In this document: positions 1 to 48,701 of the stretch, piece by piece | Numbering within the stretch: position 1 is the stretch's first letter | How the letters are laid out: the number at the start of each line of letters is the position of its first letter | Origin: Planctomycetaceae bacterium | Lineage (GTDB): Bacteria; Planctomycetota; Phycisphaerae; Phycisphaerales; Zrk34 | Direction: 5' to 3' | Length of the DNA stretch: 48,701 bases | Assembly (NCBI GenBank): GCA_002685935.1 | Contig: NYZD01000065.1 | Span: 1-48,701, forward strand | Notes under the pieces: model-generated | What the model saw: the letters and a program-made list of their open reading frames with translations, nothing else | Databases searched by the model: none | Told to the model about the DNA's origin: nothing | Made by a program: the position numbers and the translations under genes

Positions 1-86
1 CCTTGCAACCGGAGCGGCTGCCTGACTATGATGGTTGTCAAATCGCTTGGGATGGTCCCGGGCGAAGGTCATATGGGAAATGTCCC

Positions 87-113
87 TTGACAGCGGTTCC
101 GGTAGGCTATTGG
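87..113 (+). promoter_or_regulatory. possible promoter of the lyase gene
   Basis: A perfect TTGACA hexamer (87-92) is followed after 15 bp by TATTGG (108-113), ending 17 bp before the ATG at 131. The spacer is shorter than the usual 17 bp, so this is only a plausible promoter. A GGAG ribosome-binding site lies about 8 bp before the same ATG, which supports that start over earlier in-frame starts at 35 and 80. Confidence 0.35.
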
Positions 114-130
114 TCAACGGAGCCAAGCAC

Positions 131-1045
131 ATGAAGAGCGTGGATGAAGTACGAGCGGGGCTGACGGGCCCTATTCCGACGATGCGGACGCCGTTCACGC
201 GGGAGGGGCGGATCGATTACGACGCCCTTGGCCGCATGATCGATTTTGACATTGAGGCGGGGGCGAAGGCGATCGTGCTGACGGCGGGCGACAGCCATCT
301 GATCATCATGAGCGATCAGGAGATCGCGGAGGTGACGAAGTTCACGGCGGAGCATGTGGCCGGCCGGGCGCTGGTGGTGGCGGGCGATCGGAATTTTGAT
401 ACGAAGCAGGCGGTGGCATTCGGCGAGTACGCAGCCGGAGTGGGGGCGGACGTGCTGATGTTGATGCCGCCGGACTGGGCAGCGTCGACGACGCCAAAGC
501 TGCTGGCACAACATTACGCGGCGGTGGGCAAGCACATTCCGGTGATGATGGTGACGAATGTGTTCATCGCGCGCGGCCCGGAGCATGGTTACGCGACGAT
601 CCGCGAAGTGATTGCGACGAAGGCAAACGTCGTGGCAGTGAAGGATGACATGTGCGGTCGTTTTGCCCGTCGACTGTGTCTGGAGGCGCACGATCACATG
701 GCGATTTGGGCGGGCGGATACAAGGAGGAACACGTCAACATGGAGCCGTACGGCGTGGATGGGTATCTGTCGACGTTTCTGACGTTCGCGCCGAAGGTGG
801 CGTGGGACTACTGGAATGCACAGACGCGCGGGGATCGGGCGGAAGCGATGCGGATTGTGACTGAGATCGATATACCGCTGTTTGATTTCGTGCGCACGCT
901 GGGCAATGACCAGGACGGCGGGCTGCACGCAATTCTGGAGGTGAAAGGACTGGCGGAACGGTGGCGGCCGGCACCGTATGCGTCGGTGACGGACGAGGCG
1001 GTGGAGCGGTTGAGGGGATATTTGACGGAGCGAGGATTGGTCTAG
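131..1045 (+). CDS. DapA/NanA-family (dihydrodipicolinate synthase-like) lyase
   Basis: A 304-residue protein of the class I aldolase DapA/N-acetylneuraminate lyase family, TIM-barrel enzymes that make or cleave pyruvate-containing compounds through a Schiff base. The expected lysine is visible as K171 in VVAVKDD. Length fits the family (about 290-310 residues). The family's GTTGE motif is altered to TAGDS (51-55), and the catalytic tyrosine of the usual YNVP segment appears replaced (VTNV at 141-144), so ordinary DapA activity is doubtful. It is followed 65 bp later by a BNR-repeat sialidase-like gene on the same strand, which suggests sugar-acid catabolism, for example of sialic or other keto-sugar acids. 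The ATG at 131 is chosen because a GGAG site lies 8 bp upstream. Family is fairly certain; substrate is unknown. Confidence 0.82.
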   Translation: MKSVDEVRAGLTGPIPTMRTPFTREGRIDYDALGRMIDFDIEAGAKAIVLTAGDSHLIIMSDQEIAEVTKFTAEHVAGRALVVAGDRNFDTKQAVAFGEYAAGVGADVLMLMPPDWAASTTPKLLAQHYAAVGKHIPVMMVTNVFIARGPEHGYATIREVIATKANVVAVKDDMCGRFARRLCLEAHDHMAIWAGGYKEEHVNMEPYGVDGYLSTFLTFAPKVAWDYWNAQTRGDRAEAMRIVTEIDIPLFDFVRTLGNDQDGGLHAILEVKGLAERWRPAPYASVTDEAVERLRGYLTERGLV

Positions 1046-1110
1046 GGTTCACAGGTGCAATCGATCCGGATTGCCGACGTTGTTCCCGTCAGTTAACGGA
1101 AGGGTCCATC

Positions 1111-2337
1111 ATGCTTCGAGAAGCGGTCTATACCCGAGGTCAACGCACGCTTCGAGCCTCGATTGAGCGATGTGATGTGTTGCGGAAGTCGGACGGGATC
1201 CTGACTTTCCCTCGGCTGATCGAACTTGAGGGCGATCACCTTGTTCTGGCGTACGGCAGGAACCAGCACGGGGGAGGCAATGAGAAGCGATTCGCGGCCG
1301 CGTCGGACGATCTGGGGCGGACGTGGACGGATCAGCCACCTCAATACCCGTTCTCCGACCACGTGCAGACGTCGGGGACGCTGGGTTACCTGCGCGATGG
1401 CACGATCGTTTACATCGACTGCGATCCGCTCAAGGTCGATGTGAAGACGCTGGGCGCTGCCGGAGCCGGCATCGCGCCGTCGGAATGGAAATCCGCGGGC
1501 GGTGTCACAGACGCGAGCGCCGAAATGGAGAATCCGGCTTTCAGGATTCGTCGATTCTCGCGCGCCGCCGAGCTGCTCGACGATTCGATCATCACGATCC
1601 GTGACCTGCCGTGGAAGGTTGCTTCCTACGCGCACTGCGGCAAGCTTTTGGAATTGGACAATGGCGATCTTCTGGCTGCGTTTTTTGCCAGGCCGGTCAG
1701 CGACCCACCGACGCCCCACTCGGTCATGCATGTTTTTATCGTCCGCTCCACCGACGGGGGCAAGAGCTTTGAATTCGTCTGGCAGTTCAATGAGCTCGGC
1801 CCGAATGACGTGGCCGGCCGCATGAGGCTGCTGCGGCGTCCGTGGACGGCCGAGCTTGGTCTGGGGGACCAGCACGCCCAAACCCCTTATGGCACGTGCG
1901 AGCCCGACATCGAGCTTCTGGCCAACGGGGACATTCTCTGCATGATGCGAACGGGCAGCGGCTCGCCGATGGTCCAGTCACGATCCACGGACAGGGGACA
2001 GACGTGGAGTTCGCCGGTGTCCATCGGTTGGCCGGGCGTGAGGCCGGAACTGCGACTGCTGAGCAACGGCGTGCTGGCGTGCAGCAGCGGGCGAGGTTTG
2101 TACGGCCAACCCCAGGTGACGTACGCGATGTTCAGTCTGGACGGCACGGGTGAGACGTGGGAGTATCCGCTGGCGTTTCACACGGGGCCGGGCTGTTCGT
2201 ACACGTCGAACATGGAGCGTGACGGGAAGCTGTACGTGACGTATTCGCATTCATCGTTCACGCAGCCGGCGGAGATTTATGATTTGCCGTATCACTCGAT
2301 TGAGTGGGTGGTGATTGATCTGGCGGTGTCGGGGTGA
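1111..2337 (+). CDS. BNR/Asp-box sialidase-like protein
   Basis: A 408-residue protein with repeated Asp-box motifs of six-bladed beta-propellers: SDDLGRTW (65-72), STDGGKSF (213-220), STDRGQTW (292-299) and a weaker SLDGTGETW (342-350). These boxes are typical of exo-alpha-sialidases and related propeller hydrolases. An arginine-bearing FPRLIEL segment near residues 33-39 could correspond to the first arginine of the sialidase triad, but the full catalytic set was not confirmed. No signal peptide is evident, so it is probably cytoplasmic, unusual for a host-directed sialidase. The ATG at 1111 has a GGAAGGG ribosome-binding site; longer in-frame extension to 961 overlaps the previous gene and is rejected. 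Pairing with the DapA/NanA-like lyase suggests a two-step degradation module. It could also be an uncharacterised propeller protein. Confidence 0.75.
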   Translation: MLREAVYTRGQRTLRASIERCDVLRKSDGILTFPRLIELEGDHLVLAYGRNQHGGGNEKRFAAASDDLGRTWTDQPPQYPFSDHVQTSGTLGYLRDGTIVYIDCDPLKVDVKTLGAAGAGIAPSEWKSAGGVTDASAEMENPAFRIRRFSRAAELLDDSIITIRDLPWKVASYAHCGKLLELDNGDLLAAFFARPVSDPPTPHSVMHVFIVRSTDGGKSFEFVWQFNELGPNDVAGRMRLLRRPWTAELGLGDQHAQTPYGTCEPDIELLANGDILCMMRTGSGSPMVQSRSTDRGQTWSSPVSIGWPGVRPELRLLSNGVLACSSGRGLYGQPQVTYAMFSLDGTGETWEYPLAFHTGPGCSYTSNMERDGKLYVTYSHSSFTQPAEIYDLPYHSIEWVVIDLAVSG

Positions 2338-2498
2338 GGTGCGGGTCACATTCGATCGAGTGCCCCGATTGAGCGGGGTGACGTCGCGGGCCGGGGCTTC
2401 TGTTCCATCTCAGGATTCCAATCCGGCATCCGACGGTCATGATTGGATCGATGGCCTACAACCGTGCACCACTGCCCCAGATAGTGGACGATGGCCCC

Positions 2499-2527
2499 TT
2501 GACATCCGGTTTTTAGTTGGCTAACGT
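2499..2527 (+). promoter_or_regulatory. sigma-70-type promoter of the unknown gene-lexA unit
   Basis: Perfect -35 TTGACA (2499-2504), exactly 17 bp of spacer, and a TAACGT -10 element (2522-2527). The palindrome at 2529-2549 begins two bases after the -10 box and would cover the transcription start, the expected arrangement for a repressed promoter. Confidence 0.6.
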
Positions 2528-2528
2528 G

Positions 2529-2549
2529 TACCGAACAAAAAGTTGGGTA
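2529..2549. promoter_or_regulatory. candidate LexA operator (21-bp interrupted palindrome)
   Basis: The sequence reads TACCGAAC, five A, GTTGGGTA. Seven of eight arm positions pair. The inner AAC-N5-GTT core resembles the Gram-positive CGAAC-N4-GTTCG SOS box, with one extra central base and a different outer arm. It sits on the transcription start of the unit that contains lexA, where autoregulation by LexA is expected. The assignment is an inference from position and symmetry; no second good copy was found by eye in this window. Confidence 0.5.
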
Positions 2550-2596
2550 TTCTTTCAAGACCCGGCGCCTGAATGGACGAAGCTATGTTTGTCAGT

Positions 2597-2607
2597 GGGC
2601 AGACCCC
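2597..2607 (+). repeat. short GC repeat unit, copy 1
   Basis: GGGCAGACCCC, identical at 31027-31037. It is a near-palindrome and resembles the GGGGTCAGACCCC motif known from REP-like elements in many bacteria. Lies in the leader before the gene at 2657. Confidence 0.3.
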
Positions 2608-2656
2608 CCCCAAGATGGTGGGTTGAATTGAGACACTCCCACAAGGAGAGGCAGAC

Positions 2657-3385
2657 ATGGCGACCCCTTTGGTTATGCTGGGTTCGGGCGGTAATTACGT
2701 GACGCGATGGGAACCAAGTGGCACGAGCATTCTGAGACGGGTGGGTCGGGCCGAGGCTCAGGGCGACGAGCCGGACATGGATTCGGCGACGTCGAACGCG
2801 GGCGGAGGCGGGAGCGGCCAGCAGGGCGGCCGGCGGCGTGGTCAGATGGTGATCACGCACACGTCGGCCCGTCCGGTCGAGGACACCTGGGAGCCGACGG
2901 CGGCCCAGGAGCCCGAGCCGAGCCGTGGGCTCAGTCACCGCCAGTGGGTGCGGGCGGGGACGCTCAACGCCGCGGCGGGCGCCATCAGCGTCTGGATGAC
3001 TCAACAGCAGCGGGCGCTGGCGGCGGCGACGCTGGAGCTGCGGACGTTCGGCAAGCCGCCGGACGAGGCAGTGGTCGAGGCCGGGCCGGCCGAAATCGTG
3101 ATCGCGGCATCGCCTGGTCCGGCGGTGTCCGCGGCAACCCCATCCCGATCGGAGATCGCTGATGAACCTGACCCCCAAACAACGGAAGATTCTGATCCTT
3201 ATCCGCGACTCACGCCTGACGCGCGGTTATTCCCCGACGATGCAGGAGCTGGCCGACGAGTTGAACGTCAGCAAGGTCACCGTGTTCGAGCACGTCGAGG
3301 CGCTCATCAAAAAGGGCGCGTTGATTCGCGACGCGAACAAGGCACGCTCTTTAACGGTGAGCGACGCCTGTCACTTGCCGGATGA
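2657..3385 (+). CDS. hypothetical protein overlapping the start of lexA
   Basis: Not recognised. The 242-residue reading frame has a strong AAGGAG site before its ATG and GC-rich third codon positions up to about 3160, so it looks genuinely coding. Residues 45-65 are Gly/Gln/Arg rich; residues 92-130 form an Arg/Ala/Gln-rich helix-like segment (RQWVRAG..., WMTQQQRALAAATLELR); the rest is Pro/Ala/Glu rich. No signal peptide or clear membrane helix. The last 74 codons overlap lexA in another frame, an exceptionally long overlap. In the neighbouring frame a TGA at 3160-3162 overlaps the lexA ATG as TGATG, so a single-base frameshift upstream would give a normal coupled end of about 168 residues. 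Sharing the promoter/operator with lexA suggests SOS control; in other phyla small division inhibitors lie beside lexA, but nothing here proves that role. Confidence 0.55.
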   Translation: MATPLVMLGSGGNYVTRWEPSGTSILRRVGRAEAQGDEPDMDSATSNAGGGGSGQQGGRRRGQMVITHTSARPVEDTWEPTAAQEPEPSRGLSHRQWVRAGTLNAAAGAISVWMTQQQRALAAATLELRTFGKPPDEAVVEAGPAEIVIAASPGPAVSAATPSRSEIADEPDPQTTEDSDPYPRLTPDARLFPDDAGAGRRVERQQGHRVRARRGAHQKGRVDSRREQGTLFNGERRLSLAG

Positions 3386-3788
3386 GCAGCGTTCGACGCG
3401 TCTGCCGCTGGTGGGTTCGATTGCTGCGGGCGTGCCGATCGAGGCGATTGAGGATCGTGAGTACCTGGACCTGGATGAACTGTTCGACGCCAATACGGGA
3501 CGGGGACAATCCACGGGCGAGACGTTTGTGCTTCGCGTGAACGGCGATTCGATGATCGGCGAGCAAATCTGCGACAGCGATTACGTGATCTGCCGGCGCA
3601 CGTCGACGGCCCGCAACGGCGAGACGGTCGTTGCACTGCTCGCGGATGGCGAAGCGACGCTGAAGAAGTTCTACAAGGAGCGGGGCCAGGTGCGTCTGCA
3701 GCCAGCGAACGAGGCGTTCGAGCCGATTTTCGTGGATCAGGTAGAGATCCAGGGCGTGGTGATCGGTGTGGTGCGGTCGTATCGGTGA
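3162..3788 (+). CDS. lexA: LexA repressor (SOS regulator)
   Basis: A 208-residue LexA. Residues 1-65 form the winged helix-turn-helix DNA-binding domain (QELADELNVSKVTVFEHVEALIKKG region); the self-cleavage site is IAAGVP with the A89-G90 bond; the S24-type peptidase dyad is Ser130 in NGDSMIGE and Lys168 in ATLKKFY. LexA represses DNA-damage genes and cleaves itself when stimulated by RecA filaments. The recognition helix (SKVTVFEHV) differs from the proteobacterial and Firmicutes versions, consistent with a lineage-specific operator such as the palindrome at 2529-2549. The ATG has a GGAG site 8 bp upstream. It lies inside the 3' end of the upstream unknown gene and ends before a hairpin terminator; the retron RT is tail-to-tail beyond it. 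Confidence 0.95.
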   Translation: MNLTPKQRKILILIRDSRLTRGYSPTMQELADELNVSKVTVFEHVEALIKKGALIRDANKARSLTVSDACHLPDEQRSTRLPLVGSIAAGVPIEAIEDREYLDLDELFDANTGRGQSTGETFVLRVNGDSMIGEQICDSDYVICRRTSTARNGETVVALLADGEATLKKFYKERGQVRLQPANEAFEPIFVDQVEIQGVVIGVVRSYR

Positions 3789-3805
3789 ATCGCGACCGCC
3801 GGCGG

Positions 3806-3826
3806 CTGATCATCAAGATCAGTTTT
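3806..3826 (+). terminator. intrinsic terminator after lexA
   Basis: Six-base stem CTGATC (3806-3811) and GATCAG (3817-3822) with a five-base loop, followed directly by TTTT (3823-3826). It lies 18 bp after the lexA stop, in the gap between the convergent lexA and reverse transcriptase genes. The T-run is short, so efficiency may be moderate. Confidence 0.6.
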
Positions 3827-3892
3827 CAATATTGCCGGATTAGGGTGCAGCACGGGCTGACGGGGGTGGGCGGTGCGTCGCTACGGTGATGA

Positions 3893-4846
3893 CTACTGCG
3901 GGGTTGCCCCGGATTGGCGTTCGACCATGGCTGCGTAGGCCTGCCAGCCTTGCCACTGTGAATCACTGAGGGTCGTGGGTTTGCCGGTGCGGCGGTGGTG
4001 TTCGACGGCGCGCAGCCAGCGTCGAATGTGGCGGGGGAGGCGAACGGTCTGGTTGACGACGAGGCCCGTGACCAACTGTTGTTGATGTCGGCGGCGGATG
4101 TGGCGTTTGCGGCGTTGGTGGATTTCGTAGCCGTGCTGTTCGGCGATGCGATGCGCACCTCTGATCACGGTGTGGATACGCTCGCCGCTGTCTTCGGCAA
4201 ACGAGAAGGTCAGGTCGTCGGCGTAGCGTGAGTACCAGGCGCCCTGGTTCTGGGCGAGACCGGCCAGTCGTGCATCCATCCGATAGTTGATGAGGTTGCT
4301 GAGTCGCGGGCTCGTGGGGGCGCCTTGGGGCAGCGCGCCGTCGTGGGTGCACAACACGGTGATCAGACGGATGGCTTCCCGGTTCCAGCCGATCTGGCGG
4401 AAGTATTTCGCGACGTGGGATGCGTCGGTTGAGGTGAAGAAGTTTTTGATATCGAGGCGCACGACAACGGCCTGTTGGGCGTGGAGCAGGGCGTGGGTGA
4501 CGGTGGATTGCCCGCGTTCGAAGCCGCAGACGGTGGGGTGTGCGTTGAGGCGGGCGAGAAGTCGGCGGAGAATGCGGCGTTGGGCGGCTTTGAGTTCGCG
4601 GGATGGGGCGTGGATGCGGCGGGTGCCGCCGGAGCGTTTGGGGATTGAGAACGTGTTGTAGTTGGGTTCGATGTTTCGCAGGCGGCCTTCGGCGATTCCG
4701 AGCCGTTCGGCGAGCGTCGCGACACTCAGGGCGGGGGGGTAGCGGACTTCGAGGGACAGGTCATGTGGGACCTGGCGCGGATCGTCGCGTGGGATATCGT
4801 AATCCCGATTACTGAAGAATCGCCGGATTAAGTCGAACACGCCCAT
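3893..4846 (-). CDS. retron-type reverse transcriptase
   Basis: A 317-residue reverse transcriptase with no added domain. Palm motifs in order: IPKRSGGTRRIHAP (68-81), VCGFERGQS (106-114), catalytic D132 in RLDIKNFF, QGAPTSP (174-180), Y-A-D-D (208-211), and QLVTGLVVN (257-265). The VTG motif and short single-domain layout are characteristic of retron RTs; no maturase (X) or endonuclease domain of group II introns is present. The remaining 45 residues are the Arg/His-rich thumb common in the family. The ATG at 4846 is chosen over one at 4939 because the longer form would run into the hairpin and a2 repeat of the ncRNA just upstream. The RT would prime on a 2'-OH of the ncRNA and make msDNA. 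Codon use looks like that of its neighbours. No companion effector gene follows; lexA is convergent 104 bp away. Confidence 0.9.
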   Translation of the reverse strand: MGVFDLIRRFFSNRDYDIPRDDPRQVPHDLSLEVRYPPALSVATLAERLGIAEGRLRNIEPNYNTFSIPKRSGGTRRIHAPSRELKAAQRRILRRLLARLNAHPTVCGFERGQSTVTHALLHAQQAVVVRLDIKNFFTSTDASHVAKYFRQIGWNREAIRLITVLCTHDGALPQGAPTSPRLSNLINYRMDARLAGLAQNQGAWYSRYADDLTFSFAEDSGERIHTVIRGAHRIAEQHGYEIHQRRKRHIRRRHQQQLVTGLVVNQTVRLPRHIRRWLRAVEHHRRTGKPTTLSDSQWQGWQAYAAMVERQSGATPQ

Positions 4847-4907
4847 GATGTGAACCCCGTGGCGGGAGATATCAAAGTTCGGGCACGGACGCGCGGCCCG
4901 TGCCCGG

Positions 4908-5017
4908 ATCACCTTGCGCAACCGTGCGACGGTTGCCACCTTTTCTCAAGCAGGCCCAACAGGACCCGGCTGACGAAACATCAGCCTGCGCTCTGCATTT
5001 GAGCGCCCCAAGGTGAT
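4908..5017 (-). ncRNA. putative retron ncRNA (msr-msd)
   Basis: On the minus strand the element opens with a1 ATCACCTTG (5017-5009) and closes with its perfect 9-bp complement a2 CAAGGTGAT (4916-4908). Nested between are: hairpin 1 GCGCTC/GAGCGC with a 7-nt loop (5006-4988), hairpin 2 GGCTGA/TCAGCC with a 7-nt loop (4986-4968), hairpin 3 GGTCC/GGGCC with a TGTT loop and one G-U pair (4966-4953), and hairpin 4 GCAACCGT/ACGGTTGC with a CGC loop (4936-4918). Two short msr stem-loops after a1, an msd part, and a2 just upstream of the RT is the canonical retron order, and G residues follow a1 where the branching guanosine is expected. At about 110 nt it is compact for a retron. Exact msr/msd boundaries and the branch G cannot be fixed from sequence alone. 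Confidence 0.75.
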
Positions 5018-5024
5018 GGTTCCC

Positions 5025-5053
5025 ACGATATGACTCGCCTGGAGGGACGTCAA
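5025..5053 (-). promoter_or_regulatory. promoter of the retron ncRNA-RT transcript
   Basis: On the minus strand: TTGACG (5053-5048), 17-bp spacer, TATCGT (5030-5025), then 7 bp to the first base of the a1 repeat at 5017. Transcription would therefore begin almost exactly at a1, as expected for a retron ncRNA. This agreement of position supports both calls. Confidence 0.6.
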
Positions 5054-5133
5054 CGCGGCGTCGGTGATTAGGTGAGACATCGCGCGTGGGCCATGCGAGC
5101 CGGGACCGTCTCTGCGATGAAGGCGTAACGCTG

Positions 5134-5139
5134 TATAAT
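5134..5139 (+). promoter_or_regulatory. -10 box of trpS (leaderless)
   Basis: A perfect TATAAT ends 10 bp before the trpS ATG at 5150, so transcription would start within a few bases of the start codon. No good -35 hexamer is evident. No ribosome-binding site precedes the ATG, consistent with a leaderless message. Confidence 0.55.
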
Positions 5140-5149
5140 CCCTCGCACG

Positions 5150-6214
5150 ATGAGCAACACGACGGAAAAACCGCGCATCCTGACCGGCGACACACCGACG
5201 GGGTCGCTACATCTGGGCCACTACGTGGGGTCGATAGAGAACCGCGTGGCGATGCAGGACGAGTACGACTGTTACTTCATTTTGGCCAACGTGCACGCGT
5301 TGTCGACGCGGGCGCATGAGCCGGCGGAGGTGAGCGCCGACTGCATTTCGATCGTGAAGGACTACATTGCCGCGGGCATCGATCCGCAGCGGTCGACGGT
5401 TTTCGTTCAATCAGAGGTGCCGGCGATCGCGGAGTTGACGTGGTACTTCGCGATGCTGCTGGGCTACGGGCGGTTGATGAAGAATCCGACGATCAAGGAT
5501 GAGATTCGCGTAAAGAATCTGGGTGAGAATTATTCGTTCGGATTTCTGCTTTACCCAGTGGGGCAGATCGCGGATATTTTGACATTCACGCCGCAGTTCG
5601 TGCCGGTGGGGGAGGATCAGGTGCCTCACATTGAGATGACGCGCGAGATCGCGCGGCGGTTCAATCAGTTGTATTGCGGGGTCGATCCGCAGACGCCGGA
5701 CGAGGATTACGTGGAAGCGGGCGGTGTGTTCCCGATCCCGCAGGCCAAAGCCGGTCGCATCGCGCGTCTGACCGGAATTGACGGGACGCACAAGATGAGC
5801 AAGTCATTGGGCAATGCGATTATGCTGAGCGATTCGCCCAAGGAAGTGACGAAGAAGTGCAACAAGATCTTCACGGGGCGGGGCACGATGGATGATCCGC
5901 CGGTGCTCGAAGGGAACACGGTGATTGAGTACCTGCGTGCGTTCCATCCGGATCAGGCGCAGGTTGATCAAATGGTCGGATCCTACGAGAACTCGGAAAT
6001 CGGCGACGGCGTATTGAAGAAGGAAGCCGGCCGCGTGATCAATGAGCTGCTCGAGCCGATGCGCGAGCGTTGTGCGGCGACGAGCGATGACGACGTGCGC
6101 GACATCCTGCGCGATGGCACGAAGCGCGCCAATGAGTTGGCAGAGCGCACGCTCTGGGAGGCAAAGCAAGCGATGGATTACGATTTTTTCGGCCGCGGAT
6201 TGTCGATCGATTGA
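5150..6214 (+). CDS. trpS: tryptophanyl-tRNA synthetase
   Basis: A 354-residue class Ic aminoacyl-tRNA synthetase that charges tRNA-Trp. The HIGH signature is HLGH (21-24) within TGSLHLGHYVGS, and the KMSKS loop is exact (215-219). Length fits bacterial TrpS (about 330-360). The ATG at 5150 is 10 bp after a TATAAT box and lacks a ribosome-binding site. It is divergent from the retron and followed 49 bp later by gcvT, which probably shares its transcript. Confidence 0.96.
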   Translation: MSNTTEKPRILTGDTPTGSLHLGHYVGSIENRVAMQDEYDCYFILANVHALSTRAHEPAEVSADCISIVKDYIAAGIDPQRSTVFVQSEVPAIAELTWYFAMLLGYGRLMKNPTIKDEIRVKNLGENYSFGFLLYPVGQIADILTFTPQFVPVGEDQVPHIEMTREIARRFNQLYCGVDPQTPDEDYVEAGGVFPIPQAKAGRIARLTGIDGTHKMSKSLGNAIMLSDSPKEVTKKCNKIFTGRGTMDDPPVLEGNTVIEYLRAFHPDQAQVDQMVGSYENSEIGDGVLKKEAGRVINELLEPMRERCAATSDDDVRDILRDGTKRANELAERTLWEAKQAMDYDFFGRGLSID

Positions 6215-6263
6215 TCTGCGGGCCGACTTCGGTGTGTGTTGTACGTCTGACGAAAGGCCTGCC

Positions 6264-7370
6264 TTGCCCCAAACTGCATTTCATCGGTTTCATCTTGAGC
6301 ATGGCGGCGTGATGGCCGACGTGGCGGGGTGGGAGATGCCGCTGCACTACGGTTCGCCGGTTGAGGAACATCAGCGAGTGCGGGAATACGGTGGGATTTT
6401 CGACGTGTCGCATCTGTCGCGCGTGCGCGTGTCGGGCCGGCATGCCCGCCGACTGCTGGAGCATGTGCTGACGCGCTATGTCAGCGACATGGACACCCAT
6501 ACCTGCCGGCACGCGTTGGTGTGCAATGAAGCCGGCGGCGTGATCGATGACGTGTTGGTCTTTCGTTTTGAGGAGCACTGGCTGTTGACCGGGGACGCGG
6601 CCAACCGCGCGCGCCTGATTGAACATTTGCACGCACACACGGGGGCGTGGACGGTCAATATTGCCGACCAGACCGAGTCCACGGCGATGGTTGCGATTCA
6701 GGGCCCCGGTATGATGACATTCATCAGCAAGTTTTCTTCGGAAGTGCCGACGCTCGACCGGTTGGCGTTCACGGTCAAGAATCTGCTGGTGTTGAAGATG
6801 ACGGTCTCGCGCACCGGGATCACGGGCGAGGACGGGATTGAGTTGATGCTGCCGACGGGCATGGTGGGGATGGCATTGAAGCTACTGTTCCGTGACACGG
6901 GCGATGGCGCGGCGCCGGTCTTGCCATGCGGGATGATTGCGCGGGATATGCTGCGCGTCGAAGCGGGCTTGCCGGCGTGCGGCGCGGAACTGACTGAACA
7001 GACCGATCCGTTGTCAGCGGGGCTGGACGAGGCGGTCTCACTGGGCAAGGATGAGAACGACAGTGTCGACCGACCGTTCATCGGTCAGGCGGCGTTGCAG
7101 GGACTGGCGGCGACGGTGCCGAGTCAGCGCTGCGTAGGGCTGAAGGTTGAGGGTGAGGCGTCGCCGGTCGTTGGAGGGGCGGTGAGTTTGGGCGGCGATC
7201 AGATCGGTCGGATCAGCAGCGCCTGTTTGTCGCCGACGTTGGGGTCTGCGATCGCGATGGGGTTCGTGGATGCGGCGCATGCCGAGACCGGGACGACCGT
7301 GTCGGTGATAGCGGACGGCGCCACGGTGGACGCACAGATTGTGAAGCGACCGTTCTACGAGCGCGGCTAA
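6264..7370 (+). CDS. gcvT: glycine cleavage system T protein (aminomethyltransferase)
   Basis: A 368-residue GcvT/YgfZ-superfamily folate-binding protein; E. coli GcvT is 364 residues. GcvT releases ammonia from the aminomethyl group carried on the H protein and transfers the one-carbon unit to tetrahydrofolate. Visible family segments: the N-terminal HRFHLEHGGVMADVAGWEMP start, YGGIFDVSHLSRVRVSG (GcvT consensus has D-V-S-H-M), AIQGPG, TGITGEDGIEL, and RDMLRVEAGLP. A TTG at 6264 is the likely start: an AAAGG site lies upstream and the protein then begins exactly where GcvT should. The longer ATG-initiated frame from 6042 lies inside trpS. No gcvH or gcvP is nearby. The family assignment is solid. 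Confidence 0.9.
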   Translation: MPQTAFHRFHLEHGGVMADVAGWEMPLHYGSPVEEHQRVREYGGIFDVSHLSRVRVSGRHARRLLEHVLTRYVSDMDTHTCRHALVCNEAGGVIDDVLVFRFEEHWLLTGDAANRARLIEHLHAHTGAWTVNIADQTESTAMVAIQGPGMMTFISKFSSEVPTLDRLAFTVKNLLVLKMTVSRTGITGEDGIELMLPTGMVGMALKLLFRDTGDGAAPVLPCGMIARDMLRVEAGLPACGAELTEQTDPLSAGLDEAVSLGKDENDSVDRPFIGQAALQGLAATVPSQRCVGLKVEGEASPVVGGAVSLGGDQIGRISSACLSPTLGSAIAMGFVDAAHAETGTTVSVIADGATVDAQIVKRPFYERG

Positions 7371-7377
7371 CGCATCG

Positions 7378-8283
7378 TCATGGTGATGTGTCCATCACTC
7401 GGAGGGCGGCGGGCTCAACGCGGACATTGATGGGCAGATGGCCGGTTGCTTCGCCATCACACTGAACCGGCACGGGAGTGTCGCTGGTGATCTGGAGGCA
7501 CCGGCTTTGCCCATATTCAACGTGTGGTGAATCGAGCAAGCGTCTTGTGCGCATCAGGCAGTCGTATTGAAGCACTCGGAGGGGTCCTGTCCTTTTAAAC
7601 ACGATCCAGTCGAGCAGGCCGTCCGCTGGATCGCTATGAGGCAGCGGGTCCCGACATCGGGCGTAGGGCGGAGCGTTGAAGACCATGACGATGGCGCCGG
7701 TGATTGTTCGGCGATCGGTTTCGAGCGTGATCGGCGGCCAATCGTAGTGCCCGATCGCTTCGATCGTGGGCAGGACGTAGCTGGCACGGCGGATTCGGCG
7801 TATGACGCCGCGTCCGGCGGTAGCTTGCCGCCAAGCCGCGACGCGGTGGACCACGTCGGCGTCAAAACCGGCGCTGACCATCAGTGAGAAATAGAGATCT
7901 CCGGCGCGTCCCAAATCAATTCGACGCTCTTTACCGCGCGCAATGGTGTCCACGAGCGCGACGACATCCCGGCTGAATCCGAACTGTCGAGCAAACAGAT
8001 TCTCGTTCCCGGCCGGCAGCACGGCGACGGGACAGCCAGGGCGCGTGTTGATGGTGTCCGACAGTGTTCCATCGCCGCCGGCAACGACGATGCATCGACA
8101 GTGCTGAAGCAATGCGCGGTCGTTGAGCGCGGTCTGCCGCGTCTCGAGCCCCCAACATATCGTCGCCGCAAATCCCCGTGATCGTAGTTCGCGATCCAAT
8201 TGATCAATCAGCGCGCGTCGCGATCCGGTGCCGCTGTAGGGATTGACGACAACGATGACGGGCTGACCGGACGCATCCGACAT
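7378..8283 (-). CDS. diacylglycerol/lipid kinase (DAGK_cat, YegS/BmrU-like)
   Basis: A 301-residue DAGK catalytic-domain kinase, which phosphorylates diacylglycerol or a related lipid at the membrane. Family signatures: VVVNPYSGTGS near the N-terminus (phosphate loop), VVAGGDGTLSDTIN carrying GGDGT, and LPAGNENLFARQFG matching the usual P-x-GT-x-N segment with GNEN. The C-terminal beta-sandwich ends with QCDGE. The ATG at 8283 is preferred: a TACAAT -10 box lies 6 bp upstream, which excludes the longer frame to 8340. Its 3' end meets gcvT tail-to-tail with 7 bp between. Substrate could be another lipid or sphingoid base. Confidence 0.85.
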   Translation of the reverse strand: MSDASGQPVIVVVNPYSGTGSRRALIDQLDRELRSRGFAATICWGLETRQTALNDRALLQHCRCIVVAGGDGTLSDTINTRPGCPVAVLPAGNENLFARQFGFSRDVVALVDTIARGKERRIDLGRAGDLYFSLMVSAGFDADVVHRVAAWRQATAGRGVIRRIRRASYVLPTIEAIGHYDWPPITLETDRRTITGAIVMVFNAPPYARCRDPLPHSDPADGLLDWIVFKRTGPLRVLQYDCLMRTRRLLDSPHVEYGQSRCLQITSDTPVPVQCDGEATGHLPINVRVEPAALRVMDTSP

Positions 8284-8289
8284 GGAGCC

Positions 8290-8295
8290 ATTGTA
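8290..8295 (-). promoter_or_regulatory. -10 box of the lipid kinase (leaderless)
   Basis: TACAAT on the minus strand (8295-8290) ends 6 bp before the ATG at 8283. The -35 region is weak. Transcription would begin at or next to the start codon. Confidence 0.5.
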
Positions 8296-8343
8296 GTTAC
8301 TGCCGCGCGCGAGCGCCACACGCATCGACATTCCGATCAATGA

Positions 8344-9132
8344 TCAGCGGCGTTGGAGGACGTCAATCAGATCGTCGCCGGTGACACGAACGGTCCGCTC
8401 ATCCACGCGCTGAAGGGACGAATCCGGTCCTCGGGAATCGGCGATCTGTTTGGATGAATATCGTGTGACAAACTCGAACGGACCGTCGATTACAAATGGT
8501 TTGAACTGACCGTGAGAGAGGCGTTCGACCGCACGGCGGCCTGACTCGCGGTGGCGTCGGCACGCTTCTGAGGTCGACACGGAGATCGCGGACGTGCGTG
8601 AGAGGCCAACTTTCGTTTCGGCGCTCTCGATATTCGGCACATACTGGCGCGCTTCGGCGACGGTATCGCGGTCGCCACTGACAAAGATGGTCGGCACGCC
8701 GAAATAGCCGGCGGTCGCGGCGTTCACGCCGATCTCTCCGATCGGCTCATCGTTGAGGCGGCATTCGTCGACGGTCTGCGACGACCAGGAATGGCAGAGC
8801 ACGCCGGTCGGGGCATGGTTCATCGTGTGGTGGTCATGCAGGAGCAGAGCATCGAACGACGCATCCAGTTCGAACGGCGGACGCAGCGGTCGGCCCATGA
8901 TCAACTCAGCGCGTTCGTGCAACAATTCGAAGGTCAGCCCGCCGACGCCGTGGCCATCGAGGACGACGATCTGATCGGCGCCGCCATCGACGCACCCGTC
9001 GACCAGGGCGTTGAGTTCCAGGGTGCTGAGTCTTCGAGCGTCTTCGAGGCCGGGCGCATCGGCGTAGACCTGCTGCTCAAAGCTCACCACGCCGGCGGCG
9101 CCTTCAAGGTCACAGAGGATATAGAGCTTCAT
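8344..9132 (-). CDS. M55-family D-aminopeptidase (DppA-like)
   Basis: A 262-residue zinc peptidase of family M55, whose type member DppA of Bacillus subtilis releases D-alanine from D-Ala peptides. The metal-binding D-x-E-G is at the same position as in DppA (D8 and E10 in CDLEGAAGV); further probable ligands are the histidine of VVLDGHGVGG and those of LLLHDHHTMNHAP. The ATG at 9132 is chosen because it gives the typical MKLYI start; a 17-residue longer form would overlap the PilT gene. It starts 13 bp after the pilT stop, so it is likely cotranscribed with the two ATPases. A role in recycling cell-wall D-amino-acid peptides is inferred. Confidence 0.85.
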   Translation of the reverse strand: MKLYILCDLEGAAGVVSFEQQVYADAPGLEDARRLSTLELNALVDGCVDGGADQIVVLDGHGVGGLTFELLHERAELIMGRPLRPPFELDASFDALLLHDHHTMNHAPTGVLCHSWSSQTVDECRLNDEPIGEIGVNAATAGYFGVPTIFVSGDRDTVAEARQYVPNIESAETKVGLSRTSAISVSTSEACRRHRESGRRAVERLSHGQFKPFVIDGPFEFVTRYSSKQIADSRGPDSSLQRVDERTVRVTGDDLIDVLQRR

Positions 9133-9145
9133 GAGTTTGCATGTG

Positions 9146-10330
9146 TCATCGGCGAGCGCGCTTTCGCTCGCGCTTGTCGCCATCTCCTCTCGCGTCGGGT
9201 TGGTCTTCGGGCCGAATCTCCACCTGCGACAGGAATGTGGGGGTGGTGAGCCGACGGGCCAGCTCGTCGTATTCGATCACGTTGGCCTCGTACAGCTCTT
9301 TGAGTCGCCAGTCCATGGTGACCATGCCATCGCCGCGGGCGGCCTCGATGATGCCGCGTGTCTGATGCGTCTTGCCTTCACGAATGTGATTGGCGATCGC
9401 GTGGTTCTTAATCAGGATTTCCGTGGCCAGCACGCGGCCGTTGCCGCCGCGTCGAGGTACGAGCTGCTGTGAGACGACGGCCAGGAGTGCAAAGGAAAGC
9501 TGCACGCGGACCTGACTGTGCTGATGCGGCGGGAATACGTCGATGATGCGATCGATGCTTTGGACGGCGTCGTTGGTGTGCATCGTGGCGATGACGAGGT
9601 GCCCGGTCTCCGCTGCGGTGATGGCGGAACTGATGGTTTCCACGTCGCGCATCTCACCGACGAGGATCACATCGGGGTCTTGCCGCAGCACGTATTTGAG
9701 CGCATTGGAGAAGCTCAACGTATCGGCGAACACTTCACGTTGATCGATCACCGCCTTGCGGTTCTCGTGAATGAATTCGATGGGATCTTCGACGGTGACG
9801 ATGTGGCAGCGGCGGGTGTTGTTGATCAGGTCGATCATCGAGGCCATGGTGGTGGACTTGCCGGACCCGGTCGCACCGGTGACGAGGAGCAGGCCGTGGG
9901 GGCGGAGGGTCATCTCGGGGACGACGGGCGGCAGGCCGAGGGTTTGTAGATCGGGAATCGTGCGGGGAATCAGCCGGAAGGCGCCAGCCACCGTTCCCTT
10001 TTGATAGTAGATGTTGGCGCGAAACCGCAGTTCGCCGGTGACGGCCAGCGAGAAATCCAGCTCGCGTTTGCGTTCAAACATCTCCTGCTGGGTTTCGTTG
10101 AGCAGGCTCCAGATCAGGTGGCGGGTCTGTGTCGCTTCGAGTTTCTTGCGAATAACGGGGACGAGTTCACCGTGCACGCGTACGATCGGCGGTGACTTGG
10201 CGGTCACGAGCAGATCGCTTGCGCCGATCTTGCCGGCGTGCTCGAAGAGCGTCTTCATGCTGAGCTGATCGACGTCGGTCAGGATGTACGCCTCGGGGTC
10301 GACGATCGATGGTTGGGTCTGAGTGGTCAT
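9146..10330 (-). CDS. pilT: PilT-type twitching motility ATPase
   Basis: A 394-residue hexameric secretion ATPase of the PilT class, which retracts type IV pili from the cytoplasmic face. Walker A is GATGSGKS (152-159), Walker B PDVILVGEMRD (219-229), the His box is HLVIATMHTND (244-254), and the PilT-specific AIRNLIRE motif appears as AIANHIREGKTHQ (311-323). The ATG at 10330 overlaps the stop of the upstream paralogue as TAATG, implying translational coupling; a longer frame to 10948 lies inside that paralogue and is rejected. The C-terminus is charged and Arg/Lys rich. No pilin or assembly genes lie nearby. Confidence 0.92.
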   Translation of the reverse strand: MTTQTQPSIVDPEAYILTDVDQLSMKTLFEHAGKIGASDLLVTAKSPPIVRVHGELVPVIRKKLEATQTRHLIWSLLNETQQEMFERKRELDFSLAVTGELRFRANIYYQKGTVAGAFRLIPRTIPDLQTLGLPPVVPEMTLRPHGLLLVTGATGSGKSTTMASMIDLINNTRRCHIVTVEDPIEFIHENRKAVIDQREVFADTLSFSNALKYVLRQDPDVILVGEMRDVETISSAITAAETGHLVIATMHTNDAVQSIDRIIDVFPPHQHSQVRVQLSFALLAVVSQQLVPRRGGNGRVLATEILIKNHAIANHIREGKTHQTRGIIEAARGDGMVTMDWRLKELYEANVIEYDELARRLTTPTFLSQVEIRPEDQPDARGDGDKRERKRARR

Positions 10331-11481
10331 TAATCCTCTTCTTCCGCAGCACGTAATGCTTCGTCCGAGGTGCGCAGATCGATGGAGTCGATACCGGTGT
10401 ACATGCCCTGCAGATTGAGTTGGAATTCGTCGGTATTCGGGGCGTAGCGCAGGGCGGTGGCTTCGTCGACGGCGCCTTGTCGGGTCAGTTCGACGAGGGA
10501 ATGGTTCAGTGTCATCATGCCAACATCGTCGCTGCGCTTCATCACATCGTATAGTTCGGTCAGTTCGCCTTCGGTGATGAGTCGGCGTACGGTGGGCGTG
10601 CCGCGCAGGATTTCGACAGCGGGGATGCGGCCGACGGCATCGGCTCTGGGCAACAGTCGCATGGAGACCAGGCCGACGAGGGTCACGGCGAGGTCGGCCT
10701 GTACTTGTGTGCGTGCTTCGGGCGGGAAGTAATTGAGGATGCGGTCGACGGACTGAACGACGTTGGTGGTGTGCAGGGTACTGAGAATCAGGTGGCCGGT
10801 CAGTGCGGCGGACAATGCGGTTTCCATGGTGTCGCGGTCGCGCATCTCGCCGATGAGGATCACGTCGGGGGCCTGCCGCACGACGTGGCGCAGGGCGACG
10901 GAGAAGCTTTCGGTATCGTACCCCACCTGCCGCTGATGGATCAGACATTTGGCCTCATCGTGCACGAATTCGATGGGGTCTTCAATGGTCATGATATGCT
11001 CGGCGCGGGTGCGGTTAATGTGATGGAGCAGCGCGGCGAGGGGGGTTGACTTGCCGCAGCCGGTGGGTCCGACGATGAGAATCAGACCGCTGGTGGCATC
11101 GGCCATTTCGAGAACGGACGACGGGAGGTTGAGGGAATCGAACTCCACACCGCCGGAGGGGATGGCGCGGGCGGCGAGCGCCAGGGTGCCGCGCTGCATG
11201 AACAGGTTGATGCGGAACCGTCCGAGCGACGCGTCGGCGGGGGTGTAGGCCACGTCGATATCCGGGGAGGCGGCGAATCGCTCGATCGCGATCGGCGTGA
11301 GGATCTGCTCGGTATACCGCTGCATGTCCTGGAGATCGGGGACGGCGAGGGTGGTCCGCTCGACTCGGCCGTCAACCCGACAGCTTGGCGAAGCGTCGGC
11401 CCGCAGGAACAGATCAGAAGCCCGGCAGGCGACCATTTCCGCCAGGTAACCATCAAGGCGATCGAATGCGTCGGAGGGCAT
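10330..11481 (-). CDS. PilT/PilU-like ATPase, divergent paralogue
   Basis: A 383-residue PilT-family ATPase. Walker A is GPTGCGKS (138-145), the Asp box is MTIEDPIEFVHDE, Walker B PDVILIGEMRD (205-215), and the His box HLILSTLHTTN. The AIRNLIRE retraction motif is degenerate (TVRRLITEGELTELYDV), so it resembles accessory PilU-type motors rather than PilT itself. Its stop overlaps the start of the next PilT gene as TAATG. Start at 11481 is chosen because it gives the standard N-terminal domain (DGYLAEMVACRASDLFLR); the longer frame to 11655 crosses the divergent intergenic region. Likely acts in a mixed or alternating motor with its neighbour. Confidence 0.88.
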   Translation of the reverse strand: MPSDAFDRLDGYLAEMVACRASDLFLRADASPSCRVDGRVERTTLAVPDLQDMQRYTEQILTPIAIERFAASPDIDVAYTPADASLGRFRINLFMQRGTLALAARAIPSGGVEFDSLNLPSSVLEMADATSGLILIVGPTGCGKSTPLAALLHHINRTRAEHIMTIEDPIEFVHDEAKCLIHQRQVGYDTESFSVALRHVVRQAPDVILIGEMRDRDTMETALSAALTGHLILSTLHTTNVVQSVDRILNYFPPEARTQVQADLAVTLVGLVSMRLLPRADAVGRIPAVEILRGTPTVRRLITEGELTELYDVMKRSDDVGMMTLNHSLVELTRQGAVDEATALRYAPNTDEFQLNLQGMYTGIDSIDLRTSDEALRAAEEED

Positions 11482-11635
11482 GACGTAAGGGAAGTCGCAA
11501 TAGTGACGAATGTCAAGTGCGGATCGTTGGATAACCGACAAATCAGTGCTGGCGGTTGGATGTATCCGCCTCGGACCGCGGGGCGCCGATGCGGGTGCCC
11601 CGCCTGCAGCGGCAAATCCCTTAACATTGAGCACT

Positions 11636-13405
11636 ATGACGCCGTCCGAAACCAACCCGGATACCCGGCAGCCGAAATGGGTGACGTATGCGACCGCGGC
11701 GATGCTGGCGGCGGTGATGATCGCGGTGTGTATCGGTCGGATCCGATTGGCGCCGATGCCTCTGGAACGCGACGAAGGTGAATACGCTTACATGGGTCAG
11801 CTGCTGTTGCAGGGCGAGCCGCCGTACAAAGAAGCGTTCAACATGAAACTGCCGGGCACGAGCATGGCGTATGCGGTGCTGATGACGGTGTTTGGTGAGA
11901 CACAAAGGGGGATCCACTACGGCTTGTTGCTGGTCACTGTGATGACGGCGGGCTTTGTCTGCATGCTGGGCCGACAGTTGGTGAGTTGGGCGACGGGATT
12001 TCTGGCTGCGGCGTGTTACCTGATTCTCAGCTTCATGATTCAGCTACACGGCACGTCGGCGAATACCGAGCACTTTGTAATGCTGTTCGCGGTGGCGGGG
12101 CTTTGGTTGATGCTGCGCACGCTCGAGACGGAGCGGCTTTGGTCTCTGATCGTGAGCGGATTGTTGTTGGGCACAGCGGCATTAATGAAGCAGCATGGCG
12201 CGGTGTTCGCGGTTGTGGGTGGACTAGTACTTCTGATCGATCAGGTCCAACACCGCCCGTTGAGATGGGGTCGCCTGGTCGGCGGCATGGGCGTGCTCGT
12301 GATTTCAGTGGTCCTGCCGCTGGCCGCGGTCATGTTGTGGCTTGCGCTGGCGGGTACGTTCGAGACGTTCTGGTATTGGATTTACGAGTATCCGCAACAT
12401 TATGTGGCGCAGCTTCCGGCATCCGAAGGCTGGAAACTCCTAAAGGGCATCGTCACGATGATCGCATGGAGAAGCGAACAGTTCAGCCATCCCGACGCAC
12501 CACCGGGCGCATGGCTTCTCTTGCTTGTCTCATCGACTGGTCTGGCCATGCTGGCGCTGGACCGCTCGATGTGGCGTCATGCCTTTTTTGTGCTGTCACT
12601 GCTGGTGTTGTCCTTCGTGGCGGTGTGCCCCGGATACTTTTTTCGGCCGCACTATTTCTTGTATATGCCTCCGGTCGTCGCGTTGTTGTTTGGCGTGGGT
12701 CTGACTTCCATGATGCGGCTTGGCCGTCTAGGGGCTAAGGCGCGGCCTCAGGTGCCGACCGCGATTGTCCTGGTCGTCGCGGGGGCGGTGCTCAGTATCT
12801 GCGTGGCGCAGCAATCGTCGATCTGGTTCGACAAGGATCCGGATGAAGTGACGCGCATTGTTTTTCCGGGCAATCCATTTGCCGAAGCGATGGAGTTTGG
12901 CAGGCTCGTCCGCGAAGACCGCAAGCCGAACGCGACGATCGCGATTATTGGATCCGAGCCGCAGATTCCGTTTTACGCCGATTGTCGCTCCGCGACGGGT
13001 TACATCTACATGTATCCGCTCATGGAGAATCACGACGAAGCGGAGCGGATGCAGAAAGAAGCGATCGAGGACATCGTCAGCGCCCGACCGGAGTACGTCG
13101 TTTACGTCTTGAACCCTGCGTCGTGGCTGCCGCAGCGTAACGCTTCTGATCGGATCTTCCAGTGGTTTCAGAGATTCATCGTCCTCGACTACGACGTCGT
13201 TGCCGTAGGGGCAACGACGTCGAGCAACGAGCAGGGGAAGTTTGACGCATCCACGATCCACGGAGGCGAGGAGGCCCGCGAGATCGCGCGGCGCGTGTGG
13301 CCGCACCAATCCGCGATCATCGGCCGTAAATACCCGCCGGTGATGATCTTGTTCAAGCGTCATGCGTCGCCGTTTGGTCATTCGGAGTCGACATGGCTGA
13401 GGTAG
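11636..13405 (+). CDS. GT39/PMT-like membrane glycosyltransferase
   Basis: A 589-residue polytopic membrane protein of the GT-C superfamily, which transfers sugars from polyprenyl-phosphate donors on the outer face of the membrane. After a first membrane helix (about 17-35) comes ERDEGEYAY (44-52), the acidic motif of the first external loop, then PYKEAFNMKLPGTS (63-76), typical of this family. Many further hydrophobic helices follow to about residue 400, then a soluble C-terminal region. The ATG at 11636 follows a TAACAT -10-like box by 8 bp with no ribosome-binding site, suggesting a leaderless start; the longer frame from 11510 would cross the divergent promoter region. Acceptor unknown (protein or lipid). 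Confidence 0.78.
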   Translation: MTPSETNPDTRQPKWVTYATAAMLAAVMIAVCIGRIRLAPMPLERDEGEYAYMGQLLLQGEPPYKEAFNMKLPGTSMAYAVLMTVFGETQRGIHYGLLLVTVMTAGFVCMLGRQLVSWATGFLAAACYLILSFMIQLHGTSANTEHFVMLFAVAGLWLMLRTLETERLWSLIVSGLLLGTAALMKQHGAVFAVVGGLVLLIDQVQHRPLRWGRLVGGMGVLVISVVLPLAAVMLWLALAGTFETFWYWIYEYPQHYVAQLPASEGWKLLKGIVTMIAWRSEQFSHPDAPPGAWLLLLVSSTGLAMLALDRSMWRHAFFVLSLLVLSFVAVCPGYFFRPHYFLYMPPVVALLFGVGLTSMMRLGRLGAKARPQVPTAIVLVVAGAVLSICVAQQSSIWFDKDPDEVTRIVFPGNPFAEAMEFGRLVREDRKPNATIAIIGSEPQIPFYADCRSATGYIYMYPLMENHDEAERMQKEAIEDIVSARPEYVVYVLNPASWLPQRNASDRIFQWFQRFIVLDYDVVAVGATTSSNEQGKFDASTIHGGEEAREIARRVWPHQSAIIGRKYPPVMILFKRHASPFGHSESTWLR

Positions 13406-13499
13406 CGCGTACCAGCGCGGTTTGCCGGATGCCTCGACGCTCCCCTTGCCGGGCGTCTGCGCGACACCCTTGACCATTCGCCACGGCGGCGCCGCGCTC

Positions 13500-13505
13500 T
13501 ACAAT
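13500..13505 (+). promoter_or_regulatory. -10 box of nadE (leaderless)
   Basis: TACAAT (13500-13505) ends 7 bp before the ATG at 13513. The ATG at 13504 overlaps this box, so it is unlikely to be in the mRNA. No convincing -35 at the standard distance. Confidence 0.5.
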
Positions 13506-13512
13506 GTTCCCC

Positions 13513-15195
13513 ATGCGAATCGCGCTGGCACAAGTCAATCCGACGATCGGGGATGTCGCCGGCAATACGGACAAGGCACTATCGTTCATCGATCGCGCGG
13601 TCGAGCAGGGCGCTGAACTTGTCGTGTTTCCCGAGCTCTCGGTGATCGGGTATCCGCCCAAGGATCTGCTGCTGAAGCCGTCCGTGATCGATCAGTGCGC
13701 CGGCGCCGTGGATCGGATCGCGCAACACGTTCAGAGTGCCGCGGTCATCGTTGGTTATCCGATGCGGTCGCGCAAACCCGACGGTGCGCCGCTGCACAAT
13801 GCGGCCGCGGTCTGCCGAGACGGGGTGATCGTCGGGCACCGGTTTAAGCATCTATTGCCGACGTATGATGTGTTTGATGAGCACCGGTATTTTGAACCGG
13901 GGCGCCAGGTTGATTTGATCGACGTCAATGGGATTCAGATCGGCGTGAGTGTGTGTGAGGATTTGTGGGCGGCGGGCGAACATTTTGAGCGCCGCCTGTA
14001 TCACGACAATCCGATCAATCAACTCGCCGCTGCCGGGGCGGATCTGTTCATCAACTGCTCGGCTTCGCCATTTGTTACCGGGAAGCACGAGCTTCGCATG
14101 GCGATCATGCGGGAATTGGCGCGCGAGCACGGTCTTCCGATCGTGTTTGTCAATCAGGTGGGCGCCAATGATGAACTGGTTTTCGATGGCAATTCATGCG
14201 TGGTGGGGCCGAACGGTGACGTATTGGCCCACGCTGGAGATTTTCAGGAAGACCTGTTGGTGGGGGACGTACCGTTGAGGCGCGGGGGGCCGAGTGTGCC
14301 ATCGCGCATTGAGACTTCGCGCGAAGGTGTGGCGGCGGTCTATCACGCGCTGGTGCTGGGCCTGGGTGACTACTGCGCCAAGTGCGGGTTCGATTCGGCG
14401 GTACTCGGTTTGAGCGGCGGGATTGATTCGGCGGTGTGCGCGTGTTTGGCGAGATCGGCGCTCGGCCCCGATGCGGTCACGGGTATCTCGATGCCCAGCC
14501 GGTATTCATCGGATGGATCGAAGTCCGATGCACAGCAACTCGCTGAGGCATTAGGGGTGACGTATCACACCATCCCGCTGGAGCAGCCACATCAGGCGAT
14601 GGAGCGGACGCTCGAGCCTTATTTTGCCGGGACGGCGTCCGGTCTGGCGGAGGAAAACGTGCAGGCCCGTCTGCGTGGTGTGATTCTGATGAGTTTTTCC
14701 AACAAGTTCGGCTCACTGCTGATTACGACGGGGAACAAGTCGGAGCTGGCGGTGGGCTACTGCACGCTTTACGGCGACATGGCCGGCGGGCTGGCGGTGC
14801 TCAGCGACGTGCCGAAGACGCTGGTGTATGAAGTGGCGAGATGGATCAACACCGAAGCATGTCCTCTGTTCGCGGCGTGTGGCGGCCAGCCCATTCCGCT
14901 CGATTCGATCCGCAAGCCGCCGAGCGCCGAGTTACGTCCGGATCAGACGGATCAGGATTCGCTGCCCCCGTATGAGGTGTTGGATCAGATTATCGATCGG
15001 TATGTCGAGCGCGAGCAATCGGTGCGGCAGATCATTGACGAGACCGGATATGACGGGGATCTGGTGCAGCGATTCGTTCGGCTCATTGACCGTAGCGAGT
15101 ACAAGCGCAAACAGGCGCCGCCCGGCCTAAAGGTCACCGGTCGCGCGTTTGGTTTTGGCCGCCGCATGCCGCTGGCGATGCGACACGAACCATAA
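13513..15195 (+). CDS. nadE: glutamine-dependent NAD+ synthetase
   Basis: A 560-residue two-domain NAD+ synthetase that amidates nicotinate adenine dinucleotide using glutamine. The N-terminal nitrilase-type amidase (1-260) has the Glu-Lys-Cys triad E41 (FPELSVIGYPP), K112 (FKHLLPTYDVFDE) and C148 (SVCEDLW). The C-terminal synthetase has the P-loop-like SGGIDS (301-306), the ITTGNKSELAVGYCTLYGDMAGG segment and the PPSAELRPDQTDQDSLPPYE segment that binds NaAD. Length matches bacterial two-domain NadE. The start at 13513 gives the normal MRIALAQVNPTIGD N-terminus. Confidence 0.96.
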   Translation: MRIALAQVNPTIGDVAGNTDKALSFIDRAVEQGAELVVFPELSVIGYPPKDLLLKPSVIDQCAGAVDRIAQHVQSAAVIVGYPMRSRKPDGAPLHNAAAVCRDGVIVGHRFKHLLPTYDVFDEHRYFEPGRQVDLIDVNGIQIGVSVCEDLWAAGEHFERRLYHDNPINQLAAAGADLFINCSASPFVTGKHELRMAIMRELAREHGLPIVFVNQVGANDELVFDGNSCVVGPNGDVLAHAGDFQEDLLVGDVPLRRGGPSVPSRIETSREGVAAVYHALVLGLGDYCAKCGFDSAVLGLSGGIDSAVCACLARSALGPDAVTGISMPSRYSSDGSKSDAQQLAEALGVTYHTIPLEQPHQAMERTLEPYFAGTASGLAEENVQARLRGVILMSFSNKFGSLLITTGNKSELAVGYCTLYGDMAGGLAVLSDVPKTLVYEVARWINTEACPLFAACGGQPIPLDSIRKPPSAELRPDQTDQDSLPPYEVLDQIIDRYVEREQSVRQIIDETGYDGDLVQRFVRLIDRSEYKRKQAPPGLKVTGRAFGFGRRMPLAMRHEP

Positions 15196-15260
15196 TCGTG
15201 GATTAATCCGCGTGAGTGTGCCGGAAGTGAACAGAGGGCCGTGCTTCGGCGCACCGGTGT

Positions 15261-15704
15261 TCAGCGCCAATATGCCAGGATCATCGCGAAGATGAGGAGT
15301 CGCACGAAATCGAAGCTTGAATTGATGGCGACCAATCCCCAGCCGCGCTTCTCCCAGGCGACGCGGCCGATCTGTAGCGGCAGGAAGAAGCCCAGCCAGA
15401 CGAAGAACGCTCCACACAGGGCGAATACCCATCCGGCGGGGTCTGGATCGGTCCCGTATTCCCACACCGAAGGGCGATACACTTCCAGAAGGTGTGCGAG
15501 GACATAAGCGATGAGCAGCGAACCCAGCGCGTAGAGCAGCAGCGACTTGACCATCGCCGCACCGCCCGGCGGCTCAGTTGCACCCATGTCCATGCGCTTG
15601 GCCCACGCGGCGCCGAACAGCGGGCCGAACCACAGATAGCCCAGGGGCATCCCCACGACCACGCACACGATGACCGCCAGATGATTGATCGTAATGTCAG
15701 GCAT
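15261..15704 (-). CDS. DUF1761-like membrane protein
   Basis: A 147-residue protein with about four membrane helices: INHLAVIVCVVVGMPLGYLWFG, MVKSLLLYALGSLLIAYVLAHLL, WVFALCGAFFVWLGFFLPLQI, and LLIFAMILAYW. The helix pattern and the WFGPLFGAAWAKRM and INSSFDFVRLL segments match DUF1761 family membrane proteins, whose function is unknown. Two ATGs lie 6 bp apart; the inner one (15704) has an AAGGAG site at 6-bp spacing and is preferred over 15710, which the site abuts. It is convergent with nadE. Confidence 0.75.
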   Translation of the reverse strand: MPDITINHLAVIVCVVVGMPLGYLWFGPLFGAAWAKRMDMGATEPPGGAAMVKSLLLYALGSLLIAYVLAHLLEVYRPSVWEYGTDPDPAGWVFALCGAFFVWLGFFLPLQIGRVAWEKRGWGLVAINSSFDFVRLLIFAMILAYWR

Positions 15705-15769
15705 CGACATCTCCTTTAGGACGCGACCGGGAAGTGAGGCCGTCCATATCTTAATGTGCGGCGCGGGGA

Positions 15770-15781
15770 ACGCATATGCGT
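15770..15781. promoter_or_regulatory. 12-bp perfect palindrome between divergent genes
   Basis: ACGCATATGCGT is perfectly self-complementary and lies in the 146-bp gap between the divergent DUF1761-like gene and the acyltransferase gene, just upstream of the latter's -35 box. It could be a regulator site, but a chance palindrome of this length is also possible. Confidence 0.25.
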
Positions 15782-15791
15782 GAAGATCGTT

Positions 15792-15819
15792 TTGATTCGA
15801 CGGACTGAGATGCTACATT
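15792..15819 (+). promoter_or_regulatory. promoter of the acyltransferase gene
   Basis: TTGATT (15792-15797), 16-bp spacer, TACATT (15814-15819). Transcription would start near 15826, giving a leader of about 25 nt before the ATG at 15851. The alternative upstream start at 15818 overlaps the -10 box and is unlikely. Confidence 0.45.
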
Positions 15820-15850
15820 GCGGGCGGCATCACTGTCGGACGAGCGACAC

Positions 15851-16567
15851 ATGACAAACGACGCAAGCAGACCTCAGAACTCCAATGCGACGATTGGCGA
15901 AGGCACGATCGTTGAATCGAACGTGACGGTGGGGCTGAAGTATCATCCCGACTGCGGACCGGCGCGCGTCGGCAAGCACGGCATCCTGCGCCAGGGCACG
16001 GTCATTTATGGTGACGTGGAACTGGGGGATTACTTCCAAACCGGCCACCACGCCATCATCCGCGCCAAGGTCCGAACGGGTGACTATTGCACCGTGTGCA
16101 ACCGGTCGACGTTGGAGGGGCTGATTCGGCTCGGCACGGGTGTGCGGATCATGTCTCATGTTTACATTCCGAGTCGCACGTGGGCGGGGGATCACGTGTT
16201 TATTGGCCCGGGTGTGATTTTTTTGAACGATCGATACCCCGGCCGATGGGAAGGCGCGGCGCCCACGCCGCGCGGAGCGACGATTGAAGACGATGTAATG
16301 ATCGGCGGGGGCAGCACGATTTTGCCGGAAGTAACGATTGGCCGGCGCAGTTTCATCGCGGCCGGCGCGGTGGTGACGAAGAGCGTGCCGCCGCGCAGTC
16401 TGGTCAAAGGATGCCCGGGTCGCGTCGAGCCGTTGCCGCGCGAACTGGATCGCGCCATGGATCGCACGCTTGCCCTGCAGCCTGCTGATTTCTGGCATCC
16501 TGAGTTACCGGGCGTCATGGACCAGGACTGGCCTAAAGACTGGCCGGAGCGATGGGATGATCGGTAA
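15851..16567 (+). CDS. left-handed beta-helix (hexapeptide) acyltransferase
   Basis: A 238-residue acyltransferase with hexapeptide repeats over most of its length (for example IGEGTIVESNVTVG, VIYGDVELGDYF, AIIRAKVRTGDYC, VTIGRRSFIAAGAVVTKSVPP). The arrangement resembles WbbJ/WlbB-type enzymes that transfer acetyl groups from acetyl-CoA to nucleotide sugars or glycans; the loop FLNDRYPGRWEGAAPTPRGATIEDD is typical of that group. The MBOAT and SGNH genes that follow suggest a polysaccharide decoration cluster. Exact donor and acceptor are unknown. Confidence 0.8.
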   Translation: MTNDASRPQNSNATIGEGTIVESNVTVGLKYHPDCGPARVGKHGILRQGTVIYGDVELGDYFQTGHHAIIRAKVRTGDYCTVCNRSTLEGLIRLGTGVRIMSHVYIPSRTWAGDHVFIGPGVIFLNDRYPGRWEGAAPTPRGATIEDDVMIGGGSTILPEVTIGRRSFIAAGAVVTKSVPPRSLVKGCPGRVEPLPRELDRAMDRTLALQPADFWHPELPGVMDQDWPKDWPERWDDR

Positions 16568-16685
16568 TCGGCCGCGGCGTGTCCATGGCGGATTGTGGTC
16601 CAGAGCCTCTCACCAACCGCCGATAACATTCTTGATCATGCCCCGTAACGGCCGGCATCGCGATATCCGTCTGTAGCAGCCGCTT

Positions 16686-18114
16686 ATGCTCTTCACTTCG
16701 TATGCGTTCATTCCGTTCTTTCTGATCGTCGTGTTGGTATCGCGTGCGCTCTCTAATTGGACTGCGCGCAAGGCGTTTCTTCTCGTCGCCAGCTATCTGT
16801 TCTATGCAGCCTGGAATCCACCGTTCGTGATCCTCCTGTGGATCTCGACCTTGATCGACTGGCATGTGGCGAAGCGGATTGATCGAAGTCAGTCGATGCG
16901 GGCTCGTCGATCGCTTCTGTTGGTTACGCTATTGGTCAATCTCGGGCTGCTTGGCTATTTCAAGTATTTTGGATTTCTGGTCAGGTCAATGACTGAATTG
17001 CTCGCGGCGGTGAATGTGAACGTGACATTCGCCGACCCTGACATCATTCTGCCCGTGGGGATATCGTTTTACACGTTTCAAACACTTTCGTACACCCTCG
17101 ATGTCTATCGACGCAAAGCGCGGCCGGGCCGGTCGTTTCTTGATTACGCCCTGTACGTGACGTTCTTCCCTCAGTTGGTCGCCGGCCCGATCGTGCGTGC
17201 GACGGAGTTTCTGCCGCAATGCGTCGCATCGCGCAAGGCGACGTCGTCGCAGATCGGGTGGGGGCTGAGCCTTTTCACCATCGGCCTGTTCGCCAAGGTG
17301 GTCATCGCCGATGCGTTGATGGCGCCGGTCGTCGAGAGTGTGTACGATGTGGCGACGCCGGCGGGCTTCCTCCCGGCCTGGACGGGCACGGTCGCGTTCG
17401 CGATGCAGATCTTCTGCGATTTCTTTGGCTACTCCACCTGCGCTATTGGCGTGGCACTCACGCTGGGATTCGCCTTGCCGGACAATTTCAGATTCCCCTA
17501 TGGGGCAGTGGGCTTCTCGGATTTCTGGCGGCGCTGGCATATCAGCTTGTCCACGTGGCTGCGCGATTACCTCTACATCCCGCTTGGCGGGAATCGCAAG
17601 GGAGCGACGCGCACTTACGTCAATCTCGCGATCACGATGCTGCTTGGGGGTCTGTGGCACGGCGCATCGTGGATGTTCCTGATTTGGGGGGGCGCTTCAC
17701 GGGTTTTACTTGATCGTGGAACGCCTGCTGGTGCGATCACGACTTTCAAGACTGGGGGTCTGGAGCGGACAACCGGCACGGCTCGGGTTGGGGCTTCTGA
17801 CGTTTGGGCTGGTGTGCGTCGCGTGGGTCTTTTTTCGAGCGGACAATATGAGTCGGGCCATGGCGTTGATTTCCGACATGGCCTGCTTCAGCTCGGCGGG
17901 GTATTCAAGAATCACGTTAACCACTTACGTCGTTGTCCTTGTCGTTAGCGTGTCGATGATTGTCGTGCACTGGATGTTGAGGAACTCCAGTCTGGAGGCG
18001 GCGATGGCGAAGCTACCGTGGTACGGCCGTTCGTGTCTCCTGGCAGTCATGCTTTATCTCATCGCAATTTCAATGGGCGGACAAGACCGTGCTTTCATCT
18101 ACTTCCAATTCTGA
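16686..18114 (+). pseudogene. MBOAT-family O-acyltransferase (AlgI-like), frameshifted
   Basis: A membrane-bound O-acyltransferase of the AlgI/DltB family that passes acyl groups across the membrane to polysaccharides. The first part reads normally through 17685: multiple helices, the GISFYTFQTLSYTLDVYR segment, and LGGLWHGASW carrying the conserved catalytic histidine. At a run of seven G (17686-17692) the frame slips: the current frame continues with unrelated sequence to 17948, while the expected C-terminus (HGFYLIVERLL..., FRADN, four more helices) lies in another frame from about 17694 to 18114. Reading the run as six G restores W-G-A-L-H-G-F-Y, the canonical MBOAT motif, and a 475-residue protein of normal length. 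So this is a one-base insertion in a homopolymer: real mutation, phase variation, or sequencing error. The following SGNH-like gene overlaps its end by 26 bp. Confidence 0.85.
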
Positions 18115-19129
18115 TCGGCGCATCCCGGCGGCGCCGTACGCGCGCATGTGGATTCTCGCCGCGTGTCTGTTGTTTGTCAGCGTGGCCGCGAGCGAGTGGG
18201 TTTGGCGCGAACGGGGTTTTGCTGCGAACGTGATCGACACGCCGGCGCTGTGGAGTGTGCATCGCGGCCGGGTGTATGCCGGCGGCGACCGGCGTCCGAT
18301 CGTGCTCGTGGGTAGTTCACGCGCGCAGCAGGGGGTCGATCCTCAGGTACTGAGTGAGGCCTTGGGGGGAACGAATGTCGTCAGCCTTTGCCTCGCCGGG
18401 GCCAAGCCGTGGGTTGTGATCGAAGACTTGTGCGCCGACGAGGAGTTCGACGGTATCGTCGTCGTGTCGACTGTCATTCCAATGTTGACACCATCGACCG
18501 ACGGGGGCGCCTCTCGACGAGTTGAGCTATTCCAACGTGACTTTCGCCGTCCCACTACTGCCATAGACAGGCGGCTTCATGCGATCATCAGTGCGGAACT
18601 GCAGTCGCGTCTGGCCGTGCTATCGCATCCTGTCTCATTGCGGGAGTTGATATCGACGCACTTCAAGCCCCAACCCATGCACAATCAGATGCGAGCGAAT
18701 CGGCATCGACCGGGACACTATCGTTCTCGATTGACCTCGGTTGAGCTGGGGAAGCTTGAGCGAAAATGGGTGGAGAACCTTCACAAACAAGTTGCGGACG
18801 GCGTGGACCAGGAGACGTTCGCCACGACGGTCGGTGCGCCGCTCAAGGCACTCCATGATCAGCTCCGGGCAAGAGGGGGCAGGATGGTCCTCGTTCGCAT
18901 GCCCACAAGCGGCAGGTTATGGGCTGAGAGTGAAGCGCTGGCGCCCAAGGCGATGTATTGGGATCGTCTGGAAGCATTGACGGGGATTCCGACGATTCAC
19001 TTCCGTGACTACGGTGATCTCGCGTCGTTTGACTGTCCCGACGGTTCACACGTTGATGCATCGGACGCGCCGATACTCACGCGTCGGCTGGCGAAGCGCA
19101 TTCGTGGGAAGCTGGCACTTCCGGACTGA
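18089..19129 (+). CDS. SGNH-like (AlgJ/AlgX-type) protein, MBOAT partner
   Basis: A 346-residue protein with one N-terminal membrane helix (about 20-36) and an extracytoplasmic domain. The motif IVLVGSSRAQQGVDP (71-85) carries the block I serine (S76 or S77) of SGNH-type esterases, and D318/H321 in DCPDGSH form the likely Asp-His pair near the C-terminus. Such proteins complete the O-acetyl transfer begun by an adjacent MBOAT, as AlgJ/AlgX do with AlgI. A GTG at 18089 is used, overlapping the MBOAT 3' end by 26 bp; an ATG at 18146 is a possible alternative that would shorten the cytoplasmic tail. If the MBOAT frameshift is real, this protein may be left without its acyl source. Confidence 0.72.
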   Translation: MLSSTSNSDRRIPAAPYARMWILAACLLFVSVAASEWVWRERGFAANVIDTPALWSVHRGRVYAGGDRRPIVLVGSSRAQQGVDPQVLSEALGGTNVVSLCLAGAKPWVVIEDLCADEEFDGIVVVSTVIPMLTPSTDGGASRRVELFQRDFRRPTTAIDRRLHAIISAELQSRLAVLSHPVSLRELISTHFKPQPMHNQMRANRHRPGHYRSRLTSVELGKLERKWVENLHKQVADGVDQETFATTVGAPLKALHDQLRARGGRMVLVRMPTSGRLWAESEALAPKAMYWDRLEALTGIPTIHFRDYGDLASFDCPDGSHVDASDAPILTRRLAKRIRGKLALPD

Positions 19130-19246
19130 CGATCGCTGAACTCGGCGTCCGGTACGACTGCATACGTCCCCCCGCAGTGGATGTGTGGACCGGCGGGAAT
19201 CGTATGGTTTCGTGGTACGATTGGGCGACGATTCGGAGAGACCACG

Positions 19247-20755
19247 ATGCAGAGCAAGCCAGCCGCCATTGCTGAACGTATTGCGTCCGACCCTCATACG
19301 CCGCACTACCACTTCATTGCGCCGGAGAGTTCTCACTGGCCGTTCGATCCGAACGGGGCGATCTTTTGGAATGACCGGTACCACCTGTTTTACATTTTTC
19401 AGGATCCCGACCTGCCGCACGCCGGACACTGCTGGGGCCATGCATCCAGTGAAGATCTGCTGCACTGGACGTATCACCCCACGGCGTTGATTCCCGACGA
19501 AGTGCAGAAGGGGATCTTCAGCGGCTGCGCCTTGCTCGACAAGTCGGGTCGACCGGTGCTTGTGTATCACGGTGTGGACGCGGGCACGTGCATCGCCACA
19601 CCGGAGGATGACGAGTTGATCGTGTGGCGCAAGAGCCCGAACAATCCGGTGATCCCGATGCCCGCCGAGGGCGACACCGGCTGGGGGGTCTATCGCGTGT
19701 TCGATCCGCATGTTTGGCTGCAGGGCGATACGTATCACGCCATCCTTGGAGACATGGTCAAACCCTACGACATTCGTGACACGGTGTATCTGTTCACTTC
19801 CAAGGATCTGATCCACTGGGCGCCTGCGCGGCAGTTCTATAACCCCAACCCGCATTGGACGGGCGAGGATGAGGATTGCGCCTGCCCTGACTTTTTTCAA
19901 ATCGGCGATCGGCACATGCTGTTGTGCATCAGTCACACGCGCGGCGCGCGGTATTACCTGGGGCGATATGACAACGGCACGTTCATTCCAGAGGAACATC
20001 ATCGCATGAACTGGCCGGGCGGCTCGTGCTTCGCGCCTGAATCGTTGCTGGATGATTCCGGCCGACGCATTATGTGGGCATGGGTGATCAACCAGATGCG
20101 GGTTCGTGCTGATCAGGGCTACGCGCAGATCCGTCGCGACGGTGGCGTGATGACACTGCCCCGCGTGCTGTCACTCGACGAGGTGGGCCAGGTGCGCATT
20201 GAGCCGCCGATCGAACTGGACACGCTGCGGACCAACGCGCGCGAATACCATGATTTGACGATCGATCTCGATCAGGTGGTGGCGCTGGACCGCATCAGCG
20301 GCGACGTGATGGAGGTTGCGGTGATCGCGACGGTGCCGGACGGGGCGGTGTTTGAGCTGCAGGTCCGCGTGAGCCCGGACACACAGGAACTGACGCGCAT
20401 CGTGTTCGACAGGGCCCATTCGACCCTGTCGATCGACAACGGTGCGAGCAGCCTGGATTCACGCGTCTCACATTACTATCCGATTGGCCGATCTGATTAT
20501 CCGAGCGATGTGCCGGTGCAAACCGCGCCGTTTGCGTTGCACGCCGGCGAGCGGCTTGAATTGCGCGTCTATCTGGACGCATCCATAATGGAAGTGTTCG
20601 CCAACGGTCGCCAGTGTGTGACTGGGCGCATTTATCCGACCCGAGCGGACAGCACGGGCGTGCGGCTCATGGCCCGACGGGCTGCGACAACGGTCCATTC
20701 CGTGGTGGCGTGGGACATGGCGTCTGCAAACAGCGCCTCAACCGAAAGCGCGTAA
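19247..20755 (+). CDS. GH32-family glycoside hydrolase (fructosidase-like), altered active site
   Basis: A 502-residue protein with the GH32 layout: an N-terminal five-bladed propeller and a C-terminal beta-sandwich (LRVYLDASIMEVFANG near the end is diagnostic). GH32 enzymes hydrolyse fructosyl bonds in sucrose, levan or inulin. The nucleophile motif is WPFDPNG (31-37, D34) instead of WMNDPNG. The RDP motif reads FDP (152-154), losing the arginine, and the acid/base motif ECPD reads ACPD within CACPDFF (211-217), losing the glutamate at the expected place. Activity or substrate may therefore differ from classical members. No signal peptide, so cytoplasmic. The ATG at 19247 has GGAG 8 bp upstream. 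Confidence 0.85.
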   Translation: MQSKPAAIAERIASDPHTPHYHFIAPESSHWPFDPNGAIFWNDRYHLFYIFQDPDLPHAGHCWGHASSEDLLHWTYHPTALIPDEVQKGIFSGCALLDKSGRPVLVYHGVDAGTCIATPEDDELIVWRKSPNNPVIPMPAEGDTGWGVYRVFDPHVWLQGDTYHAILGDMVKPYDIRDTVYLFTSKDLIHWAPARQFYNPNPHWTGEDEDCACPDFFQIGDRHMLLCISHTRGARYYLGRYDNGTFIPEEHHRMNWPGGSCFAPESLLDDSGRRIMWAWVINQMRVRADQGYAQIRRDGGVMTLPRVLSLDEVGQVRIEPPIELDTLRTNAREYHDLTIDLDQVVALDRISGDVMEVAVIATVPDGAVFELQVRVSPDTQELTRIVFDRAHSTLSIDNGASSLDSRVSHYYPIGRSDYPSDVPVQTAPFALHAGERLELRVYLDASIMEVFANGRQCVTGRIYPTRADSTGVRLMARRAATTVHSVVAWDMASANSASTESA

Positions 20756-20825
20756 TCGTCCGATATTCAGGACGCCGGGCGCTATCCGCATTACGCGGCC
20801 AAATTGCATTCAACGGCTCAATACC

Positions 20826-21449
20826 ATGAACCGCCGACACCTGTTCTTCCTGATTGTGAATGTGGCGATGCTCGTGGGCTTCGGGACGGTCTTTGTGATG
20901 CGCCAGAATTATGAGTTTATCATTTACGTTGGCGTGATCATTGCGGCCCTTGCGCTCATCCTCGCCAGCCGGTCGCGTGTGGACTACACGTTGGGCACGA
21001 TTGTGGGATTGACGGGATGGGCAGGCCTGCATCTCGCGGGCGGCTCGGTCATGATCAACGGGGAGGTGCTGTACGAGTTCATGCTCGTGCGTCTTTCCGA
21101 TGATCTCCCGATCTGGCGATACGATCAGCTTGTGCACATGTGGGGATTCGGATCAGCGACGCTGGTGATGTATTGCCTGCTGCATCGGACATTGGTCGAG
21201 AGCCAACCCAGACGGATTGCGTTGTCGGTCGTGCTCTTCATGGCGGGCCTTGGCGTGGGTGCGCTCAACGAGGTCGTCGAGTTCGTCGTCGCAATCATCG
21301 TGCCCGAATCGGGCGTGGGCGGATATCTGAACACTTCGTTGGATCTCTGTGCTAATCTGGTGGGGGCGGTGGTCGGCGTGTGCTATATTCACTGGCGATA
21401 TCTGAGCCGAACTGAACCCGGTGCGGGCCGTATGAGTAGCAATAGGTAG
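20826..21449 (+). CDS. YjdF/DUF2238-like membrane protein
   Basis: A 207-residue integral membrane protein with about six helices (for example LFFLIVNVAMLVGFGTVFV and IIYVGVIIAALALILA). The YDQLVHMWGFG segment, the GALNEVVEF motif in a later helix, and DLCANLVGAVVGV near the C-terminus match the DUF2238/YjdF family, with some resemblance to VanZ-like proteins. Function is unknown. Flanked by the GH32 gene and a NAGPA-domain gene on the same strand, with no clear coupling. Confidence 0.65.
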   Translation: MNRRHLFFLIVNVAMLVGFGTVFVMRQNYEFIIYVGVIIAALALILASRSRVDYTLGTIVGLTGWAGLHLAGGSVMINGEVLYEFMLVRLSDDLPIWRYDQLVHMWGFGSATLVMYCLLHRTLVESQPRRIALSVVLFMAGLGVGALNEVVEFVVAIIVPESGVGGYLNTSLDLCANLVGAVVGVCYIHWRYLSRTEPGAGRMSSNR

Positions 21450-21543
21450 ATTCAACTCGACCGCAGAGGCCTGAGTCATCAAGATACGCGCGCGAACATC
21501 CGCAGGACTCGAGCGACGTCAACCATGGCGATGGCGGAGGCTC

Positions 21544-22437
21544 GTGATTCGCGGGCCGTTGTATGGGTTGGCGCTTGTGCTGTTGGTTGCGGCGACCGCT
21601 TTGGCCAGCTGGACGATCAATCCGCGTGGGCCCGTCGCGCGCACCGAGATATATCACGGCGTTTTCTACACGTGCGAAACGTTGCCCGAGACCGACGAGA
21701 TGGGCGGGCTGATGCACGTGATCGAGGTGGATCTGACAGCGCCGGGGGTTGAGCTGTTCGTCACACCTCCTGATCCGCAGGTCGTGAAGAATCATGCGCC
21801 GTGGACGTATCGGCTGCGCTATGTCTGGCAGACGGCTTACCGTGAGAATCTCGCGGCGGCGACGAACGCCACGTTCTTTGATTGCCGGATCAGTGAGCCG
21901 GGCCGACCGAGGATTTACGTGCCCGGCGACCTGGCGAACACGGTGCAGACGATCATCACCGACGACCGAACGATTCACGCGAGCAAGGACGAACGTTTGT
22001 TGTGGTTCGAGGAGGATCTGACGCCACACCTGAATACATTTGACGAGATCGACCAAGACAAGACATGGGGTGACGTTCGCTTCGGCATCGGCAGTGCACG
22101 ATTGCCGATCGGGTTTCCGTTGGTGCGTGATGGCAAGCCACGCTACTGGCCGCGCGGGCATGGCATTACCGATGCGGTGGCGCCGCGCACGGCGATCGGC
22201 ATCGACACCGCCGGTCGCCGCATGTGGCTGATCACGATCGACCGCGGCATTCCGAACGCTCTGATTCAACCGTTGATCGATCTTGGCGCGACGGATGCGA
22301 TCATTCTGGATGGGGGCAAGTCTTCGACGATGGTGCTCGGGCGCGACGCGGGGCGGGTCCGCCCCGGGACGGTGACGGGCGGTAAGCGACCGGTGGCGAC
22401 GGTCATCGGCGTCCGCGCTCGGCCGCTGGATCGATGA
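21544..22437 (+). CDS. NAGPA-domain (phosphodiester glycosidase family) protein
   Basis: A 297-residue protein with an N-terminal hydrophobic segment (LYGLALVLLVAATALASW), so exported or membrane-anchored, followed by a NAGPA/DUF2233-type domain. Visible family segments: AATNATFFD, APRTAIGID, LITIDRG, and LGATDAIILDGGKSSTMVLG, which holds the conserved D-G-G. Domain relatives include the lysosomal uncovering enzyme and bacterial proteins linked to exopolysaccharide or spore surface. A GTG at 21544 is the only start in frame; a GGAGG lies 3 bp before it, rather close. It may modify or degrade a phosphodiester-linked glycan at the envelope. Confidence 0.8.
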   Translation: MIRGPLYGLALVLLVAATALASWTINPRGPVARTEIYHGVFYTCETLPETDEMGGLMHVIEVDLTAPGVELFVTPPDPQVVKNHAPWTYRLRYVWQTAYRENLAAATNATFFDCRISEPGRPRIYVPGDLANTVQTIITDDRTIHASKDERLLWFEEDLTPHLNTFDEIDQDKTWGDVRFGIGSARLPIGFPLVRDGKPRYWPRGHGITDAVAPRTAIGIDTAGRRMWLITIDRGIPNALIQPLIDLGATDAIILDGGKSSTMVLGRDAGRVRPGTVTGGKRPVATVIGVRARPLDR

Positions 22438-22521
22438 TGAACGGGCGCATTTCCCTCACGTTACGTCATCCTGTAGTTTGGGCGGCGCTTTCATCAATTA
22501 ATTCAGACACGGAGTGAGTTT

Positions 22522-22908
22522 ATGCGAGCTGAGCATGTGGCGCTGCAGGTCGAGGATCCCAAGGCGATGGCGGCGTGGTGGGGCGAGCATTTGGGCTGGA
22601 AGGTTGTGCGCGATGGGGGCGGGGCGACGCAAATGTGTTTCATCGCCGACGAATCCGGCGAGGTCTTGATCGAGCTTTATCGGCATCCGAATCTGCCGGT
22701 GCCTGACTACCGCACTCAAAGTCCGCTGGTCTTGCACATCGCCTTTGCGGTGGAGGACATGGAAGCCGAGCACACGCGTCTGACTGCCGCCGGCGCCACC
22801 GAGGCCGAGCCGAAGACCAAAACGGCCTCGGGCGACTATCTCTGGATGCACCGCGACCCGTGGGGCGTGTCGATCCAGCTTTGCCAGCGGGTTGAGAAGT
22901 TGCGGTAG
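22522..22908 (+). CDS. VOC/glyoxalase-fold protein
   Basis: A 128-residue vicinal oxygen chelate protein with two beta-alpha-beta-beta-beta modules. Metal ligands probably are H5 (RAEHVAL), the glutamate of VLIELYRHP, the histidine of VLHIAFAV, and the glutamine of SIQLC. The segment AWWGEHLGWKVV and the end segment MHRDPWGVSIQL are characteristic. Such proteins include glyoxalases, dioxygenases and resistance enzymes; no specific substrate can be assigned. GGAG lies 8 bp before the ATG. Convergent with the GH20-like gene. Confidence 0.8.
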   Translation: MRAEHVALQVEDPKAMAAWWGEHLGWKVVRDGGGATQMCFIADESGEVLIELYRHPNLPVPDYRTQSPLVLHIAFAVEDMEAEHTRLTAAGATEAEPKTKTASGDYLWMHRDPWGVSIQLCQRVEKLR

Positions 22909-22990
22909 GCGGGCACCGCAGCCTTGGCGTTCATTCCTTGTCCGCAGCGTTATTCCGATGGTTGGCGTTGGTGTATCCCGTGTGGCGTGT

Positions 22991-24583
22991 TCACGCACGG
23001 TACGCCCTGGCGGCAAGTTGCTTCTTGCGGCGGCTGACGATGCGGGCCTCTTTGATGCGGGTTTCTTGGTGGTCAAACAGGTCGGTGACCCACTCGTCAA
23101 ACGCCTGGCCGTGGTAACGTCGGGCGAAGTGAGTTTGAACTTCATGTCGCATCGCGGCGATCTGTTGCAGGGCATCGGCTTGATCGTTGAGCCGGCGCTG
23201 CCATTCGTGGGGGTTCGGGCGGTGGTTGGCGTGGAAGTAGTCGACCTCGTCGATCACCGCGTCCAGCCACTTGCGTAGTTGCAGGACGCGGACCATCAGG
23301 AGTATCGAATCCCATTCATGGCGGTGGGCTTTGAGTCGGGGGCGCAGGGCTGTCATCTCGTCGATGATCTGCCGCTCGATCGACCAGTCGACCTTGCAGC
23401 GTCCGATCTGGGCGGCCAGTCGCCTGACGGTGCGTGTCGGCACGCCCGGCCAGAATGGTTTGGCTTTCTTGCCGCTGACCGCGGCCAGCACCGCGATGCT
23501 CGGCCAGGTCAGATCGATCCGGAAGTTGGGCGGGCAGAACGTGGTGCCACGCGCCCACGACGTCGCGATCAATCCCATCTGTCGGTTGCGTCGAATCGCG
23601 CTACTCCACGCCCGGATATTACCGTGCAGATGGTTGTAATTCGGCAGGATCGGTCCCTCGGAGCTGAACCGGACCGTGGTCGCACCGACGATGCGGAAGC
23701 CCATCCGCGAGAACAGATCGACCTCCGGCAGCGTTCGGACCAGACGACCTTTGCTGAACGGTTTGATCAGTCGCTTGACATCGGCGGGGAGGTCTTCGAG
23801 GAACCGCGCGCCGTCAGCGAGCGCCGGCGCGTGGGGGTCCTCCGCCTCGTCCAGCCATGTGCGGGAGGTGCGGAACCCACACACGCGACCGACCGGGGTG
23901 TAGTCCCGTTCCCGGGCTTGATAGTCCCACGGCATGAACACGACACGGTCCTTGAGCGCGGCGAAAGCCTTGATCGGCCCGGGGCGAAAGTGATCCTGCA
24001 ACATGTCCGTCCAGAGCATTGGTGTCTTGTCGTACTGTTCGACGAACTCGATCAACTCCGTCGCGTAGTCGACGAAGGTGCGAATGACATCGGCATCGCT
24101 TGCGTCATGCCCGGGCGGCGTGAGGCGAGCCTCATCCAGACCCAGATGCACGTACCGGCTATCGGGATGGGCTTCGACGACCTGACGCAGCATCTCGCGG
24201 ATCTGGCCGCGGGCCTTGGGCTTGCTGAGATCCAATGTGCTGGGATACTTCACGTCCAGCGCGCCGCGATCATAGCGCTTCCATCGATACACGTACTCCA
24301 AATGGCCGAGGCACTGCTGGAGCGGGATGACGTCAATCCCATTTCGTCGAGCCGCGGTGAGAAATCGTTTCAGCGAGGCGCGCGTGAAGCACACGGATGG
24401 ATCCGCCGCGACATCGATGCCCTCGAAAGGGAATAGGTCTTCGTATTCGACCAACACGGTGTTCACGCCCTGATCGGCCAGGTCGGCGAACAGTTGTGGT
24501 ACGTAGCGTGGCTTGAACATCACGCCTTTGAAGTCAAGATGGATGCCGATGATCTGAGCAGCTTCTTCTATGCGACGCGACAT
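22991..24583 (-). CDS. GH20-like glycoside hydrolase
   Basis: A 530-residue protein with a TIM-barrel resembling family 20 beta-N-acetylhexosaminidases. The catalytic pair is D150-E151 in YVHLGLDEA, matching the family's H-x-G-G-D-E motif; the early strand GIHLDFKG and the strand IDVIPLQQCLGHLEYV (83-98) also fit. The C-terminal 170 residues are helical and charged, unlike standard GH20 sandwich domains. No signal peptide. The ATG at 24583 is preceded by a strong GGAGGAA site; an upstream start at 24661 is rejected. It is the last gene of a minus-strand set after nfo and a CPBP protease. Exact specificity is unknown. Confidence 0.75.
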   Translation of the reverse strand: MSRRIEEAAQIIGIHLDFKGVMFKPRYVPQLFADLADQGVNTVLVEYEDLFPFEGIDVAADPSVCFTRASLKRFLTAARRNGIDVIPLQQCLGHLEYVYRWKRYDRGALDVKYPSTLDLSKPKARGQIREMLRQVVEAHPDSRYVHLGLDEARLTPPGHDASDADVIRTFVDYATELIEFVEQYDKTPMLWTDMLQDHFRPGPIKAFAALKDRVVFMPWDYQARERDYTPVGRVCGFRTSRTWLDEAEDPHAPALADGARFLEDLPADVKRLIKPFSKGRLVRTLPEVDLFSRMGFRIVGATTVRFSSEGPILPNYNHLHGNIRAWSSAIRRNRQMGLIATSWARGTTFCPPNFRIDLTWPSIAVLAAVSGKKAKPFWPGVPTRTVRRLAAQIGRCKVDWSIERQIIDEMTALRPRLKAHRHEWDSILLMVRVLQLRKWLDAVIDEVDYFHANHRPNPHEWQRRLNDQADALQQIAAMRHEVQTHFARRYHGQAFDEWVTDLFDHQETRIKEARIVSRRKKQLAARAYRA

Positions 24584-24635
24584 GTCGTTCCTCCGCGGGA
24601 GCCCGGCCGATGGAATCAGATACACACATGGATTC

Positions 24636-25328
24636 TTACCCAAAAAACATCCACGCACCAATCGCGAACACCGCGATATCCACGATCGCGTGCGATATAT
24701 ATGGGGACCAGATCGAACGATACCGCTGATAGCACCAGGACCAGACGGCGCCGCCGATGAACACGCCGATCGAGCCGGCCAAGGTGATCTTCCAATCGAA
24801 CCACGCGTTCAGTGCGAACACGTGATGAAGGGTGAAACATGCGGCCGACACCAACATCGCCGCGCCACCGTGGCGGAGCAACACTTCGCACTGACGAAAG
24901 ATAAACCAGCGATACACATACTCCTCCAGTAGGGAGTTGATCGTGATCCAGTAGACGCAACCAGCAACATACAGAACCACGCGATTCAGCCCGAGGTCCT
25001 CGGCCTTCTTGCTGACAACTGCCTGATCGATCCAGTTCTGACCTATCAGCAGATATGCGCCGATGATCATAATGCTGATCGCGATCCCAAGGGATGCGCC
25101 GACGGCAAGGCCGTCTCGCCGGAATTGAGGCCACGTCGGCCGCTCCCGATCGACATAGACATGCCACAGGATGGGCAGCCCGAACAGCCACGCCTTGGAA
25201 ACCCCCCAGATGATTCTTCCCATTGGCCCATCGTTCACAATCAGCCCCGCGATGACGCCAATCGTCGGGGCGGGCACGATCAACAGGAGCACGAGCAGCG
25301 CGCGCAATCTGTTCGGGGTATCAGGCAC
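24636..25328 (-). CDS. CPBP-family intramembrane metalloprotease
   Basis: A 230-residue polytopic membrane protein of the CPBP (CAAX protease/bacteriocin processing, ABI) family. Motif 1 is EEYVYR (E135, E136, R140); motif 2 is FTLHHV with H168 or H169; motif 3 is SHAIVD with H213 and D217. Around seven helices are apparent. Members cleave proteins within the membrane or act in immunity to bacteriocins; no target is evident. The GTG at 25328 overlaps the nfo stop by 8 bp, so translation is probably coupled to nfo. Confidence 0.85.
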   Translation of the reverse strand: MPDTPNRLRALLVLLLIVPAPTIGVIAGLIVNDGPMGRIIWGVSKAWLFGLPILWHVYVDRERPTWPQFRRDGLAVGASLGIAISIMIIGAYLLIGQNWIDQAVVSKKAEDLGLNRVVLYVAGCVYWITINSLLEEYVYRWFIFRQCEVLLRHGGAAMLVSAACFTLHHVFALNAWFDWKITLAGSIGVFIGGAVWSWCYQRYRSIWSPYISHAIVDIAVFAIGAWMFFG

Positions 25329-26211
25329 GGGCGCGTTTCCGTTTGGTGGCTTTACGAGGTGAACACGCCAGACGGCGCAAACGTTGTAGATTCAGCTTGT
25401 CGAGATTGCGTCCCTGATCGTCTTTGCCCTTGGGCGTTTCAAGGATCTTCGGCACATTCGTGAAGGCGCGATGTTTGAGGATGGTCGCAAAGGCGTCACG
25501 CGCGACGTGGCCCCGGCCGATGTGTTCGTGCCGATCGACGCGCTTGCCGCGCGGGACTTTGGAGTCATTGACGTGCAGCACGCGCACGCGGTTCAGGCCG
25601 ATCACATCGTCCAGCTCGTGCAGCACGGCTTTGGCACCGGCGGCCCTGGTCAGGTCATAGCCCGCCGCGAGCGCATGGGCGGTATCGATGCATACCGCCA
25701 GCCGCTCCGGTTCGGACACACTGTCGATAATCCTTTGCAGGTGCTCGAACCGATAGCCCAATCCCGTGCCCTGGCCGGCGGTGATTTCCAGGCAGGTGAT
25801 GACCCGGCAGCCACGGAGGCTGCGATGCGCTCGGTTCAGCGCCGTAGCGACGCGCTTCAGACCGGCCGTCTCGCCTTGTCCCATGTGTGCCCCGGGGTGG
25901 GTGACGAGATAGGGAATCTCCAGCGAGGCGCAGTTGCGAAGCTCATGCCGAAACAGGTTGATCGATCTGTCGCGCAGTGCTCGATCGGGACTTGCCAGAT
26001 TGATCAGATAGCTATCGTGGCTGACGGTTGACCGAATGGATGTTGACTTGATGTGGTCTCGCCAGGTGGTCACCTGCACCTCGCTCAGGTCAGGCGCCGC
26101 CCATTGGCGCTGGTTCTTGGTGAAGATCTGGACGCAGTCCATTTTCAAGCGCTTGGCTTCAAGCAGCGCATGATGCAAGCCACCGGCGATGGACAAATGG
26201 GAGCCGAACAT
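25321..26211 (-). CDS. nfo: endonuclease IV (AP endonuclease)
   Basis: A 296-residue Nfo, which cuts DNA 5' of abasic sites in base excision repair. The trinuclear zinc ligands are recognisable: the SHDSYLINLA segment, THPGAH, CLEITAGQGT, CIDTAHA, HVNDSK, RHEHIG, and the final glutamate in LETPKG. The C-terminus is Arg/Lys rich. The ATG at 26211 follows a TACACT -10 box by 8 bp without a ribosome-binding site, so the message is probably leaderless. It heads a minus-strand set with the CPBP protease and GH20-like genes. Confidence 0.96.
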   Translation of the reverse strand: MFGSHLSIAGGLHHALLEAKRLKMDCVQIFTKNQRQWAAPDLSEVQVTTWRDHIKSTSIRSTVSHDSYLINLASPDRALRDRSINLFRHELRNCASLEIPYLVTHPGAHMGQGETAGLKRVATALNRAHRSLRGCRVITCLEITAGQGTGLGYRFEHLQRIIDSVSEPERLAVCIDTAHALAAGYDLTRAAGAKAVLHELDDVIGLNRVRVLHVNDSKVPRGKRVDRHEHIGRGHVARDAFATILKHRAFTNVPKILETPKGKDDQGRNLDKLNLQRLRRLACSPRKATKRKRARA

Positions 26212-26219
26212 GGTGAATC

Positions 26220-26225
26220 AGTGTA
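26220..26225 (-). promoter_or_regulatory. -10 box of nfo (leaderless)
   Basis: TACACT on the minus strand (26225-26220) ends 8 bp before the ATG at 26211, inside the 43-bp gap after the large TPR gene. No clear -35 hexamer. Confidence 0.45.
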
Positions 26226-26254
26226 GCGATTCGGTGCGGTGAGGGGATGCGAGG

Positions 26255-29119
26255 TCAGCGGCTGTGCCGACTTTGCAGTCGCTCGAAGATGCCGCGATAC
26301 CGCTCGCCGCCGAGATCGTCGTCATATTCCGCCCGCAGTCGGCGAATACGTGTGGCAATAGCCTGATCGGTCCGGCCGGCCAGCAGTTCGTCGGCGATGG
26401 TCAACGTCCGCGCCCATGCCTTCCAGAAGCGCGGCGTGCCGCCTTCGGGCAGCTCACCGATCAGTCGGTTGTACAACCGGGCCGCACCGGGCATCGCAGT
26501 GGGGTCTTTGGCGTCGGGTCCGTATCGTTTGGCGCCGGCGCCGAAGCAAGCATCGGCAAAGCCCTCAATCACATCGGCGTCTCGCGGCACATCGGCGTAG
26601 AGCTGCCGATACCGCTCGATCGCGCTGCTGAATTGCCGCGCGTGCAGTTCGGCACGCCCCGCCATCAACTCGAACACGAGCGTGCGATTCGTCCACTCCG
26701 GCTGATCCTTTGCCCAGTTCAGCAGTTCGACGGTCAATACCACCGCGAGATCGATCAGTTCGTCGGCTTCCTGGTCGCCGGGCTGCTGCTGCAGGTCCTC
26801 AATTTCCAGGAACAGGGACGCGATCACGCCGTCCATGACCGGACCGGCCTGGTCCGGGAACCGTTCAAGCAAATGATCGATCTGTTGCTTCGCCGCGGCG
26901 TACTGCCGTTGCCGTTGGTGCACCCGGATTCGCAGCCGAATGGCCTGGCTCACCAGTTGTGGATATTCGCGGTAGTCATGATCGAAATCGGTGAGCTCCG
27001 CCACGGCCGCGTCAGCCTGGCCAAGCGACTCAATCATCGCGTCGCACTTCATTACCAGGGCGTCGCCCTCGTAGCGCCTCAATCGATCCTGGCGCGGCGC
27101 TTCGGCCACGACGATCGCGCGTGAAGCACCACTCAGATAGGCATCAGCGGCGTCAACGAGTTCCTGCGCCCGCCTGCGTTTTGCGGCCCGATCCGCCTGC
27201 GACCACAGCTCGCGCAGACATACGACCTTTTCATACATCGCTTCAGCGCGAAACGGATGATCATCAGCGACGTTGTCGAAGGCTTCAATTGCAGGTTCAT
27301 ACTGCTTCTGCTCACGAAGCAGCGCGGCGTATGAATACCGTTCGCGATCGGCAACCGGCGTCAGATCGTACCGGACGAGCAGCACCTCCAATGCCCGGCG
27401 GTACAGCGACGCCGCACGCTCATTTGTGCGGTTGGCCTGGTACAGCGGGCGACTCAACTGCAAGGCGTAATCGATCGACGTGGCGCCGATCGGCTGGTCC
27501 GCATGTGCGTCGGCCAGGTCAACGAAGGTTTCGGCCGCACGCACGGTGGCGGCCGGGTCGATCGATTCGCCAATGGAATAATGCGTCACGGCCAACGTGT
27601 ACAGGCCTTCGCTACGAATCCCATCGGAAACGCCCGTACGCCGCAGCAATTGATCCAGGACATCAACGGCCCGATCGAATTTGAGGCGAGCCGCTTCGAT
27701 TTCTTCCGCCGCCTGCTTGCGACCGGCCTGCATCGCCTTGGTGCCCACGGCCAGCAACACCATGTCGGGTAACTGCGACATGTCGGCGTTCGCATCGAGA
27801 CTCTCGGCGAACCGCGTGAAGAGGTAGTCCTTGATCACGTCGACCATCTCAGAGCCCATCGCCATCAGTAGCGGATCATTCAGCAATCGCGTATACGGCT
27901 GATATGAGGCGCGGACCCGCTGCGCTCGTTGGGCGTCGGCCTCCGCATCGCCGCTCGGGAGTCCTGCGGCCTCGGCTTGAATCATCAGATGTTCGCGATC
28001 CGCCAACATGACCATCATCAGCGGATTCTCCGTCACCGCCGGATCGTCTCGAATAACGGCCAGTTCCTCGCGAGCGGCCTCCAACTGTCCCGCCCGTTCC
28101 AGCGCCTGGACTTTGGCAAACCGCGCGAACAAGCGTATCGCCGGGTTCTGCGCGGTAGCAATCGCCTGTTCCAGATCAACGATCGCATCGTCATAGCGGT
28201 TCATCGCCAATTTCGTGCGGCCGCTCAGGCTGCTGATACGGGCGTCAATTCCATAGTCTTCGGCCAAAGCTTCAACGGCGAGATCCTCGAGCATGCGCAG
28301 GCTCGTCCGCAGCATCCTCGCGCGCTGCGTGGCGGGATCGAAGGACGCTCGGTCCCGCTTTGCCTCATCGGCGCGACGCTGGAAGTACGGCCCTTCGTCG
28401 CCTTGCAGAGCTGCGTGGAGCATTGCCTCGGATCGGTAGAGCGGCAACAGCACCTTGCCATATCGTTCCATGCGGTCCCACCGGCCCGTGTTGCGATATA
28501 CCGCGTCGAAATCATCGTGTCGCGTGATCAGCGTCGACATTGTGAGCCAGTGGTCTTCAAACGCCGCGTTCAGGACCTCAGCGGCCTCGGTGGACAGATC
28601 CATAAACAACTGTCGCTGCGCTTCAGTCGGTACGCCGAACTCAACGAACTGACCGGCGAATTCGCGATACTCCAGCATCCGCTGCAGCAATGCGCCGCAG
28701 TCCGTACCCCACCGGAACCACTGCGTTTCCCATGTATCGGGGTCGCCGCCGTCGGGCACGGCTGCCAGCAACGCCTGGTATTGTCGGCGGGCTTCATTGA
28801 ACGCGGCCTCTCGGTCGGCGGGCTCGCGCAATGCATCGTCGAATACCAATTCGTGCTGTTTGATGATCACCAACTGTTGATCGATCGGCTCGGCCGGCGG
28901 ATATTTCTTGATGTAGTAGATGATCAGGTCGTTTAGGCCCCAGTCTTCGAGGCCTCCGATGAAATCGTCCACGGACAGATTGCTGAGTTGGGCCGACGCG
29001 GGCGCCGCGCAGTGGACACACGCCGCGATCACGACCATCACGGGCGCCAAGGACCGCACGCGTCGCAACTCGCATTGCCACAAAGCCATGATCTCGGAGA
29101 TCCAGCGGGACCTGTTCAT
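26255..29119 (-). CDS. large exported TPR-repeat protein
   Basis: A 954-residue protein with an N-terminal signal peptide (hydrophobic VMVVIAACVHCAA, cleavage likely after ASA at 41-43) and helical repeats throughout, such as RYDDAIVDLEQAIATAQNP, RALEVLLVRYDLTPVADRERYSYAALLREQKQYEPAIEAFDNV and AIERYRQLYADVPRDADVIEGFADACF. These are TPR-like, so a periplasmic scaffold or adaptor is likely. No enzymatic motif was seen. The ATG directly follows the TGA of the ExbD gene with no gap, so it belongs to that operon and is the last gene of the VWA-TPR-ExbB-ExbD-ExbD-TPR set. Confidence 0.8.
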   Translation of the reverse strand: MNRSRWISEIMALWQCELRRVRSLAPVMVVIAACVHCAAPASAQLSNLSVDDFIGGLEDWGLNDLIIYYIKKYPPAEPIDQQLVIIKQHELVFDDALREPADREAAFNEARRQYQALLAAVPDGGDPDTWETQWFRWGTDCGALLQRMLEYREFAGQFVEFGVPTEAQRQLFMDLSTEAAEVLNAAFEDHWLTMSTLITRHDDFDAVYRNTGRWDRMERYGKVLLPLYRSEAMLHAALQGDEGPYFQRRADEAKRDRASFDPATQRARMLRTSLRMLEDLAVEALAEDYGIDARISSLSGRTKLAMNRYDDAIVDLEQAIATAQNPAIRLFARFAKVQALERAGQLEAAREELAVIRDDPAVTENPLMMVMLADREHLMIQAEAAGLPSGDAEADAQRAQRVRASYQPYTRLLNDPLLMAMGSEMVDVIKDYLFTRFAESLDANADMSQLPDMVLLAVGTKAMQAGRKQAAEEIEAARLKFDRAVDVLDQLLRRTGVSDGIRSEGLYTLAVTHYSIGESIDPAATVRAAETFVDLADAHADQPIGATSIDYALQLSRPLYQANRTNERAASLYRRALEVLLVRYDLTPVADRERYSYAALLREQKQYEPAIEAFDNVADDHPFRAEAMYEKVVCLRELWSQADRAAKRRRAQELVDAADAYLSGASRAIVVAEAPRQDRLRRYEGDALVMKCDAMIESLGQADAAVAELTDFDHDYREYPQLVSQAIRLRIRVHQRQRQYAAAKQQIDHLLERFPDQAGPVMDGVIASLFLEIEDLQQQPGDQEADELIDLAVVLTVELLNWAKDQPEWTNRTLVFELMAGRAELHARQFSSAIERYRQLYADVPRDADVIEGFADACFGAGAKRYGPDAKDPTAMPGAARLYNRLIGELPEGGTPRFWKAWARTLTIADELLAGRTDQAIATRIRRLRAEYDDDLGGERYRGIFERLQSRHSR

Positions 29120-29656
29120 TCAGCCACTGTTTGCCTTCGCAAAAGCGATATTGGTGAACTTGGCACGTGTCGCGGCATTGAACGCCCCGAAGACGTCATC
29201 CCAGGATACGTCGCCCTTGGGTTTGATGACGACCGGCTCATCGACGCTATAGATGCCATTGGGATTCTCGCCCTGATTGTTGCGGCTGAGGAAGTCGTAC
29301 AAGCCGGACAGGCTGCCGACCTGCTGTCCGTTGACATCGATGAAGACCTGCGCATCGTGTCGTCGCAAGGTGACTTCGATCGGCTCTTTGGGAATCTCGA
29401 CCGGCGTGGGCTTGGGCGGCCCCGTCGGCAGATCGGCCCGCAACACGCCTTCGTTCGGCGCGAACGCGGCGGTCAGGACGAAGAAGATGAGCAACTGGAA
29501 CGTCACGTCCATCATGGATGTGAGATTCAACTGACCGACCCGACCGCGGCGATCGCCGTCCCCACGACGAGATGCATGATGCACCGTCTCGCTGTCGCGC
29601 ACCTCACCGAGCGCTTCGGCATCAGTCGTCGGGTGGTGATTCTGTTCGGGGCTCAC
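29120..29656 (-). CDS. ExbD/TolR-family protein (second copy)
   Basis: A 178-residue ExbD/TolR protein: a charged cytoplasmic N-terminus of about 45 residues, one membrane helix with the proton-handling aspartate D50 in LTSMMDVTFQLLIFFVL, and a periplasmic domain ending in VFGAFNAATRAKFTNIAFA. ExbD couples the proton gradient, through ExbB, to a partner spanning the periplasm. The GTG at 29656 has GGAG 7 bp upstream. It follows the first ExbD by 30 bp and abuts the large TPR gene. The longer N-terminus and divergent periplasmic part suggest the two ExbD proteins form a heterodimer. Confidence 0.9.
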   Translation of the reverse strand: MSPEQNHHPTTDAEALGEVRDSETVHHASRRGDGDRRGRVGQLNLTSMMDVTFQLLIFFVLTAAFAPNEGVLRADLPTGPPKPTPVEIPKEPIEVTLRRHDAQVFIDVNGQQVGSLSGLYDFLSRNNQGENPNGIYSVDEPVVIKPKGDVSWDDVFGAFNAATRAKFTNIAFAKANSG

Positions 29657-29686
29657 AGACGTACTCCATCGATCCAGATGATCGAG

Positions 29687-30172
29687 TTACTCTTCTTCGA
29701 TCTCGGCGACAAGATTGATGCGATTGATCCCACTGATACGCGGGTCCTTCACATCGGCGATTGCCTGCATCACGGGGTCCACCTGATCGTAATCCAGCGT
29801 CATGTCGGCCCGCAGATCGACCTGCACCTCGCCGTACAGTTCAAGCTGCGCCCCAATCTCGCCGGCGAGCAGTTCGGTGATTCGGCTACCAATGGTGCTC
29901 TTGTCATAGGGGATGCGATTCCCACCGAAATGAACAGCGGCGGCGCGACGGCGGTCATTCTCATCGGGCACAATGCTGACAATCACGCTCTTGGTCTCAC
30001 GATTGCGCTCGATCGCCTGTGATTCGTCGGGCTGCGGCACGTCCAACTGCGGCAATTGTTGTGCCGCGAAATTGGACACAAGCACAAAGAACACGATCAG
30101 CAGAAACGTCACGTCCATCAGGGACGTGAGATTCAACTCGATGTGTGCGGCGCCGCGGCGCTGTCTGGCCAT
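29687..30172 (-). CDS. ExbD/TolR-family protein (first copy)
   Basis: A 161-residue ExbD/TolR protein. A short cytoplasmic start is followed by one membrane helix with D20 in LTSLMDVTFLLIVFFVLVSNF, then a periplasmic domain with the usual end segment DYDQVDPVMQAIADVKDPRISGINRINLVAE. It lies 40 bp after the ExbB gene and 30 bp before the second ExbD gene. The aspartate is the residue needed for proton use in ExbD, TolR and MotB. Confidence 0.92.
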   Translation of the reverse strand: MARQRRGAAHIELNLTSLMDVTFLLIVFFVLVSNFAAQQLPQLDVPQPDESQAIERNRETKSVIVSIVPDENDRRRAAAVHFGGNRIPYDKSTIGSRITELLAGEIGAQLELYGEVQVDLRADMTLDYDQVDPVMQAIADVKDPRISGINRINLVAEIEEE

Positions 30173-30212
30173 GGGGAGAGTCCGATGACGGAACGGGTGA
30201 CTGGGTGTCGCG

Positions 30213-31001
30213 TTACTCCGCGGGCTTGGGTTGCGCCGAATCGCCTTCGCCGCCGCCTCCGGACGAAGACCGGCGGGACGACGGCCGGAAGCGACCGATC
30301 AGTCCATCAATCACGACCACGGCCTCAGCGACCTGGGCATCGATGCGGGTGCGAATGAGCGCGTACGCGGCGATCGCCGGGATGCCGACAATCAGGCCCC
30401 AGAAGGTTGTGACCAGGGCCGTGGAAATCCCCGCTGCGAGCTCATCGGGTTTGGCCGTGCCGGCGGTCTCCACAATGCTCTGGAAGGTCACAATCATGCC
30501 GTACACCGTACCGAACAGCCCGATCATTGGTCCCACCGCGCCAAGGACGTTGAGCAGTTCGAGCTTACGCACACGTCGGGCCGCGAGCAGATCGCTGGTC
30601 TCCTCGACGGCCCGTTCCATCGCCCCGTATCCATTGGACGCTTCGCCCAGGGCCGCGTGCATGGTCTGGCCGAACACGCTGTCATCCTCCGCCGTCAGGT
30701 CGATGGCGCCGCGGAAGTCGCGTTCTCGGATGAGTTGCTCGACGGCCTCGACTGCATCGTCAGGCAGGATCATCGCCGCACGATTCAAAAGCACGTGATA
30801 AATCGTCAACGACACCGACACGAGCGATAGCGCGATCAACAGCCAGGTCACGATCAAGCCCAATCGGTTGCCCGGCCAGAAGAACATCTCAAAGGCGCTG
30901 GTCCATCCGTCATCCTGGGCCAGGGCCGGTCGGGCTGCGACGGCGATGATCGCCACGACCAGCCAGATCACGCGATTCGGTCGGTACGTCAAATCTGACA
31001 T
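30213..31001 (-). CDS. ExbB/TolQ/MotA-family proton channel
   Basis: A 262-residue ExbB/TolQ homologue with an N-terminal signal-like helix (10-29, ending in ALAQ), then three membrane helices near 46-72, 150-173 and 195-218. The signature segment VLGAVGPMIGLFGTVYGMIVTFQSI (152-176) and ALVTTFWGLIVGIPAI match the family. It would form the pentameric proton channel around the ExbD dimer. The ATG at 31001 has GAAGGGA upstream; earlier starts add sequence without family character. The C-terminus is a Ser/Gly-rich tail. A 93-bp gap separates it from the upstream TPR gene. Confidence 0.92.
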   Translation of the reverse strand: MSDLTYRPNRVIWLVVAIIAVAARPALAQDDGWTSAFEMFFWPGNRLGLIVTWLLIALSLVSVSLTIYHVLLNRAAMILPDDAVEAVEQLIRERDFRGAIDLTAEDDSVFGQTMHAALGEASNGYGAMERAVEETSDLLAARRVRKLELLNVLGAVGPMIGLFGTVYGMIVTFQSIVETAGTAKPDELAAGISTALVTTFWGLIVGIPAIAAYALIRTRIDAQVAEAVVVIDGLIGRFRPSSRRSSSGGGGEGDSAQPKPAE

Positions 31002-31026
31002 CGGAATCCCTTCAATATGCATCGGG

Positions 31027-31037
31027 GGGCAGACCCC
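31027..31037 (+). repeat. short GC repeat unit, copy 2
   Basis: GGGCAGACCCC, same as at 2597-2607, in the 93-bp gap between the TPR gene and the ExbB gene. Extended by extra G on the left (six G before CAGACCCC). Confidence 0.3.
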
Positions 31038-31094
31038 GCAGTTAGCCAATCCAGACCCGTCGCCGGCACGATGCCGCGCGGGCACACAATTCCA

Positions 31095-32153
31095 CTACTC
31101 GTCGCTATCGGGAATGTCCGCATCCAGCAGCTCATCGATGCGTTGTCTCTGGTGGGCCGAAAGCTCATCCCGGTCGCGAGCTGCCGACAGGAGGCGCTCA
31201 GCTTTGTCATACGCGCCACGTTTGTGGTAGATCTCGCCGGCGCGCATCATGCAAAATCCGGCGTAAGGGCCGCGCTCGAAATGGACCACCACGCGCATCA
31301 GCGAAATCAGCGCATCCATGTCCCGGCCGAGTTCCGCTTCAGCCAATCCCCGGTAATAGAGGTGGCGTGACAAGGGCGCATTACGCTTCTCCAGCTCCAC
31401 ATCCGTACGTTCGATCACCTGCTCGAATTGTCCGGCGTTCAGCAGCCGTGCAACGACATCATTGTCAGTGACAGGAACTCTAGGCGCCGCGTCCGGCCCG
31501 ACTGTGCCCGATTCATGCGATTCGGCCGAACCGGGCGCGGTTGTTTCCCGCGACGCTTCGTGCAGTTCATGTCCGCTAACGCGGGCGATCAGCATCTCCA
31601 GCGCACGTCTGGCGATCAGGTCGTTGGTCTCACTCAACCGAGCCTGCGCTCGCTGAACGGCGTCGGCCTGCGCAGTAGCATTCGGCGGGGCGGCTGATGG
31701 GACAAGCCACATCATGTGCGCGCCGTGGTCGGCTTCGATCATGTCCAGATACTGCTGGAGGGCTTGATCGAAATGGCCCGACCGATCGTGTGCCTGGATG
31801 AGCCTCGCCCGGACCAGCGTACGCATCGGGCCCGGCTTCAACTCGTCGACAAGTTTCTCGTAGGCATCGATTGATTCAGCGGGATCACCATCAAAAAGTG
31901 CCTGCTCAGCTTCGTTGAAGGCCGGATGATGCTCCAGTTGGATACGCGTCACATCGCTGATCGACACGCGCCGTTCCGATCCGTTCAGTTCATAGACCAG
32001 TCGGCCATCTTCCAGGCCGATGATGCGAATCCCGGGATATTGGATTTTCTTGATGTACGCCGAGTCGGCCTGGGCCGAGTAAGGTTGGAAGATGCTTATC
32101 GCTATCGCGACCACCGCAGCCAGGGCAATCAATTGACGGGCATGTAATTTCAT
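31095..32153 (-). CDS. exported TPR-like protein with N-terminal beta domain
   Basis: A 352-residue exported protein: signal peptide 1-29 (cleavage after AQA), a short beta-rich segment GIRIIGLEDGRLVYELNGSERRVSISDVTRIQL, then TPR-like helices (EAEQALFDGDPAESIDAYEKLVD, DQALQQYLDMIEAD, HLYYRGLAEAELGRDMDALISLMRVVVHFERGPYAGFCMMRAGEIYHKRGAYDKAERLLSAA). It starts with an ATGA overlap with the VWA gene stop, so the two are translationally coupled. It is probably periplasmic and may bind the VWA protein or a substrate. No enzymatic motif seen. Confidence 0.75.
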   Translation of the reverse strand: MKLHARQLIALAAVVAIAISIFQPYSAQADSAYIKKIQYPGIRIIGLEDGRLVYELNGSERRVSISDVTRIQLEHHPAFNEAEQALFDGDPAESIDAYEKLVDELKPGPMRTLVRARLIQAHDRSGHFDQALQQYLDMIEADHGAHMMWLVPSAAPPNATAQADAVQRAQARLSETNDLIARRALEMLIARVSGHELHEASRETTAPGSAESHESGTVGPDAAPRVPVTDNDVVARLLNAGQFEQVIERTDVELEKRNAPLSRHLYYRGLAEAELGRDMDALISLMRVVVHFERGPYAGFCMMRAGEIYHKRGAYDKAERLLSAARDRDELSAHQRQRIDELLDADIPDSDE

Positions 32154-33166
32154 TCAGCTATCCCTAGATCGTCCTTGGACACGAAGCGGTGGATGCCGCC
32201 GTGCTCCTGTGAGATCGATCTGAGCGTGTCGAGTTCATCCGGATAGAGAAACTGAATAGTGTTGATCTTCGTGCGCCGCGTAGGGTTGAGCTGATCCAAC
32301 ATGTCCAGCAGGACGTCGCGATCAATCTCATATTGCCGGTCGCCGGTAATATCATCAGAGAGCAGAAAGATCAGATCGGGCTTCCGCTCAAACGCCCGTC
32401 GCAGCGCCTTGATGGGATTTGACGATCCCTGCGGCACCACATTGCCTTCACCTTCACTGATCCAGTCGATGATGCGGCTCTTGTTCGCGGAGGTCGCTCG
32501 CCAGGGCCGGCTGGACTTGGTCGCGTGGCCCTTGCGCAGCACCTCAAAGGCCTTGTCCTGTTGGAAGAAGATGACGGTGAACCTCTGTTTTTCGATTAAC
32601 TGGCTGATCGAGCGTTTGAGTTCCTTGATCACAAACTGGAACGTATCAATCAGCGATCCCGAAGCGTCCACGATGTAGACGATGCGCTTGGCGTTGCCGC
32701 CGGCCCCATAAAAATTCGTCTTCGGGGCGCTCGATCCGCTGGACACAAACCTATTGAGCTCGCTGCCTGATGACGCGCCGGTCAGACCCGAGAGCGGGAG
32801 TTTGCTCTGGAGTTCGGTGTTCAGCAGATTCAGCGATTGTGAGTCGGAGACGTTCTGCGTGGCCACGTCGCGAGACTCGGTGCGTTCGGTCAGGTCGACC
32901 GGTTGCTGGGTGGTCAGCGCCCCGCCGGGCTGATCACTCCACTGCGCGATGGGGATGATGATCTCCTCGGGCTCGTCCGGTTTGGCGGCCCAGACAACAA
33001 ACAACGTCAGGAGGATGACGCCGGCGTGGAGCGTGGCGGAGATGGCCCATGGCAACAACCACAACAACGTTGGATTGGCGGCCTGAACCACCTCATAGGC
33101 GGTCGGTTCAGCCGCCGCCGCGGAGGGACCGGACGTCGAGTTGTCTTCGGCAAAATGCAGCCACAT
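32150..33166 (-). CDS. VWA-domain protein with TonB-like membrane helix
   Basis: A 338-residue protein with a cytoplasmic N-terminus, one membrane helix (about 35-60), a linker of about 90 residues, and a C-terminal von Willebrand A domain (about 160-335). The VWA metal site is complete in its first part (D167, S169, S171 in VDASGSLID) and has D271 in LLSDD. The helix carries S43-A-T-L-H47, the S-x3-H pattern that in TonB (S16, H20) couples to ExbB/ExbD. It is followed by genes for a TPR protein, ExbB and two ExbD proteins. The protein may therefore be an energy transducer whose periplasmic output is a VWA domain in place of the TonB C-terminal domain. The ATG at 33166 lacks a ribosome-binding site. 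The VWA fold is clear; the transducer role is inferred. Confidence 0.8.
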   Translation of the reverse strand: MWLHFAEDNSTSGPSAAAAEPTAYEVVQAANPTLLWLLPWAISATLHAGVILLTLFVVWAAKPDEPEEIIIPIAQWSDQPGGALTTQQPVDLTERTESRDVATQNVSDSQSLNLLNTELQSKLPLSGLTGASSGSELNRFVSSGSSAPKTNFYGAGGNAKRIVYIVDASGSLIDTFQFVIKELKRSISQLIEKQRFTVIFFQQDKAFEVLRKGHATKSSRPWRATSANKSRIIDWISEGEGNVVPQGSSNPIKALRRAFERKPDLIFLLSDDITGDRQYEIDRDVLLDMLDQLNPTRRTKINTIQFLYPDELDTLRSISQEHGGIHRFVSKDDLGIAE

Positions 33167-33336
33167 GGTCGGTGTCTTTCGCGGTCCGCGACAAAGTCAT
33201 CGAAGCCCCGGCGGTCAATCGGCACAGGGAATAGACGCCAGGCCGCCTGTCATCGATCACATGTTCCATTGAAGCCGGTGTTCCGTAAGTTGTCCAGTGC
33301 GTCGGTGGTCGCGTAGCGGATGGTGCCGGCCCGCGG

Positions 33337-35415
33337 TCAGTTGGGATCGCTCTTGGTCGTCGGGGCATGCTGGTTCAACTCTTCATCAGTTTCGTCGCTC
33401 AGCTTCCGGCGATCGATCACGTATTGCTCCATCCCCTCGGGGACCGGAAACGCCTTATCGGGGTCCAGGCCGAAACCTCGGGCTTCCTCGCGCAACTCAG
33501 GACCGTTAAACCAATACATTTCCTGCTGCGTGGGCAGGAGCAGGCGACTCCACAGTCGGGCCTTGAGTCTGGGGCTCAACTGCTCGGGCGGCATCTCCAG
33601 TTCCCTCCGCAGCACGTCCCTGAACATCACGCCCAGCCTTGGCAGGGATCTGGCCGGCGGCTGCGACGGATCGGGACTGGTGAGGATGCGCTTACTCTGA
33701 TAGCTTTCATGGACATGTCGCGCTCGCCGAAACAGCGGGCCGACGACCTCCATCTTGCCCCTGACATAGCCAAGGTGAATCGCCTGCCGGAACAGACCTT
33801 CGACGGCGCGCTTGATCTCGTCCATGCCTTCCATACCCGGGTCGCGGCCAAGCTCCTGAATGACGAAGTCGTCCAGGGTCTGCGCGTATCGGGCTTCGCG
33901 ATCCGCCTTGAAATCGTGGTATTCCCTTCTCAGACGTTCATAGACCAATGTCGCCATGCGCCGGTCACCGTTGTAATAAGCCAGCTGCACGGCCCAGATC
34001 AGAAAGTTCTCGTGCCCGGCCCTGAATGTCATTGGCGCGTCTGGGGCGCGTTCCCACGTGTCTTCTTCGGAAAAGCGATGACCCGCGGCAAAGAACACCC
34101 GTTCATAGGCGGGGATCTGACGCGGGTCAGCCATCATCACGGGATAGTGGCCGTCGACCGGATCAAAAAGCAACTGCCCACTGTCGCGCAATTGCTGACT
34201 CGCGTGCATCACCTGACGATAGGTGTTCAACACGTCCAACTGCTTGTCGTGCACGTTGAGCAGGCGGCGTGCCACTATCTCGCCGAGCGCGGCCCAATAC
34301 AGCGCATGCGATCCGGGATGGCGCCAGTCCAGCGGCAACGGGCGATCCTCGGGCTCCCAGGCATCGAGATACGCCTGCTCATCATCCACTTCAGGGAACG
34401 CCGATCCATCGATCAGCGAAAGCATCACGGATGGATCCATGTGGTAATGCTCGTAGAGCACCTTGGCCCGAAGGAACGCCAGCAGCGTATCGCGGACCTC
34501 GACATCGATCGACTCGTCCGCGATCCAGTCGACAAGGCGCTGATCGACCGGATAGGTCAGGAAGCGATTGGAGGCGATGTATTGCACCTCCACCGAATTG
34601 CGCAACGCCATCGCCCGGCCGATCCCGCGCAGCAGCTCCACATCCGGCGCATATTCCTGATCGATCAGCTTCTGCAGTTCAACGACGGCCCGGGTGTGCG
34701 CATCGTCTTCATCGCCGGACGCGGCGAGTTTGAATGACTCGACCGGATCATGTTCGTCCGCCAACGGTCGATTCGGATCCACGTGAGCCGCGTAGGCCTC
34801 GGCGATGGGGAGAAAGGCGTTGAGCCCATTAATGGCCCGCCCTTTGGCGGGCGGCCCGAGCACCTCATGCCATTCCCGCGCAAACTCCCGCCGATAATAG
34901 AAGTGCATTTCGTCGGCGTGATGGCCAAGCTTATGCAGAAAGATCCAGGACAGTTCCCGGTACAGCAGAACGCTATCCGGATTCAGGGGGATTCCCTGAT
35001 CGCGCAGCAACGCAATGCCATCACGCACCCACTTCCAGCGTTCCTCGGCCTTGGTCGTGGCGACCGACACGTTGTACGCCATGTTCCACGCATGGAAGAG
35101 CCAGACCTTGGGGTAGCGCGGGTGGAGTTGACAGATCCACTGCGCCAGGTCGTTCATCTCCTGGAAGCGCCCTTCTTCCTGCATGTTGTTGAGTCGAAGC
35201 CACATCAGGTCAACCGCCAAGCCACGGAATGCGCCAAACATGACATTGGGTATCGCAATGTCGGGCGGCATGTTATCGACAACACTCGGATTGAATGTGA
35301 TTTGCAGCGCTTCGCGCTGCTGATTGATCGAGCTCATCAATGCGCCGCCACCACCCGCGGATGCGAACAGGACGACGATCGCCAGCAGGATGATGATTCG
35401 GTTTCTGGACATCAT
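33337..35415 (-). CDS. membrane-anchored helical-repeat protein, unknown function
   Basis: Not assigned to a named family. About 692 residues from the ATG at 35415 (a second ATG follows at 35412). A single N-terminal membrane helix (IIILLAIVVLFASAGGGGALM) anchors a large extracytoplasmic domain rich in Trp, Tyr and helices. Segments such as GAFRGLAVDLMWLRLNNMQEEGRFQEMNDLAQWICQLHPRYPKVWLFHAWNMAYN and VLYRELSWIFLHKLGHHADEMHFYYRREFAREW look TPR-like. The longer frame to 35640 runs into the ABC permease gene and is rejected. It follows that permease at 110 bp, so it is probably part of the same transport unit, perhaps presenting or receiving the substrate. Confidence 0.7.
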   Translation of the reverse strand: MMSRNRIIILLAIVVLFASAGGGGALMSSINQQREALQITFNPSVVDNMPPDIAIPNVMFGAFRGLAVDLMWLRLNNMQEEGRFQEMNDLAQWICQLHPRYPKVWLFHAWNMAYNVSVATTKAEERWKWVRDGIALLRDQGIPLNPDSVLLYRELSWIFLHKLGHHADEMHFYYRREFAREWHEVLGPPAKGRAINGLNAFLPIAEAYAAHVDPNRPLADEHDPVESFKLAASGDEDDAHTRAVVELQKLIDQEYAPDVELLRGIGRAMALRNSVEVQYIASNRFLTYPVDQRLVDWIADESIDVEVRDTLLAFLRAKVLYEHYHMDPSVMLSLIDGSAFPEVDDEQAYLDAWEPEDRPLPLDWRHPGSHALYWAALGEIVARRLLNVHDKQLDVLNTYRQVMHASQQLRDSGQLLFDPVDGHYPVMMADPRQIPAYERVFFAAGHRFSEEDTWERAPDAPMTFRAGHENFLIWAVQLAYYNGDRRMATLVYERLRREYHDFKADREARYAQTLDDFVIQELGRDPGMEGMDEIKRAVEGLFRQAIHLGYVRGKMEVVGPLFRRARHVHESYQSKRILTSPDPSQPPARSLPRLGVMFRDVLRRELEMPPEQLSPRLKARLWSRLLLPTQQEMYWFNGPELREEARGFGLDPDKAFPVPEGMEQYVIDRRKLSDETDEELNQHAPTTKSDPN

Positions 35416-35525
35416 CAGATCACGCTCACTTTGGTCGGACGCGCGATTTGGGCCGTGTGGCTGATCCTCATGATTGATACTCCGGTACCGACGGATCGGT
35501 TCACTCGCGCCCGCACCGAGAAACG

Positions 35526-37607
35526 CTACACCTGAACGCGGGCCAGTTCGCGGCGGCTGAACACGATCCAGCCGATCACACCGACCACGCCGGTCCACAC
35601 GAGCAGAATCCATCCCATGGCCCGGTAGACCTGCGACCACGACACCGCCAAGCCGGATGAGACCTGTTCGATCGGCGACACTTTGGCGTATTGGTTCAAT
35701 ACCTGCGCGAATGATCGGCCGATGACGCGCAGCGATGTTTCAACGCCGATCGCGACCGGATTCGTCTCTCCCGGTGAGTTATAGCTCGCTGCGGCCTCCA
35801 CGATGAACGAACTGGCCATGGCGGCACAGAACACCAACAACGACAGCAGACTCGCGATCGGAAACCCCAGGAACGTTGCCGCAGTCAACCCCAGCATGGC
35901 TAGGAACGCGAGCCGCAACCAGATGATGCACAGCGAGCGCAGGAAGTTCATCTCGAACCCGCCGACGCGATACAGCACCTGCATTCCCTTGGTGTACGGA
36001 AACGAGATCTCGCTGGGCAGCGTCTGCAAGCCACCGGATTCATCATAATAGAAGTTCCGGAACGTCAGAATCAGCACACCGTTCTCATCGATCGCGCTGG
36101 TGGGTATGTGGCGCGTTCGATATTCGTCCGGTGGTGTTGACACTGGAATCAGTCGGCCGTTGGCCAGAATCTCAAACCGCACATTGTTCTCACCGATCGG
36201 TTTATCGGCGAATACCTTGAAACGCAGTTGGATGTAGTCGTTGTTCCGCTTGGCTTGCTGAAGATTGCGGAATTGGTAGTTCCGCGATTCATTCTGTGGA
36301 ATGTTGAGCCACATGTATTCGACGCGATTCTTAAGCTGGTCCCACACTTCCTCGGCGCCCAGTTGTTCGATCATGCCGGGGTCTTCCCGCCTGATCTGCT
36401 CAAACCGCTCTTCGGCCTGCCGCAGCAGATCGGCCGGAGCCATGAGGTCAACCGAATGGCGTGCGGTCAGAACTCCCTCATGCAACAGTTGCCATTCGTA
36501 GATCGCCGACTTTAGTTCATCGTAGCGCGTGGGCAGAGGTTGAATCCGTTCCAACAGCGGACGCGATCCGATCTCTCGCAGTTGCTCGATGCGCTCGTCC
36601 AGGTCGGAGATACGTTTGGTCAGCGCGATCTCCCATTCCTCATCGCACCAGATGCTCAGTTGCTCGTGCAGCGCCTTGCCGGTGATCTCATGCCGCACCG
36701 CCAAAGCGCGATCGGGTGACGTGCTGTCCATTCGGTCCAGTGCAATGGCGAATTCATCACGCACCTCGCGCTCAGACTGAGGCACCAGATAGACCATCAC
36801 GAATCCATAGATCGCGCCGCCGGCCACGGCCAGCAGCGCCAAGTTCAACAGCCCGATGCCCAGCCACTTGCCGAACAGGAACGCACCGCGCCCAACGGGT
36901 TTGGCCACGATCGTGTGAATCTGCTTTTGAGCAATCTCCGTGCTGAGCGTGCTGCACGACAGGAAAATCGTCATCAGCCCAAGCAGGACGGTCGTGGCCA
37001 TCAAACTGAAGCTCAGGAAAGTCTGGACACGGTACCGCACGGGTTCGCTGGGATCGATCAAAAATGGCAGCCACGGCAGAATCAAGAGCAAGCCGACCAC
37101 GAACACCATCGCGATCTTCATGCGCATCGCCTCAGTCAGCATCGTGCGGGCCACGCCCAGCGGCGCCCAATTGAACCGCAGCACCAGGCGCAACGCGGCC
37201 ATGACGATAACGAATTCCCAGAACAGCAGTTGTGCATAGCCGAGGATTTGGCCGAACGCCGTCTGCGAAATGGGCGTGCCGGTGATTCCCGCCCAACTCC
37301 CGTCAACGCCGACCTCAAATGCCAGCAGCGTGGAGAACGCGCCGACCCAGCCGCCGAGGCCATCTTCGCGTTGCAGCATGCGGACAAACCCAACCGCAAA
37401 TATGATCGCCATCGGCAGGCCCGCGACAACACTGAACAGGCGACCGGGCGTGCTCTGCCATGGATACGACGAGCCGACCTGGGCCCAGATCCACACGGCC
37501 AGAAAACCGGCCAGCGACACAACGAACGCTCCAAGCGTCCAGCGCACCCACAGCCGCTGAAGCCATTGGTTCGTTCGCCTGTTGCGCGGGTCGGGCAATC
37601 CGTTCAT
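35526..37607 (-). CDS. ABC-2 type permease with large periplasmic insert
   Basis: A 693-residue ABC exporter permease. About eight helices lie in residues 1-265, including LSTEIAQKQIHTIVAKPVGRGAFLFGKWLGIGLLNLALL, a signature of ABC-2 permeases that follow ABCA-like ATPases; a soluble, coiled-coil-prone insert follows (about 275-560), then about four helices to the C-terminus. The adjacent ATP-binding gene ends 80 bp upstream and is its likely partner. The same L-S-x-E-I ... K-P-x-G-R ... F-x-x-G-K motif occurs in the divergent permease at 43516-44553, so a heterodimer is possible. Substrate unknown; lipid or glycolipid export is a reasonable guess. Confidence 0.82.
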   Translation of the reverse strand: MNGLPDPRNRRTNQWLQRLWVRWTLGAFVVSLAGFLAVWIWAQVGSSYPWQSTPGRLFSVVAGLPMAIIFAVGFVRMLQREDGLGGWVGAFSTLLAFEVGVDGSWAGITGTPISQTAFGQILGYAQLLFWEFVIVMAALRLVLRFNWAPLGVARTMLTEAMRMKIAMVFVVGLLLILPWLPFLIDPSEPVRYRVQTFLSFSLMATTVLLGLMTIFLSCSTLSTEIAQKQIHTIVAKPVGRGAFLFGKWLGIGLLNLALLAVAGGAIYGFVMVYLVPQSEREVRDEFAIALDRMDSTSPDRALAVRHEITGKALHEQLSIWCDEEWEIALTKRISDLDERIEQLREIGSRPLLERIQPLPTRYDELKSAIYEWQLLHEGVLTARHSVDLMAPADLLRQAEERFEQIRREDPGMIEQLGAEEVWDQLKNRVEYMWLNIPQNESRNYQFRNLQQAKRNNDYIQLRFKVFADKPIGENNVRFEILANGRLIPVSTPPDEYRTRHIPTSAIDENGVLILTFRNFYYDESGGLQTLPSEISFPYTKGMQVLYRVGGFEMNFLRSLCIIWLRLAFLAMLGLTAATFLGFPIASLLSLLVFCAAMASSFIVEAAASYNSPGETNPVAIGVETSLRVIGRSFAQVLNQYAKVSPIEQVSSGLAVSWSQVYRAMGWILLVWTGVVGVIGWIVFSRRELARVQV

Positions 37608-37687
37608 CCCTCTTGATCAGCGGCCCGGCGGGCGGCAACAGCGCCGGCGCCTCGGACGAGTGATCGATTCCCGAGTCACGGGCCGCA

Positions 37688-38911
37688 TCATGACTTGCCG
37701 TTTGGACCCAGCAGATCGTCAATCACGCCTCGATCCACCGGTTCGTCCGATGACGATTCCTGCGGTTCCGCTACATCCGCCGGCGCGGCGGGTTCCTGCA
37801 CGGGTGTTGCGATGTCCACCGGGGCCGGTGCCGACAACTGACTCAACACCGACTCATCCGGCTGGGTGTCAGGCGTCGGCCCAGGGGGCGCTGCCGCCGG
37901 CTCAACCGGCCGCGGGGTGACCGGCTCGTCGGCGACCAGACGGTCAATCACGTCTGATCCATCAAGATCCTCCGGCAGATGCGCATCCCGCACCAGGAAT
38001 TCCGCGACGTTGCCGCCACTTGTCGCGCCGCTCGTCGCCACCCCTTCAGTCTGTGCCGCGTGCACGATGTTCAGAAACAGCGTTTCCAGTTTCTGACGCG
38101 GCTGCTCAACCCGTCGCATCGCCTGACCCTCTTCGACCTCCAACACCTTTTCGATCTTATTGAGTGTGTCCGGCTTCAATACGCCTGTTTCGATCACCAT
38201 CGAATCATGTTGCGTCAGAAGCTCGTCCACCGTGCCCTCGGCCCGCGCCCGCCCGCCGTACAACACCGTCACGCGATCGCACACGTCCTCGACGTCGGCC
38301 AACAGATGCGACGAGAGCAACACCGTCTTGCCCCGATCGCGCAGTTGTACGATCAGGTCCTTGATCTGCCGCGTGCCGATGGGATCCAGGCCGGTCGTCG
38401 GCTCGTCAAGAATCAGCAGGTCCGGATCGTTGATCAGGGCCTGGGCCAAACCGATGCGTCGCTGCATGCCCTTGGAGTATTCACCGACGGGACGGCGCTG
38501 CACGGCATCCAGCCCGACCATCTCCAGCAGCATGTCGATCCGTCGGTTGCGGGCGTGTCGATCCAGATGAAACAGTCGGCCGTAGTAGTCCAGCGTCTCC
38601 CGGGCGTTGAGGAAGCGATAGAGATACGACTCTTCAGGCAGGTATCCGATGCGCTTCTTGATCGCCACGTCGGTGGGCAGCTTGCCCAGCACGGTGACGC
38701 GGCCGCGCGTCTTGAAAAGCAGGCCAAGGATGATCTTGATCGTGGTTGACTTGCCCGATCCATTGGGCCCCAGCAGGCCGAACACCTCGTGAGGGATGAT
38801 CTGCAAGTTCAGATCATCCACCGCGGTCACGCGAGCGCGCATCCAGAAGTCGCGGAAGATCTTCGTCAGTCCGCGACATTCAACAATCGGTTGTTCGGTC
38901 AACTGAACCAT
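37688..38911 (-). CDS. ABC transporter ATP-binding protein with long C-terminal tail
   Basis: A 407-residue ABC ATPase of the ABC-2 exporter class. Walker A is GPNGSGKST (48-56), the signature motif reads YSKGMQRR (145-152), Walker B is LLILDE (165-170), followed by TTGLDP, and the switch histidine is in LLSSHLL. The first 300 residues are standard; the last roughly 110 are Pro/Ala/Asp-rich, low-complexity, with repeated VIDxL motifs at the end. The ATG at 38911 (next to a GTG at 38914) has a GGAG site. It sits between the HflK homologue and the permease and probably powers the latter. Confidence 0.92.
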   Translation of the reverse strand: MVQLTEQPIVECRGLTKIFRDFWMRARVTAVDDLNLQIIPHEVFGLLGPNGSGKSTTIKIILGLLFKTRGRVTVLGKLPTDVAIKKRIGYLPEESYLYRFLNARETLDYYGRLFHLDRHARNRRIDMLLEMVGLDAVQRRPVGEYSKGMQRRIGLAQALINDPDLLILDEPTTGLDPIGTRQIKDLIVQLRDRGKTVLLSSHLLADVEDVCDRVTVLYGGRARAEGTVDELLTQHDSMVIETGVLKPDTLNKIEKVLEVEEGQAMRRVEQPRQKLETLFLNIVHAAQTEGVATSGATSGGNVAEFLVRDAHLPEDLDGSDVIDRLVADEPVTPRPVEPAAAPPGPTPDTQPDESVLSQLSAPAPVDIATPVQEPAAPADVAEPQESSSDEPVDRGVIDDLLGPNGKS

Positions 38912-38933
38912 CACGCTCCGTCCGCGCCCGGCG

Positions 38934-40334
38934 TCATCGCGTCAGATAGGGAGATTTAGACCCCTCTTTTTCTGTGCGCCGTTTCTTGTATTTCTCAATT
39001 TCGTCCTGGCGCCTCAGCTCCAGATCCGCGCTGATGTCGAAGTAGGCATTGGGGCTCATCCCCGGGGGAATATGAAACGTCTCCACAGTTCGGCTGAGAA
39101 TGCGGGCATACGCATCCTGCCACAGAAGATCCTTCAGCAACTCCGGCGTCTCCTGATACGTCGACAGCAGCGACGTGAAGCGCTCGGTTTCGGCACGCAG
39201 TCGCTCTTCGATATCCGTGCTATTGCTCCGCGCCTCGGAGATCATTCTTGCGACCTGGCCACCGACGAGGTCGCCGGTGATGATCGCCGCCAGTTTATCG
39301 TCGGCCGCCGCGATGTCGTCCTCGTTGCCACTACGGCGGGCGGCTTCATACGCATCGATCGCCGCAATGACGCGATCGTATTGTGAGCCGGCAGCCGCTT
39401 TCAACACCGTGGTGCTCTGCGTGTCGGCCTGCTCGACCAACTGCCGCTTTTCGGACTCGGCTTTGGTCTTGGCGTCAAACGCCGGCCGGGCCGTTAGCGC
39501 CACGATGCGCCGGGACCACGCAGCGCTTTCGACTTTGATGCCCGCGCCCAATCGATCCAGCTCTGCCTGAATCTTGAATTTCAACTCCTGTGCTTCGCCC
39601 GACGGCGAGGACGACGCGCTCTTCTGATCAAGGCTTCTCTGGAAGCTGTCGACGGACTGACCACCCACGATCTTCACCGCGGCCTGCTGCGCGGCCAATC
39701 GGACGAATTGGTCGGCACGGGCCAGCATCTCGTTGGTATCACCAGAAGCACTGACGTTCTGAATAAAATCACGTGCGCCCTCGATGCGGTAGCTGATGTT
39801 CAGCCGACCATGGACGATATTCGTGTCACCGGTGAGCAGATAGCCATGGATGCCCGGTTCCAGCCGATCGCGGGGGTACTCAAGCGGCAGATCGTCTTCC
39901 TGGTCGACTTCGTCAGAGTTCCACCAGAACTCCTCTCGCAGTTCCACGCTCTGGCTCAAGGTCGGGATCTTGATAATCCGATCGATCGGCTCGGGCCACG
40001 CGACGTGTACCTGGCCCGGGGCGTAGGTGACGGCCTCGTTCCCAACGCTCACAAGTCGTCCGAATCGCAGTTTCACCGCGATTTCATTTTCCTCGACCTT
40101 GAACAGCCCGTTGATCACGAACAAGACGCCCACGACGACCATGAACACCTTCAGCACGCCGAAGCTGACGCGCAACGCGTCCGCCAGAGACCGGTTCGCC
40201 GCGTCCATGTCCTCCAACTGCAGTGGCGCATCGGGGTCCGGCAGCGGGTGGCCGTGGCTATGGTCATGATGCCGACCGTGCGGATCACCGCCGTGCGGTC
40301 CATGATCCTCTGGCGTGGGGGGTTGTTCTGCCAT
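38934..40334 (-). CDS. hflK: HflK-like SPFH protein with His-rich N-terminus
   Basis: A 466-residue SPFH/band 7 protein of the HflK type: a cytoplasmic N-terminal tail, one membrane helix (VFMVVVGVLFVINGLFKV), then the SPFH domain beginning EENEIAVKLRFGRLV, and a long C-terminal coiled coil. In E. coli, HflK with HflC forms a membrane cage around FtsH. The tail contains an unusual His/Gly/Asp-rich stretch (HGRHHDHSHGHPLPD), which could bind metal ions. AAAGG precedes the ATG. It follows HflC by 33 bp and precedes the ABC ATPase by 22 bp, so all three are probably cotranscribed. Confidence 0.88.
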   Translation of the reverse strand: MAEQPPTPEDHGPHGGDPHGRHHDHSHGHPLPDPDAPLQLEDMDAANRSLADALRVSFGVLKVFMVVVGVLFVINGLFKVEENEIAVKLRFGRLVSVGNEAVTYAPGQVHVAWPEPIDRIIKIPTLSQSVELREEFWWNSDEVDQEDDLPLEYPRDRLEPGIHGYLLTGDTNIVHGRLNISYRIEGARDFIQNVSASGDTNEMLARADQFVRLAAQQAAVKIVGGQSVDSFQRSLDQKSASSSPSGEAQELKFKIQAELDRLGAGIKVESAAWSRRIVALTARPAFDAKTKAESEKRQLVEQADTQSTTVLKAAAGSQYDRVIAAIDAYEAARRSGNEDDIAAADDKLAAIITGDLVGGQVARMISEARSNSTDIEERLRAETERFTSLLSTYQETPELLKDLLWQDAYARILSRTVETFHIPPGMSPNAYFDISADLELRRQDEIEKYKKRRTEKEGSKSPYLTR

Positions 40335-40367
40335 ATCAGCCTTTTCAATCGGAGTGCATTCGAGCGG

Positions 40368-41285
40368 TCAATCTTTGGCGCCAACCATTTCGAATTGGTC
40401 GAACGGTGTCTGATCCGTGCCGATCAGGAATGTGGTCCTTTCCTTAAGGATCTGTTCCAGCGCCTCAATCCGACGCAGAAACACCGCGAATTCCTCGGCG
40501 GTCTTGAATACCTCAATCTGCCGAGCCACGGCCCGATGGCCCTCGGCCTCGATCTGCTTGGCGTACGTATCGGCGAACGACAGGATGCGTCGCCTGGCGC
40601 TCTCGGCCTCGGCCTTGATCTTGTCAGCCTGCGACTCACCCTCACTGCGCGTTTCCGCCGCAAGCCGCTCCTGCGTCGTGGTCATCGCCGCGAAAACCAT
40701 CGGCGTCGCTTCGGGCGTCAACAGCACCCGGTGAATCCCGACCGATTCAATCTTGATGCCCCAACGGCCTTCATCCTCATCGATCAACGATTGAAGGGCT
40801 TCCTGGTATTTCTCTTCGATTTCCTCCAGCTTCAATTCATCCGGATCCACATTGGTCAGATTGTCGAAGGTATACCCGCTTCGGATGTTCCTGAACTCAT
40901 CGCGCATCAGCGTGGTCAATTGCTCGCGGGCTTCGACCACGGTGCGCCTGGTCTTATAGAACGCCAGCGGGTCCTCGATTCTCCACGCCACGTAGTGCTG
41001 GATCACCACCGATTGTCCGTCCTTCGTCTTGGTCTGTTCCTCCGGTCCTTCCAGGATGCGCACGCGCGTGTCATACTTGATGACTTCCTGAATGGGGTAC
41101 GGCCATCTGAAATGAAGATTGCCGAAGATGCCGCCACCATCACCCACCAGCCGCGGCTCGCCGAACGTCTTGAGCATGGCCTTCTCGTTGTAACCGACCT
41201 GGTACGTTACAGCGTAGAGGCCGAGCACAACCAGCATCAACACACCGATGATCAGAGTCCCAATGGTCCTCATGAGTCCATCCAT
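40368..41285 (-). CDS. hflC: HflC-like SPFH protein
   Basis: A 305-residue SPFH/band 7 protein of the HflC type: N-terminal membrane helix (TLIIGVLMLVVLGLYAVTY), then SPFH domain (VGYNEKAMLKTFGEPR onward, including YVAWRIEDPLAFYKT and IKIESVGIHRVLLTPEATPMVFAAM) and a coiled-coil end. Forms hetero-oligomers with HflK. Two ATGs are possible (41285 and 41273); the longer is listed. Separated by 33 bp from HflK and by 73 bp from the larger SPFH gene upstream. Confidence 0.88.
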   Translation of the reverse strand: MDGLMRTIGTLIIGVLMLVVLGLYAVTYQVGYNEKAMLKTFGEPRLVGDGGGIFGNLHFRWPYPIQEVIKYDTRVRILEGPEEQTKTKDGQSVVIQHYVAWRIEDPLAFYKTRRTVVEAREQLTTLMRDEFRNIRSGYTFDNLTNVDPDELKLEEIEEKYQEALQSLIDEDEGRWGIKIESVGIHRVLLTPEATPMVFAAMTTTQERLAAETRSEGESQADKIKAEAESARRRILSFADTYAKQIEAEGHRAVARQIEVFKTAEEFAVFLRRIEALEQILKERTTFLIGTDQTPFDQFEMVGAKD

Positions 41286-41358
41286 TCCAATGAATTTTGT
41301 TTCTGTGGCTCAAACATCATCAACAAAGTCCGTTTCCTACCTGTGTTGCGTTTCGGTG

Positions 41359-43413
41359 CTATTGCGCCTCGGCGTCCATCAGCATTTCGTAATCGCCCAC
41401 AACATCCTTGAGGTCGAAGCGCAAGATGGCTTGATCGAACTTGCCGACAAACATGTACTTCCGCGCGCCGCCCATTCCGCTGGCCAGGACTTCCAGCCAC
41501 CGGCGCATCTTGTACAGACGTGGCGCCTGGCGATAGGCGTCGTACTGCGCTGCGAATCGCATGACCCGGCCGCGCTCCGCGTTCTCCACCTCCCACCTTG
41601 CGGCACGCGCCTCGGCGATGCGTACTGACGCAGCGCCGCCGGCCGATTCGATCAGCGTCTTGATCTGTTGATCCTTGTCGGCGATGGCTTCTGCGCTTGC
41701 CGATTGGCGCTTCAGGTCGTCGAGGTCTTCAATCTGCCTGACAATCATTCGGGCCTGCTCAGCGCTACCCGCCGCCGCCACGAGCGTCCTGATCGCCTCG
41801 GTCTCGGCCAGTTCCACCGCGATCTTCAATTCGCGCCGAGCTTGGACCGCCGCATGAAATTCCCCCGCCACCTTCTGCGGCGGATGGATGCTGGGTAGCA
41901 GAACGTTCACCACGGAGACGCCAAGCTTCTTTTCTTCGGCTCGCCTATTGATGTTCTGACGTAATTGTTCGTCGGCCCCGATGCGTTCCAGGCTGATCAA
42001 CTGATCGATGTCATGCGCCAGCAGATAGCGTGTCACTTCACTCTCGGCAAGCACCGAGAGCGTCGCCTCTGCATTCACTTGATTTTCGACGTACGTCTTC
42101 AGGTCCTCGATGCGATAATGCAGCACGATCTCCGCGTTCACCAGCGAGACTGAAACCGGCGTCGTGTTCTCATCTGAGGTCGCAGAAGGATCGGTTCGCG
42201 CGGTCGAGATCGGCGATGCGACGATCAAATTCACCGGTTTTTCTTTGGTATGCGGACGGTCCCAAAGGATCGGCGCCAATGCGCCGTTGTCTTTCCTGAG
42301 CAATTCCGCCTTCGATCCGATCGGCAGCTCGCGGATGCGCTGCACGTCATGGTGCTCAGCCTTACTGATCGGCCAGGGCCATTTGAGATGCGGTCCCGGC
42401 TCGAGGGGGCCACCTCGAATCTCTCCGAATCGCGTGATCAGTGCCTGCTCGTGCGGCTCGACGACCACGATGCACGACAGCAGCAACAGGGCGACCAGAC
42501 CAAAGCCGACCAGGCTGATAAACGCCCGCGACAGCAGTTGCCAGAACCAGCTGCGTGTGATTTCAAAGCCGAACTGATAGTTGATCGCCTCGTTGATGGT
42601 CTTGGCGATCGACTCCGGCTGCGTGATCAGACTCAGGATCCTCGAATCAAACGCCGGCCGCGGCATTTCATCGCGCTTGCGCGGCCGATAGATGTTCAAC
42701 ACGAAGTTCAGCGCGATCTCTGCACCGACCAGCAACATACACGCCGGAAGGCCCACGGCCAGTATCTTGAGCGGCCAAGCGACCTGGGCCCAGTAGGTGA
42801 CGGCCATCGCGATGCCCAGGAGAAAGCTGGCCATCGACGCCCCCATCAGATAGCCCGCCCCACCACGCAGCGCTCGCCACGCCTCCACCGTCGCCATGCC
42901 CGCGATGTAGCGACTGATCAGGAATGCCCCGAGGGCGACGCCGATCAGAATGACCGCCGCCACCCGACCGTCCACGCCCTCGCCCATCCCGATCGTCGCT
43001 GCGGACGCCGAAACGTGCGTCACCATCAGCCAGAACCCGATACCGATCAGGTAGGCCGCCACCAGCAAACTGGTGATTGGCACCAGCCATCGGTACAGAC
43101 GCTCCAGTCGCTTCCGAGCCACGGCCAGATCGTCCGCTGAGGTCTCAAAGATCGAACTCTCGGTGCCGTGACGCTGGGCGAGCTGCTCTGTCTCCATCGT
43201 CTCAAGCTGCTCAAGGCGATGCTGCTGGTAGACGACGACCAGGCACAACCAGATCATCAGGCCGCCGAACGCGTACCACGCCCCCACCTGGATCGCCGCA
43301 ACCTCCGACCACATCCCCACAAACAGCAGCGCCCCCGCCACCAGGGCCTGGACCGCCAGTCCCCACAATGAGCGGCTGACCGCTCGCACGTATGTCTGCT
43401 GATCCTGATCCAT
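41359..43413 (-). CDS. polytopic SPFH/band 7 protein (HflKC-like fusion)
   Basis: A 684-residue protein with an unusual N-terminal membrane domain of about six helices (25-60, 108-132, 150-175, 187-235) and a last helix (about 297-317) leading into a SPFH domain (VVVEPHEQALITRFGEIRGGPLEPGPHLKWPWPISK). The domain carries INRRAEEKKLGVSVVNVLLPSIHPPQ, as in HflK, and ends with a coiled coil plus a short C-terminal region. Typical HflK/HflC have a single N-terminal helix, so the added membrane module is notable. It is the first gene of the minus-strand block, with a divergent promoter region upstream. The ATG at 43413 is preferred to one at 43461 because a GAGG motif lies upstream and the family start fits. 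Confidence 0.82.
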   Translation of the reverse strand: MDQDQQTYVRAVSRSLWGLAVQALVAGALLFVGMWSEVAAIQVGAWYAFGGLMIWLCLVVVYQQHRLEQLETMETEQLAQRHGTESSIFETSADDLAVARKRLERLYRWLVPITSLLVAAYLIGIGFWLMVTHVSASAATIGMGEGVDGRVAAVILIGVALGAFLISRYIAGMATVEAWRALRGGAGYLMGASMASFLLGIAMAVTYWAQVAWPLKILAVGLPACMLLVGAEIALNFVLNIYRPRKRDEMPRPAFDSRILSLITQPESIAKTINEAINYQFGFEITRSWFWQLLSRAFISLVGFGLVALLLLSCIVVVEPHEQALITRFGEIRGGPLEPGPHLKWPWPISKAEHHDVQRIRELPIGSKAELLRKDNGALAPILWDRPHTKEKPVNLIVASPISTARTDPSATSDENTTPVSVSLVNAEIVLHYRIEDLKTYVENQVNAEATLSVLAESEVTRYLLAHDIDQLISLERIGADEQLRQNINRRAEEKKLGVSVVNVLLPSIHPPQKVAGEFHAAVQARRELKIAVELAETEAIRTLVAAAGSAEQARMIVRQIEDLDDLKRQSASAEAIADKDQQIKTLIESAGGAASVRIAEARAARWEVENAERGRVMRFAAQYDAYRQAPRLYKMRRWLEVLASGMGGARKYMFVGKFDQAILRFDLKDVVGDYEMLMDAEAQ

Positions 43414-43466
43414 TATGAATTCACCCTCATTGGCGAACGATTGAACGATCCTTGGGCACACCTTGG

Positions 43467-43494
43467 ATCGTATGATCTGTTAGAACATTAGCAA
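43467..43494 (-). promoter_or_regulatory. possible promoter of the SPFH-ABC block
   Basis: On the minus strand: TTGCTA (43494-43489), 16-bp spacer, TACGAT (43472-43467). It lies 54 bp before the ATG of the polytopic SPFH gene in the divergent gap shared with the ABC-2 permease gene. Not strong, but the only such pair seen there. Confidence 0.35.
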
Positions 43495-43515
43495 GACTCA
43501 CGAGAGATACGCCCG

Positions 43516-44553
43516 ATGCTCAGGCAACTCTGGACTGTAACCCGCGGCACGTTCACCGAATCGATCCGCCAGCCCATCTTCCTGGTGATGATGATGGTGT
43601 GTCTGATCTGGCTTGTGATGTTGATGAAGCTGTCGCAATTTTCGATGGACCCCTGGAGCGATGACGACCGTCTGATGGTCAATCAGGGACTCAGCGCACT
43701 GGGTTTCTTCGGACTGTTGCTGGCGTGTTTCACGTCCGCAGGCGTGCTCAGCCGCGAGATCGACAACAAAACCGTGCTGACGGTCATCAGCAAACCGATC
43801 GGTCGGCCGATCTTCGTGGCGGGCAAGTTCCTCGGTGTCGCCGCGGCGATCGCCCTGGTTTTCTGGGTCTGGCTGATCGCCCTGCTGATGCTCGTCAGGC
43901 ACGGCGTGGTCGCCACGGGATCTGATCAGACCGACTGGGTCGTCATCACCTTTGCCACCGGCGCGCTGGCCGTGGCCGCGGCCATTTCGGTCTGGGGCAA
44001 TTACTTCTACAACTGGGTGTTCACATCGACGTTCATCATCGCCACTGCGGTTGCGGCGCCGATCGCTTACCTGCTGATCCTGCTGATCAATGACAAGTGG
44101 GAGTTCCAATCCATCGCCACTGAATTCACGCAGGAAAACATCGTCATCACACAAGTGGTGATCGCATCGGCGCTTGTACTCGAAGGCCTGTTGATCCTGA
44201 CCGCCGTGGCGGTGGCGTGTTCGACGCGCCTCGGTGTGGTGATGACGCTGCTGATTACCGCGGCCGTCGCGGGGCTGGGCCTGTGCAGCGACTACATGGT
44301 CGGCGGCACAGCGGAGCGGTCGCTGTGGCTCGACAGTGGGACCGTCAGTGGTGACTGGCCGCTCATCATCGGCGCGAAGGTCGGCTACGCGATCATTCCC
44401 AATATTCAGATCTTCTGGGTGGCCGACGCCCTGACCCAGCGCAACGCCGTGGCAATGGGGTACCTCGGTATTGTCACGGTCTACGCTGCCCTCTTCGTGG
44501 TGGCTGCGCTTGGGGTGGCCGTTGCGCTGTTCCAGACGCGCGAAACCGGTTAG
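43516..44553 (+). CDS. ABC-2 type permease
   Basis: A 345-residue ABC-2 permease with about seven membrane helices. It contains LSREIDNKTVLTVISKPIGRPIFVAGKFLGVAAAIALVF, which matches the motif in the larger permease of the minus-strand block (LSTEIAQKQIHTIVAKPVGRGAFLFGKWLG). No ATP-binding gene lies on the same strand, so it may use the ATPase at 37688-38911, with the two permeases as partners. Divergent from the polytopic SPFH gene with about 100 bp between the start codons. Confidence 0.82.
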   Translation: MLRQLWTVTRGTFTESIRQPIFLVMMMVCLIWLVMLMKLSQFSMDPWSDDDRLMVNQGLSALGFFGLLLACFTSAGVLSREIDNKTVLTVISKPIGRPIFVAGKFLGVAAAIALVFWVWLIALLMLVRHGVVATGSDQTDWVVITFATGALAVAAAISVWGNYFYNWVFTSTFIIATAVAAPIAYLLILLINDKWEFQSIATEFTQENIVITQVVIASALVLEGLLILTAVAVACSTRLGVVMTLLITAAVAGLGLCSDYMVGGTAERSLWLDSGTVSGDWPLIIGAKVGYAIIPNIQIFWVADALTQRNAVAMGYLGIVTVYAALFVVAALGVAVALFQTRETG

Positions 44554-44660
44554 CGCTGTCGGACCCTTCGTGCAACGGGATTTGAAACGACTAATGATGG
44601 TCATGATGCTTCAGAACGTCCGCGCGTATCAAACTTTCGATCCGTACCAAACAGTTTGGC

Positions 44661-46640
44661 TTACGCCGGGACTGCTGACGGTGGCACCGGCGACACGGGC
44701 GCTGGTTTGGGCCCGGTAGGCTCGGGCTGGGTGCCCTCGGCCTCACCGTGTTCAAGATCCTCTCCCATCCGCACGAGGCGAGCTGAATTGAACACGACGA
44801 TGATCGAGCCGATCGTATGGAACAGCACTGCTAGGATCGGATTAATTTTGCCCATCGCACTGAGCACCAGCAGTGTCACGATAAAGACCACCGCGAACCC
44901 GAGATTCTGCGTCACCACGCCGATCGTCTTGCGGCTTAGGGTGATCAGGAACGGGATCCGGTTGAGATTATTGTTCATCAGCGCCACGGAAGCCGAGTGA
45001 ATCGCGACGTCCGATCCCGCGGCGCCCATGGCGATCGACATATTGCCCGCGGCAAGCGCGGGCGCGTCATTCACGCCATCGCCAATCACCGCAACGATGT
45101 GGCCGCGATGTTTGAGGTCATCGACGATTTGCAGTTTCTCGGCCGGCAGCACCTCAGCCTGCACGTCCGTGCAGTGCATTTCCGACGCCACCCGTCGCGC
45201 GACCGACCATCGATCACCGGTCACCATGACCAGTTGCCGCATGCCCAGTTCCCGCAAATCATCCATCGCCTGGGCTGCGTCAGGTCGAGTGCGGTCTTCC
45301 AAGCCGATCCAGCCAAGCAGCTGACCGTTATGCACGACGTAGAGAAGACTCAGACCCTCGACGTCGGCGCTCTCGGACGCGCCAATGTCAACGCCGCACT
45401 CAGCCAGCCAACTGTCACGGCCGATCAGCACTTCACCGCCACCGATGGTCGCTCGAACACCGCGCCCTGGAATTTCTTCAAAATCAGTGGGTTGTGATAA
45501 CTCAAGCCGCGCTCGGCGGGCGACATCGGTCACGGCTCGTGCCACCGGATGCCTCGAATTCTGCTCAGCAGAACCCGTCAGTCGCAGCATCTCGGCCGGA
45601 TCAACGCCATCCGCCGGCTGGGCGCGTGTCACGCTGAGTTGGCCCGTCGTCAATGTGCCGGTCTTGTCGAACACGATCGCGCTCAAATGCCGGGCGACTT
45701 CCAGATCCGTCACGTTTTTGACCAGCACGCCCAGTCGCGCCGCAGCACTGAGCGCCGCGACCATGGCCGTGGGCGTCGCGAGAATGATCGCACACGGACA
45801 CGCGATAACCAGCATCGCGATGACGCGCTGCATTGCATCGTCGTGCTGCTTGTTAAAAAACCAAACGATGAACGCGATCATCAGCACCGTCGGCGTGTAC
45901 CAAAGGGCATAGCGATCGATCAATCGCATGATGGGCGTACGCGTCTGTTCGGCGTCCAGGATGAGCTGCTGCACGCGACCCAGTGTTGTGTCCTGTCCGG
46001 CCTGCATGATCTCGATGTCAAGCAGGCCGGTCATGTTGATCGTCCCACTGAACACTTGGTCGCCCACGGCCTTGTCAACGGGCAGCGACTCGCCGGTGAT
46101 GTTCGCCTGATTCACCGTGCTCTGGCCGCTTCGGATGCGTCCGTCGCCGGGAATATTGTCGCCCGGACGCACCCGCACGACGTCGCCCGGCTGTAGATGA
46201 CTGGCGTCGACTTCGACTTCGCCGTCGTCGGTGACTTTCGTCGCCCGCGTTGGGGTGATCCGCACCAGCGATTCGATGCTCTTCCGCGCCCCCAGGGCCG
46301 TGCGATGCTCGATGAGCACCGAGATAATCATGAAGAAGGACACAGCGCCGGCGGCCTTGTAGTCCCCAATCACGAACGCCGCCACGACCCCCAGTGCCGC
46401 CAGTTCGTTCATGTGCATATGGCCGGTGTACAGGTCCTTGGCCGCCTGAACGACCAGCGGCACCCCAAGCAGCAGAGCCGCGAATAACGCCAGCATATTG
46501 GGATAGAAGGGGTTGTCATAGATGCCTTCGGCGGCCCACGCGGTCAGCAGCAGCGTGCCGCCGGCCAGTGTGAGCAGGATCTTCAGGGAAGCGCGGCCTT
46601 CCTGTGCCTCCATGATGTCCTTCATATGTTCATGTGCCAT
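44661..46640 (-). CDS. P1B-type metal-transporting ATPase
   Basis: A 659-residue heavy-metal P-type ATPase. Motifs: TGES (182-185), CPC (281-283) in the membrane metal site, DKTGTL (325-330) with the phosphorylated D325, HP (364-365), and GDGVND (520-525). There is no N-terminal metal-binding HMA domain. The eighth-helix motif reads HTIGS (608-612), not the HDxG of zinc/cadmium pumps nor the MxSS of copper pumps, and is nearest to the HEGS of the P1B-4 group; P1B-4 pumps carry SPC, not CPC. Metal specificity is therefore uncertain. The ATG at 46640 has GGAACTCC upstream. Confidence 0.93.
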   Translation of the reverse strand: MAHEHMKDIMEAQEGRASLKILLTLAGGTLLLTAWAAEGIYDNPFYPNMLALFAALLLGVPLVVQAAKDLYTGHMHMNELAALGVVAAFVIGDYKAAGAVSFFMIISVLIEHRTALGARKSIESLVRITPTRATKVTDDGEVEVDASHLQPGDVVRVRPGDNIPGDGRIRSGQSTVNQANITGESLPVDKAVGDQVFSGTINMTGLLDIEIMQAGQDTTLGRVQQLILDAEQTRTPIMRLIDRYALWYTPTVLMIAFIVWFFNKQHDDAMQRVIAMLVIACPCAIILATPTAMVAALSAAARLGVLVKNVTDLEVARHLSAIVFDKTGTLTTGQLSVTRAQPADGVDPAEMLRLTGSAEQNSRHPVARAVTDVARRARLELSQPTDFEEIPGRGVRATIGGGEVLIGRDSWLAECGVDIGASESADVEGLSLLYVVHNGQLLGWIGLEDRTRPDAAQAMDDLRELGMRQLVMVTGDRWSVARRVASEMHCTDVQAEVLPAEKLQIVDDLKHRGHIVAVIGDGVNDAPALAAGNMSIAMGAAGSDVAIHSASVALMNNNLNRIPFLITLSRKTIGVVTQNLGFAVVFIVTLLVLSAMGKINPILAVLFHTIGSIIVVFNSARLVRMGEDLEHGEAEGTQPEPTGPKPAPVSPVPPSAVPA

Positions 46641-46838
46641 AAGGAGTTCCAGTCCCGCAGAGATGTTCGACGCCTGCCCGTGCCGCCGCTGGCCGATCTG
46701 TTGAGCCATTGCCGGGATAGCCCATATACGCAGCTACGGTTCGCTGGGTTCAGCCCGATTGCGAATGTAGTGGCCAAAACCTCGCCGGCTATTCTCACCA
46801 GGATTTCGACCGATTGATCGCCGCTACCTCCAAATCGT

Positions 46839-47828
46839 TCAGAACTGCCTCAGGAATCGCACGTCATTCTCAAACAGCCAGCGGATGTCCCCGATGCCGT
46901 ACCGGCGCATCGCGATGCGTTCAATGCCCATGCCGAACGCAAAGCCCGTCCATTGCTCCGGGTCATACCCGACCGCCTTGAACACGTTGGGATTGACCAT
47001 CCCGCACCCGCCAAGCTCCACCCAGGACCACTCACCCTTGATCTGCATCTTGATGTCGAGTTCGGCACTGGGCTCGGTGAACGGGAAGTAGCTCGGCCGC
47101 AGGCGGACCTCGGCTTCGGGCCCGAACATCGCGTGGGCGAATTGAATGAGCGTGGTTTTCAAATCCACCATGCTCACACGGCGGTCCACGTACAGCCCTT
47201 CAAGCTGATGGAACATCGAGGAGTGTGTCGCATCGTGCGTATCCGGCCGATACACGCGGCCCGGCACGATCACGCGGATTGGTGGGTCCTGTGACTCCAT
47301 CACGCGAATCTGCACCGTCGAGGTCTGCGTCCGCAGCAAATGCGTTGGATCCAGATAAAAATTGTCCAACGGGTCTCGCGCCGGGTGCTCTTCAGGGATA
47401 TTCAGCGCGATGAAATTGTGATGCTCGTCTTCCAGTTCCGGCCCTTCGGCCACCTCAAACCCCATCCGCGCAAATACATCAATCAATTCGTCGATCACCT
47501 GTGTGATCACGTGTGACCGCCCCAGCCGCGGCGGCATCCCCGGCTCGGTGATGTCCAATAGCGGCCCCGTGGCCGCCAACCCACCGCCCCCGACCGATGC
47601 CTTCCTGGCGTCGTATTGCTCCTGCAGTTGATTCTTCAGGGCGTTGAGCCCCGCCCCAAGCTTGGGGCGTTCCTCCTTCGAGGCGTCTTTCAACCAGGCC
47701 ATTGCCGCTTTGAGCTGCCCCTTGCTGCCCAGATACGCGATTCGGAACTGCTCCAATGACGCGGCATCGTCCGCTGAACGAAGCGCCGCGACGGCGTCGG
47801 CCTCTAACTGATCTAACCGCTCCAACAT
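46839..47828 (-). CDS. pheS: phenylalanyl-tRNA synthetase alpha subunit
   Basis: A 329-residue class II synthetase subunit. The N-terminal coiled coil (1-85) is followed by the catalytic domain: motif 2 in THSSMFHQLEGLYVDRRV and motif 3 in GFAFGMGIERIAMRRYGI, with VELGGCGMVNP typical of PheS. It charges tRNA-Phe together with PheT. The ATG at 47828 is chosen because it fits the normal PheS start and lies 9 bp after a TATGCT box; the upstream GTG at 47855 would fall in the promoter. No pheT follows: the next gene is the metal ATPase. Confidence 0.95.
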   Translation of the reverse strand: MLERLDQLEADAVAALRSADDAASLEQFRIAYLGSKGQLKAAMAWLKDASKEERPKLGAGLNALKNQLQEQYDARKASVGGGGLAATGPLLDITEPGMPPRLGRSHVITQVIDELIDVFARMGFEVAEGPELEDEHHNFIALNIPEEHPARDPLDNFYLDPTHLLRTQTSTVQIRVMESQDPPIRVIVPGRVYRPDTHDATHSSMFHQLEGLYVDRRVSMVDLKTTLIQFAHAMFGPEAEVRLRPSYFPFTEPSAELDIKMQIKGEWSWVELGGCGMVNPNVFKAVGYDPEQWTGFAFGMGIERIAMRRYGIGDIRWLFENDVRFLRQF

Positions 47829-47837
47829 GGGCGAGAT

Positions 47838-47866
47838 AGCATACGACTGGGCCACGGTGATGCCAA
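47838..47866 (-). promoter_or_regulatory. promoter of pheS (leaderless)
   Basis: On the minus strand: TTGGCA (47866-47861), 17-bp spacer, TATGCT (47843-47838), then 9 bp to the ATG at 47828. A near-ideal layout that fixes the start codon. Confidence 0.6.
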
Positions 47867-47886
47867 GTGGCCCTGCAAGATCATGC

Positions 47887-47892
47887 TATTAT
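47887..47892 (+). promoter_or_regulatory. -10 box of the terminal glycosyltransferase gene
   Basis: TATTAT ends 10 bp before the ATG at 47903, divergent from the pheS promoter. A leaderless start is again implied. No clear -35. Confidence 0.45.
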
Positions 47893-47902
47893 CACCGCCA
47901 CC

Positions 47903-48701
47903 ATGGACATGGACCCAGGCAATTCCGCATGGCGCAGCCGTCTGATCTGTGGGGCGCTGATCCTGCTGACGCTGATCGTCTATTGGCGTGTCGTCAGCTT
48001 TGAGTTCATTCACTTTGATGATGCGGATTACGTCTGCAAGAACCCGCACGTTTACACCGGGCTCACCGCCGACAACATCATCTGGGCCTTCACCAAATCC
48101 CACGTCGCCAACTGGCATTCACTGACATGGGTCTCGCTGATGATCGACGCGCAGATCACTCGGTGGATCGGAAACGACCCCACCGAACACAACCACGCAC
48201 ACGTCTTTCACGCCACCAACCTCCTGCTCCACGTCGCCAATGTCCTGCTTGTCTTTGCCGTTTTGAACCTGATGACCCATGCGCCCTGGCGCTGCGCCTG
48301 CGTCGCCGCGATCTTCGCAGTCCACCCCATACACATTGAATCCGTCGCATGGGTTGCCGAACGCAAGGATGTGTTGAGCATCCTCTTCTGGTGGCTCGCG
48401 GTCGGGGCATATGTGCGATACACAACGCATCGATCCTACGCGTGGTATGCGCTCGTGGCCGTCTTCCTGGTCATGGGCCTTCTCGCCAAGCCCATGCTCG
48501 TCACACTCCCGTTCGCTCTGCTCCTGCTCGATGTCTGGCCGCTGAACCGACTGAAACTGCCCGGAATTCACATTCAGCCGGACACCACGCACAGCACGAC
48601 CACCACCTGGACCCGCGCGGTGATCGAGAAATTACCCCTCCTGCTCATCGCCGGCGCTGCCATCGCGCTCACCATCCATGTGCAGAAACACGCAGGAGCC
48701 A
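47903..48701 (+). CDS. TMTC/PMT-like membrane glycosyltransferase (partial, 3' end missing)
   Basis: An open frame of 266 codons running off the window. After a first membrane helix (ICGALILLTLIVYWRVV) comes FIHFDDADYVCKNPHV, an acidic external-loop motif like that of O-mannosyltransferases, then further helices; the FHATNLLLHVANVLLVFAVL and HPIHIESVAWVAERKDVLS segments are characteristic of TMTC-like proteins, which usually continue into TPR repeats. It probably glycosylates an exported protein or lipid. The C-terminal part cannot be seen. Confidence 0.78.
   Translation, partial: MDMDPGNSAWRSRLICGALILLTLIVYWRVVSFEFIHFDDADYVCKNPHVYTGLTADNIIWAFTKSHVANWHSLTWVSLMIDAQITRWIGNDPTEHNHAHVFHATNLLLHVANVLLVFAVLNLMTHAPWRCACVAAIFAVHPIHIESVAWVAERKDVLSILFWWLAVGAYVRYTTHRSYAWYALVAVFLVMGLLAKPMLVTLPFALLLLDVWPLNRLKLPGIHIQPDTTHSTTTTWTRAVIEKLPLLLIAGAAIALTIHVQKHAGA

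What the first reader, a model, noticed from the sequence alone, without database searches (positions are those of the whole stretch)
3893..5053. Complete compact retron: promoter, hairpin-rich ncRNA and RT
Seen directly: an RT with YADD and VTG motifs; on the same strand just upstream, a perfect 9-bp inverted repeat (ATCACCTTG at 5017-5009, CAAGGTGAT at 4916-4908) enclosing four hairpins, two of them 6-bp stems with 7-nt loops placed like the msr stem-loops; and a TTGACG-17-TATCGT promoter whose start would fall on a1. Known: this order (a1, msr stems, msd, a2, RT) defines retrons. The ncRNA is about 110 nt, short for the class, and the host looks planctomycete, where I know of no well-studied retron.
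Basis: partly seen in the sequence, partly recalled or inferred. Interest (0 to 1): 0.9.

Follow-up and report, generated by a model that had tools for sequence, protein, structure and literature searches.

The report
Compact effector-free planctomycete retron
This is a real bacterial retron, a small RNA plus a reverse transcriptase predicted to copy part of that RNA into a very short piece of DNA; it belongs to a conserved family found mostly in Planctomycetota that has no toxin-like partner gene beside it, so what the DNA is for is open.

Summary
Observation confirmed, interpretation upheld. The RT (3893-4846, minus strand) is retron-type (PDB Ec86 RT E=3e-38; PADLOC RT_XIII 2e-80). The 4908-5017 RNA recurs upstream of 32 of 33 related RTs and in 19 of 80 named loci. 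Its stems covary, also in 18 sequences not used to build the model: 20 of 28 pairs change on both sides, 0/500 shuffles. In 392 same-phylum genomes all 27 model hits lie just upstream of such an RT. The model also picks out the genuine Ec86 ncRNA. The promoter is conserved at a fixed place: 31 of 53 versus 2.5 in shuffles. New: a hairpin, often with a T tract, ends the RNA before the RT gene; no gene family recurs beside the RT, hence no linked effector; the retron DNA should be very short (about 33 nt inferred, at most 50 if synthesis stops by SL2); 18 of 53 members share a T(C/T)GCA msd loop on a freely changing stem; two members carry two ncRNAs. The clade fits no PADLOC retron type well. 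DNA production and function are untested.

The parts
5025..5053 (-). sigma70-type promoter TTGACG-17-TATCGT; transcription would start at or next to a1
   Evidence: Scan finds 1 site in 3700-5300, shuffles mean 0.4. In 53 distinct ncRNAs of the family, 31 have at least 8 of 12 consensus bases at this place; shuffles mean 2.5, max 7; shifted positions 0-2.
5009..5017 (-). a1 arm of the ncRNA (ATCACCTTG)
   Evidence: Perfect complement of a2; the outer pairs covary across relatives, 6 of 8 modelled a1/a2 pairs change on both sides.
5008..5008 (-). predicted branch guanosine (2'-OH primer)
   Evidence: Inferred: first unpaired G after a1, in register with the G after the a1 arm of the Ec86 ncRNA in the model alignment. 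That this Ec86 G is the branch point is recalled, not from a call.
4988..5006 (-). msr stem-loop 1 (6 bp, 7-nt loop)
   Evidence: 5 of 6 pairs with changes on both sides in A2, 6 of 6 in the held-out A5.
4968..4986 (-). msr stem-loop 2, GGCTGATGTTTCGTCAGCC; core G-UUU-CG most conserved
   Evidence: 99.6% and 99.3% of cells paired, with double changes; aligns with GGAUGUUGUUUCGGCAUCC of Ec86.
4952..4967 (-). third hairpin beginning GGGTC; likely msr/msd border region
   Evidence: Folded; covariation only weak (63% and 72% of cells paired; not in the RNAalifold consensus).
4918..4950 (-). predicted msd template (about 33 nt of DNA); the hairpin GCAACCG-TCGCA-CGGTTGC fills 4936-4918
   Evidence: Register from the Ec86 alignment and the TTGAG box at 4949-4945; inferred. 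Loop T(C/T)GCA with a complementary stem in 18 of 53 relatives, shuffles mean 0.135, max 3. The DNA strand folds, z -3.2.
4908..4916 (-). a2 arm of the ncRNA (CAAGGTGAT)
   Evidence: Complement of a1; covariation as for a1.
4880..4906 (-). terminator-like hairpin CGGGCACGG...CCGTGCCCG then AACTTTGATAT, between the ncRNA and the RT
   Evidence: 45 of 52 relatives have a stem of 7 or more pairs here (shuffles mean 24.2, max 29); 25 of 52 also have 4 or more T in the next 10 (mean 3.9, max 8). In the window the T tract is weak and the terminator scan does not list it.
3893..4846 (-). retron-type reverse transcriptase, 317 aa, intact (catalytic YADD, VTG)
   Evidence: Pfam RVT_1 5e-16, PADLOC RT_XIII 2e-80, Ec86 RT in PDB 3e-38; family alignment A3.

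Best explanation
It is a functional two-component retron (ncRNA plus RT) of a family spread mainly through Planctomycetota. Shown by comparison: the ncRNA has its own promoter, a paired a1/a2 base, two conserved msr stem-loops and a variable msd, is followed by a terminator-like hairpin, and is coupled to the RT. Inferred from Ec86: the RT binds the msr (SL2 with its UUU loop), primes from the 2'-OH of the G just after a1 (5008), copies the template from 4918 and stops near the TTGAG box at 4949-4945, leaving a DNA of about 33 nt that starts directly with a 7-bp hairpin and hangs on the RNA; host RNase HI, which this genome encodes, would trim the template. Little RT is needed, and read-through of the hairpin would supply it. 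Role: most likely a phage- or damage-sensing antitoxin-like complex that holds an effector encoded elsewhere in the chromosome (my share for this role about 0.45; action of the RT-DNA complex alone, or a non-defence role, share the rest).
For: RT. RNA beside 32 of 33 family RTs, weakest hit E=0.012, and in 19 of 80 named loci. Covariation 121 double-change cells against 42.7 in shuffles, 0/500; held-out set 71 against 24.5, 0/500. All 27 ncRNA hits in 25 of 392 genomes lie upstream of RTs found independently. Ec86 ncRNA is the top hit in its locus: 23.4 bits, E=2e-4, next 10.1 bits. Promoter conserved. Terminator-like hairpin. Purifying selection on the RT: dN/dS 0.06-0.38 in the 7 of 8 pairs that gave a finite value. 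ncRNA-bearing RTs fall in one clade. RNase HI present.
Against: No RNA-seq or msDNA data. The third hairpin covaries weakly. One covariation measure, further pair types, does not exceed shuffles in the held-out set (330/500). The alignments were fitted to the model. The termination box was found by a loose pattern in only 30 of 53. 22 of 53 lack a good promoter match. In the window itself the T tract after the hairpin is weak and not listed by the terminator scan. The window RT has HALLH where most of the family has NAxxH. Defence role: no effector or defence island beside it.
Confidence: 0.88

Rival explanations
1. A retron with the usual abortive-infection role whose effector gene lies elsewhere in the genome (trans-acting), the linked copy having been lost before the family spread.
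For: Patchy distribution (25 of 392 genomes with the ncRNA) and an RT tree that does not follow host families (L004, L005, L031, L032 of the window's family sit apart) look like a transferable defence trait; other single retrons without an apparent effector are described (PMC12548924, passages).
Against: No effector found linked in any of 53 loci; no genome-wide search for a co-occurring effector was made.
Confidence: 0.45
2. The RT-DNA-RNA complex acts on its own or on host functions (regulation, DNA repair, decoy), as a non-defence chromosomal trait, comparable to the long-unexplained myxobacterial retrons.
For: Neighbours are housekeeping genes, different in nearly every locus; none of the family in phage, plasmid or viral collections at more than about 41% identity in the rows listed; the T(C/T)GCA loop is kept while the stem changes; PMC8867640 notes that some retrons lack proximal effector genes and may have been recruited for other functions (passages).
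Against: A core housekeeping function would be less patchy and more vertical than the distribution seen.
Confidence: 0.3
3. The RT is a degenerating relic and the RNA structure a fossil.
For: One relative, L066, is a 5'-truncated RT without the ncRNA; the window RT has a variant NAxxH motif.
Against: Open frame of 317 aa with YADD intact; perfect a1/a2; dN/dS 0.06-0.38 in relatives; own promoter kept.
Confidence: 0.04
4. Not a retron: a DRT, group II intron, DGR or Abi-type RT with an unrelated structured RNA.
For: Weak cross-hits to group II and DRT models.
Against: Retron models lead by a wide margin; the ncRNA model finds the Ec86 ncRNA in register.
Confidence: 0.02

Closest known systems
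Retron Ec86 (Eco1), type II-A, E. coli
   Same: RT 34% identical over 248 columns to the family profile; ncRNA in the same register: a1 CCCUUA/CCUUG, SL1, SL2 with GUUUCG, a2.
   Different: Ec86 carries an effector gene just upstream of the RT and sits beside phage genes; its ncRNA is longer (170-nt query folded) and its DNA is 86 nt (PMC8989520, passages). Here: no effector, no phage genes, own promoter and a hairpin before the RT, msd of 50 nt or less.
Type XIII retrons (PADLOC RT_XIII)
   Same: RT_XIII is the best-scoring PADLOC model for the window and for the four other family RTs scanned (241-290 bits).
   Different: RTs that score like core members reach 478-520 bits (Nannocystis L072, Chitinophaga L087). 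HEAT-ARM_XIII matched only 2 of 98 flanking proteins, best E 7e-10. In the tree those RTs lie outside the ncRNA clade.
Myxobacterial retrons (Mx162 type)
   Same: Recalled, not tested: no known linked effector and long chromosomal residence; PMC8867640 reports evidence for vertical inheritance (passage).
   Different: Myxococcus and Polyangium RTs (L067, L071, L083) are about 39-42% identical, branch elsewhere and have no match to this ncRNA model.
Single retrons without apparent effector (e.g. Retron-Bth1)
   Same: RT and ncRNA without an obvious effector (PMC12548924, passages).
   Different: Isolated cases; Bth1 is on an extrachromosomal element with an intron-interrupted RT. Here 51 loci share the arrangement.

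Membership tests
Retrons (RT plus msr-msd ncRNA) | RT of the retron class with YADD and VTG motifs | tested here: met
Retrons (RT plus msr-msd ncRNA) | Structured ncRNA next to the RT with paired a1/a2 and msr stem-loops, maintained by selection | tested here: met
   Ec86 ncRNA found by the model.
Retrons (RT plus msr-msd ncRNA) | Conserved unpaired G after a1 as 2'-OH primer | tested here: inconclusive
   G in register and conserved; chemistry not tested.
Retrons (RT plus msr-msd ncRNA) | Production of msDNA (branched RNA-DNA) | not testable with these tools
   Needs expression and nucleic-acid extraction.
Retrons as tripartite defence systems | Effector gene in the operon or fused to the RT | tested here: not met
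   No fusion (A3); no recurring neighbour in 53 loci; PADLOC and Pfam families in at most 2 of 98 flanking proteins; downstream neighbour on the same strand in 26 of 50.
Type XIII retron | RT within type XIII | tested here: inconclusive
   Best model but 241-290 bits against 478-520 for core-like RTs; separate clade in a quick tree.
Type XIII retron | Partner genes (HEAT-ARM_XIII and others; partner list recalled) | tested here: not met
   Window neighbours are TrpRS and LexA; HEAT-ARM_XIII in 2 of 98 flanking proteins of relatives, weak.
Type II-A retron (Ec86/St85) | RT passing NCBIfam retron_St85_RT and NDT-type effector | tested here: not met
   214.6 bits against a cut-off of 235; no effector.
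Rfam RNA families | Match to a curated family | tested here: not met
   None at gathering score in the window; only chance-level matches for the window region and for 16 relatives.

The most novel reading that the evidence does not exclude
A bacterial group has turned the retron into a two-part chromosomal device: an independently transcribed and terminated small RNA that is copied into the shortest retron DNA yet proposed (about 33 nt), a hairpin whose loop is fixed while its stem is free, with no toxin beside it; the DNA itself, or its complex with the RT, is the signal or the effector, acting on a host partner in trans.
Probability: 0.3. Interest if true: 0.8.

Novelty: new variant of a known kind. 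Interest (0 to 1): 0.55.

Why it matters
Most retrons studied are three-part phage-defence units. A conserved family that keeps RNA, RT and a fixed DNA loop under selection without any linked effector makes the old question of what effector-free retrons do directly testable, in bacteria outside the usual models. A minimal, self-contained ncRNA of about 110 nt may also interest those who use retrons to make DNA in cells.

Tried and rejected
Considered and rejected: group II intron, DGR or DRT origin. Start at GTG 4939: it overlaps the RNA. A second ncRNA in the window's genome: the 22.7-bit hit lies in what looks like coding sequence with no RT noted. Dispersed palindromes inserted in the msd of L004 and L032: single-copy, so part of the retron. 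Horizontal carriage by phage or plasmid: no family member among the rows listed and no model hit better than E=0.32 in 80 viral loci. The cluster seen in 6 loci is an antisense ORF over the RT, not a neighbour; recurring real neighbours were 6-phosphogluconate dehydrogenase, an aminotransferase, an MgtE transporter and a DUF1559 protein in related genomes.

Led nowhere: Rfam. Literature: searches showed no paper on a planctomycete or effector-free retron family. These were listings, plus passages of PMC8867640, PMC12548924, PMC12262390, PMC8989520 and PMC9252829; the 2020 retron classification and the 2024 retron census were not held, so they may already list some of these RTs.

Dropped rows: A3 used 25 of 33 family loci; the tree used 48 of 80 named loci and 39 of 41 others; L056 was left out as a copy of L014; one search left out one locus containing N; the mean z includes that N row.

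Full report
What was checked. The RT, the a1/a2 repeat, the hairpins and the promoter are at the stated places on the minus strand. The RT is a 317-aa open frame starting at ATG 4846. It lies between a TrpRS gene (5150-6214, divergent) and a LexA gene (3162-3788, convergent).

The protein. Pfam sees only RVT_1. PADLOC ranks RT_XIII first (269 bits), then II-A (235) and X (232). NCBIfam retron_St85_RT scores 214.6, below its cut-off of 235; group II maturase scores only 44. The nearest solved relative is the Ec86 RT, E=3e-38. RTs that score like core type XIII reach 478-520 bits, whereas the window and four other family members reach 241-290. So it is a retron RT on a branch of its own rather than a clear member of a PADLOC type.

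The RNA in relatives. 58 of 392 same-phylum genomes have an RT at E<=1e-30. A string search upstream of these and further relatives, without any model, found the same a1...CTTG/CAAG...a2 arrangement with different outer bases that match each other. A covariance model R1 built from 11 of these then hit 32 of 33 family loci (L002-L034; L030 missing) and 0 of 7 more distant RT loci (weakest hit E=0.012). In 80 named loci it hit 19, L046-L063 and L090, from Planctomycetota and from MAGs labelled Hydrogenedentota, Methylomirabilis and Acidobacteriota; three others were at E=0.56-0.77.

Covariation. In 35 sequences, 88.5% of cells pair (shuffles 77.6), 19 of 28 pairs change on both sides, and 121 cells carry double changes against 42.7 (0/500). 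In 18 sequences not used for the model: 88.9%, 20 of 28, 71 against 24.5 (0/500); but the number of further pair types, 38, does not exceed shuffles (38.7; 330/500 as high). An unconstrained RNAalifold run on the aligned set recovers a1/a2, SL1 and SL2 but not the third hairpin, which is weak throughout (63-72% of cells paired). The alignments were fitted to the model, so the model-free finds and the genome scan matter most.

Specificity. R1 on 392 genomes gave 27 hits in 25 genomes at E<=1e-4. I compared each: all 27 lie on the RT's strand within about 500 nt upstream of it, and 18 of the 27 were not in the training set. RTs carrying the RNA form one clade in a quick tree of 87 rows (SH-aLRT 89 with L063, 92 without; no bootstrap). 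The only exception inside it, L066, is a 5'-truncated RT.

Link to a proven retron. In the E. coli C locus holding Ec86 (effector upstream, RT downstream), R1 with filters off ranks the true ncRNA first, 23.4 bits, E=2e-4 in 5,170 bases, next 10.1 bits; it aligns a1, SL2 (GUUUCG) and a2 in register. From this register I infer branch G 5008 and first template base 4918. The Ec86 branch point and DNA ends are recalled. The box TTGAG (4949-4945) resembles the place where Ec86 DNA ends, giving about 33 nt; the distance to the base of SL2 caps it at 50 nt in the window (family range 38-113, median 60; some model hits, such as L032, are trimmed). A loose pattern found the box in only 30 of 53.

The msd hairpin. 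18 of 53 distinct ncRNAs have a hairpin with loop T(C/T)GCA and at least 4 pairs (shuffles mean 0.135, max 3); stem positions show up to four Watson-Crick types. In 13 of the 18 it abuts the G(C)AAG of a2 with 0 or 1 nt between, so the DNA would begin with it. Other members have longer stems; the 25- and 30-bp ones of L004 and L032 are single-copy in their genomes.

Transcription. 31 of 53 have a promoter of at least 8 of 12 consensus bases at the fixed place (shuffles mean 2.5, max 7; shifted places 0-2), 22 do not. Just after a2, 45 of 52 have a stem of 7 or more pairs (shuffles mean 24.2, max 29) and 25 of 52 also a T tract (mean 3.9, max 8). In the window the hairpin is 4906-4880 with a weak T tract that the scan does not list. 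I read the RNA as a separate transcript, with the RT made by read-through; that is inference.

No linked effector. In 53 loci (40 with at least 3 kb on both sides) no real neighbour family occurs near the RT in more than 4 loci among the two nearest genes on each side. PADLOC and Pfam families occur in at most 2 of 98 flanking proteins (Pfam list shows the top 25 of 154). Those that recur are housekeeping genes in related genomes. The next gene downstream is on the same strand in 26 of 50, 10 of these within 60 nt. Genes under 50 aa were not considered.

Mobility and selection. RT dN/dS is 0.06-0.38 in 7 of 8 pairs, one saturated. Members of the window's own family are scattered in the tree, which suggests transfer or old duplication. 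Phage, plasmid and viral collections hold only distant RTs in the rows seen (best about 41%; 15 of 40, 15 of 175 and 80 of 123 shown), and R1 finds no better than E=0.32 in 80 viral loci.

Function. The biochemical role as a retron is strongly supported by comparison; what the DNA does is not. PMC8867640 (passages) notes retrons without proximal effectors and suggests other recruitments; PMC12548924 (passages) describes single effector-less cases; PMC8989520 (passages) shows that RNase H1 shapes the DNA and that ncRNA plus RT alone still make it. I lean to a sensing complex acting through a partner encoded elsewhere (about 0.45).

Noticed in passing
L005 (oriented ncRNAs at 1093-1204 and 1259-1367); L006 (2612-2702 and 2801-2920, minus): Two non-identical ncRNAs in tandem upstream of a single RT, with different msd hairpins: a possible two-template retron.
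   Followed up: partly
L004 1167-1227; L032 2639-2708; L027 within 2513-2651: Long near-perfect palindromes (about 18-30 bp) inside the msd region of a few members; single-copy in G220 and G392, not dispersed repeats.
   Followed up: partly
L066 9836-10738: RT of the clade that has lost its first third and is joined to unrelated coding sequence, without the ncRNA: a decayed copy.
   Followed up: yes
L129 (G077) and window 5150-6214: TrpRS gene lies beside the retron in the window and about 2 kb further upstream in a same-family genome, hinting at a shared site.
   Followed up: no
L095 9230-9321, L097 9254-9345, L116 9712-9818: Sub-threshold hits of the ncRNA model (E 0.56-0.77) upstream of Chitinophaga and Granulicella RTs; possibly distant relatives of the RNA.
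   Followed up: no
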